Shown: in pieces, positions 1 through 64,000 of the stretch
Layout of the letters: each line of letters opens with the position of its first letter
Position numbering within the stretch: position 1 is the stretch's first letter
NCBI GenBank assembly: GCA_902620525.1
Contig: CACNIK010000005.1
Coordinates: 31,415 to 95,414, forward strand
Reading direction: 5' to 3'
Source of the DNA: an uncultured Pelagibacteraceae bacterium
Lineage (GTDB): Bacteria; Pseudomonadota; Alphaproteobacteria; Pelagibacterales; Pelagibacteraceae
Length of the DNA stretch: 64,000 nucleotides
Made by a program: the position numbers and the translations under genes
Notes under the pieces: model-generated
Databases searched by the model: none
What the model was told of the DNA's origin: nothing
What the model saw: the letters and a program-made list of their open reading frames with translations, nothing else

Positions 1-1
1 G

Positions 2-2074
2 AATAAACGGAAAAAAACTAGATCGAAAAAAAAATCTAGAAGAATAAAAAGACTTAAAAAAAAAGTAAGAAAAATTAAGTCTTCAAAGTCTAGAGGTGGA
101 AGATCTAAAAAAAGTATCATTGTAAAAGATGAAGAGGGAAATTCAGTTATAAAAGTTTCAGAAGCTTGGTCTAATCAAGCTTTAATAAATAATTCTAAAT
201 ACAAAAAAAAATATAATTTATCGGTAAAGGAAAATGAAAAATTTTGGAAAAAAGAAGGAAAAAGAATTACTTGGATTAAGCCATACACTAAAATCAAGGA
301 TGTGAAATATAGTAAGGATGAAGTAAAGATTAAATGGTTTTACGATGGCACTTTAAATGTTTCAGCAAATTGTATTGACAGGCATTTAAAAAAGAATGGT
401 AAAAAAACTGCAATAATTTGGGTAGGAGATGATCCTGCAGATACCAAAAAAATTACTTATAAAGAATTACATAAAAATGTTAGCAAGGCTGCAAATGCTC
501 TTAAAAGTATTGGAATACAAAAGGGTGACAGAGTAACTATTTATTTAACAATGATACCCGAGCTTGCATATACAATGCTTGCATGCGCAAGAATAGGGGC
601 AGTTCATTCAATAATTTTTGGTGGTTTCTCACCAGACTCAATTGCAACAAGGATTAATGATTGCGAGTCTGATTATTTAATTACTGCAGATGAAGGTGTA
701 AGAGGAGGAAAAATAATTCCTCTTAAAAAAATAGCTGATGAAGCTTTATCTCAGTGTCCTAATGTAAAAAAATGTATAGTAGTTAAAAGAACTGGAAATC
801 AAGTAAGTTGGGATGATGAGCGAGATGTTTCTTATGAAGAGCTAATAAACAAAGTGTCAGCTAAATGTGACCCGGAAGAAATGGGCGCTGAAGATCCACT
901 ATTTATTTTATATACTTCGGGTTCTACAGGAAAACCTAAAGGTGTGCTTCATACTTCAGGTGGTTATTTAGTTTATGCATCAATGACCCATCAATATATA
1001 TTTGATTATAAACCTAAAGATATTTATTGGTGTACGGCTGATATAGGTTGGGTAACTGGACACAGTTATATAATTTATGGACCTTTATCTAATGGAGCTA
1101 CAACAATTATGTTTGAGGGTGTTCCAAATTATCCAGACAGCTCAAGGTGGTGGCAAATCGTGGACAAATACAAAGTAAACATTTTTTATACGGCTCCTAC
1201 AGCCATCAGAGCTTTAATGAGAGAAGGTGATCAACCAGTGAAAAAGACTAGCAGAAAATCATTAAAATTACTTGGTACAGTTGGGGAACCTATCAATCCA
1301 GAAGCTTGGATGTGGTACTACAAAACAGTAGGCGATGGACGTTGTCCAATTGTCGACACTTGGTGGCAAACTGAAACAGGAGGAATTTTGATTGCTCCTC
1401 AACCCGGTGCGATTGACCTTAAGCCAGGATCAGCGACGAAACCATTTTATGGAATTAAACCGGTAATCGTGGATGAGGCTGGAAAGGTTCTTAAAGGAGC
1501 ATGTAAAGGAAGATTATGTATGTCTGCTTCATGGCCAGGGCAAATGCGAACAGTTTACGGTGATCACAAAAGATTCATAGACACATATTTTTCTCAATTT
1601 GATGGCAAATATTTTACTGGAGACGGATGCAGAAGAGACAAAGATGGTTATTATTGGATAACAGGAAGAGTTGATGATGTAATTATTGTTTCTGGACATA
1701 ATTTGGGAACTGCAGAAATAGAGAGTGCTTTTGTTGCACATCCTAAAGTAGCAGAAGCTGCTGTGGTTGGTTATCCTCATGATATAAAAGGAAATGGTTT
1801 GTATTGTTACGTTACATTAAATGCAGGTGAACAACCCGACGGTGACCTTGAAAGAGAGCTTAAACTTTGGGTAAGAAAACAAATTGGACCTATAGCTACT
1901 CCAGATTTAATTCAATTTGCCCCTGGCTTGCCAAAAACAAGGTCGGGTAAAATAATGAGAAGAATTTTAAGAAAGATCGCAGCTAATGAGTATAACGAAT
2001 TAGGTGATACTACTACTCTTGCGGATCCATCTGTTGTGGAGTCTTTAGTAGAAAATAGACAAAATAAAGATTAA
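2..2074 (+). CDS. acs: Acetyl-CoA synthetase, 5' end outside the window; ORF stays open to the left edge
   Basis: Supplied ORF (302-2074) has AMP-binding motif [11 protein letters not shown] and C-terminal [14 protein letters not shown]. In-frame translation upstream continues without a stop to base 2 and includes the conserved N-terminal ACS region ([22 protein letters not shown]...[20 protein letters not shown]), so the 302 GTG start is not the real start. Confidence 0.93.
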
Positions 2075-2697
2075 TCATTTAAATTTACTGGAATTTTTTC
2101 TAAGTCAGCAACTACCAACATCCACTTATTTTTAATTGAATTAATCACGATTTCTTTATCTAATTCTTTTAACTCATCAGCAATCGGCGCCCAATGAAAT
2201 AATGCATTGCAACTATTAGTAAAAGGGTTTTTATCTGAATATTCTTTTATATTAAAAGTATTTAATTTTTCTTTAAACTTTAATTTATATTTTTCACAAA
2301 TTTCATTTGTAAGTCCGTTTGTAATTTCATTTTCTAAAATAGTAGTATAAATTTTATTTGGATCCAAACCATCAATATTATATTTTTTATTTATAAAAGA
2401 TATTGAGTAAAAAGTTAAATCTGTGACTGCCTCAGAAAAAATATTCCATTTAGCTTTGTTTACTGACTCCACAAACACATCGTCTGTGAACATCATATAT
2501 TGTTTTAAACCCATTCTAGTTTTTAAATAACCGTAAAGTGTAGATTGTGTAACAAAAGCAGATTTTTCTTTTATAAAAATCTTTAAATCATCTTCGCTAT
2601 TAATCTTTAAAAAGTTTTTGCTAATTTTTTCATATGGAAACAGATAATCCCTTACTGCTGATATGACCTCAGATATTGCTTTTAGATTCAATTTCAA
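2071..2697 (-). CDS. Hypothetical protein (208 aa)
   Basis: Intact ORF, convergent with acs; no family recognised. Confidence 0.7.
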
Positions 2698-2840
2698 GTT
2701 GTATGCTTTTTTGTCTCTTTTTTTTTCCTTATTTTAAGCGATTTATAGCACTTCAAAATAGGTTTTTTAACTTTTAATTACTCTCAAAATAGGTAGGATC
2801 TCAACCATTAAGTTACGTTAACGTAAATATAGGGGGAAAT

Positions 2841-3095
2841 ATGTCAAATAAAGAAAAACATTGGCAGAAAACCAAGGGTCACATGATAATGACATTGTGT
2901 CTTTGGGCTTTCTTCTCAATGGTAATTTTCCTTTTTGGATATGAAATCAATTCAATGAGCTTTCTAGGATATCCGTTAGCTTATTACATGACGGCACAAG
3001 GATCACTTCTTGCGTTCGTTATCATTATTTTCTGGTTTGCAAACAGGCAAGAAAAAATTGATGAAGAATTTGGTTTCGGAGAGAAGGAGGATTAA
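2841..3095 (+). CDS. DUF4212-type small subunit of sodium/solute symporter
   Basis: 84 aa, two TM segments, RBS (aggggga), stop/start overlap with the downstream SSS permease. Confidence 0.85.
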   Translation: MSNKEKHWQKTKGHMIMTLCLWAFFSMVIFLFGYEINSMSFLGYPLAYYMTAQGSLLAFVIIIFWFANRQEKIDEEFGFGEKED

Positions 3096-4933
3096 TGTTT
3101 AAAGGTGGATTTATACAAAACCTTCCTAAGATTTATGGTTTGTATACCGGAGGCTTTATAGTTTTCATTTTGATGATGGCTATTGCAGAACAAGCCGGTG
3201 TAACAGCAAAAACAATTGGTATTTTGTTTGTTGCATTTACCGTGGCGATATATGCCTTAATTGGTTATTTATCTAGAACGGTACAGGTAGACGCATACTA
3301 TCTTGCAGGAAGACAAGTCCCAACAGTGTTTAATGGAATGGCGACAGCGGCTGACTGGATGTCAGGTGCTTCGTTCGTAGCATTAGCAGGTGGTGTTTAC
3401 TTTGGTGGTTATAGTTATATGGCCTTCTTAGTTGGTTGGACAGGTGGTTATGTGCTTGTATCAACTTTATTAGCACCATACTTAAGAAAATTTGGATGTT
3501 ACACAGTGCCAGATTTTATAGGAACAAGATACGGTGGAAACGGAGTACGTTTCTGTGCAGTGTTAGTTCTTGTATTAGCTTCTTTCACTTATGTGACAGC
3601 TCAGATAAATGCTACAGGAACTATTGCTGCTAGAGCATTAGGTATTCCGTTTGAAGCAGGTGTATGGGTAGGTTTAGTTAGTATCTTACTATGTTCAATG
3701 TTAGGTGGAATGAGAGCCGTAACATGGACACAGGTTGCACAATATATCGTATTGATTATTGCTTACCTAATCCCAGTATTCTGGATTAGTAACAAAATCG
3801 GTGCAGGTGTATTCCCACACTTAATGTTAGGTGATGAGGTAGCAAGAATAACTGAACTTGAAGGTCAATTCGGATTAGCAAAAAATAGTGCCGCTGACAT
3901 GAAAGCAGCTGGTGTTCCAGGTGGATTAAAATCTATCGCGGTAGCACATGCTGGAGTAGGTGCAGGTGGAATGGCTGTATGGAAATACATATCGCTAGCT
4001 ATCTGTATGATGGTTGGAACTGCGTCGTTACCTCATATCTTAATGAGATACTTCACAACTCCTTCTGTAAAATCAGCTAGAAAATCAGTAGCTTGGTCGC
4101 TATTCTTTATTTTCTTGCTTTACTCTTCAGCTCCGATGCTTGCGACTTTGTCTAAAATTTCATTAATGGATCCAAACTTACCGACAGGTATTATTGGAAA
4201 ATCTATTGCTGATGTACAAAGTATAGAGTGGGTCAAACAATGGTCTTCTCAGAAGCAAGTGTTTATTGCTGACTTTAACGGTGACGGCATACTACAGTTA
4301 AACGAGTGGTTCATGAGAACAGGTGTAGTGGTTCTTGCAACTCCTGAAGTTGCTGGATTACCATACGTAATCTCTGGACTTGTAGCTGCCGGTGGTATGG
4401 CCGCTGCGATGTCAACTGCAGACGGGTTAATTCTTGCGATAGCAAACGCATTATCACATGACGTTTACTACAACATGATTGATCCAAAAGCGGATGTTAG
4501 AAAAAGATTAATAGTTGCACGAGTACTATTAGTCGTAATTGGTGCCGCTGGTGCATACATTGCATCAATGCGAATCACTAGTATCCTTGGAGCAGTTGCA
4601 TGGGCGTTTGACTTTGCGATGTCAGGCTTATTCTTCCCACTTGTACTTGGAGTATGGTGGAAGAGAGCTACTAGAGAAGGTGCGATAGCAGGTATGTTAT
4701 CTGGTCTCGCAGCTGGAACAGCTTATCTAATTTATGTATATCCTAAGTTTTTGGGTAACCCTGCATGGTTAGGTATTGACCACTTAAGATTTGGTCTAAT
4801 TGGAGCTCCAGTATGTTTAGTAGTTATGGTTGTTGTAAGTTTAATGACCAAAGCTCCTGATGCTGCAACACAAAGAATGGTAGATGAAGTTAGAGTTCCT
4901 AGCGGAAAATCTATTCTTGGTAGAGCGCACTAA
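3095..4933 (+). CDS. Sodium:solute symporter family protein (ActP-like / VC_2705-like)
   Basis: 612 aa, multi-TM, motifs ADWMSGASFV, GGMRAVTWTQVAQY, GMAAAMSTADGLILAIANALSHD. Confidence 0.9.
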   Translation: MFKGGFIQNLPKIYGLYTGGFIVFILMMAIAEQAGVTAKTIGILFVAFTVAIYALIGYLSRTVQVDAYYLAGRQVPTVFNGMATAADWMSGASFVALAGGVYFGGYSYMAFLVGWTGGYVLVSTLLAPYLRKFGCYTVPDFIGTRYGGNGVRFCAVLVLVLASFTYVTAQINATGTIAARALGIPFEAGVWVGLVSILLCSMLGGMRAVTWTQVAQYIVLIIAYLIPVFWISNKIGAGVFPHLMLGDEVARITELEGQFGLAKNSAADMKAAGVPGGLKSIAVAHAGVGAGGMAVWKYISLAICMMVGTASLPHILMRYFTTPSVKSARKSVAWSLFFIFLLYSSAPMLATLSKISLMDPNLPTGIIGKSIADVQSIEWVKQWSSQKQVFIADFNGDGILQLNEWFMRTGVVVLATPEVAGLPYVISGLVAAGGMAAAMSTADGLILAIANALSHDVYYNMIDPKADVRKRLIVARVLLVVIGAAGAYIASMRITSILGAVAWAFDFAMSGLFFPLVLGVWWKRATREGAIAGMLSGLAAGTAYLIYVYPKFLGNPAWLGIDHLRFGLIGAPVCLVVMVVVSLMTKAPDAATQRMVDEVRVPSGKSILGRAH

Positions 4934-4953
4934 GGAAAAAAATTAAATCATTT

Positions 4954-4985
4954 AAAAGGGGCGATTTATTCGCCCCTTTTTTTTT
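4954..4985 (+). terminator. Rho-independent terminator
   Basis: Perfect stem aaaaggggcga / tcgcccctttt with 5-nt loop tttat followed by a T-run. Confidence 0.92.
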
Positions 4986-5009
4986 GTCTCAATAATGATA
5001 ATGTAAATC

Positions 5010-5351
5010 ATGCCTATTTGGGTTTACGTTTTAGACTATATTTTGGGAATAGTGATGTACACTTTAATTGGAAGAGCGGCTATGAACATCTTTCAAAGGG
5101 AAGATTCCAATTTCTTCTTTATGAGAATTTTCGTAAAGTTTACAAATCCGGTGTTAAAGGTTTTTGATAAAATCACGCCTGAATTTTTAGCTAGACCAAT
5201 TGTTCCATTATATGTTGCATTTTATTTCTATTTAATAAGATTTTATTTAATGCCATGGTTATTAGGGTATGGGTCTATGGGTATGTTGTCTTTTCCTATA
5301 GATCATGAATTCTCTAGAGAACTATACAGATTATTTAGCCCAGATAAATAA
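5010..5351 (+). CDS. Small membrane protein (YggT-like, tentative)
   Basis: 113 aa, hydrophobic segments near both ends; intact ORF. Confidence 0.6.
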   Translation: MPIWVYVLDYILGIVMYTLIGRAAMNIFQREDSNFFFMRIFVKFTNPVLKVFDKITPEFLARPIVPLYVAFYFYLIRFYLMPWLLGYGSMGMLSFPIDHEFSRELYRLFSPDK

Positions 5352-5392
5352 TTTTTTTGACAAGATTGTTATATAAAATATAAATAAAATAT

Positions 5393-6055
5393 ATGTCATC
5401 TAATATAAAGATTTCACCTTCAATCTTGTCAGCTGATTTTAGTAAACTTGGTGAAGAAATAATTTCATTAGACAAAGCTGGAGCTGATTACATACATGTT
5501 GATGTAATGGACGGGCACTTTGTTCCTAATATTACTATTGGGCCAGAAATTATAAAAAAATTAAGACCTGTAACTAAAAAAACTTTTGACGTTCATTTAA
5601 TGATTGAGCCAGTAGATAAATACATAAAGGACTTTGCTGATGCTGGTGCAGATATAATTACTTTTCATCCGGAGGCAACTCCTAGCACAGAAGAAACAAT
5701 CAATTTAATTAAAAAATTTAATAAAAAAGTCGGTTTATCACTAAAACCTAAGTCAAATATAAATTTAGTTGAAAAGTATTTAAAAAAGATAGATTTAATT
5801 TTAGTCATGAGTGTGGAGCCAGGATTTGCTGGTCAAAAATTTATGCCAGATGTTTTGCCAAAATTAAAAAAACTCAAAGAGATAGTTTCTAGTGAAAAAT
5901 TGAAAATAGACCTGGAGATAGATGGTGGTATAAATTTTGAAAATTCTAAAGATGCAATTAATGCTGGCGCTAACGTTTTAGTTTCAGGTTCCACTGTTTT
6001 TAAGCAAAATAACGGGAATTTAAAAAAAAACATTAGCTTATTAAGATCGAGTTAA
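5393..6055 (+). CDS. rpe: Ribulose-phosphate 3-epimerase
   Basis: SPSILSADFSKLGEE, HVDVMDGHFVPNITIGP, MSVEPGFAGQKF, DGGI. Confidence 0.97.
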   Translation: MSSNIKISPSILSADFSKLGEEIISLDKAGADYIHVDVMDGHFVPNITIGPEIIKKLRPVTKKTFDVHLMIEPVDKYIKDFADAGADIITFHPEATPSTEETINLIKKFNKKVGLSLKPKSNINLVEKYLKKIDLILVMSVEPGFAGQKFMPDVLPKLKKLKEIVSSEKLKIDLEIDGGINFENSKDAINAGANVLVSGSTVFKQNNGNLKKNISLLRSS

Positions 6056-6057
6056 CA

Positions 6058-7710
6058 ATGATCAGTCTTAGAACTGCTTATTACTACATTCAAGCAGTTA
6101 AAATTAATTTAATTAAGATTTTTAAAAAAATTTATTTTAAAACAGGATTTTATAAAAAATCTTTAGCATCAAAAGTTCCAAGCCAATTTTTTTTCTTCCC
6201 TAATCCTTTTTTAATGTCTTGTTTCTCAAATTACAGAAAGTTTGCCTTTCAAATTAATGATCTGGATCCTAATAAATTTTGGGAACAGAATTATTCATAT
6301 AAAGAAAAAAGTGAGCTTCACAATTTTCTTTGGTTAAGTTCAATCGATCGTAAAGATGACTCTTATACTCTTAGAAAAATTATAACTTTATGGAATCTTG
6401 ATAATCTTAAATATAAACAGCACATTTGGGAAACAAGTGTAATTAGTAAAAGATTAATGAGTTGGATTTTAAATGCTGATATAATTCTTAAAAATTCTAA
6501 TTTTGAATTCAAAAGAAATTTCATTGAATCAATTATCATTCAAACAAATCATTTAAAAAAAAATTTTAAATATGAGGTTAACCACCAGAAAAAAATTGAG
6601 GTTATCACTGTTTTAATTTTATCTGGATTAGTTTTTAAAGAATATGAAGAAAATTTTCAAGTTGGCTTAAAAGAGTTAGAAAAGTTAATTGAAATATTTT
6701 TTGATAGTAATGGCTTTCCTTTAACTAGAAGCCCAGATGATTTATTAAATTATACAAAATATTTTCTATTGATAAAAGAAGTTATCAAAGATGCTCAAAA
6801 ATATGTTCCTGATACTTTAGAAAGCACGCTCGAAAAAAATTTAGAATGTTTAAAACAGATAACTACTCCAGCCAACTCACTCCCATTATTTAATGGTTCC
6901 ATAGAAGGGGATTTAACCAATTTTTACGATTATTTAAATCACTTTAAAATTAAAATTAAAATTAAAAAATCAAAGATAAATGCAGGAAACATTCATGTCC
7001 TTAAAAATAAAAAAGACACCATTTTTTTTGAGGCAGGAGCTCCTCCAAAGAAAAATTACTCATCTTGTTATCAGTCTGGGCCCTTGTCTTTCGAGTATTT
7101 TTTTGAAGATCAAAAAATAATTACTAATAGTGGGTTTGGAGTAAATATTTCTAATAAAGCCAGACTTTTGAGTCGATTTACATCTTCTCAATCAGCATTA
7201 TGTTTAAATGACACATCTATTGTGGGATTTGAAAAAAATAGCTTAATGAATAAGGCTTATGGATTTTTAATAAAAAGAAATTTTAAAGTCTCTAATTTAG
7301 AAAATACAAACAACTCCAATGAAATTCGAATTGGAGCTGGACATGACGCCTATTTTACAAATCTTGGCTGCTTACACAATAGAACAATTAGTATTGATAA
7401 AATAAATAATAAAATTGTTGGCCACGATAAAATAACTCGAAAGAACTTAAATGCAAAAATTAAGTACGATATACGTTTTCATCTATACCCAGGTCTCACA
7501 GCTGTTCAGACTATAGGTGGAAGCACATTACTTATTCAGATAAATAAAAATAAAGCTTTGTTATTCTCCTCCAATGAAAACAACTTAAAAATTGAAAAAA
7601 GTATTTTTTTTGGAGCCCAGAAAGTGTTAGATAACTATTGTATACTTATTTCTGGAATCATGGAAAATAATGAGAAAAACATTAATTGGGAAATAAATAA
7701 AAAAATATAA
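6058..7710 (+). CDS. Heparinase II/III family protein
   Basis: 550 aa; position between rpe and purH and sequence style fit the alphaproteobacterial heparinase II/III-like family. Confidence 0.75.
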   Translation: MISLRTAYYYIQAVKINLIKIFKKIYFKTGFYKKSLASKVPSQFFFFPNPFLMSCFSNYRKFAFQINDLDPNKFWEQNYSYKEKSELHNFLWLSSIDRKDDSYTLRKIITLWNLDNLKYKQHIWETSVISKRLMSWILNADIILKNSNFEFKRNFIESIIIQTNHLKKNFKYEVNHQKKIEVITVLILSGLVFKEYEENFQVGLKELEKLIEIFFDSNGFPLTRSPDDLLNYTKYFLLIKEVIKDAQKYVPDTLESTLEKNLECLKQITTPANSLPLFNGSIEGDLTNFYDYLNHFKIKIKIKKSKINAGNIHVLKNKKDTIFFEAGAPPKKNYSSCYQSGPLSFEYFFEDQKIITNSGFGVNISNKARLLSRFTSSQSALCLNDTSIVGFEKNSLMNKAYGFLIKRNFKVSNLENTNNSNEIRIGAGHDAYFTNLGCLHNRTISIDKINNKIVGHDKITRKNLNAKIKYDIRFHLYPGLTAVQTIGGSTLLIQINKNKALLFSSNENNLKIEKSIFFGAQKVLDNYCILISGIMENNEKNINWEINKKI

Positions 7711-7711
7711 A

Positions 7712-9259
7712 ATGAGTAAAATAAAAAATGCTCTGATATCAGTTTCTGATAAAGAAAACCTTAAAGCTGTTTTAAAGACTTTAAAAAAAAATAATATAAA
7801 TATAATTAGCTCTGGGGGCACGTTTAAATCAATAAAAAAATTTGGTTTTAAATGCAAAGAGGTTTCAGAATATACTGGATTTGATGAAATGTTGGATGGA
7901 AGAGTTAAGACCTTACACCCTAAAATTCACTCCGGAATTCTTTTCAAAAGAGAAAAAAAAAATCACAGAAAACAAATGCAAAAAAAACAATTTGAGCCTA
8001 TTGATCTGGTGATAGTTAATTTTTATCCATTCGAGAAAACAATTAAGGGAAATGCAAGTAAAGACAAAATTATTGAAAATATTGATATAGGCGGACCCAG
8101 CATGGTTAGGTCGGCTGCTAAGAACTCGAAAGATGTAACAGTTATTACTGATATAGAAGACTATTCACAATTAATTAAAGAATTAAATAAATTCAAAGGT
8201 AAAACATCATCTGATTTCAGAAAGAGAATGGCAAGTAAAGCTTTCGGCTTAACTGCGTATTACGATGCTGTTGTTTCAGAATGGTTTAACAGAGATATTG
8301 GTTTAAAGTTTCCTGAAAGAAAGACTTTCTTTGGAAAAAAAATTAGTCAATTGAGATATGGTGAAAATCCACACCAGAAAAGTTCTATATATATGAGCAG
8401 TCTTAAAAAGAACGATATTAATTTGCAACAGTTAAGCGGTAAAAATTTAAGTTACAATAATTATAATGATATATTTGCAGGACTAGATATATTGATTTCG
8501 AATTTTATCTCTCCATCAACAGTAATTATAAAACACGCTAATCCGTGTGGAATATCTTCAAATAAATCTGCACTTCAATCTTTTTTAAATGCTCAAGCTA
8601 GCGACCCTATAAGTGCATTTGGAGGAATAGTAGCTTGTAATTATAAAATTAACAATAAAATTGCAAAAGAGATTAATAAAACATTTTTTGAGGTAATTTT
8701 AGCAAAAGGTTTTGATCAAGGGGCTTTGAAAATATTTAAGAAAAAGAAAAATATGAGAGTTATTGATATTTCAAGGTATGATAATGAGGCTAAAACGACG
8801 GTTAAATTTTTTGATAGCTCTTTTCTCATACAAGAAAAAGATGAAATAGTTTTTGATAAAAAGAATTTAAAATGTGTAACAAAAAATAAACCTTCCAGGG
8901 AGGAGCTTAAAGATATAGAATTTGCTTTTAGAGTATGTAAATATGTCAAATCTAATGCAATTGTGATTGTTAAGGATGGTTCAACTATCGGTATTGGTGC
9001 TGGACAACAAAATAGGCTAGACAGTTGTAGGATAGCAACTCAAAAAGCAAGAAAATTTCAACCTAAAAATCTTATTAATTCAATAGCTGCATCGGATGCC
9101 TTTTTCCCTTTTGCTGATGGAATTAAAACTTTAATAAATGCTGGAGTAAAAACTATCGTTCAGCCGGGTGGTTCAATAAGAGACAAAGAAGTTATTGAGG
9201 CCGCAAACAAAGCTAAAATTAAAATGGTGTTTACTGGAATAAGACATTTTAATCATTGA
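7712..9259 (+). CDS. purH: Bifunctional AICAR formyltransferase/IMP cyclohydrolase
   Basis: ISVSDKENL, DGRVKTLHPKIHSGIL, LRYGENPHQ, IIKHANPCG. Confidence 0.98.
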   Translation: MSKIKNALISVSDKENLKAVLKTLKKNNINIISSGGTFKSIKKFGFKCKEVSEYTGFDEMLDGRVKTLHPKIHSGILFKREKKNHRKQMQKKQFEPIDLVIVNFYPFEKTIKGNASKDKIIENIDIGGPSMVRSAAKNSKDVTVITDIEDYSQLIKELNKFKGKTSSDFRKRMASKAFGLTAYYDAVVSEWFNRDIGLKFPERKTFFGKKISQLRYGENPHQKSSIYMSSLKKNDINLQQLSGKNLSYNNYNDIFAGLDILISNFISPSTVIIKHANPCGISSNKSALQSFLNAQASDPISAFGGIVACNYKINNKIAKEINKTFFEVILAKGFDQGALKIFKKKKNMRVIDISRYDNEAKTTVKFFDSSFLIQEKDEIVFDKKNLKCVTKNKPSREELKDIEFAFRVCKYVKSNAIVIVKDGSTIGIGAGQQNRLDSCRIATQKARKFQPKNLINSIAASDAFFPFADGIKTLINAGVKTIVQPGGSIRDKEVIEAANKAKIKMVFTGIRHFNH

Positions 9260-9595
9260 TTAAATTTTATCAATTTTAGCTGCTAAAATAAAATCACTTT
9301 CTGCCAAACCTTTTATAGCATGTGTTGAAATTTTAATTTTAGCATACCCCCAACCAAAAGTAATATCTGGGTGATGACCTTCAATTTCTGCGATTTTACC
9401 AACATTAATTACAAATTTTTCACTCTCCACATAATTGTTAAATTTAAAATTTTTTTCTATGTAATAATTTTTGTCTTTGTCTTTTAATACATCCCATCCA
9501 TCTATTTTTTTTAAATATTTATGAATTTCATTAATATCAAAAGCTGGGATACCCCCCTCGCAAGGTACACATTTTTTGTCTGCTAAATCTTCCAT
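9260..9595 (-). CDS. phhB: Pterin-4-alpha-carbinolamine dehydratase
   Basis: GWDV...EIEGHHPDITFGWGYAKIKISTHAIKGL. Confidence 0.95.
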   Translation of the reverse strand: MEDLADKKCVPCEGGIPAFDINEIHKYLKKIDGWDVLKDKDKNYYIEKNFKFNNYVESEKFVINVGKIAEIEGHHPDITFGWGYAKIKISTHAIKGLAESDFILAAKIDKI

Positions 9596-9638
9596 GACTG
9601 TTTTTAATCTTTTATTAGTTTATATACCATATTTAATT

Positions 9639-9713
9639 TGGAGCGGGCAAAGGGACTTGAACCCTCGACCTTCTCGTTGGCAACGAGACGCTCTACCACT
9701 GAGCTATGCCCGC
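9639..9713 (-). tRNA. tRNA-Gly (anticodon GCC)
   Basis: Reverse complement GCGGGCATAGCTCAGTGGTAGAGCGTCTCGTTGCCAACGAGAAGGTCGAGGGTTCAAGTCCCTTTGCCCGCTCCA folds as a cloverleaf; 7-bp acceptor stem, GGTTCAAGTCC T-arm, encoded CCA. Confidence 0.97.
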
Positions 9714-9862
9714 TTGTTCTGTTAACATTGAAAGTATTAGCTTTTTTGAAATTTAGCAAGTGACAAAATACTATTGTCTATGTCAAATACTGTATTCCTG
9801 CGAATAAAGCTTCTACAAAGATTAAGCAATTTAAAAGATAATACTCGACATATTATTACAAA

Positions 9863-9892
9863 TTGACAGTTCTAATTTATTAATTCTATAAT
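9863..9892 (+). promoter_or_regulatory. Consensus sigma-70 promoter, predicted leaderless start
   Basis: TTGACA - 18 nt - TATAAT; ATG at 9899, 7 nt after the -10. Confidence 0.7.
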
Positions 9893-9898
9893 TAAGTT

Positions 9899-10528
9899 AT
9901 GGACAAAAAATTTCCAAAACAAATACCTGTATTCCCTTTAAGTGGTGTAATTTACTTTCCTAAAACTAATTTACCATTGAATATTTTCGAAGAAAGATAT
10001 TTAGAGTTAGTTAATGATTGTTTTAGAAGTAATAAGCTCATGGGTATGGTGCAATCAAAAAAAGAAAATAGCTCAGTTTACAAAGTTGGTTGTCTAGGCA
10101 AAATAAGTGATTATCAAGAAACTTCCGATGGTAGAGTATTAATAAATTTAACTGGGATAACTAGGTTTGAAATTACAAAAGAGATAAGCAATCAAAAAAA
10201 ATATAGAGAGTTCGAAGTTGATTACAAAAAATTTCATAAAGATGTACTCGACTCTGAAAAAATATCCCTTGTTTATGATAATTTTAAATTTATGGAAAAA
10301 ATTAAAAAATTTTTCGAGAAAAATGGCCTTATGATAAATTGGAAAGAATTTGAAAAACTTGATGAGGCACAAAAGATTAATACACTTTCTATGATTGCCC
10401 CGATTTCAAACGAAGAGAAGCAAAAACTACTTGAAACAATAAGCCTAGGTGAAAAGACAAATACCCTACTAAATATAATTGAGTTTTACTCTTATGAAAA
10501 TTCGTCAGACAATGAAACAATACAATAA
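9899..10528 (+). CDS. LON peptidase substrate-binding (N-terminal) domain protein
   Basis: IPVFPLSGVIYFPKTNLPLNIFEERYLELV; no ATPase or protease domain. Confidence 0.9.
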   Translation: MDKKFPKQIPVFPLSGVIYFPKTNLPLNIFEERYLELVNDCFRSNKLMGMVQSKKENSSVYKVGCLGKISDYQETSDGRVLINLTGITRFEITKEISNQKKYREFEVDYKKFHKDVLDSEKISLVYDNFKFMEKIKKFFEKNGLMINWKEFEKLDEAQKINTLSMIAPISNEEKQKLLETISLGEKTNTLLNIIEFYSYENSSDNETIQ

Positions 10529-10546
10529 GTTATTAACTTATAAAGT

Positions 10547-11818
10547 TTAATTTGATTTATTCATTGAATTAAAGAAATCTGAATTATTTTTTGTATCTTT
10601 AATTTTTGATATTAAGAATTCAATACCATCCATAGTTCCCATCGGGCTTATAATTCTCCTTAAAACATTCATTTTTGATAAATCATCTTTTTCAAATAAA
10701 AGCTCTTCTCTTCTTGTTCCAGACCTTGTTACATCTAAAGCTGGGTAAATTCTTTTATCTGCAACTTTTCTATCTAATATTAATTCTGAATTTCCAGTTC
10801 CTTTAAATTCCTCAAAAATGACTTCGTCCATTCTGCTTCCTGTGTCTATTAAAGCGGTTGAGATAATTGTAAGTGACCCTCCTTGCTCTACATTTCTTGC
10901 TGCTCCAAAAAATCTCTTCGGTCTCTGTAATGCATTAGCATCAACCCCTCCAGTCAGAACTTTTCCTGAACTTGGTACAACCGCATTGTAGGCTCTTCCA
11001 AGCCTCGTGATTGAGTCCAACAATATGACTACGTCTTTCTTATGTTCTACAAGTCTTTTGGCTTTTTCTATTACCATTTCAGCGACTGCAACGTGTCTTG
11101 AAGCTGGTTCGTCAAAAGTGGATGAGACCACTTCACCTTTTACAGATCTTTGCATGTCTGTAACCTCTTCGGGTCTCTCGTCAATAAGTAAAACCATCAA
11201 ATAAATCTCCGGGTGATTAGCGGTGATGGATTGCGCAATATTTTGTAAAATTATAGTTTTACCAGCTCTAGGAGGAGAGACTATCAAAGATCTTTGTCCT
11301 TTACCTATTGGACTCACTAGATCTATTAACCTTGCAGTATTGTCAGGTTTTTTCTCTACCTTAATGCTCTCAACTTCTAATTTAATTCTTTTATTAGGAT
11401 ATAAAGGTGTCAGGTTATCAAAAGCAATTTTATTTTTGCCTTTTTCTGGTTCATCAAAGTTAATTTTATTTACTTTTAATAAAGCGAAATATCTTTCTGC
11501 GTCTTTGGGAGCTCGCACTTCTCCTTCAACTGTATCGCCAGTTCTTAATCCAAATCTTCTTATTTGACTCGGGCTAACATATATATCGTCTGGACCAGGT
11601 AAATAATTGGACTCTATTGCTCTTAAAAAACCAAAGCCATCTTGTAAAACTTCAAGCACGCCTGTGGCACTGATCTGCTCGTTTTTCTCTGCTAGTTTTT
11701 TAAGTATTGCGAAAAGTATCTCTTGCTTCCTTAAGGTACTTGGATTTTCTATTCCAAGTTTTTCCGCTTGAGAAATCAAATCAGCTGGGCTTTGTTTTTT
11801 TAGTTCTTGTAAGTTCAT
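10547..11818 (-). CDS. rho: Transcription termination factor Rho
   Basis: [23 protein letters not shown]-like P-loop, [24 protein letters not shown]. Confidence 0.98.
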
Positions 11819-11880
11819 TTAATTGATTGAATTTGAGGTAAGTAATATAAATATAAGACTTTTTGATAAAATTTCAAGTA

Positions 11881-12315
11881 TTATAATGGTTTAAAAATTA
11901 CAACAAATATAATGATAATTAACAAAATTGTGGGCACTTCATTGATAACTCTAAAAAATTTTGAACTTTTAATATTACTGTCAATCTGGAAGTCTTTCAA
12001 AACAGCAAGTAAATAAAAATGATATCCAGTCAAAATTATAACTAGCCCAAGTTTAATTTTCATCCATAAAAAACTGAGACTTGTTATGCCTTGAGAGTGA
12101 ATTAAAAGAATTCCGAAAATCCACGACAAAATCATCGCGGGGTTCATAATATAAAAATATAATCTTTTTTCCATTAATTTGAAAGTTTCTGATTGACCTT
12201 TGTTTTCTTTAGTTTCTGCGTGATACACAAAAATTCTAGGCAAATATAATAATCCTGCCATCCAGGAAATAACTGCTATTAAATGTAAAGCTTTAAAAGT
12301 TAGATATGCGTTCAT
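11881..12315 (-). CDS. hemJ: Protoporphyrinogen oxidase HemJ-like membrane protein
   Basis: KALHLIAVISWMAGLLYLPRIFVYH; next to hemH. Confidence 0.88.
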   Translation of the reverse strand: MNAYLTFKALHLIAVISWMAGLLYLPRIFVYHAETKENKGQSETFKLMEKRLYFYIMNPAMILSWIFGILLIHSQGITSLSFLWMKIKLGLVIILTGYHFYLLAVLKDFQIDSNIKSSKFFRVINEVPTILLIIIIFVVIFKPL

Positions 12316-13308
12316 TTATAAAAATTTTCTTGTTAATTGTTCAAGTAAGTTTATGTGATCTTCATTATCGTTTAAACAAGGAACTACATCAAAATTTTTT
12401 CCCCCTGAATTCATAAAGCTTTCTTTGCCCTGAATAGATATTTCTTCGAGAGTTTCAACGCAGTCAGAAGAGAAGCCAGGGCAGATTACAACTATATTTT
12501 TTTTCCCCTCTTTTGGTAAATTTTCTAAAGTAACGTCAGTATATGGTTTCAACCAGGCTTCAGGACCAAACCTAGATTGGAATGTGGTTCTAATCTCAAA
12601 AGTTTTAAATGTTTCAGAAAGCAATCTAGATGTTTTTTGGCAATAACAATGGTAAGGGTCTCCTTTATCAAAATATTTTTGAGGGATACCGTGGTATGAT
12701 GCAAGAATTAAGTCGGGTTCCCATTCTAATTTTGAGATTTTAATTCTCAGACTATTCGAAAGCGCTTTAATATACAGAGGTTCCGATTCATAATGTGGTA
12801 TTATTTGTAAACTAGGTTGCCATCTCATTTTCATCAGAACTCTATAGACCTCGTCGCATACTGTTGCAGTTGTTGCAGCAGCATATTGCGGGTAGAGAGG
12901 CAAAACTATAAGTTTTTCACAACCAGCTTCATGCAATTTAAAAATTTTACTCATTATGCTTGGATTTCCATATCTCATAGCATAATCAACTATGACGTCT
13001 TTGCTGCCAATTCTGTCTAATAGTTTCTTTGTTTGCATTATAGTGAAATATCTCAATGGAGACATGTCTTCTTTTTTCATCCATATCTCTTTGTATGCTT
13101 TAGCAGTTTTGGATGGTCGTAGATTTAAAATAAACAGGTTAAGAATGGTTTTCCATAAAAAAGGGTTTACTTCTATCACTCTTCTGTCAGATAAAAATTC
13201 TTTTAAATATCTTCTTATGTCCAGCCATTTGGTGGAGTCTGGTGTTCCAAGGTTTACAAGTAGTACGCCTGTTTTACCAAAGTTAATTTTTGGGTGGTCA
13301 CTGTTCAT
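12316..13308 (-). CDS. hemH: Ferrochelatase
   Basis: GVLLVNLGTPDS, LPLYPQYAAATTATVCDEV, SYHGIPQKYFDKGDPYHCYCQKT. Confidence 0.97.
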   Translation of the reverse strand: MNSDHPKINFGKTGVLLVNLGTPDSTKWLDIRRYLKEFLSDRRVIEVNPFLWKTILNLFILNLRPSKTAKAYKEIWMKKEDMSPLRYFTIMQTKKLLDRIGSKDVIVDYAMRYGNPSIMSKIFKLHEAGCEKLIVLPLYPQYAAATTATVCDEVYRVLMKMRWQPSLQIIPHYESEPLYIKALSNSLRIKISKLEWEPDLILASYHGIPQKYFDKGDPYHCYCQKTSRLLSETFKTFEIRTTFQSRFGPEAWLKPYTDVTLENLPKEGKKNIVVICPGFSSDCVETLEEISIQGKESFMNSGGKNFDVVPCLNDNEDHINLLEQLTRKFL

Positions 13309-14315
13309 CTTTTTATTATATTCACTCTATCTACTATCTTTTTTATAATAGTAGGATTTGTTTCTGGTAGAATACCATGTCCAAGATTAAATATGTAGGG
13401 AATATTCTTAAAAATCTCTAAATATTTTTCTGTTTCTTGCAATGCTATTTTTTCATCTTTAAGAAGGATATCAGGATTCATTCCTCCTTGTATGCAAATG
13501 TTTCCAAAATTTTTTTTTGCCCACAATGGATCTATGTCATAATCAATGTTAACTGCATCAGGTTTAACTTTTTCAAGGAAATTTTTGTAATTTTCTTTAA
13601 GACCTTTGGGAAAACAAATTGACGGTATCTGATTTTCTTTACAAAAATTGACTAAGCTTTCATTGGGTTTATAACAATATTCATTTAAATCATCATCTTT
13701 GATTAGTCCAGCCCAAGAATCAAATATTTGTATTATATCTGCACCAGCTTGTTTCTGATTAATTATATGAATTTTCAAGAATTCATCTAATTTTTTAAAA
13801 ACTGATTTTATTTCATTTTTATTCTTTATTGTTATCTTTTTATCAAATTTATTCTTTTCTTTAAAATTATATAAATAAATCATTAATGTCCAAGGAGCGC
13901 CGACAAATGCGATTAATGATTTGTCTTTGCTTAAAGCAGATTTTGTTTTATTTATTGCTTTATAAATAGGTTGAAGAGTAGAAAGGAAATTTTTTTCATT
14001 TATCTCGAGAAATTTATTAATGTTTAGTTTTAAATTTCTTGGTCCATTTTTCTTCCCAAATTCTATTGGTTGACCTAGAGCATAAGGTATCACTAATATA
14101 TCTGAAAAAATTATTGCAGCATCAAGATTAAATCTTTTCATTGGCTGTAATGTAATTTCTGAAGCCAAGTCGCTATTTAGACATAGTTTTAAAAAATCTG
14201 GATTTTGGGATCTTAACTGTTTAAATTCGGGTAAATATCTGCCTGCTTGTCTCATAAACCAGATAGGCACACAAGAAAAATCTTTATTTTTTAAACAATT
14301 TAACAATTTACTCAT
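13305..14315 (-). CDS. hemE: Uroporphyrinogen decarboxylase
   Basis: PIWFMRQAGRYLPEF, FVGAPWTLMIY, NLGHGILPETNP. Confidence 0.98.
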   Translation of the reverse strand: MSKLLNCLKNKDFSCVPIWFMRQAGRYLPEFKQLRSQNPDFLKLCLNSDLASEITLQPMKRFNLDAAIIFSDILVIPYALGQPIEFGKKNGPRNLKLNINKFLEINEKNFLSTLQPIYKAINKTKSALSKDKSLIAFVGAPWTLMIYLYNFKEKNKFDKKITIKNKNEIKSVFKKLDEFLKIHIINQKQAGADIIQIFDSWAGLIKDDDLNEYCYKPNESLVNFCKENQIPSICFPKGLKENYKNFLEKVKPDAVNIDYDIDPLWAKKNFGNICIQGGMNPDILLKDEKIALQETEKYLEIFKNIPYIFNLGHGILPETNPTIIKKIVDRVNIIKR

Positions 14316-14598
14316 AAATTAAATAATATATTGATAAGAGTAGTTATTGTAATAGGTCATGTTAGTATCGACTATATTTATTTATACCTAGTTTTAAACA
14401 CTTTATACCCATCAAGCAGTCTAAATTTACTGTAATTTGGATTATTGATAGAATTATACTCACAGTTTATAGTTTTAATGTATAAAATAATTCACATCGA
14501 ATAAAATGTATAAAATATGTTAATTAATGTGAGCAAATTTTTTTTACAAAAAACTTTAGAATATAACATAAAGTTACACGATTATTACTAACAGGATT
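14316..14598. other. Candidate chromosomal replication origin (oriC)
   Basis: 283-bp AT-rich non-coding region between divergent hemE and ppsR (RP001-type); near-DnaA boxes TTATACCTA (14382), TTATACCCA (14403), TAATTCACA (14488); direct repeats. Confidence 0.6.
14477..14517. repeat. 13-bp direct repeat aatgtataaaata x2
   Basis: Copies at 14477-14489 and 14505-14517, offset 28 bp. Confidence 0.9.
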
Positions 14599-15420
14599 AT
14601 GAACGAAAAATACAATGTATATCTTATTTCAGATTCCACAGGGGAGACTTTGGATAGGATATTTTTATCTTTACAATCGCAATTTAAAAACTTTAAATAT
14701 GATAAAAAAGAGTTCTTCTTTGTAAGAACCGAACAACAAGTTGATAAAATAATAGAAGAGGGAAAAAAAATAGATAATCCCATCATTCTTTATACAATTG
14801 TAGAAACGAAACTAGCTAAATATTTGTCTAAAAAAAGTGAGCTCTCAAATATTCCATGTTTCGGTGTCCTAGGAAGTTTAATTTTAGCTTTTTCAAAGCT
14901 TTTAAATCAAAAAGCAATTCACAAACCTAGCGCTCAACATGTTCTAGATGACGATTATTACAAAAGAATTGAGGCAATTCAATTTACGATGTCCCATGAT
15001 GATGGAAAAATAACAAAAGACCTATCAAAGTCAGATGTGATTTTATTGGGAGTCAGCAGAACAAGTAAAACACCAACATCTATCTATTTAGCAAACAGAG
15101 GTTACAAAACAACAAACATACCTTTAGTACCAAATCAAGAAATACCTGAGGATTTAAAAAAAAAAAATTTTAAATCTTGTATAATCGGGCTGTATGCTGA
15201 TCCAGGTAGATTGTTAGACATAAGACGTAACCGAGTAGCTTTAATGCAAGAAAGTGGATCTTCGAATTACACGGATGTTGGCTCTATAAAGAAAGAAGTG
15301 GAAGATTCCAAAAATTTGTTTAAAAAATATAGTTGGCCAACTATTGATGTAACCAGAAAATCAGTAGAAGAAACTGCAGCCTCAATTATCAAAATAATTG
15401 AAATTAAAAGAAAAAAATGA
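14599..15420 (+). CDS. ppsR: Pyruvate, water dikinase regulatory protein (kinase/pyrophosphorylase, DUF299)
   Basis: YLISDSTGETL, ILLGVSRTSKTPTSIYLANRGYKTTNIPLVP. Confidence 0.95.
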   Translation: MNEKYNVYLISDSTGETLDRIFLSLQSQFKNFKYDKKEFFFVRTEQQVDKIIEEGKKIDNPIILYTIVETKLAKYLSKKSELSNIPCFGVLGSLILAFSKLLNQKAIHKPSAQHVLDDDYYKRIEAIQFTMSHDDGKITKDLSKSDVILLGVSRTSKTPTSIYLANRGYKTTNIPLVPNQEIPEDLKKKNFKSCIIGLYADPGRLLDIRRNRVALMQESGSSNYTDVGSIKKEVEDSKNLFKKYSWPTIDVTRKSVEETAASIIKIIEIKRKK

Positions 15421-16001
15421 GAATTGTTTTAGCTTCCAAAAGTGGTGTTAGAAAAGAAATTTTAGATAAATATGGGGTCGAGTCAATTGTTTCTCCCTCA
15501 AATGTGGACGAAGATCAAGTTAAAGAATCTTTGTTGGAAAAAGGTGCTGATCCAGAAATTATTTCAAAGAACTTAGCAGAATTGAAATCAGTTAAAGTAA
15601 GCTCAAAATATCCTGACAAACTTGTTCTAGGCGCAGATAGCGTTATATCACTTGATCTCAAATTAGTAAACAAACCTAACTCAAGAGACGAAGCATACAG
15701 CATTCTAAAGCTATTAAATGGCAACAAACATTATTTAATTAGTTCTGTTTGTATTTCCAAAAATGGATCAATGATTTGGAATTACACTGATAAATCTGAG
15801 TTAAAAATGAAAAATCTATCTGATAAAGAGCTCAAAACATATCTTAAAGGGATAAAAACTGAAACATTGCTAGCCTACGGAGTTTATCAAATAGAAGCAG
15901 GCGGCTTAAATTTATTTGAGTACATAAAAGGAGACAAAGATTCTATAATGGGTTTGCCGATTAAACAAATTAAGGAATATATAAATAATTACAAAGTATG
16001 A
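15417..16001 (+). CDS. maf: Maf family nucleoside triphosphate pyrophosphatase
   Basis: LASKSGVRKEIL, VLGADSVISLD, AYGVYQIEAGG. Confidence 0.92.
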   Translation: MRIVLASKSGVRKEILDKYGVESIVSPSNVDEDQVKESLLEKGADPEIISKNLAELKSVKVSSKYPDKLVLGADSVISLDLKLVNKPNSRDEAYSILKLLNGNKHYLISSVCISKNGSMIWNYTDKSELKMKNLSDKELKTYLKGIKTETLLAYGVYQIEAGGLNLFEYIKGDKDSIMGLPIKQIKEYINNYKV

Positions 16002-16828
16002 AAAAAAAGAAATTTGCGATAATAGGTAGTCCTGTATCTCATTCACTTTCACCAATTATGCATAATTACTGGTTTAAAAAATATAATATTGATGCTGAGT
16101 ACGACTTATTAGACATTGACAAAAGTGAAATTCAAAATGTGATAGATAAAATTAAAAATAAAGAAATAAAGGGAATAAACGTTACCTTGCCATACAAAAA
16201 ATCTGTAATATCTTTTTTGAGCAAAACCATAAATGACGCCAATGAAACTCACTCAGTTAATACCGTTATGCTAGATGACAAAAATAATTTGATAGGAGAA
16301 AATACCGATGTTTTTGGATTTCAGGCAGCTTATTTAAAATCTATTCCTAATCAAGAAAAAAAGAATAAAAAAGTATTAGTCCTTGGAGCGGGTGGAGTTG
16401 CACCTTCAATTATATTAGCTCTATTAAAATCGAAAATACATAACATTGCTTTGAGTAATAGAACTTATGAAAAATCATTATTTCTTAAAAAGAATTTTAA
16501 AAACTTGAACATCATTAAGTGGAATGATTTCTCAAAAGAGATAAATAAATTTGACATTATCATTAATGCAACAAGTTTAGGATTAAATTCAAACGATGAA
16601 TTTAACAGCGATTTTAGCAATTTCAAAAAAAATATGGTTTATATTGATACAATATATAATCCAGCGGAGACAAAAATGATTAAGTATTTTAAATCTAATA
16701 AAATTAGAACACATAATGGATTAAATATGCTTATTTACCAAGGTCAAAAAGCTTTTTACTTATGGAATAAGATTAATCCAGAAGTCGATGATGAATTACT
16801 CAAATTATTGGAGTCCAAATTAGATTAA
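15998..16828 (+). CDS. aroE: Shikimate dehydrogenase
   Basis: IIGSPVSHSLSPIMHNYWF, GINVTLPYK, VLGAGGVAPSI, NGLNMLIYQGQKAF. Confidence 0.97.
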   Translation: MKKKKFAIIGSPVSHSLSPIMHNYWFKKYNIDAEYDLLDIDKSEIQNVIDKIKNKEIKGINVTLPYKKSVISFLSKTINDANETHSVNTVMLDDKNNLIGENTDVFGFQAAYLKSIPNQEKKNKKVLVLGAGGVAPSIILALLKSKIHNIALSNRTYEKSLFLKKNFKNLNIIKWNDFSKEINKFDIIINATSLGLNSNDEFNSDFSNFKKNMVYIDTIYNPAETKMIKYFKSNKIRTHNGLNMLIYQGQKAFYLWNKINPEVDDELLKLLESKLD

Positions 16829-17385
16829 TGAAAATAGGTATAACAGGTTCTTTATCTTCAGGAAAATCATCAGTAGCAAAAATTCTATCAAAAAAAAGCG
16901 ATTTATTATTCAGTGCAGATAAAATAGTTAAAGATTTATACTCTAACAACCAATTTAAAAAAAAGGTAAAAAAAAAATTTAAAATAACAAAAAAAAATAT
17001 AAAAAATGAAATAAAATCCAAATTATTAAGTAAAGAGTTAGCTTTAAAAGAATTAGGAAAATTAATTCATCCTTTTGTTAGAAAAAAAATGAAAGAATTT
17101 TCAAAAAAAAATAAAAAAAAAGAAATTATCTTTTTTGAAATCCCATTATTGATAGAGAGCAATCTAATGAGTTTTTTTGATTTTATTATATTGGTGGTTG
17201 CCCCGCGAAAAAATAGACTTAATCGTTATTTAAAAAGTGGGGGTAAAAAGAAAATGTTTAACCTTTTGGATAAAAATCAAATTTCTCCAAAGAAAAAAAT
17301 TAAATATTGCGATTATTTAATTGTTAACAACAAATCAAAAAATATTTTAAAAAAAAAAGTACATGATATAATTTTGGATGTCTGA
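16828..17385 (+). CDS. coaE: Dephospho-CoA kinase
   Basis: IGITGSLSSGKSSVAKIL, LIHPFVRK, EIPLLIES; very lysine-rich. Confidence 0.93.
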   Translation: MKIGITGSLSSGKSSVAKILSKKSDLLFSADKIVKDLYSNNQFKKKVKKKFKITKKNIKNEIKSKLLSKELALKELGKLIHPFVRKKMKEFSKKNKKKEIIFFEIPLLIESNLMSFFDFIILVVAPRKNRLNRYLKSGGKKKMFNLLDKNQISPKKKIKYCDYLIVNNKSKNILKKKVHDIILDV

Positions 17386-18040
17386 AATATTTTTAGATAT
17401 CGAAACAACTGGATTATCTTTTAAAGACAGTCATAGAATAGTTGAAATAGCTTGTATTGAAACCAATGAGCTCATTCCAACCAAGAGGATTTTTCATAAA
17501 ATTATAAATCCTGAGCGTAATGTGCCAGACGAAGCATTTAAAATTCACGGATTTTCAACAGATTTTTTAAAAGATAAACCAAAGTTTAAAGAGATAGCAG
17601 ATGAACTTGTAAATTTTATTGATGATAATGATTTAATTATACATAATGCATCTTTTGATTTACCTTTTATTAATCATGAGCTTAAGATCTTAAAAAAAGA
17701 TGTTATAAGCAAAAATAAAATCATAGACACTCTTGAATTAGCCAGAAATAAATACCCTGGAATGTCAAACTCTCTTGATGCGCTTTGTAAAAGATTTAAC
17801 GTAGATTTGTCGAGAAGAACGAAACATAATGCTATTTTAGACTGTGAGCTGCTACGAGAAGTTTATATTTATCTTCTAGATGCAAAAGAACCTAAATTAT
17901 CATTTATTTCAAAAGTGGAGCAAAAGAATGATTATAAAAAAACTTTAAACTATTCAAAGAAAATAGTAAAGCTTTCTGAAGAAGAATTAAAAGGCCATGG
18001 CAATTTTCTAAAATCTGAGCTTAAAAAAAATTTCTTTTAA
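17378..18040 (+). CDS. dnaQ: DNA polymerase III epsilon subunit
   Basis: EIFLDIETTGLSF, HNASFDLPFINHEL, RTKHNAILDCELL. Confidence 0.96.
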   Translation: MSEIFLDIETTGLSFKDSHRIVEIACIETNELIPTKRIFHKIINPERNVPDEAFKIHGFSTDFLKDKPKFKEIADELVNFIDDNDLIIHNASFDLPFINHELKILKKDVISKNKIIDTLELARNKYPGMSNSLDALCKRFNVDLSRRTKHNAILDCELLREVYIYLLDAKEPKLSFISKVEQKNDYKKTLNYSKKIVKLSEEELKGHGNFLKSELKKNFF

Positions 18041-18468
18041 TTTCGTCTAGACAAGTATAATTTCTTAAAATCTACTTCTTGGTCAATTTTTATTTCCCTG
18101 AATCCTGAATTTTCAAATATGAAAATAAAAACTTTTCTTAATTCAGGGTATATTTTGTTTGGTATCTCAATTAATATAATTTCTTCTAACTTTTTTTTAT
18201 CGGTAAGACTTTTGTCTAATTCAACCATAGTAGAATAAGTAGCAAGTGCATCTATTCTATCCAAATTTTTATCTTTTGGTTCTAACATTAGTGTAGTTTG
18301 TACTTCTATGATATTGTCTTTAAAACTATTACTTTTAATGTCTATTTTGAATTTATAATTTGAGATATCTCTAGTAAGTGAAAAAAATTTATCTGGTTTG
18401 GAAATGTCAAAGTTAAGTTTTTTTACATATTTAGCGATTATTTTATAATTCATCTTTTTTCTCTTCAA
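18037..18468 (-). CDS. secB: SecB-like protein-export chaperone
   Basis: 143 aa; KYVKKLNFDISKPDKF and DALATYSTMVELD consistent with divergent alphaproteobacterial SecB. Confidence 0.75.
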   Translation of the reverse strand: MKRKKMNYKIIAKYVKKLNFDISKPDKFFSLTRDISNYKFKIDIKSNSFKDNIIEVQTTLMLEPKDKNLDRIDALATYSTMVELDKSLTDKKKLEEIILIEIPNKIYPELRKVFIFIFENSGFREIKIDQEVDFKKLYLSRRN

Positions 18469-18856
18469 TTATTTCAGCCTCAATCGTTCTATCCTCTTTA
18501 GTTTGTTTTTTATTTTTGTTTATAATTGGATAAAGCAAAAGTCTTCTGGTTATCGGAATTAACAGTAAAAAACCCACTGTATCAGTAAAAAATCCTGGAA
18601 TAATTAGTAATAAAGCAGCTATTGCGATAGACGCCCCTGACAGTATTTCGTAAATAGGTAATTTGTTTTGATAAATGTTTAAAAACCCAGACTTAATCGT
18701 TTTTATGCCTTGAATTCTGGCAAAATAAATACCGACTATAGCTGTAAAAATTATTAATAAAATAGTATTTATTGCTCCAATATTCTCCCCAATTTTAATA
18801 AATAGCAATATTTCTATTACTGGTATGGCTATAATTGATATTAGTATTGTGTTCAT
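18443..18856 (-). CDS. FxsA family membrane protein
   Basis: PVIEILLFIKIGENIGAINTILLIIFTAIVGIYFARIQGI...LLIIPGFFTDTVGFLLLIP. Confidence 0.9.
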   Translation of the reverse strand: MNTILISIIAIPVIEILLFIKIGENIGAINTILLIIFTAIVGIYFARIQGIKTIKSGFLNIYQNKLPIYEILSGASIAIAALLLIIPGFFTDTVGFLLLIPITRRLLLYPIINKNKKQTKEDRTIEAEIIEEKKDEL

Positions 18857-18900
18857 TTGTCTGATACAAAAATATATTAATAATGTATATTTAGCAAACT

Positions 18901-19509
18901 ATGAGTAGTAATTTTGGGTATATAGATATTATCTTACTGGCTATGATAGCTGGTTTTATCATACTAAGACTGAGAAGTATCTTAGGTAGAAAAACTGGCC
19001 ATGAGGATAAAATTTATCCAAGATTTTCTGAAAAAAAATTTGAAGAATTTCAAAATAAGCAAGAAGTAAAGTTTAAAAAGAAAAACTCAAATGAATTAGA
19101 AGGTGAGGAAAAAGAAAAATTCATTAAAGGTGCCGAAATAGCTTATGAGACTATTATTACAGCCTTTGCAAAAGGGGATAAAAAAAGTTTAAAAGGTCTC
19201 TTAACTCCGAGAATGGCCACAAATTTTAATCAAGCTATTTCCGACAGAGAAGACAAAGGCATCAAGTCAGAATTAACATTTATAGGCATGAAAGAATCTA
19301 ACCTTGAAAAGTTTGAAAAGGTTCAAGACAATATTTTTGCAACAGTAAAATTTGTATCTGATATAATTTCAGTCAAAAAAGATAAAAGTAATAATGTTTT
19401 AGAAGGAAATCCTGATCGAATAAAAACCGTAACTGATCATTGGAAATTTTCTAAAAAAGAGACAAGTAATAGTCCTAATTGGTACTTAGCTGAAATTTTG
19501 CCTAAGTGA
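18901..19509 (+). CDS. Tim44 domain-containing protein
   Basis: DIILLAMIAGFIILRLRSILGRKTG, Tim44-like C-terminal region. Confidence 0.9.
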   Translation: MSSNFGYIDIILLAMIAGFIILRLRSILGRKTGHEDKIYPRFSEKKFEEFQNKQEVKFKKKNSNELEGEEKEKFIKGAEIAYETIITAFAKGDKKSLKGLLTPRMATNFNQAISDREDKGIKSELTFIGMKESNLEKFEKVQDNIFATVKFVSDIISVKKDKSNNVLEGNPDRIKTVTDHWKFSKKETSNSPNWYLAEILPK

Positions 19510-19919
19510 AAAAAAAAGACCCACTAACACAAAAAGATAAAGAAGATTGGAAAAAGTTTTTAGAGGACCCATCGCGTGTTCCTGATAAAGATCAAAATAA
19601 TAGAACCGATAGTGTAATTAATAAATATAGATTTGATTTACACGGCTTGACTTTAGATGAAGCCAATAAAAGGGTTAAAGAAATAATTAAATCTTGTAGC
19701 GAAAAAAATTATAGAGAAATACTTTTAATTACCGGCAAAGGCCTGCATTCAAATCAGGAGGACGTTTATAAATCATCAGATTTTAGTAAGCTTAGATTTT
19801 CAGTTCCTGAATTTATTAATTCAGATCCAGAAATTTCCAAATTAATTTTATCAATAGCTAAACCTTCAAAAAAAGAGGGCGGCGAAGGCGCATTACTCGT
19901 TAAGTTGAAAAAATTATAA
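19506..19919 (+). CDS. Smr domain protein
   Basis: [28 protein letters not shown]. Confidence 0.92.
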
Positions 19920-21293
19920 AATAAATTTTGAAAGATCTGTATCTTTTACGAGGTTTCCTAAATTTTTCTGAACGAAATCTTTATCAACGACTATTTTTTC
20001 CCCAGCTTTATCAGTTGCGTTAAAACTAATATCATCTAAAACTTTTTCAATAATTGTATGTAATCTTCTAGCTCCAATGTTCTCTATTGATGAATTTACC
20101 TCAGTAGAAATTTTAGCAAGCATTTCAATACCATCATCTTTGAATTCTAGATCTACATTCTCTGTTTTTAAAAGAGCTTTATATTGTTTAATTAAGCTGT
20201 TATCCGGTTCTTTTAAAATTCTTATAAAGTCTTTTTCATTTAAAGCACTCAGTTCAACTCTTATTGGAAGTCTTCCTTGCAATTCAGGAAGTAAATCTGA
20301 AGGTTTTGCAAGTTGAAAGGCACCAGAAGCAATAAATAGTATGTGATCGGTTTTTATTGGACCATGTTTTGTGTTTACAGTTGTTCCTTCTATTAACGGA
20401 AGAAGATCTCTTTGTACTCCCTCTCTTGAAACATCTCCACCAACTCTATCACCTCTAGCAGAAACTTTATCAATCTCATCCAAAAATACTATACCATTAT
20501 CTTCTGTTGATTTTTTTGCTTCCTGTACAATTTTGTCTTCCTCAATCATTTTGTCCGATTCTTGAGCAACTAAAATTTCATGAGATTCTTTCACAGTCAT
20601 CTTCTTTTTTTTACCTTTTTTGTTGCCCATGGATTTACCCAATATATCCCCAATATTTACCATTCCAACATTTGCTCCTGGCATTCCCGGAATTTCAAAA
20701 CTAGGCATAGATGAAGATGTATCCATGACCTCGATTTCAATTTGGTTATTATCTAAATCACCGTTTCTTAATCTTTTTCTAAAACTTTCTCTTGTTGCAA
20801 CGGAAGCTTTGTTACCTACCAAAGCATCAAGTACTTTATCCTCTGCTAACAACTGTGCTTTAGCGTTCACTTCTTTTCTTTTTTTTTCTCTTTCCATCGC
20901 TATAGCGATTTCAACAAGATCTCTGATAATCTGTTCAACATCTCTTCCAACGTAACCTACTTCTGTAAATCGAGTAGCTTCTACTTTAATAAAAGGTGCT
21001 TCTGCTAGTTTTGATAATCTTCTTGATATTTCAGTTTTACCGACCCCAGTTGGTCCGATCATTAAAATATTTTTTGGTAAAACCTCATCTTTCATTTCAT
21101 CTGACAACGCTTGTCTTCTCCATCTATTTCGAAGAGCAACTGCGACAGCTTTTTTTGCCTCTTTTTGGCCAATGACATATCTATCTAATTCAGAAACTAT
21201 TTCCCTAGGAGATAGGGCGCTTACTTTACTTTGCTCATTCTGCCCTTTATCTTTTACTAGATTTAAATTTGTAACTTTTTTTGTTCCAGACAT
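19914..21293 (-). CDS. hslU: ATP-dependent protease ATPase subunit HslU; start trimmed to MSGTKK
   Basis: [52 protein letters not shown]. Confidence 0.97.
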
Positions 21294-21294
21294 T

Positions 21295-21834
21295 TTATAA
21301 TTTTTCCATTGTGATGTTGTTATTTGTAAAAACACAAATTTCCGAAGCTACTTTAATAGCTTTTTTTGCGATATCTTCAGCTTTCATATCAGTTTCCATC
21401 AATACTTTTGCTGCAGCTAGTGCATAATTACCACCTGATCCTATTCCAATTATTCCATCCTCAGGCTCTAAAACATCGCCTGTGCCTGATATAATAAAAC
21501 TTTTATCTTTATCAGCTACAGCCATTAAAGCTTCCAGTCGTCTTAAATATTTATCGCTTCTCCAATCTTTGGCCAATTCAACAGCAGCCCTTGAAAGATT
21601 TCCTGCATGTTTCTCAAGTTTGGCCTCTAATCTTTCAAATAATGTAAGTGCATCAGCAGTGGATCCAGCAAAACCTGCAATAACATTTCTTTTCTCTATT
21701 TTTCTGACTTTCTTAGCTTTGCTTTTAAGCACTGTATTACCAAGGCTAACTTGACCATCTCCGACTACTATGGTTTCGTTATTCTTCCTTAAAAGAACAA
21801 TTGTAGTTCCGTGCCATTTTTCAGCTGTATTCAT
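21295..21834 (-). CDS. hslV: ATP-dependent protease subunit HslV
   Basis: [40 protein letters not shown]. Confidence 0.98.
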
Positions 21835-21842
21835 GATATTCT

Positions 21843-21870
21843 ATGTGGAGATTAATTTTATTTCTTCAAT
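21843..21870 (-). promoter_or_regulatory. RpoH (sigma-32)-like promoter upstream of hslVU
   Basis: Minus strand ATTGAAG - 13 nt - CTCCACAT. Confidence 0.5.
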
Positions 21871-21938
21871 AGACATTTTGTGTTTATTGATAAAAAGTCC
21901 AATTATATATATATCATAAGGTTAATTGGTGATTTTTT

Positions 21939-22529
21939 ATGAAACGAAAAGCTAAAATATTAAGAAAAACAAAAGAAACCAGCATTTCTGTAGCAGTCAA
22001 TTTAGACGGCAAAGGGAAATATAAGATCAAAACTGGAATAGGTTTTTTGGATCATATGTTAGAGCAACTATCAAAACATTCTCTGATAGATCTAGAGGTT
22101 AATGCTAAGGGCGACACTCATATTGACTTGCATCACACCACAGAAGACACGGGTATAGCCATTGGAGAAGCTATAAAAAAAGCTGCCGGCAATCGAAAAG
22201 GAATTACAAGATACGCTTCAACAATGATACCAATGGATGAAACACTAAGCCGCGTATCCATTGACGTATCAAACAGACCTTATTTAATTTGGAAAGTAGA
22301 TTTAGCAGTTGAAAAATTGGGTGAAATGGATACTGAACTTTTTAAAGAGTGGTTCCAAGCATTTTCTCAGTCAGCAGGAATTACTTTACATATAGAGAAC
22401 ATTTACGGTGATAATAGTCACCACAAAGTTGAGTCTTGTTATAAGGGATTAGCTAGGTCACTTAAGGATGCCTTAGCAATAGATAAAAGAATTAAAAATT
22501 CAATACCTTCAACAAAAGGCTCTATTTAA
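21939..22529 (+). CDS. hisB: Imidazoleglycerol-phosphate dehydratase
   Basis: [40 protein letters not shown]. Confidence 0.98.
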
Positions 22530-22531
22530 AT

Positions 22532-23161
22532 TTGATGAACGTCACAATTGTTGACTACCAATCGGGCAATATAAGCTCAGTCATTAACTCTTTTACAGAG
22601 GTCGCTAAAGGCAAAGTTAATCTTAAGGTAACTTCGGACATAAAGAAAATTAAATCTAGCGACAAAATTGTTTTGCCTGGTCAAGGGTCATTCAAAAGCT
22701 GCGTGGACTCTCTAAACAGTATTAATGGACTAGTTGACTCACTTAAAGAAACTGCAATGAATAGCAAGAAACCTTTGCTAGGAATTTGCGTTGGTTTACA
22801 AATGTTTGCTGATATCGGATATGAAGAAGCAGAAACAAAAGGACTTGGATGGATACCTGGAAAAGTTTCTAAAATTAATAATCAAAAAGGAAAATTTAAA
22901 CTCCCACACATAGGCTGGAATGAAATTGAATTACAAAAGGAAAGCAAAATATTTAAGGATATAAAAAATAAATCTCACATGTATTTTGTCCATAGCTATG
23001 AATTTATTCCTGAAGATAAATCTATTATCTCAGCATTGACAGATTATTCATCAAAAATTGTTTGTGCAATTGAAAAAGATAACTTATTTGGCACACAATT
23101 TCACCCTGAGAAGAGTGATAAAAACGGCTTAAAAATAATTGATAACTTTTTAAAATTATAA
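22532..23161 (+). CDS. hisH: Imidazole glycerol phosphate synthase glutaminase subunit
   Basis: IVDYQSGNISSV, LPGQGSF, GICVGLQMF, FGTQFHPEKS. Confidence 0.98.
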   Translation: MMNVTIVDYQSGNISSVINSFTEVAKGKVNLKVTSDIKKIKSSDKIVLPGQGSFKSCVDSLNSINGLVDSLKETAMNSKKPLLGICVGLQMFADIGYEEAETKGLGWIPGKVSKINNQKGKFKLPHIGWNEIELQKESKIFKDIKNKSHMYFVHSYEFIPEDKSIISALTDYSSKIVCAIEKDNLFGTQFHPEKSDKNGLKIIDNFLKL

Positions 23162-23883
23162 TGAAAGTATTTCCCGCTATAGATATTAAAGATAAAAAAT
23201 GTGTGAGACTTATTAAGGGAGATTTTGAAAATAAAACTGAGTACAAAACCTCACCTGTTGATCAAGCAGCGAAATATAAAGACCATGGTTTTAAAAATCT
23301 ACACATTGTAGATTTAGACGGCGCTTTAACTGGTAAAACAATTAATTTAGATATTATATGTGAAATAGTAAATAAATACGATTTTAAAATTGAAATAGGC
23401 GGTGGCATAAGAAACTTAGAAAGTATTAAAAAATATATTGATGCAGGTGTTGAGAAAGTAATCTTAGGAAGTGGCGCAATTAAAGATAAAGAATTTTTAA
23501 GAATAGCTTGCGATAAATTTAAGAACCAAATTGCTTTGGGTTTAGACGCAAAAGATGGAAACCTTTCTGTTTCTGGTTGGAAAGAAAATCTTAATATTAA
23601 AACTATAGATTTCTTAAAAGAAGTTAATGACTTTGGGGTGAGCAGAATCATTTTTACAGACATTAATAGAGATGGAATGAAAACCAATCCTAATTTCGAT
23701 GAGACAGTTAACATAGCTAATATTTCAAATTGTCCCGTTGTTATTTCAGGTGGAGTTTCTTCGATAAATGATATTAAGAAGGCAAAAGATTTAAATAATA
23801 AAAAAGTTGAGGGTATAATAGTTGGAAAAGCAATTTACGACGGTGATATTAAGCTAGAAGATTTGGCAAAAGAGATAAATTAA
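23161..23883 (+). CDS. hisA: ProFAR isomerase
   Basis: FPAIDIKDKKCVRL, IVDLDGA, IGGGIR. Confidence 0.98.
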   Translation: MKVFPAIDIKDKKCVRLIKGDFENKTEYKTSPVDQAAKYKDHGFKNLHIVDLDGALTGKTINLDIICEIVNKYDFKIEIGGGIRNLESIKKYIDAGVEKVILGSGAIKDKEFLRIACDKFKNQIALGLDAKDGNLSVSGWKENLNIKTIDFLKEVNDFGVSRIIFTDINRDGMKTNPNFDETVNIANISNCPVVISGGVSSINDIKKAKDLNNKKVEGIIVGKAIYDGDIKLEDLAKEIN

Positions 23884-23884
23884 A

Positions 23885-24022
23885 ATGGTTGCAAAATTAT
23901 CTACGATTAGACGTAAAATTAGGAATAGAGAAAAACTTGGGTTTTCAGAGAGAGCTAGAGCAGTAAATAAAGGATTGTTACCAAGTAAAGTAAAAAAAAA
24001 GAGAAAAAATGTTAAAAAATAG
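23885..24022 (+). CDS. Small basic protein (45 aa) between hisA and hisF
   Basis: ATG...[51 protein letters not shown]; 1 bp after hisA stop, overlaps hisF start by 14 nt. Confidence 0.55.
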
Positions 24023-24767
24023 AATTATACCATGTCTTGATGTTAAAAACGGAAGAGTCGTAAAAGGAATTAACTTCGTTGAGCTCAAAGATGCTGGAGA
24101 TCCAGTCGAACAAGCTAAAATCTATAGTGATGGTGGAGCTGATGAAATTTGTTTCTTAGATATCACCGCATCTAATGAAAATAGAGATACGATCATAGAT
24201 ATTGTTAGAAAAACTGCAAAAGAATGTTTCGTCCCTTTAACTGTTGGAGGTGGTGTGAGAACTATTCGAAATATTACTGATTTGTTGTTAGCGGGAGCAG
24301 ATAAAGTTTCCATAAATACTGCAGCAGTTAAAAATATTGATTTTGTTAAAGAAGCCTCTAAAAAATTTGGATCTCAATGCATCGTTGTAGCTATAGATGC
24401 TAAAAAAGTTTCAGAGAGCAAATGGGAGGTGTTTACTCACGGAGGAAGAAATAAAACAGGTATCGATGCTGTAGAATTTGCCAAAAAAGTAGAAACTAAT
24501 GGAGCTGGAGAAATTCTCCTAACTTCAATGGATAAAGACGGGACTAAATCTGGTTATGATGTAGATTTACTAAAAGCTATTTCTAAAAGCACCAATATTC
24601 CTGTTATAGCATCTGGTGGAGTTGGAACATTAGATCATTTATACGATGGCATAGTTGAAGGCGGAGCAAGTGCTGTACTTGCGGCGTCTATTTTCCACTA
24701 TGGAGAATTTACTATTAAAGATACAAAAGAATATTTAAAGTTAAAGAATATTCCAGTAAGGTTGTAA
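24009..24767 (+). CDS. hisF: Imidazole glycerol phosphate synthase cyclase subunit
   Basis: [41 protein letters not shown]. Confidence 0.98.
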
Positions 24768-24768
24768 A

Positions 24769-25041
24769 ATGCTTAAAAATTTGGAAGATTTAATAAAAAC
24801 AATCAGAGATCGAAAAAACTCATCTCCTGACAAATCCTATACAAACAAACTATTAAAAGACAAAAATTTATCTGTTTCTAAAGTGAAGGAAGAAGTTGCT
24901 GAGTTGATTGAGGCTGTGGAAAAAAATACAAATAAAATTCACGAAAGTGCTGATGTGATATATCATCTATTGGTATATTTAGAAGCTAATAACATAAAAA
25001 TTGAAGATGTTATGAAAGAGTTAGAAAAGAGGAAAAAATAA
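24769..25041 (+). CDS. hisE: Phosphoribosyl-ATP diphosphatase
   Basis: YTNKLLKDKNLSVSKVKEEVAELIEAV, ESADVIYHLLVYLE. Confidence 0.95.
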   Translation: MLKNLEDLIKTIRDRKNSSPDKSYTNKLLKDKNLSVSKVKEEVAELIEAVEKNTNKIHESADVIYHLLVYLEANNIKIEDVMKELEKRKK

Positions 25042-25397
25042 TGTCTTATAATAAAGATAATATTTTTGCTAAAATTCTCAGAGGTGAAATACCTTGTAAA
25101 AAAATCTTTGAAAATGATTATGTCTTATCTTTTCACGATATAAATCCCCAAAAAAAAATTCATGCACTTGTTATTCCTAAAGGTGAATATATTGATTTAG
25201 ATGATTTCAATAAGAAAGCTAGTGACAAGGAAATTACTGAATTTCATAAAGCCATAAGTCATGTTTCAAGTTTATTAGGTGCTTCAAACAAAGGTTATAG
25301 AGTACTTTCAAATATTGGTTCTGACGGAGGTCAAGAAGTTCCACACTTGCACTTTCATATATTTGCAGGAGAAAAAATTGGAAAGATGGTTGCATAA
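25041..25397 (+). CDS. HIT family protein
   Basis: IFAKILRGEIPCKKIFEND, QEVPHLHFHIFAG. Confidence 0.97.
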   Translation: MSYNKDNIFAKILRGEIPCKKIFENDYVLSFHDINPQKKIHALVIPKGEYIDLDDFNKKASDKEITEFHKAISHVSSLLGASNKGYRVLSNIGSDGGQEVPHLHFHIFAGEKIGKMVA

Positions 25398-25398
25398 G

Positions 25399-25908
25399 AT
25401 GAAAAAAGTTCAAAGATATTTTTTGGATTATGAATTTTCAAAAAATCATAAGGCTCAAAGTATCCAAATTAAAAACTTATTAAAAATTTTCCTTAATGAT
25501 AAAAAAAATTATGAAATAAATAAATTTTTTTACAAACAAATAGGAAAAGACCACTTTTGGAGAGACAGACTTGTATGGACAGACAAACAATGGCTTAAAT
25601 ATTCATCTAGTCCACTCCTAGAAACTTGGATTCTTAAAGACGAAAAAAACGAATTAATCGGATATTATGAAATCGAAAAACATGACAATAAAGAATTTGA
25701 GCTAATAAACATGGGTATATTAAGTGAACACAGATCAAAAGGCTATGGATCTCTTCTGTTAAATCATGTTCTTAAAAAATCTTTTGACAATAAAGCTAAT
25801 AAAGTGTGGGTTCATACTTGTTCATTAGATCACAAATTTGCCCTAGCTAATTACTTATCTCGAGGATTTAAAATATTCAAAAAAGAACAGATTGATTTTG
25901 TAGCTTAA
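25399..25908 (+). CDS. GNAT family acetyltransferase; start trimmed to MKKVQRYF
   Basis: NMGILSEHRSKGYGSLLLNHVLKKSF (GNAT motif A). Confidence 0.85.
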   Translation: MKKVQRYFLDYEFSKNHKAQSIQIKNLLKIFLNDKKNYEINKFFYKQIGKDHFWRDRLVWTDKQWLKYSSSPLLETWILKDEKNELIGYYEIEKHDNKEFELINMGILSEHRSKGYGSLLLNHVLKKSFDNKANKVWVHTCSLDHKFALANYLSRGFKIFKKEQIDFVA

Positions 25909-26462
25909 CCTTTGCTTGGTAAAGTAAAAACATTACTATTAATCTTTTGATTTAATGAGGTAATCTCAATTTCAAATGCTATTTGATTATTATACTGATC
26001 AAACGAAGTCCATCCAGCTAGTAAAAATTTTTTTTTATCAAATTTAATAAACGTTTTGATATTATTTTTATCGATAAAAACAATATTTATATAATCATCT
26101 ATAATTGTGCTACTTTCATTTATAACTTTAATTAATTTGTTTTTGTTAAGAATATTTATAAAAGTGGATTTAGATAACGGATAAAAAAGTGTTTTTCCGT
26201 ACCTTTTTTGTGTAATTGCCATCATCTTTTTATTTACAATAAGCTCCTTTTCATTTTTGTTTATGTAATCACATTTTAACTTGCCAGGAAAAGCAAGAAT
26301 ACATTTGCCTTTTTCTATATTTTCATTTGTTTTCTGAGTAAATTTAAATTGAATATTATCTATATTTTTCAAATTATTTATGATTTTAGATTTCTCGTTT
26401 ACACTAGAGTGTGTAAAAATTAAAAATAAACAAAAAAAAATAACAACTCTTATTGCTCTCAA
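25905..26462 (-). CDS. lolA: LolA-like outer-membrane lipoprotein carrier protein
   Basis: Signal peptide; FKFTQKTNENIEKGKCILAFPGKLKCDY; next to ftsK. Confidence 0.85.
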   Translation of the reverse strand: MRAIRVVIFFCLFLIFTHSSVNEKSKIINNLKNIDNIQFKFTQKTNENIEKGKCILAFPGKLKCDYINKNEKELIVNKKMMAITQKRYGKTLFYPLSKSTFINILNKNKLIKVINESSTIIDDYINIVFIDKNNIKTFIKFDKKKFLLAGWTSFDQYNNQIAFEIEITSLNQKINSNVFTLPSKG

Positions 26463-26464
26463 CC

Positions 26465-28543
26465 TTATAATACCTCTCGTTTACCGACATGATTTGCTTT
26501 GCTTACGATCCCTTTTTCCTCCATCATATCAATAATTCTAGCCGCTCTGTTATATCCTATTTGCAATTTTCTTTGTAAAAAACTAGTTGATGCCTTACCT
26601 TCGGACTTAACTAAATTAACTGCTTCATTATAGAGTTCATCACCTTCTCCAGCTGAAATATTACTGTCATCTTCTGATGAGTTTGAAACAGAAGTAATAT
26701 CATCGATATAATCAGGTTCTCCTTGAGCCCGCAAAACACTACTTATTTTCTCTATTTCTTTTTCAGAAACATAAGGGCCATGAATTCTTATGATTCTATT
26801 TGCCGACGACATGAAAAGCATATCCCCTTTACCCAATAGTTGTTCTGCGCCTTGTTCTCCAAGTATGGTTCTGCTATCTATTTTTGAACTTACTTGAAAA
26901 GAAACTCGTGTTGGAAAATTAGCTTTAATAGTTCCAGTGATCACATCAACACTAGGTCTTTGAGTTGCCATAATAATGTGGATGCCAGCTGCTCGTGCCA
27001 TTTGTGATAACTTCTGAATGTAATTTTCAATTTCTTTTCCAGCCACCAACATAAGATCAGACATTTCATCAACTACAACAACAATGTAAGGCATTTTTAA
27101 TTTGTGTTTTTCATTGTAGCCGTCAATATTTCTCACCCCGACCTTTGACATGAGCTTATACCTGTTGTTCATCTCTTTAACCGTCCACCCAAGGGCAGAG
27201 GTAGCTTTTTTTGCATCAGTAATAACAGGAGATAATAAATGAGGTATTCCTTCATAAGCAGAAAGTTCAAGCATTTTTGGATCAATTAAAATCAATTTAC
27301 AAAGTTCAGGACTTAACTTGTATAACAATGATGTTATTATTGTATTAACACAAACAGATTTACCAGACCCTGTTGTACCTGCAATTAATAAATGAGGCAT
27401 TGAAGTCAAATCACCTATTATTGGAACTCCCGAAATATTTTTCCCTAAAGCTATTGGTAATTTTAAATCTCGACTTTTAAAACGCTCATTTGATATAATT
27501 TCTCTTAAAAAAACACCTTCTCTTTTTTCATTAGGTATTTCTATCCCCACAGTATTTTTTCCAGGAATTACAGCAACCCTCGCTGATGTAGAGCTAGTAT
27601 TTCTTGCTAGATCATCAGATAAATTTATAATTTTTGAAACTTTAACACCAGCAGCAGGCTCGAATTCATATAAACTTACAACTGGTCCATTGTTAATTTT
27701 TTGTATTTGTCCATTAATTCCAAAGTCTTGTAAAATTCCTTCCATAAATTTGCCATCTGGTCTATTTTTATTCATTTCCTGAGGAGATAATTTTGAATTA
27801 TTTTTCTCTAATAAATCGATTGATGGTAATTGAAATTTTTTTGATTTTTCAAAAGTTTTTGTCTGATCTTTAGCAAATAAAAAACTTTGCTGAGTTTCTT
27901 TTTTTTCGTCATTTAATATATTTTCTGCCATTACTTCATTGCTTTCATTTTCGACAACTTCATTTCTTTTTTTAGAGGAAGATGAAAATATTCTTGAAAC
28001 AATTTTTTTAAAATTGATATCAGAACTTAGAATAAAAAAAAGTATTGTTAAAGCAATCAGAGCAAAACTTGTATACTGATTTTCTATTAATGGAGTGTAT
28101 TGGTATATAAAATTATATATTAATTCTCCGATGAAACCTGAATTACCGTTGTCAAGTAGCCAAAAAGAATTATTAAATGTTATATGTAAAAATGTACATC
28201 CAAAAATTAGATACAAAGTTAAAAAAAATAACTTGTAAATAATATTTTTTAACTCTTTTTCAATGATTAATTTCAAACCCCACGAAATTAAAGTAGCTAG
28301 TATTAAAAACGAGATTAAACCAAAACTTTGTAACAAAAAATCTGAAACCTTGCTTCCATATATACCAAAGAAATTTTTTATATTTGAGTTAGATTCACCA
28401 TATATTAACGAAGGATCTGACGGAGAATAAGTCGCGAATGAAATTGTCAAAGCTATTCCTAATGAAATTAGGACTAATCCAACAAACTCAAAGGTTCGCT
28501 TTTTTAAAAAATTTGTTAAACTATTTAAAAAGTTTGTATTCAT
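26465..28543 (-). CDS. ftsK: DNA translocase FtsK
   Basis: PHLLIAGTTGSGKSVCVN, N-terminal TM segments, C-terminal gamma winged-helix (SFLQRKLQIGYNRAARIIDMMEEKGIV). Confidence 0.97.
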   Translation of the reverse strand: MNTNFLNSLTNFLKKRTFEFVGLVLISLGIALTISFATYSPSDPSLIYGESNSNIKNFFGIYGSKVSDFLLQSFGLISFLILATLISWGLKLIIEKELKNIIYKLFFLTLYLIFGCTFLHITFNNSFWLLDNGNSGFIGELIYNFIYQYTPLIENQYTSFALIALTILFFILSSDINFKKIVSRIFSSSSKKRNEVVENESNEVMAENILNDEKKETQQSFLFAKDQTKTFEKSKKFQLPSIDLLEKNNSKLSPQEMNKNRPDGKFMEGILQDFGINGQIQKINNGPVVSLYEFEPAAGVKVSKIINLSDDLARNTSSTSARVAVIPGKNTVGIEIPNEKREGVFLREIISNERFKSRDLKLPIALGKNISGVPIIGDLTSMPHLLIAGTTGSGKSVCVNTIITSLLYKLSPELCKLILIDPKMLELSAYEGIPHLLSPVITDAKKATSALGWTVKEMNNRYKLMSKVGVRNIDGYNEKHKLKMPYIVVVVDEMSDLMLVAGKEIENYIQKLSQMARAAGIHIIMATQRPSVDVITGTIKANFPTRVSFQVSSKIDSRTILGEQGAEQLLGKGDMLFMSSANRIIRIHGPYVSEKEIEKISSVLRAQGEPDYIDDITSVSNSSEDDSNISAGEGDELYNEAVNLVKSEGKASTSFLQRKLQIGYNRAARIIDMMEEKGIVSKANHVGKREVL

Positions 28544-28576
28544 ATCGAATCGTAATACTTACTTTTTATCATTATT

Positions 28577-29707
28577 ATGAAAAAACATAAAATATGCATT
28601 GTAGGTGGTGGTTTAACTGGCCTGATATCTGCTCTTGTTTTAAGTGAAAGAGGATTGGATATAGATTTAATACTTGAAAATAATACTTCTAAAAACAAAG
28701 ATTTAAGAGTTACAGCAATATCTGAGAAAAATATGGAATTTTTAAAATCTACGATAAAAAATATCAATTTAAAATTATTTTATCCCGTAAAAAAAATTAA
28801 TCTTTTTTTTGAGAAGAATAATCAAATGAAAAATTTTCTAAATTTTGATGAAAATAAAAATTTAATGTATTTTTTTGAAAACAGATTGACCAAAGATCAT
28901 TTATCTAAATTATTGAAAAAAACCAAAATTAAAATTCAAAAAAAAACAATAAAATCAATCGATCTAGCGGAAAATAAAATCTTTACTAATTTTTCTTCAA
29001 AATCATATGATTTATTAGTTTTATGTTTGGGAGCAAACTCTCCAATCTATCAAAAGATAAGTGGCAACAGGAAAATCGAAAAAAATTACAAAGAACATTC
29101 CATAACTTGTTCTGTTAATCATCAGATTAAAAATATTGGAGCTCAACAGTTCTTTTTGAAAGAAGGACCTCTTGCAATATTACCCTATAGTAAAAATAAA
29201 TTCTCTGTAGTATGGAGTATTGAAGATATATATTTTTTAAAAAACAAAAAAAATATTACAAACTATTTAAAAACCAAACTATCAAATTTATTAAAAACAA
29301 ATAAAATATCTTTAGGGAATATTCAAAGTTATCCTCTAAAATTATCACTAAAAAGAAACTATTATAAAAAGAATATAATAATTTTAGGAGATGGACTGCA
29401 TGTAGTTCATCCTTTAGCAGGACAAGGGTTCAATCTAATTTTAAGAGATATTGAAAAATTGAATGAACTTATTTCTAACAACCTTAGATTGGGGTTAACT
29501 ATTAAAGATTCGAATATTCCAAAAGATTTATCAGATAGCAGGAAACCAGAAAACTTATTAATGGGTCTAGGGATTGACACAACTAGAAAATTTTTTAAAA
29601 GTAATAAATATTTAGATCCAATAAAAGAAAACATTTTAAATAATTTTTCCAAATCAACATTACTAAAAAAAATTACTAAAAGAGTTGCAAACCTAGGTTT
29701 AAGCTAA
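28577..29707 (+). CDS. UbiH/UbiF-type FAD-dependent hydroxylase
   Basis: ICIVGGGLTGLISALVLSERG, ILGDGLHVVHPLAGQGFNLILRDI. Confidence 0.93.
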   Translation: MKKHKICIVGGGLTGLISALVLSERGLDIDLILENNTSKNKDLRVTAISEKNMEFLKSTIKNINLKLFYPVKKINLFFEKNNQMKNFLNFDENKNLMYFFENRLTKDHLSKLLKKTKIKIQKKTIKSIDLAENKIFTNFSSKSYDLLVLCLGANSPIYQKISGNRKIEKNYKEHSITCSVNHQIKNIGAQQFFLKEGPLAILPYSKNKFSVVWSIEDIYFLKNKKNITNYLKTKLSNLLKTNKISLGNIQSYPLKLSLKRNYYKKNIIILGDGLHVVHPLAGQGFNLILRDIEKLNELISNNLRLGLTIKDSNIPKDLSDSRKPENLLMGLGIDTTRKFFKSNKYLDPIKENILNNFSKSTLLKKITKRVANLGLS

Positions 29708-31035
29708 TGAATATTTTTGCCTTGTCTTCTGGTAGAGGTCCATGTGGTATAGCTATTATTAGAATGTCGGGACCTGATACTTTAAGTATATGCAAACTGA
29801 TTTCTAAAGAAAAAAAGATTAAAGAAAATGAGATAAACCTCTGTAAATTTTTTGATCCAAGCAATGGCACTATTATTGATCCTGAAGCTTTAATCTTATG
29901 GTTTCCAAAGCCAAATAGTTTTACTGGTGATGATTTAGCAGAATTTCATGTTCATGGAAGTAACGCAATCATTAGTTATTTTCTTAAAGTATTATCTAGC
30001 CAAAAAAACTGTAGAATGGCTGAACCTGGAGAATTCACTAAGCTAGCTTTTCAAAATAATAAAATTGACCTGTTAAAAGCTGAGAGTATTGGGGATCTAA
30101 TACACTCTGAAACCGAGCTACAAAGAAAACAAGCAGTAAATTTAGTTAATGGCCATGCTTCCAAATATTACGATGATTTAAGATCAAAATTGATAAAATC
30201 ACTTTCTTTTATTGAGGCTAAAATTGATTTTGCTGAGGATGACCTTCCTGAAAATGTCCTTAAAGAAGCCCATAAATCAATTAAATCGATTCACAGTGAT
30301 ATAAGTAAAATTATTAATGATAATAAAGTAGGTGAAAAAATCAGAGACGGATTCCGAGTTTCAATCGTTGGCGAAACCAATGTTGGAAAATCATCTTTAT
30401 TAAATTTGTTATCAAAAAGAGATGCAGCAATAGTCTCTGATGAAGCTGGAACAACTAGAGATGTCATTGAGACGTATCTAAATTTAGATGGTTATCCAGT
30501 TATTCTTGCAGATACAGCTGGAATCAGAGAAGCAAAAAATGATGTTGAAAAAAAGGGGATATCATTAGCGTTAAGTAAATTTAAAGAAGCCGATTTAAAT
30601 ATTGTAGTAATTGATAATTCAAACAAAAAAATTAGCGATAAAATAAGGTCTATGATTAATAAAGACTCAATAGTTTTACTAAATAAATCTGATGTTCAAG
30701 CTAAAGAAAATCATAAATTTGATGTAGATGCCGTACTAGCATCTGTAAAAGATAATAAAAATATTGATAAGTTAATAAATTTAATCAAACAGAAACTCAA
30801 TAAAAAATTTTCATCAAATAACAGTGCATTAATTTCAAGAGAGAGACATAGAGTAAAGTTAAATGAGTGTTTGAAAGAGATAGATAAGTTTCTAAAGAAA
30901 GATCAAAACAAAGACTTAGAATTAGCTGCTGAGGATTTAAGAATGGCTACACGACACCTTGGTAGTATAGTTGGCAAGGTAGACGTAGAAGAAATACTTG
31001 GATCTATATTTAAGGACTTCTGTATAGGCAAATAA
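29707..31035 (+). CDS. mnmE: tRNA uridine-5-carboxymethylaminomethyl GTPase
   Basis: VSIVGETNVGKSSLLNLLSKRDAAIVSDEAGTTRDV, C-terminal CIGK. Confidence 0.98.
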   Translation: MNIFALSSGRGPCGIAIIRMSGPDTLSICKLISKEKKIKENEINLCKFFDPSNGTIIDPEALILWFPKPNSFTGDDLAEFHVHGSNAIISYFLKVLSSQKNCRMAEPGEFTKLAFQNNKIDLLKAESIGDLIHSETELQRKQAVNLVNGHASKYYDDLRSKLIKSLSFIEAKIDFAEDDLPENVLKEAHKSIKSIHSDISKIINDNKVGEKIRDGFRVSIVGETNVGKSSLLNLLSKRDAAIVSDEAGTTRDVIETYLNLDGYPVILADTAGIREAKNDVEKKGISLALSKFKEADLNIVVIDNSNKKISDKIRSMINKDSIVLLNKSDVQAKENHKFDVDAVLASVKDNKNIDKLINLIKQKLNKKFSSNNSALISRERHRVKLNECLKEIDKFLKKDQNKDLELAAEDLRMATRHLGSIVGKVDVEEILGSIFKDFCIGK

Positions 31036-31077
31036 AATAGCTCTTGTATTATTAATTTAGAGCGTTACATTCACCTC

Positions 31078-32946
31078 ATGACTAAAGAAAGCTATGATGT
31101 AGTAGTTATAGGTGGTGGACATGCTGGATGTGAAGCTGCTGCAGCTTCCGCTAGAATGGGCGTAAATACTGCACTTTTTACACATAAAATTGAGACTATT
31201 GGTGAGATGTCGTGTAATCCAGCTATAGGCGGACTAGGCAAAGGCCATTTGGTTCGTGAAATTGATGCACTTGATGGTGTGATGGGTGTTGTCTCTGATA
31301 AATCAGGTATTCAGTTCAGATTATTGAACAGAAGCAGAGGTCCAGCCGTTAGAGGACCGAGAACTCAATCAGACAGGGCGCTCTATAAAGAGCACATGCA
31401 AAAAATTTTATTAAATTATAAAAATTTAACTGTAATAGCTGATCCAGTAGTTCAATTTTTGTTTAATAATAATCAGGTTGAAGGATTCTTATGTCAGAGT
31501 GGTAATGAGATCAGATGTAAAGAACTCATTTTGACGACTGGGACATTTTTAAATGGATTAATACATATTGGTGAAACTCAAATCCCTGCGGGCAGATACG
31601 ACGAAAAACCATCTACTGGTCTAAGCGAGCAACTTGCTAAATTCAAAATGAAAATAGGTAGACTTAAAACTGGCACACCTCCTAGGCTGGATGGGTCTAC
31701 AATTAATTACGATGATTTAGAAATGCAGCCAGCTGATAATGATCCTTACTTTTTTTCTTTCTTAACGTCTAAACTAGAAAACAAACAAATTTCTTGTGGC
31801 ATGACACATACAAATGATGAGGTTCATAAAATTATTAGCGATAATATTAATCGAAGTGCGATGTACTCTGGTAACATTAAAGGCGTTGGACCAAGATATT
31901 GCCCATCCATTGAAGATAAGATTGTTAAGTTTAAAGAAAAACAAAAACATCAAATCTTCTTAGAACCAGAAGGATTAAAGGACAATACTGTTTACCCAAA
32001 TGGTATATCTACATCCTTACCAGAGGAGGTCCAACTCAAAATATTAAGTAAAATCAAGGGTTTAGAGACCGTTAAAATGAAAAGGGCTGGTTATGCCATA
32101 GAGTACGATTATGTAGATCCTAGAGAGCTAAATCCGATTTTAGAGACAAAAAAAATTAAATCATTATTCCTAGCAGGACAAATAAATGGAACTACTGGTT
32201 ATGAAGAAGCTGCTGCTCAAGGACTAATTGCTGGTATTAATGCTGCTCTTAAAATTCTCAAAAAGGAAGAATTTATTTTAGATAGATCTGAGTCTTACAT
32301 TGGAGTAATGATCGATGATTTAATTACTAAAGGTGTTTCAGAGCCATATCGTATGTTTACATCTAGAGCAGAATATAGATTATCTTTAAGAGCAGATAAT
32401 GCAGATCAAAGATTAACTCCATTAGGTATTAAAATTAATTGTGTGGGGAAAACCAGAACAAAAATATTTTTAGATAAACAAAAAAAATTAACTCAGATTT
32501 TAGATTACCTTAAATCCAATTTAATATCTCCTAATGAAGCAAGTAAGTACGAAATTAAAATAGCTCAGGATGGTGTGAAAAGATCTGGTATTGAGTTGAT
32601 GTCACAACGAAATTTAAATATGGCAAAAATAAGGCAGATATGGCCTTCAATTCCATCGTTTGGAGCTGATTTGGATGATCAAGTTGAAATAGATGCTCAC
32701 TACTCTGGGTACCTTAAAAGACAGTCCCATGATATAGCCGCTTTTAAAAAAGATGAAGGTATAAAAATACCAGACAAGATCGACTACGATATCTTCAGCG
32801 GTCTCTCTAATGAGATCAAATCAAAACTAAAGACAGTTAGACCTAAAACATTGGGACAAGCTTTAAGAATCGATGGAGTAACTCCAGCCGCAGCGATTAT
32901 TTTGCTCGGCTACATCAAATCCAGAAAAAAAAGGGTTTCAGCTTGA
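31078..32946 (+). CDS. mnmG: tRNA uridine-5-carboxymethylaminomethyl modification enzyme
   Basis: [45 protein letters not shown]. Confidence 0.98.
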
Positions 32947-33563
32947 TAACCGAGTCTAATGTTAAAAGAATACTTCTTAAAGATTTAAATTTTGATGCCC
33001 CAAAGATAAAAAAATTAGATAATTTTGCGAAAAAACTCCTTATTTATAATAAAAAACACAATTTAATATCGAAAAGTACCGAAAAACAAATATGGGATAG
33101 GCATATCTTAGATAGTGCGCAATTAATTAAATTTATAGACGTTAAAAGCTGTTCAGGGATAGCTGATTTAGGTACCGGCGGCGGTTTTCCTGGTATTATT
33201 TTAGGCATATACTTTCAAAATTACAATTTTCACGTGAAACTATATGAAAAATCTCCAGTAAAATCGTCATTTTTGACTGATATTTCAAATATTTTAGGTT
33301 TGAAATGTAAAATTATACGTAATGACATAAATTCCGTAAAAATTGACTCTAATTACATAGTTTGTAGAGCTTTTCGAAAATTATCCCATATATTGAATAT
33401 TTCACGTGAAAACTGTGTAAAAAAGCATAAAATTATCATTTTGAAGGGAAGAAATGCACAAAAAGAGATAAATTGTACTTCCAAGATGAAAAATTATAAG
33501 TATAGATTAGAAAATAGTATTACGGATAATGATTCTAAAATAATTATACTTAATACGGAATAA
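32943..33563 (+). CDS. rsmG: 16S rRNA (guanine527-N7)-methyltransferase (TTG start)
   Basis: [39 protein letters not shown]. Confidence 0.96.
33228..33239. promoter_or_regulatory. parS-like site 1
   Basis: Perfect palindrome TTTCACGTGAAA, core of the ParB site TGTTTCACGTGAAACA; inside rsmG, 330 bp upstream of parA. Confidence 0.85.
33400..33411. promoter_or_regulatory. parS-like site 2
   Basis: Perfect palindrome TTTCACGTGAAA, 172 bp from site 1 and in a different codon phase. Confidence 0.85.
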
Positions 33564-33568
33564 ATTTT

Positions 33569-34363
33569 GTGAAAACGAAAATTATAGCTGTTATAAATCA
33601 AAAAGGTGGAGTAGGCAAAACCACTACAGTTATAAATTTAGCCGCATCACTGTCCATTTTGGGTCAAAACAATCTTGTAATTGATTTAGACCCTCAAGGA
33701 AACGCAACGACTGGTCTTGGCAAATCAAATAATGATGATGATAATAATATTTACAATCTTCTTATTAATAAAATTAATTTAAAAGATGGATTACAAAAAA
33801 CAGACATAACTAATCTTGATGTATTTGGATCGAATGTGAATCTTTCAGGTTTAGAAGTGGAAACCGCCAATGATGAAAATAGAGCATTTATTTTAAAAGA
33901 CATTCTGAATAAAAATTCTGAAATAATAAAAAAATATGATAATGTTTTTATTGATTGCCCACCTTCTTTAAGCTTATTAACCATTATGGCCTTAGTAAGT
34001 GCTAATGAAATACTTGTCCCCTTACAGACAGAATTTTTTGCATTAGAGGGGATTACACAATTAGTTAAAACAATAGATAGAATAAAAATAAAACTTAATC
34101 CTTCTTTAAGTGTAAGAGGAATATTATTAACAATGTTTGATAAAAGAAACAAATTATCATCACAAGTAGATAAAGAGGCAAGAAATTATTTTAAACAAAA
34201 AGTTTATCAGTCAGTAATACCTAGAAACGTAAGATTATCCGAAGCACCTTCACATGGACAACCTTGTGTAATATATGACAAGTCGTGTAGTGGTAGTAAG
34301 GCATATTTAAAATTAGCTGAAGAATTTCTTAATCAAAGAAAAAATATAGGGAGTGCTGCATGA
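33569..34363 (+). CDS. parA: Chromosome partitioning ATPase ParA
   Basis: IAVINQKGGVGKTTTVINLAASL, DLDPQGNATTGLG. Confidence 0.98.
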   Translation: MKTKIIAVINQKGGVGKTTTVINLAASLSILGQNNLVIDLDPQGNATTGLGKSNNDDDNNIYNLLINKINLKDGLQKTDITNLDVFGSNVNLSGLEVETANDENRAFILKDILNKNSEIIKKYDNVFIDCPPSLSLLTIMALVSANEILVPLQTEFFALEGITQLVKTIDRIKIKLNPSLSVRGILLTMFDKRNKLSSQVDKEARNYFKQKVYQSVIPRNVRLSEAPSHGQPCVIYDKSCSGSKAYLKLAEEFLNQRKNIGSAA

Positions 34364-35217
34364 AATCTAAAAAAAACAAAGGTTTGGGAAAGGGTTTATC
34401 AGCTCTTTTTGGTGACCAAAAAAACCCTGAAAATAAAGGAAAAAATGACAGTAATATCCAAAAAGTGCTCATTGGCGAATTGGCGCGAAACAAATATCAA
34501 CCAAGAACTATTTTTGACGAAGAAAAATTGAAAGAGCTCTCTGAGTCTATTAAAAAAAATGGAATGATCCAACCTATTGCTGTACGAAAAAATAATTCTT
34601 CTTCAGAACCATATGAAATAGTAGCAGGGGAGAGAAGGTGGTTAGCTGCTCAAAAAGCCGGCTTACACGATGTGCCTATAACAATTTTAGATTTAAATGA
34701 TAGTGAAACTTTGGAAGTTGCAATTGTTGAAAATATACAGAGGGAAGATTTAAATGTTGTTGAAGAAGCTAAAGGTTATAAAAGACTAAACGAAGAGTTT
34801 GGATATGATCAAGATAAAATTGCTAAAATGATGTCTAAAAGCAGAAGTCACATAAGTAATACTTTAAGACTGTTAAACCTACCCAAAGATATTATAGCAA
34901 TGTTAGAACAAGGTGAATTAACTGCTGGGCAAGCTCGTCCATTAATAGGTATGCCTAATGCATCATCCATAGCCGAAGAGATAGTTGCAAAAAAGCTCTC
35001 TGCGAGATCAATCGAAAATATTAAAAAAAATAAATCTAAATCATTCACTATCGATCCAAATATTTTTGATGCTCAAAGAAATATTGAGAGATCTATTGGA
35101 TTAAAAGTAATTATCCAAAATAAGAAGAATAACTCCGGTAAATTAACTATCGAATATAAAAATTTAGATCAGTTGGATTATTTATCTAAATTACTTAAAA
35201 ATAAGCCCAAGAATTAG
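34360..35217 (+). CDS. parB: Chromosome partitioning protein ParB
   Basis: KGLGKGLSALFG, YQPRTIFDEEKL, AGERRWLAAQKAGL, HTH. Confidence 0.98.
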   Translation: MKSKKNKGLGKGLSALFGDQKNPENKGKNDSNIQKVLIGELARNKYQPRTIFDEEKLKELSESIKKNGMIQPIAVRKNNSSSEPYEIVAGERRWLAAQKAGLHDVPITILDLNDSETLEVAIVENIQREDLNVVEEAKGYKRLNEEFGYDQDKIAKMMSKSRSHISNTLRLLNLPKDIIAMLEQGELTAGQARPLIGMPNASSIAEEIVAKKLSARSIENIKKNKSKSFTIDPNIFDAQRNIERSIGLKVIIQNKKNNSGKLTIEYKNLDQLDYLSKLLKNKPKN

Positions 35218-36196
35218 TACAAATATTTAAAATGGAGTTTTTAACGATTGTTAAACCATTTAAATAGCTATTTTTTTTGATTTTTTCCTCTGTTTGCCCC
35301 AAATATGTTATAGCTTCTAGAATCCTTTGTTTATCCCACTTTTGCAAGAGTTTTAAAAACATTGATTTGTCTTTCCAAAAAATTGGTGGCCGTATTTTAG
35401 TTATTGACACATTAAAATCGTTATAGTCGTCATTTACTCTATGGATTTCTAAAAGCTTTATTAATCTAAAGTTTATCATATTAAGATAAATGAAAACGTC
35501 ATCATTTGAAAAAGCAAAATTACTTAATAAGTTGTTAAGTTTAACTTTGTCCCCGATGAGTGATGCATCTCTAATATTTTCAAAAAGCTCATTCCTATCT
35601 GAGTTTAACAATGTTTCTAAACTTTCTTCAACCAAAACTTTTTTGTCATAAAATGATTTAATTTTATCTAGGTTATTTAAAATTGTTTTTCTATTTAAAT
35701 TTGAATAGTTAAGTATCATATTCACATTATCTTGATTTAAATTATTAAATTCTTTTAGTTCATTATGAATTAATTTTCTTAAAGTAATATCATTATCGCT
35801 ATAACAAGGAATAATTGCTAAATTATTATCTTTTTCAAATGTTGCTCTTAACTTTGATTTCTTATCAAGTAAGTCTGCTATCAAAATGATTCTTATTTTT
35901 TCTTTTGTATCTAATATACTATCAAGTTCCGTAAGAATTTTTTCATTAGTTTGATTTAATACAATTACCTTTTCCTCCGAAAATAAAGAGACATTCTTGA
36001 TCTCATTCATTAAAATATCTTTGTTTTTGTTTAAGTCTTCTTGGTAAAGATTAATAATTTCTGCTTTTTTATTTAATTTTACAATGTTTTTTTTTAAGGA
36101 TTCTTTTAATCCGATATTTTCACCGTAAATGAGAATAAAATTATATTGTAGAATTTTTTTTATATTATTTTCTATCTCAAAACTTTTTAAAATCAT
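35195..36196 (-). CDS. holA: DNA polymerase III delta subunit
   Basis: 333 aa; NFILIYGENIGLKESL, FSEEKVIVL; directly downstream of the lptE-like gene. Confidence 0.88.
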   Translation of the reverse strand: MILKSFEIENNIKKILQYNFILIYGENIGLKESLKKNIVKLNKKAEIINLYQEDLNKNKDILMNEIKNVSLFSEEKVIVLNQTNEKILTELDSILDTKEKIRIILIADLLDKKSKLRATFEKDNNLAIIPCYSDNDITLRKLIHNELKEFNNLNQDNVNMILNYSNLNRKTILNNLDKIKSFYDKKVLVEESLETLLNSDRNELFENIRDASLIGDKVKLNNLLSNFAFSNDDVFIYLNMINFRLIKLLEIHRVNDDYNDFNVSITKIRPPIFWKDKSMFLKLLQKWDKQRILEAITYLGQTEEKIKKNSYLNGLTIVKNSILNICTNSWAYF

Positions 36197-36667
36197 TTAG
36201 TTATAGTATATTCGTAATTGATCTAATATTTCATCTACAATAATGTCTATCAATGAATTATTTGCGTCTTTTGAATTGTTAACAGTCGCAGAGTGATTGT
36301 CTTCAACGTTATATATTCTTTGAGCAGTAAAGGTCCTATTTATCTCTCTTGTTGAATTAAGCTCAATAATTTTGACATTAGCAGATAGTGTAAGGCTATA
36401 TTTAGTTACCTTATTTTGTATATTTTTTTCTTGGATAGTTCTATTTTTATCTAAATTTACAAAAAGTTTTATTCTATTATCACTATCTCTATTCGAAAAT
36501 CTTTGGATTTTCTTTTGAATTATGAAGGATGTTCTTGTGTCTCCAGTAATATCAAATTCTTGTATATAAAATTTTTTTTGATCCCTAGAATTCATGTTCT
36601 GATATGAACAAGAACTCATAAGCAACAATATAGCAGAAGCTATTTTTATAAAATTAATTTTATTCAT
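36197..36667 (-). CDS. lptE: LPS-assembly lipoprotein (LptE-like)
   Basis: Lipobox LLMSSCSY, between leuS and holA. Confidence 0.78.
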   Translation of the reverse strand: MNKINFIKIASAILLLMSSCSYQNMNSRDQKKFYIQEFDITGDTRTSFIIQKKIQRFSNRDSDNRIKLFVNLDKNRTIQEKNIQNKVTKYSLTLSANVKIIELNSTREINRTFTAQRIYNVEDNHSATVNNSKDANNSLIDIIVDEILDQLRIYYN

Positions 36668-39192
36668 TATTTTGTAATAAAGTTTATGATTCTATCTTTT
36701 ACAAATATAACTTTGTTGACAGTTTGATTTAAAATTTTACTTTTTATCTTAGCATTGTTTTTACAAATCTTTTCAACTGAAATTTGATTTATACCTTTAT
36801 CAATTTCAACAACATCTCTTGTTTTGCCGTTAATTTGAATTGCCATTTTAATTTTTTCCTTCTTAATTAATTTAGTATCAACTTTTGGCCAGGTTTTTAT
36901 TTCCTTAGCTCCCAGCATTTCTAAACATTCATAAGCTATATGAGGGGTAAATGGTACAAGTATCTTCATTAATTTGATCAAATTTGTTTTTATGCATTTA
37001 TCTGAAACTTCTTTAGAAAGATGACTTTGGAATAAATTATATATTTCATAAACATTTGCCACAACTACATTTAAATTAAAATTATTAATCGACTTTGTAA
37101 TCTTGTTAATGTAAGAATTCATTTTCAAATCGAAATCTTTATCAAAATTATTTTTTTTAACTGATCTTTTTTTTATTTCACAACAAAGATTATATATTTT
37201 TTGAAGAAATTTATAAGCAGCGTTAACACCTTGATTTGACCATTGGATATCTTTTTCTGGGGGGCTATCTGAAAGTATAAACCATCTGACAGAGTCTGCT
37301 CCATATGATTTAATCATATTTTCTGGATCAATAACATTTTTCTTAGATTTTGACATCGACTCTGATGGGCCAACTATCACCTTTGATTTATCAGATATCA
37401 TTTGAAAGTTTCCATTTGAATTTTTTTCAACTTCAGAAGGGTTCAACCATTTCCCTTTTTGATCTTTGTAAGTTTCATGACATACCATGCCTTGAGTAAA
37501 TAAACCTTTAAAGGGCTCACTGTCTTTGATCTTTTTGTTATTATTTTTTAGCGCTCTCATGAAAAATCTTGAGTAGAGCAAATGTAAAATTGCGTGTTCT
37601 ATTCCACCTATATACTGGTCTACTGGCATCCAATAGTTAATTTTTTTTATGTCAAAAGGTTCAGATTTTATTTTAGGCGAGCAAAATCTTAAGAAATACC
37701 AGGAAGAATCTACGAATGTATCAAGAGTGTCAGTTTCCCGTAATGCTGGTTTACCAGTTTTTTTATGAACTGTATTTTTCCAACTTTTATGATTCTCTAG
37801 TGGATTTCCACTTTGGTTCAAATCAATGTCTACCGGAAGTTTTATTGGAAGTTCGCTTTTATCAACTGGCACAATAGATCCATCCTGTAAATGAATCATT
37901 GGTATTGGACAACCCCAATATCTCTGTCTTGAAATTCCCCAATCTTTTAATCTAAAAGTTATTTTCTTTTTTCCTATTTTTATTTTTTCAATTTCTTTTA
38001 TAATTCTAGTCTTTGCTTGTTCTACTGTTAACCCATTAAGAAAATCAGAGTTAATTAATGTTCCATCACCAATAAAAGCTTCTGATAAATTATTGAAGTT
38101 TTTGGGCTTAGTTGGATTATCCGATACAACTTCTGTAATTGGGAGATTATATTTTTTTGCAAAATCCAAATCTCTTTGGTCGTGAGCAGGACAACCAAAT
38201 ATTGCACCTGTCCCGTAGTCCATTAAAATAAAATTGGCTACATAAATTGGAATTTTTTTTCCCTTAATAAATGGATGAGATGCGTATAAGTTTGTATCAA
38301 ATCCAATTTTTTCCGCATTTGCCAAAGCTTCTTCTGTTGTACCGACTTTAAGGCATTCATTTTTGAAACTATTATATTTTTCATCTTTTAAAAATTTTTG
38401 ACAAATAGGATGATCTACTGAAACAGCTAAAAAAGATGCACCAAATATTGTGTCCGGCCTTGTCGTAAAAACATTAATTGTTTTATTTTCCTTTTCAATT
38501 TTAAAATTAATTTCACAACCAATGGATTTTCCAATCCAATTTTTTTGCATTATTTTTACTTTATCTGGCCAATTATCTAATTGATCTAATCCTTGAAGTA
38601 ACTCATTTGAAAATTTTGTTATGTCAAAAAACCATTGTGAGAGTTTCTTACGCTCTACTACCGCCCCCGATCTCCAACCTTTGCCATTAACAACTTGTTC
38701 GTTAGCTAAAACTGTTTGCTCAACGGGATCCCAGTTTACGTAATTTTCTTTTCTTTTTACTAAACCTTTATTGTAAAAATCGATAAATATTTCTTGTTGG
38801 TGTTTGTAATAATTTTCGTCACACGTAGAAACTTCTAAATCCCAATCTATTGAGAGCCCCATGAGTTTTAGCTGTCTCTTCATTTCTAATATATTTTTTT
38901 CTGTCCATTTTTTTGGGTGTAAATTGTTTTCTTTTGCCGCATTCTCTGCTGGTAAACCAAAAGCGTCCCATCCCATTGGGTGCAAAACATTGAAACCATT
39001 CATAAATTTAAATCGAGCAATAACATCGCCTATTGTATAATTTCTTACATGACCCATGTGAATTTTTCCTGAGGGATATGGAAACATTTCTAAACAATAA
39101 AACTTTTTTGAACTCTTATTATTGTAAAGCTTCTCTTTTTCAAAAATAGATTGCCACTTTTTTTCAATCACTTGAAAATTTAGTCTTTCCAT
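36667..39192 (-). CDS. leuS: Leucyl-tRNA synthetase
   Basis: [34 protein letters not shown]. Confidence 0.98.
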
Positions 39193-39202
39193 AAATAAAA
39201 TT

Positions 39203-39721
39203 TTATTTTTTAACTTGTTTTTCTAAAATTGTTGCTTCTTTTAAAATAGATGCAATTAGTTCTTCTTGTATTCTTGATCTAAATACTTCTACATTACAAG
39301 ATTGGTTGACAGAACATTTTTTTCTATGAACAGTAATTTTGAGACTGTTGGATTGAATTACATTCGACATAAATCTAACAGTAATCTTTAATGCTTGATT
39401 TTTATTTGTTTCATCTGTGTACCAATCAGAAATAATTATGCCACCCGAGTAGTCCACGGTAGTTAGTGGTAAAAAGTCTAATATATCTAATGTTGCTCTC
39501 CACATCGGATTTGAAGTACTGAATTCATAATTAGTAGAACCTGTTCTACCCATCATCTTTCCAAGACCAACTCCTCTTCCTTCTTTTATGTTTTGTTTAG
39601 CTCTTTCAGGTCCTGAAATTGGAGTTTTCCTGGTATCCACTTTTTTTAAAAAACCTTTTCCACAAGACACAAGTAAGGAAAAAAGAAAAAAATAGACTAT
39701 AATTTTGAAAAAATTTCTCAT
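39203..39721 (-). CDS. DUF3576-like lipoprotein; start trimmed to MRNFFK
   Basis: Lipobox [30 protein letters not shown]. Confidence 0.85.
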
Positions 39722-39798
39722 TTTAAGAGCACCCAACTATTAAATAGCATTGTTTAGGTAAAATCCAACAAAAATCAGGAAAATAGGGCTTTTTAGCA

Positions 39799-39816
39799 TG
39801 TTGCATTTATACAACA
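39799..39816. promoter_or_regulatory. Inverted repeat upstream of porin, candidate operator
   Basis: TGTTG-c-AT-tt-AT-a-CAACA, 108 bp before the porin ATG. Confidence 0.5.
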
Positions 39817-39923
39817 CTAGTCAAAATAATAAGCGTAATGAATAACTTAAGGTACTAAATAAGCAATAAAAATTAGATAAATGGCTGTTAATTATAATTA
39901 ACGTTTTAACAAAAGGAGAAACA

Positions 39924-41018
39924 ATGAATAAATTAACAAAACTATTGTTCTCAGTTTTTACTTCAGTAGCTATAGCTACATCAGCATTTGCTGGTGAGTT
40001 CGCAGTAACTGGTAGTGCTAAGGCAACTTACACTATTTTAAGTAACACTGGAACAACAGGATCACACGCACTTGGTAAAGGACTTGGTATATCAAACGAG
40101 TTCTCACTAACTGCTTCAGGTGAACTTGATAACGGTATGACATGGTCATATGCACAAGATATCGACAATGCCACAGTACAAGATGATGCTTCTATCACAT
40201 TAGGTACTGACTATGGTACGGTTAAAATTTGTGTATCTGAGTGTGGATTATCAACAAAATACGCATTCGATAACTCAGCTTACGGAATAGGTTCTGATAA
40301 CGGTTATGGACACGGTTCAACATCATCAGGTGCAAGTGCAAACACTATGCAATATGGTTCGAACATCAGTTCATACAATAACCTTCAGTACCACGCGCCA
40401 GCTGACTTATTACCTTTCTCAACTACTTTCAAAGTTGGTATAACTCCAGGTAGAGCAGGTGGAACAGCTAACGACTCTTCTCACTCTGTAGTTGGAGACG
40501 CACACAATGGTGAAATGACTCAATACGCTATAACAACACAGCCTATTGATGGTTTAACTATTTCAGGTTCGTACTACGACTTTGGTGGTTTAGGTAAACA
40601 AGACGCTAGACAAAGAAAAGAAGGTGGTTCATTAGCTGCTAACTATTCTATTGGATCAGTGTCAATCGGTTACGGTGAAACTATGTTCGCTCCAGCTCAA
40701 GCAGCAGGAGTTGGTAACTCTGCAGCAGTTGTTGTAGACCACTACGAGAACAAAGGTTACAGCATAGGTTTCGCAGTTAACGATAACTTATCTATATCTT
40801 TCACAGAGGAAGAGTCTACAAAGAAACAGAAGTCTAAAGCGACAGCAACAGACGTAATCACTAGATCAGATAAGACAATGGAAATCCAAACGATTGACGT
40901 TGCTTACACTGTAGGTGGTGCTACGTTCTCAGTATCAACATCAGAAGGTACGAATGACTCGTACACAACAGGTGATGACACTAACGAGCACATCTTTGCT
41001 ATGTCATTAGCGTTCTAA
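39924..41018 (+). CDS. Outer-membrane porin
   Basis: Signal peptide MNKLTKLLFSVFTSVAIATSAFAG, beta-barrel pattern, C-terminal aromatic MSLAF; strong RBS aaaggag. Confidence 0.9.
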   Translation: MNKLTKLLFSVFTSVAIATSAFAGEFAVTGSAKATYTILSNTGTTGSHALGKGLGISNEFSLTASGELDNGMTWSYAQDIDNATVQDDASITLGTDYGTVKICVSECGLSTKYAFDNSAYGIGSDNGYGHGSTSSGASANTMQYGSNISSYNNLQYHAPADLLPFSTTFKVGITPGRAGGTANDSSHSVVGDAHNGEMTQYAITTQPIDGLTISGSYYDFGGLGKQDARQRKEGGSLAANYSIGSVSIGYGETMFAPAQAAGVGNSAAVVVDHYENKGYSIGFAVNDNLSISFTEEESTKKQKSKATATDVITRSDKTMEIQTIDVAYTVGGATFSVSTSEGTNDSYTTGDDTNEHIFAMSLAF

Positions 41019-41038
41019 TTTCTTTAGTTAGAAAAAAT

Positions 41039-41614
41039 TTAAAAAAGCCGGTTAATAAATTTAGCCGGCTTTTTTTTTATGGCTGATAAGCAAGCAAAAG
41101 ATTGAGATAAAACGCTATTTAATTTAGATAAATTTTTTTCGTTTATACCCCCCAAAGGAACTAATTCTGTTTTAGATCGGAGAGATAAAATATTAAACTT
41201 TTGAACTCCCAGATGCCCTGCTTTATTAGGACTGCTAGTCTCGAAAAGCCTAGAAAATATTATCACATTACAACCTTGCTTAATTTTTAAGTCAAGTTCT
41301 CGATGATTATGAGCAGAACCAATAATTTTAAATCCTTTTCTTGAATAGGTATTTGTGCGCAAATTCTTGTTGTGAGCGGATATGTATAAACCGTCAGCAT
41401 TTATTTTAGATAATAGTTTTATATTGTTAGCCACAAAAAAACTAACACCATTTTTCTTACAATTTTTTCTATAAATCTTCAGATCTTGAACTTTTTCTTT
41501 AGTAGTCTGATTTCTATAAATAATATTAAATTTATTCTTAATTCTAATCAAATTTAAATTGAATTCTCTAGTATTTTCTATGAATAAGTAGTATTTTTTT
41601 TTCAGTATCAACAT
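41039..41614 (-). CDS. Thiamine phosphate synthase/TenI-like protein; start trimmed to MLILKK
   Basis: VNGADGLYIS-like ADGLYISAHN, GCNVIIFSRLFETSSPNKAGHLGVQ, PLGGINEKNL. Confidence 0.82.
   Translation of the reverse strand: MLILKKKYYLFIENTREFNLNLIRIKNKFNIIYRNQTTKEKVQDLKIYRKNCKKNGVSFFVANNIKLLSKINADGLYISAHNKNLRTNTYSRKGFKIIGSAHNHRELDLKIKQGCNVIIFSRLFETSSPNKAGHLGVQKFNILSLRSKTELVPLGGINEKNLSKLNSVLSQSFACLSAIKKKPAKFINRLF
41041..41078. terminator. Bidirectional terminator hairpin
   Basis: aaaaaagccggtta...tagccggcttttttttt; A-run on one side, T-run on the other; inside the 3' end of the thiE-like CDS. Confidence 0.85.
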
Positions 41615-42262
41615 ATGAACATAATAACCAATTTTGAGAAAATAAAACAAGAAATTAAAAACAATCTACCTCAGAGAGATGTTAAAGTCATCGCTGTAAG
41701 TAAAACTTTCTCACTAGAACATGTTATGCCTTTAGTTAATTATGGGCACAAACACTTTGGTGAAAATAAAGTCCAAGAAGCTGAAAAAAAATGGAAAGAT
41801 TTGAAAAAAACCATTAACAATTTAAGTTTACACATGATAGGAAGATTGCAATCAAATAAAGCAAAAAAGGCAGTAGAAATATTTGACTATATACACTCTC
41901 TTGATAGTGAAAAGTTAGCTAATGAATTAAGCAAACGACAAAAAGAAAAACATAAAAATTTAGGTTATTTTATACAAATAAATTTAGGGTCAGAAGAACA
42001 AAAAGGTGGTCTCGAAATAAATGACTTAAAAAATTTTTACGACTACTGTGTTAAAGATCTTAATCTTTCAATTCTTGGATTAATGGCGATACCTCCTAAT
42101 GACAAAAATCCTGATAAACATTTTAAAAGAATATCTGAATTAAATAAACAATTTAACTTTCAACAGCTAAGCATTGGAATGTCCAACGATTACTTGCAAG
42201 CGATTAAATATGGAGCCTCTCATGTTAGAGTTGGTAGTGCTATCTTCGGATCTAGAAATTAG
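41615..42262 (+). CDS. YggS family PLP homeostasis protein
   Basis: VIAVSKTF, HFGENKVQEAEKKW, HMIGRLQSNK, LSIGMSNDYLQAIKYGASHVRVGSAIFG. Confidence 0.97.
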   Translation: MNIITNFEKIKQEIKNNLPQRDVKVIAVSKTFSLEHVMPLVNYGHKHFGENKVQEAEKKWKDLKKTINNLSLHMIGRLQSNKAKKAVEIFDYIHSLDSEKLANELSKRQKEKHKNLGYFIQINLGSEEQKGGLEINDLKNFYDYCVKDLNLSILGLMAIPPNDKNPDKHFKRISELNKQFNFQQLSIGMSNDYLQAIKYGASHVRVGSAIFGSRN

Positions 42263-42750
42263 AGAACTTTCAAAAAAGTATTTTTATTTATAACTGATAA
42301 TAAATATTTTAGGTCTCTCTTAGATAGAGCTATGCATCCTAATGTGGGTGAGTAATTTTTTTTTGCAACGTGCAAAAAAATTGCACTACCTTTTTTTTTC
42401 TTAATAGGATTTAGATTATAATCTATTACAACAATTATATCGTAAGTATTTTCTTTTATACGTAATTTCTCAGCATTGTCTTTGAATGGAAACTTAACAA
42501 ATTTGTTATAAGATTTTGAATTTATATCATCACACCAGCCGTAATTCTTCTTGATAGGTAAAATCTTAAGTTTGGAGTAGATCTTTTTAACTCTTTCTTT
42601 TCTGTAAAAAATATATTTAAATTTGAATTTACCTCTTGGAGTACATTTATCCCCTTCCACTTTTTTACTTGTAATTCCTCTTTTACCAATAGCGCATTTT
42701 GCTTTATAGTCTCCAAAATAGATAAATTTTTTTTTAAGTATTACATCCAT
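42259..42750 (-). CDS. L,D-transpeptidase (YkuD-type) family protein; start trimmed to MDVILKKK
   Basis: HVAKKNYSPTLGCIALSKRDL (YkuD-like H..GC motif region). Confidence 0.82.
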   Translation of the reverse strand: MDVILKKKFIYFGDYKAKCAIGKRGITSKKVEGDKCTPRGKFKFKYIFYRKERVKKIYSKLKILPIKKNYGWCDDINSKSYNKFVKFPFKDNAEKLRIKENTYDIIVVIDYNLNPIKKKKGSAIFLHVAKKNYSPTLGCIALSKRDLKYLLSVINKNTFLKVL

Positions 42751-43378
42751 GGCAGATAAAAAAAATATCATTTTAGCATTTGGAAATAAAGAATTTAATA
42801 ATTCTTTAATTGAAATTCAAGAATATCTCAGTTTCAATATAAAAATATTAGATGATTTAAAAGACGGAATTTCCTTAGAAAATTACCAAGGGATAATTAT
42901 TCACGAGGACGGGCTTAAAGATAATAGATTTAAAGATTTAATTAAAAATCATAATTTAAATAAAATTATTTTCCATAACTCAAAAAATATTAAAGGTACA
43001 GAAAATATTGAAAAATTAACTTTGCCAGCTTCTTTTGATCAAATAAATAAAATTGTAATAAACAATATTGTGAAAAGAAAATTTAAAACAAATTCATCTT
43101 TTAAAATTTATAATTATAAATTGGATAAAAATTTAAGACGTTTAATTAAAGATACAGTTCATTTGGAATTAACAGAGAAAGAGATAGAACTTATAGAATT
43201 ACTTAAAAAAAAATCATTTATAAAAAAAAAAGAAATTCTCTCTACCATATGGAAATATTCTGATGATGCGGATACCCATACTGTTGAAACACATATTTAT
43301 AGATTAAGAAAAAAAATTAAAGATATTTTTAACGATGATAAATTAATAAAAAGTTCAAAAGAAGGATATACGATTTGA
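42749..43378 (+). CDS. Winged-helix (OmpR/PhoB-type) regulator with divergent N-terminal domain
   Basis: C-terminal LTEKEIELIELLKKKSF...HTVETHIYRLRKKIKDIF...YTI. Confidence 0.82.
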   Translation: MADKKNIILAFGNKEFNNSLIEIQEYLSFNIKILDDLKDGISLENYQGIIIHEDGLKDNRFKDLIKNHNLNKIIFHNSKNIKGTENIEKLTLPASFDQINKIVINNIVKRKFKTNSSFKIYNYKLDKNLRRLIKDTVHLELTEKEIELIELLKKKSFIKKKEILSTIWKYSDDADTHTVETHIYRLRKKIKDIFNDDKLIKSSKEGYTI

Positions 43379-43503
43379 AAAAAAGAAATAAAATAGCTAA
43401 AGATTTAATGTCTCCAAAATACCGAGTAAGAATCGTAAAACCTAAAAAGGGCAAAGGTAGCTACAAGAGAAAAAGAAATAAGAATTACTCAGAACTAAAT
43501 TAA
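43375..43503 (+). CDS. ArfA-like alternative ribosome-rescue factor (42 aa)
   Basis: TTG start overlapping upstream TGA; MKKRNKIAKDLMSPKYRVRIVKPKKGKGSYKRKRNKNYSELN resembles ArfA motif P.FR.R...KKGKGSY.RK. Confidence 0.72.
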   Translation: MKKRNKIAKDLMSPKYRVRIVKPKKGKGSYKRKRNKNYSELN

Positions 43504-43507
43504 CAAA

Positions 43508-44434
43508 TCATAATCTTGCACCAACTTGTTGAATAATTTTAGAGGAAAGCTCAGTTCCCTTTTCTAAACTTTCTTTTAAAGATAACTTATTTATATATCC
43601 ATGTAGAAAACCAGCAGCAAATAAATCTCCAGCGCCTGTCAAATCCTTAATTTTTAAATCTTTTTTTGCATCGCACTTTACAAATTTATCGTTATAAATT
43701 GCTACTGCGCCTATTTCTCCCCGAGTTATCACAATTAATCTTTTAATTTTTCTGGCAAATTCAATTACATCCTTAAAATCTTTCGCTCCTATCAAAGCCC
43801 TGATTTCTTGCTCATTTGCAAATGTTATATCTAGTTTATTTTGAACTAAATCTAAAAAGTAATCTTTATGTCTTTCAACACAAAATAAATCAGAAAGAGA
43901 CATAGCAGATTGTTTGGAACAACTTATTGCTTTATTAAATGCTTTTTGAGGATCCCCTTTGTCCCACAAATATCCTTCAAGGAAAGTAATTTCACTTTTC
44001 TTTACTATTTTTTCATCAATATCATTCTCACTTATTTTTCCTGCAGTTCCTAAAAAAGTGCACATAGTTCGTTCTGAGTCTGGAGTTATTAAAATTAAAC
44101 AAGTGCCAGTAGGTATTTTTTCAGTTTTTATTTTATAAAGAAACTTAACTTTCTCTTTCTGAAGTCCTTCTAAATATTTTCTTCCTAAATCATCATCATT
44201 TACTTTACCTATAAAACCAACTTCACTACCTAATTGAGATAGACCAACAATAGAATTAGCTACTGAACCTCCAGAAATTGTCTTTTCAATTTTTAAATTT
44301 TCAAGAAGTATCTTAAACTCATTTTCATCAACTAATTTCATTGTGCTTTTAGTAAGTCCATTCTTACTTAAGAAGTTGTCATCTATCTTACAGATAACAT
44401 CTACAATTGCGTTTCCTATACCTAGAATTTTCAT
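43508..44434 (-). CDS. PfkB family carbohydrate kinase / adenosine kinase
   Basis: GIGNAIVDVI, GGSVANSI, DLTGAGDLFAAGFLHG. Confidence 0.93.
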   Translation of the reverse strand: MKILGIGNAIVDVICKIDDNFLSKNGLTKSTMKLVDENEFKILLENLKIEKTISGGSVANSIVGLSQLGSEVGFIGKVNDDDLGRKYLEGLQKEKVKFLYKIKTEKIPTGTCLILITPDSERTMCTFLGTAGKISENDIDEKIVKKSEITFLEGYLWDKGDPQKAFNKAISCSKQSAMSLSDLFCVERHKDYFLDLVQNKLDITFANEQEIRALIGAKDFKDVIEFARKIKRLIVITRGEIGAVAIYNDKFVKCDAKKDLKIKDLTGAGDLFAAGFLHGYINKLSLKESLEKGTELSSKIIQQVGARL

Positions 44435-44435
44435 A

Positions 44436-45089
44436 TCAAGCTTTTTTTGTGATAAATTTCTTTTTTCTATTTGGGTAACAGTTTTTACAAATTTTGCAAG
44501 TTAAACCAAAGCAATCTCTTGCTTTACAATATTCTCTACCGTACCAGATAATTTGAAGATGAAGTTTATTCCAGTTTTTTTTGGGAAATAAAATTTTTAA
44601 ATCTTTTTCAGTTTGTATTACGTTTTTACCATTAGTTAACCCCCATCTTTGAGCCAGCCGATGAATATGAGTATCCACAGGAAATGCGGGGTAGCCAAAG
44701 CCTTGGGACATTACAACACTTGCTGTTTTATGTCCTACTCCTGGTAACTGTTCTAATTTTTCATAAGTATTTGGTACCTTACCATTGTATTTTTCAACCA
44801 AAGTTTTTGAGAGATAATAAATGCTTTTAGATTTAATCCTAAAAATTCCAATTTTTTTTATTAATTTTTCTATCTTTTTCCTGCCTAGTTTTACAAAATG
44901 CTTTGGATGATTATATCTAGGGTAAATATTCTTTGTTACATTATTTACATTTACGTCGGTACATTGTGCTGAAAGTAAAACTGAAACAAGTAAAGTAAAA
45001 GTATTTTTGTAATTAAGAGGAATAGGAACCTTAGGATAGGTTTTATTTAATATTTTTTGAATAATTTTAGATTTCTTCTTTTTATTCAC
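44436..45089 (-). CDS. nth: Endonuclease III
   Basis: LLSAQCTDVNVN, LPGVGHKTASVV, FPVDTHIHRLAQRWGL, C-terminal Cys cluster. Confidence 0.95.
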   Translation of the reverse strand: MNKKKKSKIIQKILNKTYPKVPIPLNYKNTFTLLVSVLLSAQCTDVNVNNVTKNIYPRYNHPKHFVKLGRKKIEKLIKKIGIFRIKSKSIYYLSKTLVEKYNGKVPNTYEKLEQLPGVGHKTASVVMSQGFGYPAFPVDTHIHRLAQRWGLTNGKNVIQTEKDLKILFPKKNWNKLHLQIIWYGREYCKARDCFGLTCKICKNCYPNRKKKFITKKA

Positions 45090-45863
45090 TTAAAAGTTTA
45101 ATAGATCTCTCATTGAATATAGCCCAGCTTTTTTTTTCATTAACCATTTACACGCAGATAATGCGCCCTCAGAATATAAAGCTCTATCAAAAGACTCATG
45201 ATTTAAAGTAACAGTTTCTTTTCCGCTTGAAAATCTTACTTCATGTTCCCCAATTACATTACCTTTTCGGATTGAGTTAAAATTTATTTTCCTACCATAG
45301 GGAAACGTTTTTTTATTCAAATATTTTTTTCCAATTAAATTATAAAGGTTTTTATTTTTTCCATCAGCTATACCTTTTCCCAACATTAAAGCTGTTCCAG
45401 AAGGGTGATCTTTTTTATGTTTATGATGAACTTCGTATACTTTGTTTAGAAAACTATTACCTAAAGATTTAGAGGCAATTTCTGTTAAATACATTAAAAG
45501 GTTAACACCTAAACTCATATTTCCAGCTTTAAGGATTGGTATTTTCCTTGAAAATTTTTTTATCAAATCTTCCTCTTTTTTTGAAAAACCAGTAGTTCCT
45601 ATTACTACTCTTTTTCTTAGTTTCACTGCAATTTTTAAAACTTGCAAAGTACACTTCGGTACTGTGAAATCTACAATTACATTTGCTTTTTTAAATGCAT
45701 TAATGTTATTTAACTCCAGCTTAATACCAGAAACTTTTTTTTTAATTATTCTACTTTCTGTTAGAGCAACTATTTTAAAATCCTTTTTATTTTTGGATGA
45801 TTTTATAAGATGCTGTCCCATTCTACCTAAGCAACCAGTTATAGCTAAATTGATTTTTTTCAT
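45090..45863 (-). CDS. dapB: 4-hydroxy-tetrahydrodipicolinate reductase; start trimmed to MKKINL
   Basis: AITGCLGRMGQHLI, VVIGTTGFSKKEE, EVHHKHKKDHPSGTAL. Confidence 0.96.
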   Translation of the reverse strand: MKKINLAITGCLGRMGQHLIKSSKNKKDFKIVALTESRIIKKKVSGIKLELNNINAFKKANVIVDFTVPKCTLQVLKIAVKLRKRVVIGTTGFSKKEEDLIKKFSRKIPILKAGNMSLGVNLLMYLTEIASKSLGNSFLNKVYEVHHKHKKDHPSGTALMLGKGIADGKNKNLYNLIGKKYLNKKTFPYGRKINFNSIRKGNVIGEHEVRFSSGKETVTLNHESFDRALYSEGALSACKWLMKKKAGLYSMRDLLNF

Positions 45864-45865
45864 TA

Positions 45866-46030
45866 TTAAAATAGATTTATAATTACAACAATAATCATCA
45901 CAATTATAGTCCAAATAAAAAGATTTTGAACCAATTGCCTTCTTTTTTTGTTGGTATTTAAAAATGAAGGAAGAACTAAAAATAACACTGCAACCAGAAA
46001 GATAGCAGACATAATTTCTTGCATTGCCAT
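45866..46030 (-). CDS. Small two-TM membrane protein (54 aa) between dnaJ and dapB
   Basis: MAMQEIMSAIFLVAVLFLVLPSFLNTNKKRRQLVQNLFIWTIIVMIIVVIINLF; ends 2 nt before the dapB ATG, starts 6 nt after dnaJ. Confidence 0.65.
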   Translation of the reverse strand: MAMQEIMSAIFLVAVLFLVLPSFLNTNKKRRQLVQNLFIWTIIVMIIVVIINLF

Positions 46031-46036
46031 AAATAA

Positions 46037-47164
46037 TTATGAGCTTTTCCAAAATTTTTTTGCTTTTTCAAAAAAGTTTTTAATAATTGGGCTTGATTTT
46101 TCCGACTCTATTTTTCTAAACTCCTCCAAAAGCTCCTTCTGTTTTGAATTTAAACTTGAGGGAACCTCAGTAAATATTTTTATATATAAATCACCATAGC
46201 CATTGCCTCTTAGTATCGGCATACCTTTGCCTTTAAGTCTTAATTGTTTTCCATGTTGCGTTCCAGAAGGAATTTTGATTTTTGCTTTACCACCATCAAT
46301 TGATGGCACTTCCACAGAAGTGCCTAACGCTGCATCAGTAAATGTTATAGGCAGTTCAAAATATAAATTTTCATCTGATCTTTGAAAAATACTATGATTA
46401 TCAACCGAAACAAATAAGTATAAATCTCCAGTAGATCCGCCTTTACTGCCCGCTTCACCTTTGCCGGAGACTCTTATTCTAGTTCCGTCGTCAACACCTT
46501 TTGGAATTTTCACTGAAACACTTTCTTTACTTTGAATTTTACCGATACCACCACATTGTTTACAAGGATTACTGATATTTTCCCCATAACCACTACATTC
46601 CGGACAAGTTTGTTGGATAGTAAAAAATCCTTGATTTGATCTTACTTTACCTCTTCCATTACAATATTTACATGTTACAAGTTTTGAGCCAGGCTCTGAT
46701 CCTTGACCTGTGCATCTAGAACATTTTTTGTAAGTCGTGTAATTTATCTTTTTATTTAAGCCTGAATAAGCTTCCTCCATACTTATAGACACATCATATC
46801 TTAAATCATTACCTCTGTTAGAGGACCTTCTTCCAGATCTTCTACCACCACCAAATACATCGTCTCCAAAAAAATCTTCAAAAATATCTGAGAATGAAGA
46901 TCCAAAATCAAAATTACCAAATCCTTGATTTCCACCACCCTCAAAAGCTGCATGACCGAACTGATCGTAATTAGTTTTTCTTTTATCGTCTGAAAGTACG
47001 TGATACGCCTCGCTCGCCTCTTTAAACTTGTCTTCTGATGCTTTATCGCCTTTGTTTTTATCGGGGTGATATTTTAATGCCAATTTGCGATAGGCTTTTT
47101 TTATTTCATCCTTAGAAGCGGATTTAGATACACCTAAGATTTCATAATAATCTCTTTTTGCCAC
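46037..47164 (-). CDS. dnaJ: Chaperone DnaJ
   Basis: J-domain with HPD, four CxxCxGxG repeats. Confidence 0.98.
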
Positions 47165-47187
47165 AAGAAATTGCTCCTTTTTTTATC

Positions 47188-49113
47188 TTAGGCGCTTTTT
47201 TCTTTGTCTTCTTTTACTTCTTCGAAGTCAGCGTCAACAACATTTTCTTTATCATCACCCTTGTTTTTAGGATCTTGGTTATCTTTATCGTCTTTAGGTT
47301 GATTTTTTTGCTGGCTCTTGTAAATAGCTTCACCAAGTTTCATTGAAACCTGTACAAGGCTTTGAGTTTTTTTCTTAATGTCCTCTGTATCTGTGCCTTT
47401 TAGTGCTTCTTTAAGATCAGAAACACTATTTTCAATAGCTTTCTTTTCTTCAGCTGAAACTTTATCACCGTGTTCTTTTAAACTTTTTTCAGTGGAGAAA
47501 ACAATACTATCTGCTTGATTTCTTGCATCAACGCCATCCCTTTTTTTCTTATCAGCTTCTTTATTTGCCTCAGCATCTTTCACCATTTTATTTATCTCTT
47601 CTTCAGATAAACCACCAGAAGCTTGAATTTGTATCTTTTGTTCCTTACCTGTACCCTTATCTTTTGCTGAAACGCTAACTATACCGTTAGCATCAATATC
47701 AAAGGTTACTTCAATTTGAGGAGTTCCTCTAGCAGCTGGAGGTATGCCAACTAATTCAAAATTTCCTAATAGTTTGTTATCAGCTGCCATTTCTCTTTCT
47801 CCTTGTAAAACTCTAATTGAAACAGCAGGTTGATTATCTTCTGCAGTAGAAAACACCTGGCTTTTTTTTGTAGGAATAGTCGTGTTTTTATCTATAAGTT
47901 TTGTCGATACACCACCTAAAGTTTCAATTCCTAATGATAATGGTGTGACGTCAAGAAGTAAAACGTCTTTAACATCGCCTTGAAGAACACCAGCCTGGAT
48001 TGCTGCACCCATTGCAACAACTTCATCAGGATTTACACTTTTATTGGGCTCTTTCCCAAAAAAGTTTTTAACTGTTTCAATTATTTTTGGCATTCTAGTC
48101 ATCCCACCGACTAATACCACCTCATTAATTTCTGCCGCAGAAAAACCAGAGTCTTTCAAAGCTGTTTTACATGGGTTCAGTGTTCTTTCAATTAAACTTT
48201 GAACCAAAGCTTCTAATTTTGCTCTGGTAAATTTTAAATTCAAATGTTTTGGACCGGATTTATCAGCTGTAATGAACGGTAAATTTATTTCAGTTTGTGT
48301 TGCTGAAGAAAGCTCAATTTTTGCTTTCTCTGCAGCTTCTTTTAATCTTTGTAATGCTAGTTTATCAGATTTCAAGTCTATACCATTGTCTTTTTTAAAT
48401 TCATTAACTAAATATTCAACTATAGTGTCATCAAAATCTTCCCCACCTAAAAAAGTATCTCCATTTGTAGATTTTACTTCAAATACTCCATCGCCAATTT
48501 CTAAAATTGATACATCAAATGTACCTCCGCCTAAATCATAAACAGCTATTTTTTTTCCACCCTTTTTATCCAAACCATAAGCCAAAGATGCCGCCGTTGG
48601 TTCATTGATAATTCTTAGAACCTCTAATCCAGCAATTTTACCTGCATCTTTTGTTGCCTGTCTCTGAGAGTCATTAAAATAAGCAGGTACAGTTATAACT
48701 GCTTTAGTTACTGCTTGGCCTAAATATTTTTCTGCCGTTTCTTTCATCTTCTGGAGTACAAACGCCGAAATTTGAGCAGGTGAGTACTTTTTACCTTTAC
48801 CTTCTACCCAAGCATCGCCATTATCAGATTTAATTATTTTATATGGAACCTTTGAAATATCTTTTTGTACTGATGGTCCATCGAATTTTCTACCTATAAG
48901 TCTTTTAACTGCAAAAATAGTGTCTTCAGGATTTGTTACCGCTTGTCTTTTTGCAGGTTGGCCGACTAATTTTTCCTCTTTTTCTAAAAAGGCCACTACC
49001 GACGGCGTGGTTCTAGCGCCTTCTGTATTTTCTAAAACCTTCGCTTGTGTACCATCCATTATAGCTACACAAGAGTTGGTAGTTCCTAAATCTATTCCAA
49101 TAACTCTACTCAT
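47188..49113 (-). CDS. dnaK: Chaperone DnaK
   Basis: [33 protein letters not shown]. Confidence 0.99.
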
Positions 49114-49136
49114 ATTTTCCTTTGTTTACTAAATCT

Positions 49137-49164
49137 ATATGGGGTCTAATTACTAATCTACAAG
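49137..49164 (-). promoter_or_regulatory. RpoH (sigma-32)-like promoter upstream of dnaK
   Basis: Minus strand CTTGTAG - 13 nt - CCCCATAT, -10 ends 24 nt before the dnaK ATG. Confidence 0.8.
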
Positions 49165-49172
49165 GTGTTTTT

Positions 49173-49745
49173 TTATTTATTTTTGTCATTTTTCTCACCT
49201 TTTTTCTTCGAAATTCCTACAAATGATGGCCTTAACAATCTCTCACCAAACATAAAGCCTGGTTGAATTTCTTGAATAATTGTACCGGGCTCAACCTTCT
49301 CATCTTCGATTTCTAGCATTGCTTGATGAAAATTTGGATCAAACATTTTATTTAAACATTTAATTTTAGTGATTTTATTTTTTTCAAAAGTAGAAATTAA
49401 ATCTTTTTCTATTATTTCGATATTTTTTAGAAATTTTGTAAATTCCTTACTTTTTTTTAGAACCTCATCTTCCTGCATTGATTTTTTTGCCCTTTGTAAA
49501 TTATCTAATGACGTTAACATCTCTCGAGCAAAATTAAAGCCCCCAAAATCAAAGGCGTCTTTAATTTCTTTTTCAAACCTTCTTCTTTGATTTTCAGAGT
49601 CCGCTAAAGCTCTGAGGAGTTTATCTTCAGATATTTTTAATTTTTCTTCAACAGTGTGTTCAACTTTTTCACTCTTGGTCTCCCCAGCTATCGAAGACTT
49701 ATTATCCTCTTTATTTACATTTTCGTCTTTGTTAGATTCACTCAT
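49173..49745 (-). CDS. grpE: Nucleotide exchange factor GrpE
   Basis: LRALADSENQRRRFEKE, FDPNFHQAMLEI, GFMFGERLLRPSFVGIS. Confidence 0.95.
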   Translation of the reverse strand: MSESNKDENVNKEDNKSSIAGETKSEKVEHTVEEKLKISEDKLLRALADSENQRRRFEKEIKDAFDFGGFNFAREMLTSLDNLQRAKKSMQEDEVLKKSKEFTKFLKNIEIIEKDLISTFEKNKITKIKCLNKMFDPNFHQAMLEIEDEKVEPGTIIQEIQPGFMFGERLLRPSFVGISKKKGEKNDKNK

Positions 49746-49786
49746 AATTGTTATATAATGTAAAAAAATGCAATTACTAGTATCCG

Positions 49787-50386
49787 ATGAAAAAAAATAA
49801 CATACTGCTTATAGGCACCCATAATGATGGAAAATTTAAGGAAATAAGCAAATTAATTAGCAAAAAAATTAAGAAGATTTCGCCAAAAAGTTTGAAAATT
49901 AAGGCACCAAAAGAAACTGGTAAAACTTTCAGATCAAATTCAGAACTCAAAGCTAATTTTTTTTACAAGAGATCAAAACTAATCTCAATATCGGATGATT
50001 CTGGTCTAGAAATTCTGGCATTGAAAAAAAAACCAGGAATATATTCAGCAAGATGGGCAAAACGAAGTGGAAGCTTCAAAAAAGCAATGATCAATATTTT
50101 AAAAAAAATAAAAAATAAAAAGAATAGAAAAGCCAGATTTATTTGTAGTTTATCAATAAAGCTGAATAAAAAAAAAATGATTACCTCTATTGGAATTGTA
50201 AATGGAAATATATCATTAAAAATTTTGGGTAACAAAGGATTTGGTTATGATTCAATTTTTATTCCTAAAAACTCTAAACTTACCTTCGGACAGATAAGTA
50301 CTGCAAAAAAAATGAACATTGATCACAGAAGTATAGCTTTTAAAAAATTAAAAAGAAAATTAAAACTTAGTAAATTTTTTATTTGA
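49787..50386 (+). CDS. rdgB: XTP/dITP diphosphatase
   Basis: LIGTHNDGKFKEI, ISDDSGLEI, GIYSARWA, GFGYDSIFIP. Confidence 0.95.
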   Translation: MKKNNILLIGTHNDGKFKEISKLISKKIKKISPKSLKIKAPKETGKTFRSNSELKANFFYKRSKLISISDDSGLEILALKKKPGIYSARWAKRSGSFKKAMINILKKIKNKKNRKARFICSLSIKLNKKKMITSIGIVNGNISLKILGNKGFGYDSIFIPKNSKLTFGQISTAKKMNIDHRSIAFKKLKRKLKLSKFFI

Positions 50387-51514
50387 AACTTTATACATAT
50401 TAAGTTTTTGAATTAATTTTCCGTCTTTAAAACTAAATGTTCCAATTTTACCTTTTATGTTATCTTTTATGACGAAATCTTTCATGGAAGAAATCTTAAA
50501 ATCCTTTTTTTTCCAAATATAATAAATTAGTCCGAGAGCGTCATAAGTTAAAATTGTAATTTCAGTTGGTTGTAAACCGTAAACCTTAAAGTATTTTCTT
50601 TTGTATTTTTGAAAATTATTAATATCTACAGATGGATAATATAAATTTTCTATAGAATTTTCTAAGAAGATACTTTTATCAAACCATTGGTTTACAGTTA
50701 CGATTAAAACTTCGTCCTGGTCTACATCTGAATAGACTAATGAAGTAAGCACACTTTTTAGGCTGTCTCCGAAATCAATAATTATTACCGAGTCAAAATT
50801 TACTTTTCCGATTGTGTACTTTTGCTCTAACCTTTTTAATTCTAATTTAGATGCCTCATCTTCTTTTTCTTCTAATATTTTTACTCTTGAAATTAGATTT
50901 CTTTTTCTTTGTTTATAATTAGTTAATTTTTCAATGTCACTGGTAAGAATTTTTGGATCAGAGCTGTATTTAAATATTTTTTTGTTATTAATCTTTATAT
51001 TGCTAATCTTAGAGTCAATTAGTGGTGCGTATTTATTTTTTGGATAGATAATAATTGTTTTTTTTCGTTCATTTTTTTCTATAAAATTTTCTATTGATTT
51101 TATTTGAGACTCTAAACTAACACCAATACTTAAGATATTGTTTTGAACTTTTGGGTCAATATTTGAGGGAGAAATAAAAATCATATCTCTGTAATTTGAT
51201 AATATTTTAAAGTCTTCATGGCTTATCGGTCCAATAACAATCTTAATATTTTCATCTTTTAAAGACTCTAAAGATTTAATTAATTTTTCAGGATTATTAA
51301 AACCGGAGTCTCTTGGAAAAATTTTTATTTTTTCATCATCAATCTCATCCAAAGCTAGTTGAAGGGATAACATTATTGATTGACCTATGTCTTTGTATTC
51401 TCCGCTAAATGGAGCCAAAACTCCTACCCTGAGATATTTTTGGTTCTCATTCGCAAAAGAGTTAAAATTATAAAATAATAATATATAAGTAATAATAACT
51501 ATTTTTTTTAACAT
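50360..51514 (-). CDS. Penicillin-binding-protein activator-like / periplasmic-binding-fold protein
   Basis: Signal peptide; VGVLAPFSGEYKDIGQSIMLSLQLALDEI; next to rsmI. Confidence 0.83.
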   Translation of the reverse strand: MLKKIVIITYILLFYNFNSFANENQKYLRVGVLAPFSGEYKDIGQSIMLSLQLALDEIDDEKIKIFPRDSGFNNPEKLIKSLESLKDENIKIVIGPISHEDFKILSNYRDMIFISPSNIDPKVQNNILSIGVSLESQIKSIENFIEKNERKKTIIIYPKNKYAPLIDSKISNIKINNKKIFKYSSDPKILTSDIEKLTNYKQRKRNLISRVKILEEKEDEASKLELKRLEQKYTIGKVNFDSVIIIDFGDSLKSVLTSLVYSDVDQDEVLIVTVNQWFDKSIFLENSIENLYYPSVDINNFQKYKRKYFKVYGLQPTEITILTYDALGLIYYIWKKKDFKISSMKDFVIKDNIKGKIGTFSFKDGKLIQKLNMYKVSNKKFTKF

Positions 51515-51520
51515 GACTTT

Positions 51521-52351
51521 ATGAATACTTTAGAAAAAGGCTTATATATCGTTTCAACACCAATAGGAAATTTAAAGGATATAACATTTCGAGCGGTCGA
51601 AGTTCTTAAGAATTCTGATTTCATTCTTTGTGAGGACACAAGACACTCTGCAAAATTATTGAATACATTTAACATAAAAAATAAATTAATTTCATATCAC
51701 AAATTTAATGAAAAAAAATCTGTAAGTAAAATTATACAATATTTAAATGAGGGCAAAATTTTGTCTTTAATTTCAGATGCAGGAACACCAGTTTTATCTG
51801 ACCCAGGAAATATAGTAATCAAGGAATGTGTTAAAAATGACCTTAAAGTTTTTACTGTGCCAGGACCATCTGCTGTGGCTGCGGCGGTAAGTTTGTCTGG
51901 ATTTGGAGATAAATTTTTATTTTATGGTTTTCTTCCTAAAACTGAAAATGAACTTAATACAATTTTAAAAAAATTGAATATAGAAGATTTTTCATTAGTG
52001 TTTTTTATACCAGCAATCAAAATAAATTTTTACATAAAACATTTTAAAAAGTATTTTTCTGGAAGAGATATTTTTATAGCAAGGGAAATGACAAAAAAGT
52101 ATGAGACTTATTATAGAGAAAGTATTAACAATTTAGGTGCTATTAAATTACAATTAAAAGGTGAATTAACTATTGTCATATCTCAAAAAATTAAAAAAAA
52201 ATTATTAACAACCGATTATGTAAAAATTGAAAAACAAGTTAAAAAATATTTAAAAAGCTATACAGTAAAAGATATTGTTGAACTTATATCTAAAAAAGAG
52301 CAGGTGCCAAAAAAAATAATTTATAACCTTTGTATTAAAAACAAAAAATGA
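51521..52351 (+). CDS. rsmI: 16S rRNA 2'-O-ribose C1402 methyltransferase
   Basis: LYIVSTPIGNLKDITFRAVEVL, CEDTRHSAKLL, SDAGTPVLSDPG. Confidence 0.97.
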   Translation: MNTLEKGLYIVSTPIGNLKDITFRAVEVLKNSDFILCEDTRHSAKLLNTFNIKNKLISYHKFNEKKSVSKIIQYLNEGKILSLISDAGTPVLSDPGNIVIKECVKNDLKVFTVPGPSAVAAAVSLSGFGDKFLFYGFLPKTENELNTILKKLNIEDFSLVFFIPAIKINFYIKHFKKYFSGRDIFIAREMTKKYETYYRESINNLGAIKLQLKGELTIVISQKIKKKLLTTDYVKIEKQVKKYLKSYTVKDIVELISKKEQVPKKIIYNLCIKNKK

Positions 52352-52929
52352 AAGCTTATTTATCAATTTTTTTAATAATAACGCTTCTATCAAGCTGTTC
52401 ACCTGCAGGTCGTTTTGGAGCTGGTGTGGACATTACTTTTGATCCAAGAACAATTGGAATGCAAATTGATGATACAATTATGCAAAAAAACTTAGTCGCC
52501 AGATTATCTTTGAATGAAAAAAGATATTTTTTAAATATTCAGGTTGAAGTTTTAGACGGTAGAATATTCTTATCAGGAAAAGTTAATGAGCCTGAGGAAA
52601 AAATTAAGATTACAAAATTAGCTTGGGAAACTAAAGGAGTAAGAGAGGTTAAAAATGCGATAACAATAAAAGGTCAATCAAACTTTAAACAAACTGCTAA
52701 AGACATTTTGATTACCAGTCAACTAAGAGCAGCTTTAATAATTAATAAAAAAACTAAATCAAGAAATTATACTTTAGAGACAATTAACAAAAAGATATAT
52801 ATTTTTGGAATAGCAATGGATATCGATGAAAAAAAGGAAGTTTTATCTGAGGCAGAAAAAATATATGATGTTGAAAAAGTTATTCCATCAATTTATTTAG
52901 CAACAGAACTCAGCAGAAGTAAAATTTAA
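52348..52929 (+). CDS. BON domain-containing lipoprotein
   Basis: Lipobox LLSSCSPAG; two BON-like segments. Confidence 0.88.
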   Translation: MKAYLSIFLIITLLSSCSPAGRFGAGVDITFDPRTIGMQIDDTIMQKNLVARLSLNEKRYFLNIQVEVLDGRIFLSGKVNEPEEKIKITKLAWETKGVREVKNAITIKGQSNFKQTAKDILITSQLRAALIINKKTKSRNYTLETINKKIYIFGIAMDIDEKKEVLSEAEKIYDVEKVIPSIYLATELSRSKI

Positions 52930-55211
52930 TTTTTTTTATAATTGATCACATCTGCAGAATAAGCGGCGATAGATGCAAGATTAAGAATATCCGACGTGCT
53001 AGATCGTAATGGTGCAACTTCAATTGGCAAATCCAATCCAATTAACAGCGGCCCAATCAATTTTGCATCTCCAAAAGATTTCATTAATTTAGTTGAAATT
53101 GCAGCGCTATGTAGTGCAGGCATAATTAAAATATTTGCTCTTCCTACTATTTTTGAAAAAGGATAAACATCTTGGTAAATAGGATTTAAGGCAACATCTG
53201 GTTGCATTTCTCCATCAAAATCAAATTCAACTTTTTCATTTTTTAATAATTCTATTGCATCTCTTACATGTTTGGTGTTTCTCGAAATGGGTTTTCCAAA
53301 AGTTGAATGGGATAAAAAAGCTACTTTGGGTTCAAAGCCAAAAAGTTTTGATACCCTTACACATGATTTTGATATGGCGACCAATCTTTCCGAAGAAGGA
53401 AAGTCCTCAACATTGGTGTCTGCAACTAGAACAGTTCTTCCTTTAAATACCATCATTGTCATACCAAAAATAGGCTCACCTTTTCTCGCATCACAAACAT
53501 GTTTTAATTTCTCTATTGATGCAGCATAATGTCTAATATTACCAGTAACCATCGCATCCGCATCTTTACAAGCAATCATAGAAGAGCCGAAAGCTATTCT
53601 ATCATTACGGACTAACCGGTCTACATCTCTTTCTAACTGTCCTGTTCTCTGAAGTTTTTGGTACAAATATTTAGTATATTTCTCTCTCTTATCCCTGTTT
53701 GTTGAATTGACAATTTCAATTTTGAAATTTTCATCTAAACCAATATTTTTTAAAGTTTCTTTTACCCTTTTTTCGTTTCCAATCACCACTGGCGTTCCTA
53801 ATTTATTTTTGCCAAATTCTATCGCAGCTTTAAGCATATTTTCATCTTCACCCTCAGCAAATATAACCCTTTTAGGACTTTTTTTAATGTTTGCATTTAT
53901 TCCCTGCATCAAAGACATGGATGGATCTAATCTTGCAGTAAGTTGATCTTTGTAATCTTCCAGATTTTTAATTTTTTTTCTTGCTACACCACTTTTAATG
54001 GCAGCCTCAGCTACGGCAGAAGGAATTCTTCTTACTAGTCTAGGGTCAAACGTTGAGGGTATAATATACTGTTTTCCATACTTTGGTCTTTCACCTCCAT
54101 ATGCAGCAACAACTTCATCAGGAACGTCTTCTCTTGCTAACAACGCAATTGCATTAGCTGCAGCAACTTTCATTTCATTATTAATTACTTTAGCCCTTAC
54201 ATCTAGTGCTCCCCTAAAAATGTAAGGAAAACCTATTAAATTATTTACTTGATTAGGGTAGTCCGATCTTCCAGTAGCAACAATTGCATCGCTTCTTACT
54301 TCATTAATTATTTCGGGTTTAATTTCAGGATCTGGATTTGCGCAAGCGAAAATTATAGGATTTTTTGCCATTGATTTAATCATTTCACGATTAACAACAT
54401 CTTTTGCAGACAAGCCAAGAAATACATCAGCATCCTTCATAGCTTGCTCTAATGTTCGAAGTTTCGTCTCAACAGCATGAGCAGATTTAAATTGATCTAC
54501 CTGACCTCTTCCTTTGTAAATTACACCTTTTCGATCACACATGATTACATTTTCATTTTTTACACCTATTTTTTTGAATAAGTTTGTACATGCTATTGCC
54601 GATGCACCTGCTCCGTTTACAACTATTTTAACTTCGTTAATTTTTTTCTTTGAAATATCTAATGCATTAATTAAAGCAGCTGTTGTTATAATTGCTGTAC
54701 CATGTTGATCATCATGAAAGACAGGAATATCTAAAATTTCTTTTAACTTCTGCTCTATAATGAAACAATCAGGGGCAGCAATATCTTCAAGATTTATACC
54801 ACCAAATGTACCAGCAATATTTTTAATTGTAGAAATTATTTCATCCGTATTATGGCTATCAATTTCTATGTCTATGGAGTCAATATCTGCAAACCTTTTA
54901 AATAAAACTGCCTTGCCCTCCATAACAGGTTTTGAAGCTAAAGAGCCCAAATTCCCTAAACCAAGAATTGCAGAACCGTTACTTATAACCGCTACTAAAT
55001 TTCCCTTAGAAGTATAGTCATAGGCTTTGGAAGAGTCTTTGGAAATTTCCTTTACAGGTGCCGCCACTCCAGGCGAATAAGCAAGTGATAAATCTCTTTT
55101 TGAGATAAGAGGTTTAGATGAATTAACCTCAATTTTGCCAGACTTATTGCCTATATGAAAATCTAAAGCCTCTTTATCTGTATAATGATCAATTTTTGAT
55201 TTTTTTGTCAT
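52926..55211 (-). CDS. maeB: NADP-dependent malic enzyme (malic + phosphotransacetylase-like domains)
   Basis: LAYSPGVAAPVKEI, FHDDQHGTAII, C-terminal PTA-like domain. Confidence 0.96.
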   Translation of the reverse strand: MTKKSKIDHYTDKEALDFHIGNKSGKIEVNSSKPLISKRDLSLAYSPGVAAPVKEISKDSSKAYDYTSKGNLVAVISNGSAILGLGNLGSLASKPVMEGKAVLFKRFADIDSIDIEIDSHNTDEIISTIKNIAGTFGGINLEDIAAPDCFIIEQKLKEILDIPVFHDDQHGTAIITTAALINALDISKKKINEVKIVVNGAGASAIACTNLFKKIGVKNENVIMCDRKGVIYKGRGQVDQFKSAHAVETKLRTLEQAMKDADVFLGLSAKDVVNREMIKSMAKNPIIFACANPDPEIKPEIINEVRSDAIVATGRSDYPNQVNNLIGFPYIFRGALDVRAKVINNEMKVAAANAIALLAREDVPDEVVAAYGGERPKYGKQYIIPSTFDPRLVRRIPSAVAEAAIKSGVARKKIKNLEDYKDQLTARLDPSMSLMQGINANIKKSPKRVIFAEGEDENMLKAAIEFGKNKLGTPVVIGNEKRVKETLKNIGLDENFKIEIVNSTNRDKREKYTKYLYQKLQRTGQLERDVDRLVRNDRIAFGSSMIACKDADAMVTGNIRHYAASIEKLKHVCDARKGEPIFGMTMMVFKGRTVLVADTNVEDFPSSERLVAISKSCVRVSKLFGFEPKVAFLSHSTFGKPISRNTKHVRDAIELLKNEKVEFDFDGEMQPDVALNPIYQDVYPFSKIVGRANILIMPALHSAAISTKLMKSFGDAKLIGPLLIGLDLPIEVAPLRSSTSDILNLASIAAYSADVINYKKN

Positions 55212-55268
55212 TGGATTTTGAGTATGTAATATATAAGTGAATATATCACTAAAAATTTTGTCTTAATT

Positions 55269-56795
55269 ATGAATTTATTATCCTCAACCACTGTATTTAG
55301 TTTTTATACAATGCTGAGCCGTGTTCTTGGTTATTTCAGAGATATATTAATAGCAATTTTTTTAGGAACTTCTATATATGCTGATGCTTTCTTTGTTGCG
55401 TTTAGACTTCCTAATACCTTCAGAAGATTATTTGCAGAAGGTACATTTAATGCTGCATTTATTCCAAGTTATGCTTCTGAAAAGTTAAAAGGCCAAGCGC
55501 AGGGAAAAAAATTTGCTGATGAAGTTTTAACTTTATTAATCTTGGCTCTTTTAACAATAGTTTTATTAGTAGAAATTCTTACTCCATATGTAGTTTATTT
55601 AATTGCTCCAGGTTTTGTTGAAAATAATGACAAATTTAACTTAGCTGTGGACTTAACAAGAATTACTTTCCCCTTCTTAGCATTTGTTAGTTTATCTTCT
55701 TTTTTTGCTGGAATTTTAAATACTGAAAATAAATTTGCTGCAGCTGCAGCCGCACCAATTTTTTTAAATTTAATTTTAATATTTTCTTTATTTATTTCAT
55801 ATTACTTTAAGCTAGATTATGCACTAAATTTATCTTATGGAGTTTCACTATCAGGTTTCATACAATTAATTTTTTTAATTTTCTTTTCTTCAAAATACTA
55901 TCAACCTTCCTTAATTTTCAAAAAAAAAATAAAACAAAAAGTTAAATTATTTATAAAAAAACTTTTACCTAGTATTTTCTCATCTGGAGTAATACAGATT
56001 AGTATTTTAGTTGGAACGATAATAGCATCATTCCAATCTGGGGCAGTTTCTTATCTTTACTATGCAGATAGAATCTATCAAATTAATCTTGCTATAGCCG
56101 GTATTGCAGTTAGCACTGTATCTTTGCCAATATTGAGTAAATTGATAAAAAGTAAAAAAATTAATCAGGCAAATCAAATTCAAAATAAATCTTTAGAATT
56201 ATCTTTATTGTTATCATTACCAGCTAGCATAGCTTTAATCATTGGCTCTGATGAAATAGTAAATGCTTTATTTGGTTATGGATCTTTTACAGAAAATGAC
56301 ATTGAACAAACATCACTTGCATTAAAATACTTTGGTTATGGCATACCAGCTTTTGCAGCGTTGAAAATATTTGCAAATTTCTTTTTCGCTAGAGACAACA
56401 CAATGACACCATTTAAAATTTCATCAATTATTGTTTTTATCAATGTTGTTATTAGTATTTTATTTTTTAAACAATTTGGCTTTGTTATTATTCCAATCGC
56501 TACAACTTTATCGACTTGGGTAGGTGTTATTTATTATCTATTTATTCTCTTTAAAATTGGTTATTTAAAACTTGCACCCAATTTTTATACTAAGTTAACA
56601 AAGATAGTCTTTTCTACTTATATAATGGCCTATGTTTTTCACATAAGCTTAAATTATTTTGCAAGAAATTTGAGTTATACAAGCGATTATAAAATTTTAT
56701 ACCTATTATTTATAGTAATCTTTGTGGCTTTATTGTATTTTTTAATTTGTTATTTTTTAAAAGTACTCAATTTAAGAAGTTTTAGAATTAATTAG
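55269..56795 (+). CDS. murJ: Lipid II flippase MurJ
   Basis: [50 protein letters not shown]. Confidence 0.97.
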
Positions 56796-56796
56796 T

Positions 56797-57798
56797 ATGA
56801 AAAAGGAATTGGTATTTTCTGGAGTTCAACCAACTGGTAATTTACATCTAGGAAATTATCTAGGAGCTTTAAAGAATTTTGTTTCACTTCAAAAGTCAAA
56901 AAATTGTTTATATTGCGTTGTTGATTTACACGCTATTACAACATTTCAAAACCCAAAGGAGTTAAACTCAAATATTTTAGAAACTACTGCAGGTTTCTTA
57001 GCTTCTGGATTGGACTCAAATAAAAGTATAATTTTTAATCAATCTTCTGTAAGCGGCCATGCAGAACTTGCTTGGATTTTAAATTGTGTCTGTAGAGTAG
57101 GATGGTTAAATCGTATGACTCAATTTAAAGATAAAGCTGGCAAAGATAAAGAAAAGGCAAGTGTTGGCTTATACATCTATCCAAATTTAATGGCTGCGGA
57201 TATTTTATTGTATAAAGCTACACACGTACCTGTTGGCGCTGATCAGAAGCAGCATTTGGAGTTATCGAGGGATATAGCTCAAAAATTTAATAATGATTTT
57301 AACAAAAAAGATTTTTTTCCTTTACCAGAACCTTTAATTCAAAAAAATATTTCTCGAGTCATGAGTTTAAGAGATGGAACAAAAAAAATGAGCAAATCTG
57401 AAGAGTCTGATTATTCTAGAATAAATTTAAAAGATAGTTCAGATGAAATTGTAAAAAAAATAAAAAAAGCAAAAACTGATGCTGAACCAATTACTGAAAA
57501 TATTCAAGATTATGATAATAGGCCAGAGGCATACAATTTGTTAAGTATATACTCAGATTTATCAGATCAAAAAGTTGAAACTACTATTAACGAATTTGTG
57601 GGAAAAGATTTTTCATCTTTAAAAATAAAACTATCTGAAAAATTGGTTGAGACAATAAGTCCAATCGGAAAGAATATCTCTCGATTAATGAAAGACAAAA
57701 AGCACCTGGAAGATGTGTTGAAAAAAGGCAAACAAAAAGCCAATATAATCGCTGAGGAAAACTTAAAAAAGATACGTGAAATAGTAGGATTTGTGTAA
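56797..57798 (+). CDS. trpS: Tryptophanyl-tRNA synthetase
   Basis: [29 protein letters not shown]. Confidence 0.98.
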
Positions 57799-57813
57799 TA
57801 TATATACATTTAA

Positions 57814-58353
57814 ATGATACAAGTAGAACAAACGCCAAACCCAGACTCGTTAAAATTTTTATCACAAAAAATTTTATCAAAGGTCGGAACAGAAGAGTTT
57901 AAAAAATCAAATTTAAATGACATTAAAATTCCATTTATAAAAGAGGTGTTAAGTTTTTCAGGTGTGGAACTTGTTTTAATTTCAGACAATTTTTTGACAG
58001 TTAAAAAAGAAAAAAATGTATCTTGGGATAGTTTAAAACCAATGATTATTTCACACTTAAATGATTATTTTGAAAAAACTGAAGACCCAATATTAATTGA
58101 CAATAAAATAGAAAAATCTGATGATAATGAAACTATCGCAAAAATTAAAGATGTTTTAAACACTAAAATAAGACCAGCGGTTGCTAGAGATGGAGGCGAT
58201 ATCAAATTTAAATCTTTTGAAGATGGTGTTGTGAAAGTAGAATTGCAAGGAGCATGTTCTGGGTGCCCTAGCTCAATAATGACTTTGAAGCAAGGAGTCC
58301 AAAATTTATTAAAACATTACGTCAAAGAAGTAAATTCAGTTGAGGCAATCTAA
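57814..58353 (+). CDS. nfuA: NifU family Fe-S scaffold protein
   Basis: VEQTPNPDSLKFL, RPAVARDGGDIKF, LQGACSGCPSS. Confidence 0.97.
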   Translation: MIQVEQTPNPDSLKFLSQKILSKVGTEEFKKSNLNDIKIPFIKEVLSFSGVELVLISDNFLTVKKEKNVSWDSLKPMIISHLNDYFEKTEDPILIDNKIEKSDDNETIAKIKDVLNTKIRPAVARDGGDIKFKSFEDGVVKVELQGACSGCPSSIMTLKQGVQNLLKHYVKEVNSVEAI

Positions 58354-59880
58354 ATGAAAAAAAATTTGAGTTATAGAGATAAATTATTAGAGTTAGCACA
58401 AATATATAAAATTTCTGAGATACAAAATTATATCAAGAGAAAAAAGAATCTTACTACTCATCAAATTGAACATATTCTTAAAAAGAATAATGTTCCGATT
58501 CCAAAAGATTTTAACGTAAGTTTTTTTAAAAAAAGCATCTCAAACCCTATCTCAAAAGCAGGAAAAGGGGTTTCAGGACTTTATAACGATACAACTGATG
58601 GGGTAGGAAAATTTTTTAAAAGAACAAAAAAAGGCGCGACAGGTTTATACGACGATACCACTGGAGGAGTTGGGAATTTCTTTTTAGGTTTGTGGAGGAA
58701 TTCTGGTAATTTAGGTCTCGGTATTTTAAATACAATTCCTAAAGTATTCAATACAGTTTCTAGTTTTATTTCAGATGCATTAGTAAATTTATTTAGCAGT
58801 TTTTATACCTCTGAAGTTGAAAAAACAAAAACTAACAAGTTAATCAAAGGTTTTGGAATTGCAGTTTTTATTTGTGCGATAGGTATAACATTTTACACTA
58901 TAAAAGAAAACTATGACGAAAATAATGTAACCAAGTCGTTTAAAGTTGAGAAAGATAAACCAAAAAAAATTGAAACACAGAAAGAAGTAAAGAAAAAAAT
59001 AGAAAAAAAACCACAAAAAAAAGAACAACAAAAGCAAGTAAAAAAACCTGAGCCAAAAAAAGAAAAATCTCCAAGTCAGGTAACTGAGCTAGTTCTACCA
59101 AATTTAAATATTAAAACAGAGACAGTATTGAGTTTATTTGAAGATGTTGAATATGATTTGAAGACTGTGAGATACCAAAAAAGGGTAAAACCAATTTATT
59201 TCACTCAATTCCCAAAAGACTTGGATGAGATTAAAGATACTAAACTTAAAAAGGAAACATTCATAAAAATTGTTTTACCTTTAGTTGTTGCTGAAAATGA
59301 TAAAATTTTAGACGATAAAATAAAATTAAAAAGAATTACTTCAAAAAAAATGACCACTGATAAAGAAAAATCATGGCTAAGATTAAAATTGAGAGAATAT
59401 AAAGTTAAAAATTCTGATATAGTCGAGTTAAACAAAAGAATGGATATTATACCGGTCTCAATTGCATTAGCCCAAGCTGCAAAAGAGAGTGGTTGGGGTA
59501 CATCAAGATTTGCTTTAGAGGGGAATGCAATATTTGGACAATGGACATGGACTGGTCAAGGCATAGAGCCTTTGAACAAAGGTAAAAACGAGGGTCACAA
59601 AATCCTTAGATTTCCAATTCTAAGAGCCTCAGTAAAGGCTTATAAAAACAATTTAAATACTCACAAAGGCTATTCAGAATTTAGGGAAAAAAGACATAGT
59701 ATCAGAAAAAGAAATAAGACTATAAAAGGTTTAGATCTTACAGATACTTTAAATAGATATGCCCAAACTGGAAAAAAATATACAGACATTTTAGAACAAA
59801 TTATAAAACAAAACGATCTGTCAGACTTTGAAACTGTTCAATTGACTAACTCTGTTGTTAAAAAAGATATACAACTTTAA
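58354..59880 (+). CDS. Glucosaminidase domain (Bax-like) protein with N-terminal repeats and a TM segment
   Basis: SIALAQAAKESGWGTSRFALEGNAIFGQWTW; TM GFGIAVFICAIGITFYTI; Lys-rich linker. Confidence 0.85.
   Translation: MKKNLSYRDKLLELAQIYKISEIQNYIKRKKNLTTHQIEHILKKNNVPIPKDFNVSFFKKSISNPISKAGKGVSGLYNDTTDGVGKFFKRTKKGATGLYDDTTGGVGNFFLGLWRNSGNLGLGILNTIPKVFNTVSSFISDALVNLFSSFYTSEVEKTKTNKLIKGFGIAVFICAIGITFYTIKENYDENNVTKSFKVEKDKPKKIETQKEVKKKIEKKPQKKEQQKQVKKPEPKKEKSPSQVTELVLPNLNIKTETVLSLFEDVEYDLKTVRYQKRVKPIYFTQFPKDLDEIKDTKLKKETFIKIVLPLVVAENDKILDDKIKLKRITSKKMTTDKEKSWLRLKLREYKVKNSDIVELNKRMDIIPVSIALAQAAKESGWGTSRFALEGNAIFGQWTWTGQGIEPLNKGKNEGHKILRFPILRASVKAYKNNLNTHKGYSEFREKRHSIRKRNKTIKGLDLTDTLNRYAQTGKKYTDILEQIIKQNDLSDFETVQLTNSVVKKDIQL
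58564..58683 (+). repeat. Tandem 22-aa protein repeat (66-bp period)
   Basis: KGVSGLYNDTTDGVGKFF / KGATGLYDDTTGGVGNFF at 58564-58617 and 58630-58683. Confidence 0.9.
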
Positions 59881-59882
59881 AA

Positions 59883-60926
59883 TTATTTTTCTTTAACTAC
59901 AAATTGAATACCAAGCCATCTATAGAAACCATTAGCCTCTCTTAAAGAACAATTTATTCTACCCCGTTCTGTGGTAAATTTTCCCTCTAAACTTATATTT
60001 AAACTATTTTTATCATTAAATTTTATTTTGGAATTTCTCCACTTGTTTTCCTCATTGGAAAAACAGCTTATATTTTTTAAATTTTTTATATTTTCATAAA
60101 ATTCAATATTAACTTTCGGAGGATTCTTTTCATCACCAATGTATCTCTCTTCAGGATAAATTGACTTATAGGGAAATGGCAATGTCTTCAAGATTGTTTT
60201 AAATCTCTCTGTTTCACCATACTTCTCATTAATTGGAAATCTTGGCATTTCAAATAAATTTTTAGTGTAATCAGTTACACCAGAGTGTTGACCAAAAGCA
60301 TATTTAAACCCTAAGTCAATTACAATATTTTTTAAGTTAATACTGTATTCACCAAATGGGTAGGAAAAAAAAATTGAATTTTTACCAAGCTCCTCTTTAA
60401 ATATATTAATGGATGTAACTAAATCATCTTTAATTTTTTGTTCTTTAAAATCAATTAAGTAATCATGAGTGTGGCTATGATTCCCTATTTCGACAAATTC
60501 GTATTTTTCTATTTCTCTAATATTTTCCCAACTCATGTATCCCTTTTTTCCTACTTCTCTTGTGCTCACAAATAATATGAAAGGGATTTCGTTTTTTTTA
60601 AGAATTGGCCAAGCATTATCGTAGAAAGACCGATACCCGTCATCTATTGTAATAAGAATTTTTCTTTCATTTTTATTATTATTTAGTTCTTTTTCAAAAT
60701 TAGAGGGATTTACAAATTTAATACCATTTTCTTTAATCAATGAAATATGTTCTTTGAAATCATTAACCCTTATGTTTGTTGAAGGGTATTTATTTTCTTC
60801 AAATCGATGATACATTATAGTAATTATACCAAAGTCATCTATAGCTAATTCAGATGAGTGTAAATTTAATTTAATCGGTAAAAAAAACAGAATAATGATA
60901 AATAATTTTTTAATAATTAACTGCAC
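59883..60926 (-). CDS. Polysaccharide deacetylase family protein; start uncertain (GTG 60926 or upstream)
   Basis: IITIMYHRFEENKYPSTN, LITIDDGYRSFYDNAWPIL, GNHSHTHDYL. Confidence 0.88.
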   Translation of the reverse strand: MQLIIKKLFIIILFFLPIKLNLHSSELAIDDFGIITIMYHRFEENKYPSTNIRVNDFKEHISLIKENGIKFVNPSNFEKELNNNKNERKILITIDDGYRSFYDNAWPILKKNEIPFILFVSTREVGKKGYMSWENIREIEKYEFVEIGNHSHTHDYLIDFKEQKIKDDLVTSINIFKEELGKNSIFFSYPFGEYSINLKNIVIDLGFKYAFGQHSGVTDYTKNLFEMPRFPINEKYGETERFKTILKTLPFPYKSIYPEERYIGDEKNPPKVNIEFYENIKNLKNISCFSNEENKWRNSKIKFNDKNSLNISLEGKFTTERGRINCSLREANGFYRWLGIQFVVKEK

Positions 60927-61275
60927 TGGCAATAATAATTCAATAGGTTTAAAATTTAATAATAATTTTTTCACAGAAAAATTACAAAATAATATTGAAT
61001 CTAATAATCTCCTTGTTAGTAATATTATTGGTTTTACAAAAAAACACAAAGTCAAATTAAGCAATAAATACTCTATAATAGTTAATATGGGGCCTGGAAG
61101 CTACTCTTCCATCAGAATATCTTTATCTGTGGCAAAAGGAATCCAAATTGTGCATGGTTCTAAACTATATGGCTATAAAAATTATCAATTATCGGAATTA
61201 AAACTTGAAAATATTGAGAATTTGATAAAAAATAAACAATTAGAAAATAAAATGGTAAATCCAATTTATCAGTAA
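60895..61275 (+). CDS. tsaB: Short TsaB-like t6A biosynthesis protein
   Basis: NMGPGSYSSIRISLSVAKGI matches the TsaB GPGSFTGLRIG.. motif; gene order nfuA..tsaB-fur-miaB-phoH. Confidence 0.8.
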   Translation: MINNFLIINCTGNNNSIGLKFNNNFFTEKLQNNIESNNLLVSNIIGFTKKHKVKLSNKYSIIVNMGPGSYSSIRISLSVAKGIQIVHGSKLYGYKNYQLSELKLENIENLIKNKQLENKMVNPIYQ

Positions 61276-61292
61276 AAGGTTTTTAGATAATA

Positions 61293-61718
61293 ATGAGTGT
61301 TATTGAAGAAAAATGTAAACAAAAAGGAGTGAGGCTTACTGAACAAAGGCGGGTAATAGCTAAGGTAATGTCGGAATCAAAACTGACTTTTGGTTCTAAA
61401 GATCATCCTGATGTTGATGAGCTGCACAAAAGGGTAACTCTTGTAGATAAAAAAATTAGCATAGCTACGGTTTATAGAACTCTAAAATTATTTGAAGAGT
61501 CTGGAATAATTGAAAGACATGATTTTAAAGAAGGCAAATCAAGGTATGAGCCCTCAACAGATGAGCATCACGATCATTTAATTGATGTAAATACTGGAGA
61601 AATAATTGAATTTGTTGATAAAGATATCGAAGAGTTGCAAATCAAAATAGCAAAAAAACTTGGTTATAATTTAGTTGACCATAAACTAGAGCTTTATGGA
61701 TCAAAGAATAAAAAGTAA
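61293..61718 (+). CDS. fur: Fur family transcriptional regulator
   Basis: GVRLTEQRRVIAKVM, ISIATVYRTLKLFEESGII, HHDHLIDVNTGEIIEF. Confidence 0.95.
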   Translation: MSVIEEKCKQKGVRLTEQRRVIAKVMSESKLTFGSKDHPDVDELHKRVTLVDKKISIATVYRTLKLFEESGIIERHDFKEGKSRYEPSTDEHHDHLIDVNTGEIIEFVDKDIEELQIKIAKKLGYNLVDHKLELYGSKNKK

Positions 61719-63057
61719 TTTGAAAAAAAAAATTTTTATAAAAACTTTCGGTTGTCAGATGAATGAATATGACAGTAATCGAATTTTAGATATTACAAAA
61801 AAGATTAACTACTTTCCAACTAAAAAAAAAATAGAAGCAGATTGTTACATAATAAATACTTGTCACATTAGAGAAAAAGCTACAGAAAAAGTATTTCATG
61901 ACGTGGGTAGAGTCAAAAAAGAATTCAAAAACAAAAAAAAACCTATACTTATTATTGCTGGCTGTGTTGCTCAGGCTGAGGGAGATTTAATTTTAAAAAA
62001 AGATAACTATGTTGATGCCGTAATAGGTCCTCAGTCTTATCAATTCATAAATAAAATTATTAAAGATATAGAAAATAAAAATAAACAACACAATATTACA
62101 AATTTCGATACAGTAAAAAAATTTGATGAACTTAAAACAATTAGCAGTAATAATTCAAAAGTTTCATCGTTTTTAACTATACAAGAAGGTTGTGACAAAT
62201 TTTGTAAATTTTGCGTGGTTCCTTACACAAGAGGTCCAGAACATTCTAGAGATTTTGAGGATGTTCTCAATGAGGCAGATGGGCTTTTAAGAAAAGGAGC
62301 AAGAGAAATAATTTTATTAGGTCAAAACGTAAATGCTTACAATGATAAAAAAAATGGAAAACGTTTATCTGATATTATATATGCTTTAGAGAAAAAAAAG
62401 GATCTTTTGAGAATTCGCTATTATACCTCTCATCCAAAAGACATGACAAAAGATTTAATCGAGGCGCATAAAAAATGTACTAAACTTATGCCGCTATTAC
62501 ATCTTCCAGTTCAATCAGGTTCTAATAAAATACTGAAGAGCATGAATAGAAAACATAATATTAAAGAATATTTAAAAATTATTGATAATTTAAAAGAAAA
62601 AAATTCAAGAATAGAATTCGCTAGTGATTTTATAATTGCTTATCCTGGAGAAGAACAGGAAGATTTTAATCAAACATATGAGTTAATGAAAAAAATTCAA
62701 TTTATAAATTCATATTCTTTTATTTTCAGCCCAAGACCTGGCACTCCTGCAAGTGATATGCAAATAATTGATGAAACACTAGCCAAAAAAAGACTTATGA
62801 TTTTTCAAAAACTCGCTGAAAATATTAAGATGAACTATAAAAAAAAACTTTTAAATAAAATTGTAAAAGTATTATTTGAAAACAAAATGACAAAAGAAAA
62901 AGATAAATACTTTGGAAGAGACGAATATCAAAACCCAGTCATAGTTTGCTCAAAAAAAAATATTATTGGCCAGGAAAAAAGAGTACTTATAAAAAAATTC
63001 TCTCAACATACAATTTATGGTGAATTAATAAATACTGATAACTTTCTAGCAGCTTAA
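61696..63057 (+). CDS. miaB: tRNA-2-methylthio-N6-dimethylallyladenosine synthase
   Basis: IKTFGCQMNEYDS, EGCDKFCKFCVVPYTRG. Confidence 0.98.
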   Translation: MDQRIKSNLKKKIFIKTFGCQMNEYDSNRILDITKKINYFPTKKKIEADCYIINTCHIREKATEKVFHDVGRVKKEFKNKKKPILIIAGCVAQAEGDLILKKDNYVDAVIGPQSYQFINKIIKDIENKNKQHNITNFDTVKKFDELKTISSNNSKVSSFLTIQEGCDKFCKFCVVPYTRGPEHSRDFEDVLNEADGLLRKGAREIILLGQNVNAYNDKKNGKRLSDIIYALEKKKDLLRIRYYTSHPKDMTKDLIEAHKKCTKLMPLLHLPVQSGSNKILKSMNRKHNIKEYLKIIDNLKEKNSRIEFASDFIIAYPGEEQEDFNQTYELMKKIQFINSYSFIFSPRPGTPASDMQIIDETLAKKRLMIFQKLAENIKMNYKKKLLNKIVKVLFENKMTKEKDKYFGRDEYQNPVIVCSKKNIIGQEKRVLIKKFSQHTIYGELINTDNFLAA

Positions 63058-63059
63058 AT

Positions 63060-64000
63060 ATGTCTAAAATAGAAAATCTTGATCAGAATTACAGCATAAA
63101 AAAAATAGATAAAGAAACTATTAATATTAAAGTTCATAATAACGATATTTTAGCATCAGTTGTTGGAGAGTTTAATAGTAATTTAAATGAATTGGAGAAA
63201 TTAACCAAAACAAAAATATTTTTTAGAGGAAATTCAATTACAATTAAAGGTAATTCGGATGAAACAAGTAAGGCATCAGATGCTATAAAATTTTTAATAA
63301 ATAAATATTTAAAAACTAACCTAATTGAAAAACAAGACTTGATGTTATCAGTAAAAGAAAAAAATACTAGTTTTAAATCTAATGTTCATAATTTCGGCCA
63401 ATTAATTAAGACTCCAAAAAAGACAGTAATAGCGAGATCAAAAAAACAATCTGACTACATAAACGCTCTGACTAAAAACGACATAACTATGGCTTTAGGA
63501 CCTGCAGGAACAGGAAAAAGTTTTTTAGCAGTATCTGTTGCTATGACGATGTTATTTGAGAAAAAAGTAGAAAAAGTAATTTTATCTAGACCAGCTGTAG
63601 AAGCAGGAGAAAAACTCGGATTTTTACCTGGCGATATGAAAGAAAAAGTTGATCCATACTTGAGACCTTTATATGACGCACTTTATGATCTTTTTGGGTT
63701 TGAAAAAATAAATAAAAAAATTGAGTCAGGTGAGATTGAAATTGCCCCTCTGGCATTTATGAGAGGAAGAACTTTGAAGAATTCTTTTGCTATACTGGAC
63801 GAAGCTCAGAATGCTACACTTACTCAAATTAAAATGTTTTTAACAAGAATAGGAGAAAACTCTAAAATTGTAGTAAATGGCGACCCAACTCAAATAGATT
63901 TAATAAATAAATCTCAATCAGGATTAATTAAATCTAAAAAAATATTAAATAAGGTTAAAGAAATAAAATTAATAGAGTTTGATCATAAAGATGTGGTGAG
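63060..64000 (+). CDS. PhoH family ATPase, 3' end outside the window
   Basis: Translation shows ALGPAGTGKSFLAVSVAMTM, LSRPAVEAGEKLGFLPGDMKEKVDPYLRPLYDAL, AILDEAQNAT; open at right edge. Confidence 0.95.
   Translation, partial: MSKIENLDQNYSIKKIDKETINIKVHNNDILASVVGEFNSNLNELEKLTKTKIFFRGNSITIKGNSDETSKASDAIKFLINKYLKTNLIEKQDLMLSVKEKNTSFKSNVHNFGQLIKTPKKTVIARSKKQSDYINALTKNDITMALGPAGTGKSFLAVSVAMTMLFEKKVEKVILSRPAVEAGEKLGFLPGDMKEKVDPYLRPLYDALYDLFGFEKINKKIESGEIEIAPLAFMRGRTLKNSFAILDEAQNATLTQIKMFLTRIGENSKIVVNGDPTQIDLINKSQSGLIKSKKILNKVKEIKLIEFDHKDVV

Follow-up and report, generated by a model that had tools for sequence, protein, structure and literature searches.

A short ArfA-family gene overlapping a winged-helix gene in the SAR11 bacteria

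The window, which is the whole stretch of 64,000 nucleotides analysed here, contains a reading frame of 42 codons that is a real gene under strong purifying selection. It is very probably a genuine SAR11 arfA. Its product most likely acts in the same manner as E. coli ArfA, would be expressed steadily through coupling to the gene upstream, and would furnish a second pathway of ribosome rescue. New with respect to published surveys are the host clade, the shortened form that ends in a stop codon of its own, the overlap with the upstream gene, and the likely replacement of ArfB. The source genome belongs to SAR11 (Pelagibacteraceae), its nearest named relatives being single-cell genomes and metagenome bins of that family. 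It consists of 11 contigs (1.09 Mb, about 96% complete), and the locus is laid out as follows.

41615-42262, forward strand: YggS-family PLP-binding protein gene, a member of the conserved neighbourhood (profile match, locus comparison)
42259-42771, reverse strand: L,D-transpeptidase (YkuD) gene, a member of the conserved neighbourhood (domain match, locus comparison)
42749-43378, forward strand: upstream winged-helix gene, 209 aa, with an OmpR-type C-terminal domain, PF00486 (Pfam)
43375-43378, forward strand: TTGA, in which the arfA start codon overlaps the stop codon (TGA) that closes the winged-helix gene (sequence; overlap kept in congeners)
43375-43503, forward strand: arfA, encoding the ArfA-family peptide MKKRNKIAKDLMSPKYRVRIVKPKKGKGSYKRKRNKNYSELN, 42 aa, TTG start and own TAA stop (PF03889, PDB ArfA chains, pN/pS)
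43420-43437, forward strand: YRVRIV, residues 16-21, corresponding to F25-E30 of E. coli ArfA, the RF2-recruiting strand (alignment, conservation, PMC8012679)
43447-43461, forward strand: KGKGS motif, corresponding to K34-S38 of E. coli ArfA, which occupy the empty mRNA channel (alignment; role from PMC6299226)
43508-44434, reverse strand: convergent PfkB-family carbohydrate kinase gene, a marker of the conserved arfA site (domain match, locus comparison)

Four bases separate the end of arfA from the stop codon of the PfkB kinase gene. The 209-aa winged-helix protein has no receiver-domain match in a Pfam search. The listed 5' ends of the L,D-transpeptidase and winged-helix reading frames overlap by 23 bases on opposite strands (42749-42771), and the true start of one of the two is probably downstream of the listed one.

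Membership of the ArfA family

The peptide matches the Pfam ArfA family (PF03889) with 33.2 bits (E 3.6e-8), above the curated cut-off of 25.5 bits, and is the single PF03889 match in the whole 1.09 Mb genome (per-genome E 3.7e-7), which bears out the ArfA resemblance proposed in an earlier note on this DNA. At E below 0.01, a search of PDB sequences retrieves E. coli ArfA chains from ribosome-rescue complexes and nothing else; residue i of the peptide falls opposite E. coli residue i+9 throughout peptide residues 3-35 (E. coli residues 12-44). The same alignment shows the E. coli sequence given in the earlier note to be correct. NCBIfam profiles gave no match to the peptide, and the PHROGs collection gave weak matches to families of unknown function only. 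Being basic, 42 aa long and devoid of the GGQ catalytic domain (PF00472), the peptide is no ArfB.

The positions conserved in SAR11 coincide, on this alignment, with ArfA positions of known role. Y16 is aligned to E. coli F25 and is followed by the beta-prone strand RVRIV; in E. coli ArfA, the aromatic F25 and the strand after it recruit RF2 (PMC8012679). Residues 24-34 (KKGKGSYKRKR) comprise the KGKGS motif, the segment of ArfA that occupies the empty mRNA channel (PMC6299226), and the basic residues that come after it. Among 114 distinct SAR11 sequences, collected with a search pattern that demanded KKGKGS, allowed Y, F or L at the aromatic position and partly constrained some other positions, L11, Y/F16, R19, R32 and the KGKGS core are retained, and the F25 equivalent is Y or F in all 114.

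E. coli ArfA (YhdL) shares with the SAR11 peptide N14, L20, the aromatic residue 25, R28, KKGKGS and R41, as well as the presence of RF2 in the genome, but differs in several respects. Its 72 codons are truncated through RNase III cleavage or at a terminator, whereas the SAR11 form has 35-42 codons and its own stop, lacks the hydrophobic tail, the KH pocket motif and the hairpin, overlaps an upstream stop with its start codon, and belongs to an alphaproteobacterium without ArfB. E. coli A18, where threonine blocks activity, is aligned with K, I, L or R in SAR11. Most SAR11 copies extend as far as the position matching residue 44 of E. coli ArfA, and the window copy as far as 51; since a 40-residue version of E. 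coli ArfA is inactive and 46-48 residues are ordered in structures (PMC8012679), the SAR11 tail is close to the known minimum. The short tail, the missing KH motif and the residues at the A18 position count against an activity like that of E. coli ArfA. By these comparisons the peptide is a member of the ArfA family, and its activity in rescue is strongly suggested by homology.

An unlikely alternative is that the peptide is a factor resembling ArfT of Francisella, which can use RF1 as well as RF2, and not an ArfA specific to RF2. ArfT is a rescue peptide of 40 aa, comparable to the 35-42 aa in SAR11, with its own stop and no internal hairpin, and was likewise unannotated in most genomes when found (PMC6299226). 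In ArfT itself, however, the motif is KKGGS and similarity to ArfA is low (PMC6299226). The SAR11 peptide has an exact KGKGS instead of the KKGGSTNKK tail of ArfT, together with an aromatic residue at F25, and over both halves it matches the E. coli chains as well as the ArfA profile.

Conservation of the gene and its site in SAR11

The earlier note had named conservation across SAR11 as a check on the gene, and of 297 genomes sampled from the order, 196 indeed contain a PF03889 match, every one of them in a single family (f1). One carrier is the cultured Pelagibacter HIMB058 (L082). In a sample of the whole class, ten of 385 genomes had such a match, three of the ten being SAR11. ArfA has been described as confined to some gamma- and betaproteobacteria (PMC11633108, PMC8012679); sporadic ArfA-like reading frames also occur beyond this published range in a few other alphaproteobacterial genomes (L222, L223, L225-L228).

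The gene lies beside the winged-helix and PfkB genes at 55 of 57 loci examined and at all 80 named loci. In Pelagibacter genomes without PF03889, the winged-helix and PfkB genes are adjacent and arfA is cleanly missing (L251-L262, L264, L267, L268). In genus g5 (L041:1498-1605, L047), an ArfA with KGKGS is found behind a photolyase-related gene instead of at the PfkB site, again with an ATGA overlap. The g5 relocation and the persistence of the winged-helix gene without arfA indicate that their linkage is not obligatory, and both count against the rather improbable reading that this is an ArfA-derived ribosome-binding peptide with some other role, such as hibernation, antitermination, or regulation by a product made together with the winged-helix protein. 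Near-fixed linkage in most SAR11 loci and the very short tail would suit such a role, but the residues that are conserved are the RF2-contact aromatic and those of the mRNA channel.

Selection at the codon level favours a genuine arfA. The frame and its context are preserved in 30 sampled congeneric loci, with lengths of 35-42 codons, and within codons 2-34 of these loci pN/pS is 0.158 in the arfA frame, compared with 1.06 and 2.33 for the two out-of-frame readings of that DNA, and variation is greatest at third codon positions. The earlier note had described the 42-aa reading frame and its TTG/TGA overlap, which are present as stated, and the synonymous bias that it had called for is evident in these ratios. 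An overlap of four nucleotides (NTGA) with the upstream stop is found in 30 of 30 congeneric loci and, beyond the genus, in 76 of 101 other SAR11 loci. That the frame arose by chance as a basic sequence in AT-rich DNA beside a real gene, as its shortness, abundant lysine and TTG start might suggest, is ruled out by this codon-level conservation and has a negligible probability, given that the low pN/pS is confined to one frame, that the frame is retained in 137 examined loci (in the same context in nearly all), and that the Pfam match exceeds its cut-off.

Relatives without KGKGS and copies in viruses

Many Pelagibacter genomes without PF03889 possess at another site a relative of 45 aa (type B), for example MSKKRKKVKKKNPMAKLLSSPMLRNKIVKNKKKIYNRKKFKLGNE (L247:1486-1623, reverse strand), which retains the N-terminal half and the basic tail of the KGKGS-containing peptide (type A), while KGKGS itself is gone. 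Type B genes (L229-L233, L237-L240, L244, L275-L304) occupy several sites, many of them overlapping an upstream gene by four nucleotides. Similar peptides are also encoded, at other sites, by genus g7 and by the majority of the genomes sampled from the sister family f2. Profiles of the two types align with an hhalign probability of 96.5%. A strong type B match (E <1e-9) without PF03889 occurs in 64 genomes (21 of g6, 3 of g7 and 40 of f2), and a type B model, which also detects type A, has a single hit in each of 215 genomes out of 216, corresponding to one gene of either type per genome. Altogether, 260 of the 297 genomes of the order have type A or type B.

This mutual exclusion points to functional replacement, but is suggestive only, because few independent events are involved: the PfkB tree requires three changes for type B, and in it the examined carriers from g6 group together as a single clade. 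Some near-complete Pelagibacter genomes (G063, G066, G067, G072) have neither type and just two PF00472 genes, and the combined model (A4) found nothing convincing in genomes with neither type; ArfA is thus not universal in SAR11. The score of one type B peptide, from genus g7, equals the cut-off of Pfam DUF7230 (PF23876), a family of unknown function. What the type B peptides have in common with SAR11 ArfA is the N[P]xAKxLRTPKF half and a basic tail, but not the KGKGS motif. A literature search under the name DUF7230 found no paper.

Viruses also carry the gene. A scan of IMG/VR identified at least 273 confirmed ArfA relatives on viral contigs, with C-terminal extensions that vary and are often longer, amid phage genes; four viral peptides scanned with Pfam pass the ArfA cut-off. 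One copy (L210:3962-4099) adjoins a GroES-like phage gene, with endolysin and exonuclease genes nearby, and a second inspected copy is near a phage endolysin gene. Contamination of the viral contigs with host DNA is countered by these phage genes at the two inspected loci and by the absence of host neighbour genes from all of the best 80 of the at least 273 loci (L142-L221). A tblastn search of a phage collection with the lysine-rich queries of 35-42 aa gave nothing better than one match of E 0.9; the low-complexity filter is a likely reason for this lack of matches. An ArfA of pelagiphage HTVC027P, gp30, has already been published (PMC12753301); it is a PF03889 protein from the viruses of SAR11 itself, reported to be highly expressed both early and late in infection, and is encoded by a phage gene, unlike the host chromosomal gene in the window.

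Rescue partners, expression and proposed function

The genome encodes a two-piece tmRNA (RF01849, 212.8 bits) with the tag ANNKFALAA, SmpB, RF1 and RF2, the last being the product of prfB on L033 (TIGR00020, 377 bits). No third PF00472 gene was found in the source genome, the two present being those of RF1 and RF2, which means that there is no ArfB; the check for ssrA, smpB and arfB suggested in the earlier note thus finds the first two present and the third absent. No more than two PF00472 genes are found in 296 of 297 sampled genomes of the order, and by this count ArfB appears to be missing across SAR11. A survey of 15,259 genomes, 2,376 of them from Alphaproteobacteria, recorded arfB in 2,022 of these alphaproteobacterial genomes and no arfA at all in them (PMC11633108). 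As arfB is common in other Alphaproteobacteria and lacking in SAR11, SAR11 apparently uses ArfA in its place; ArfA appears to occupy the role of ArfB by this argument from distribution.

In E. coli, the arfA message lacks a stop codon, and tmRNA tags the protein made from it (PMC8012679, PMC3989581). The typical regulatory traits of ArfA, namely a non-stop mRNA generated by a hairpin or RNase III site and a hydrophobic C-terminal tail, are not seen in the SAR11 gene, which ends in its own TAA after 42 codons, just as the earlier note had reported for the tail and the stop. A search for an internal hairpin or terminator-like site at arfA found none, and its RNA folds more weakly than shuffled sequence (z +1.5). 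With its own stop and neither hairpin nor terminator, the gene is probably free of the non-stop and tmRNA control of E. coli, and the absence of these sites supports the suggestion that it may be a minimal constitutive form.

The overlap itself suggests reinitiation after the winged-helix gene as the simplest model of expression. Start codons of the congeneric genes are TTG, ATG, GTG or CTG. CTG stands at the overlapped start of two congeneric copies (L009 and L011), in which initiation may depend on reinitiation instead of a strong start codon. Ribosomes that terminate on the winged-helix gene would restart at the overlapping TTG, making steady, low-level synthesis of ArfA probable, and a product made by coupled synthesis with its own stop would escape silencing by tmRNA tagging. 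Unlike E. coli arfA, the gene would encode the functional core alone, ending in its own stop; YRVRIV would add a strand to RF2, which would then hydrolyse the peptidyl-tRNA. Folding of the peptide is expected to require both the ribosome and RF2. We infer rescue activity, RF2 dependence and constitutive coupled expression for the SAR11 ArfA, and because the genome encodes tmRNA/SmpB and RF2 while lacking ArfB, this mini-ArfA is the likely second rescue pathway.

A broader reading, offered tentatively and held with slightly more doubt than belief, is that a constitutive, tmRNA-independent mini-ArfA replaces ArfB, that type B or DUF7230 peptides substitute for it elsewhere, and that, as the copies carried by marine viruses suggest, hosts and viruses compete for stalled ribosomes with this gene or exchange it. 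If so, DUF7230 would be a further release-factor-dependent rescue factor. The mutually exclusive type without KGKGS gives DUF7230-like peptides a concrete, testable function, and the viral copies make the capture of rescue factors by marine phages testable as well. That this short ArfA ends in a stop of its own suggests that an emergency factor silenced by tmRNA is not the only form ArfA can take. For SAR11, arfA is a possible answer to the apparent lack of ArfB, and a second rescue route would be retained even in the strongly streamlined Pelagibacteraceae, which are among the most numerous cells of the ocean.
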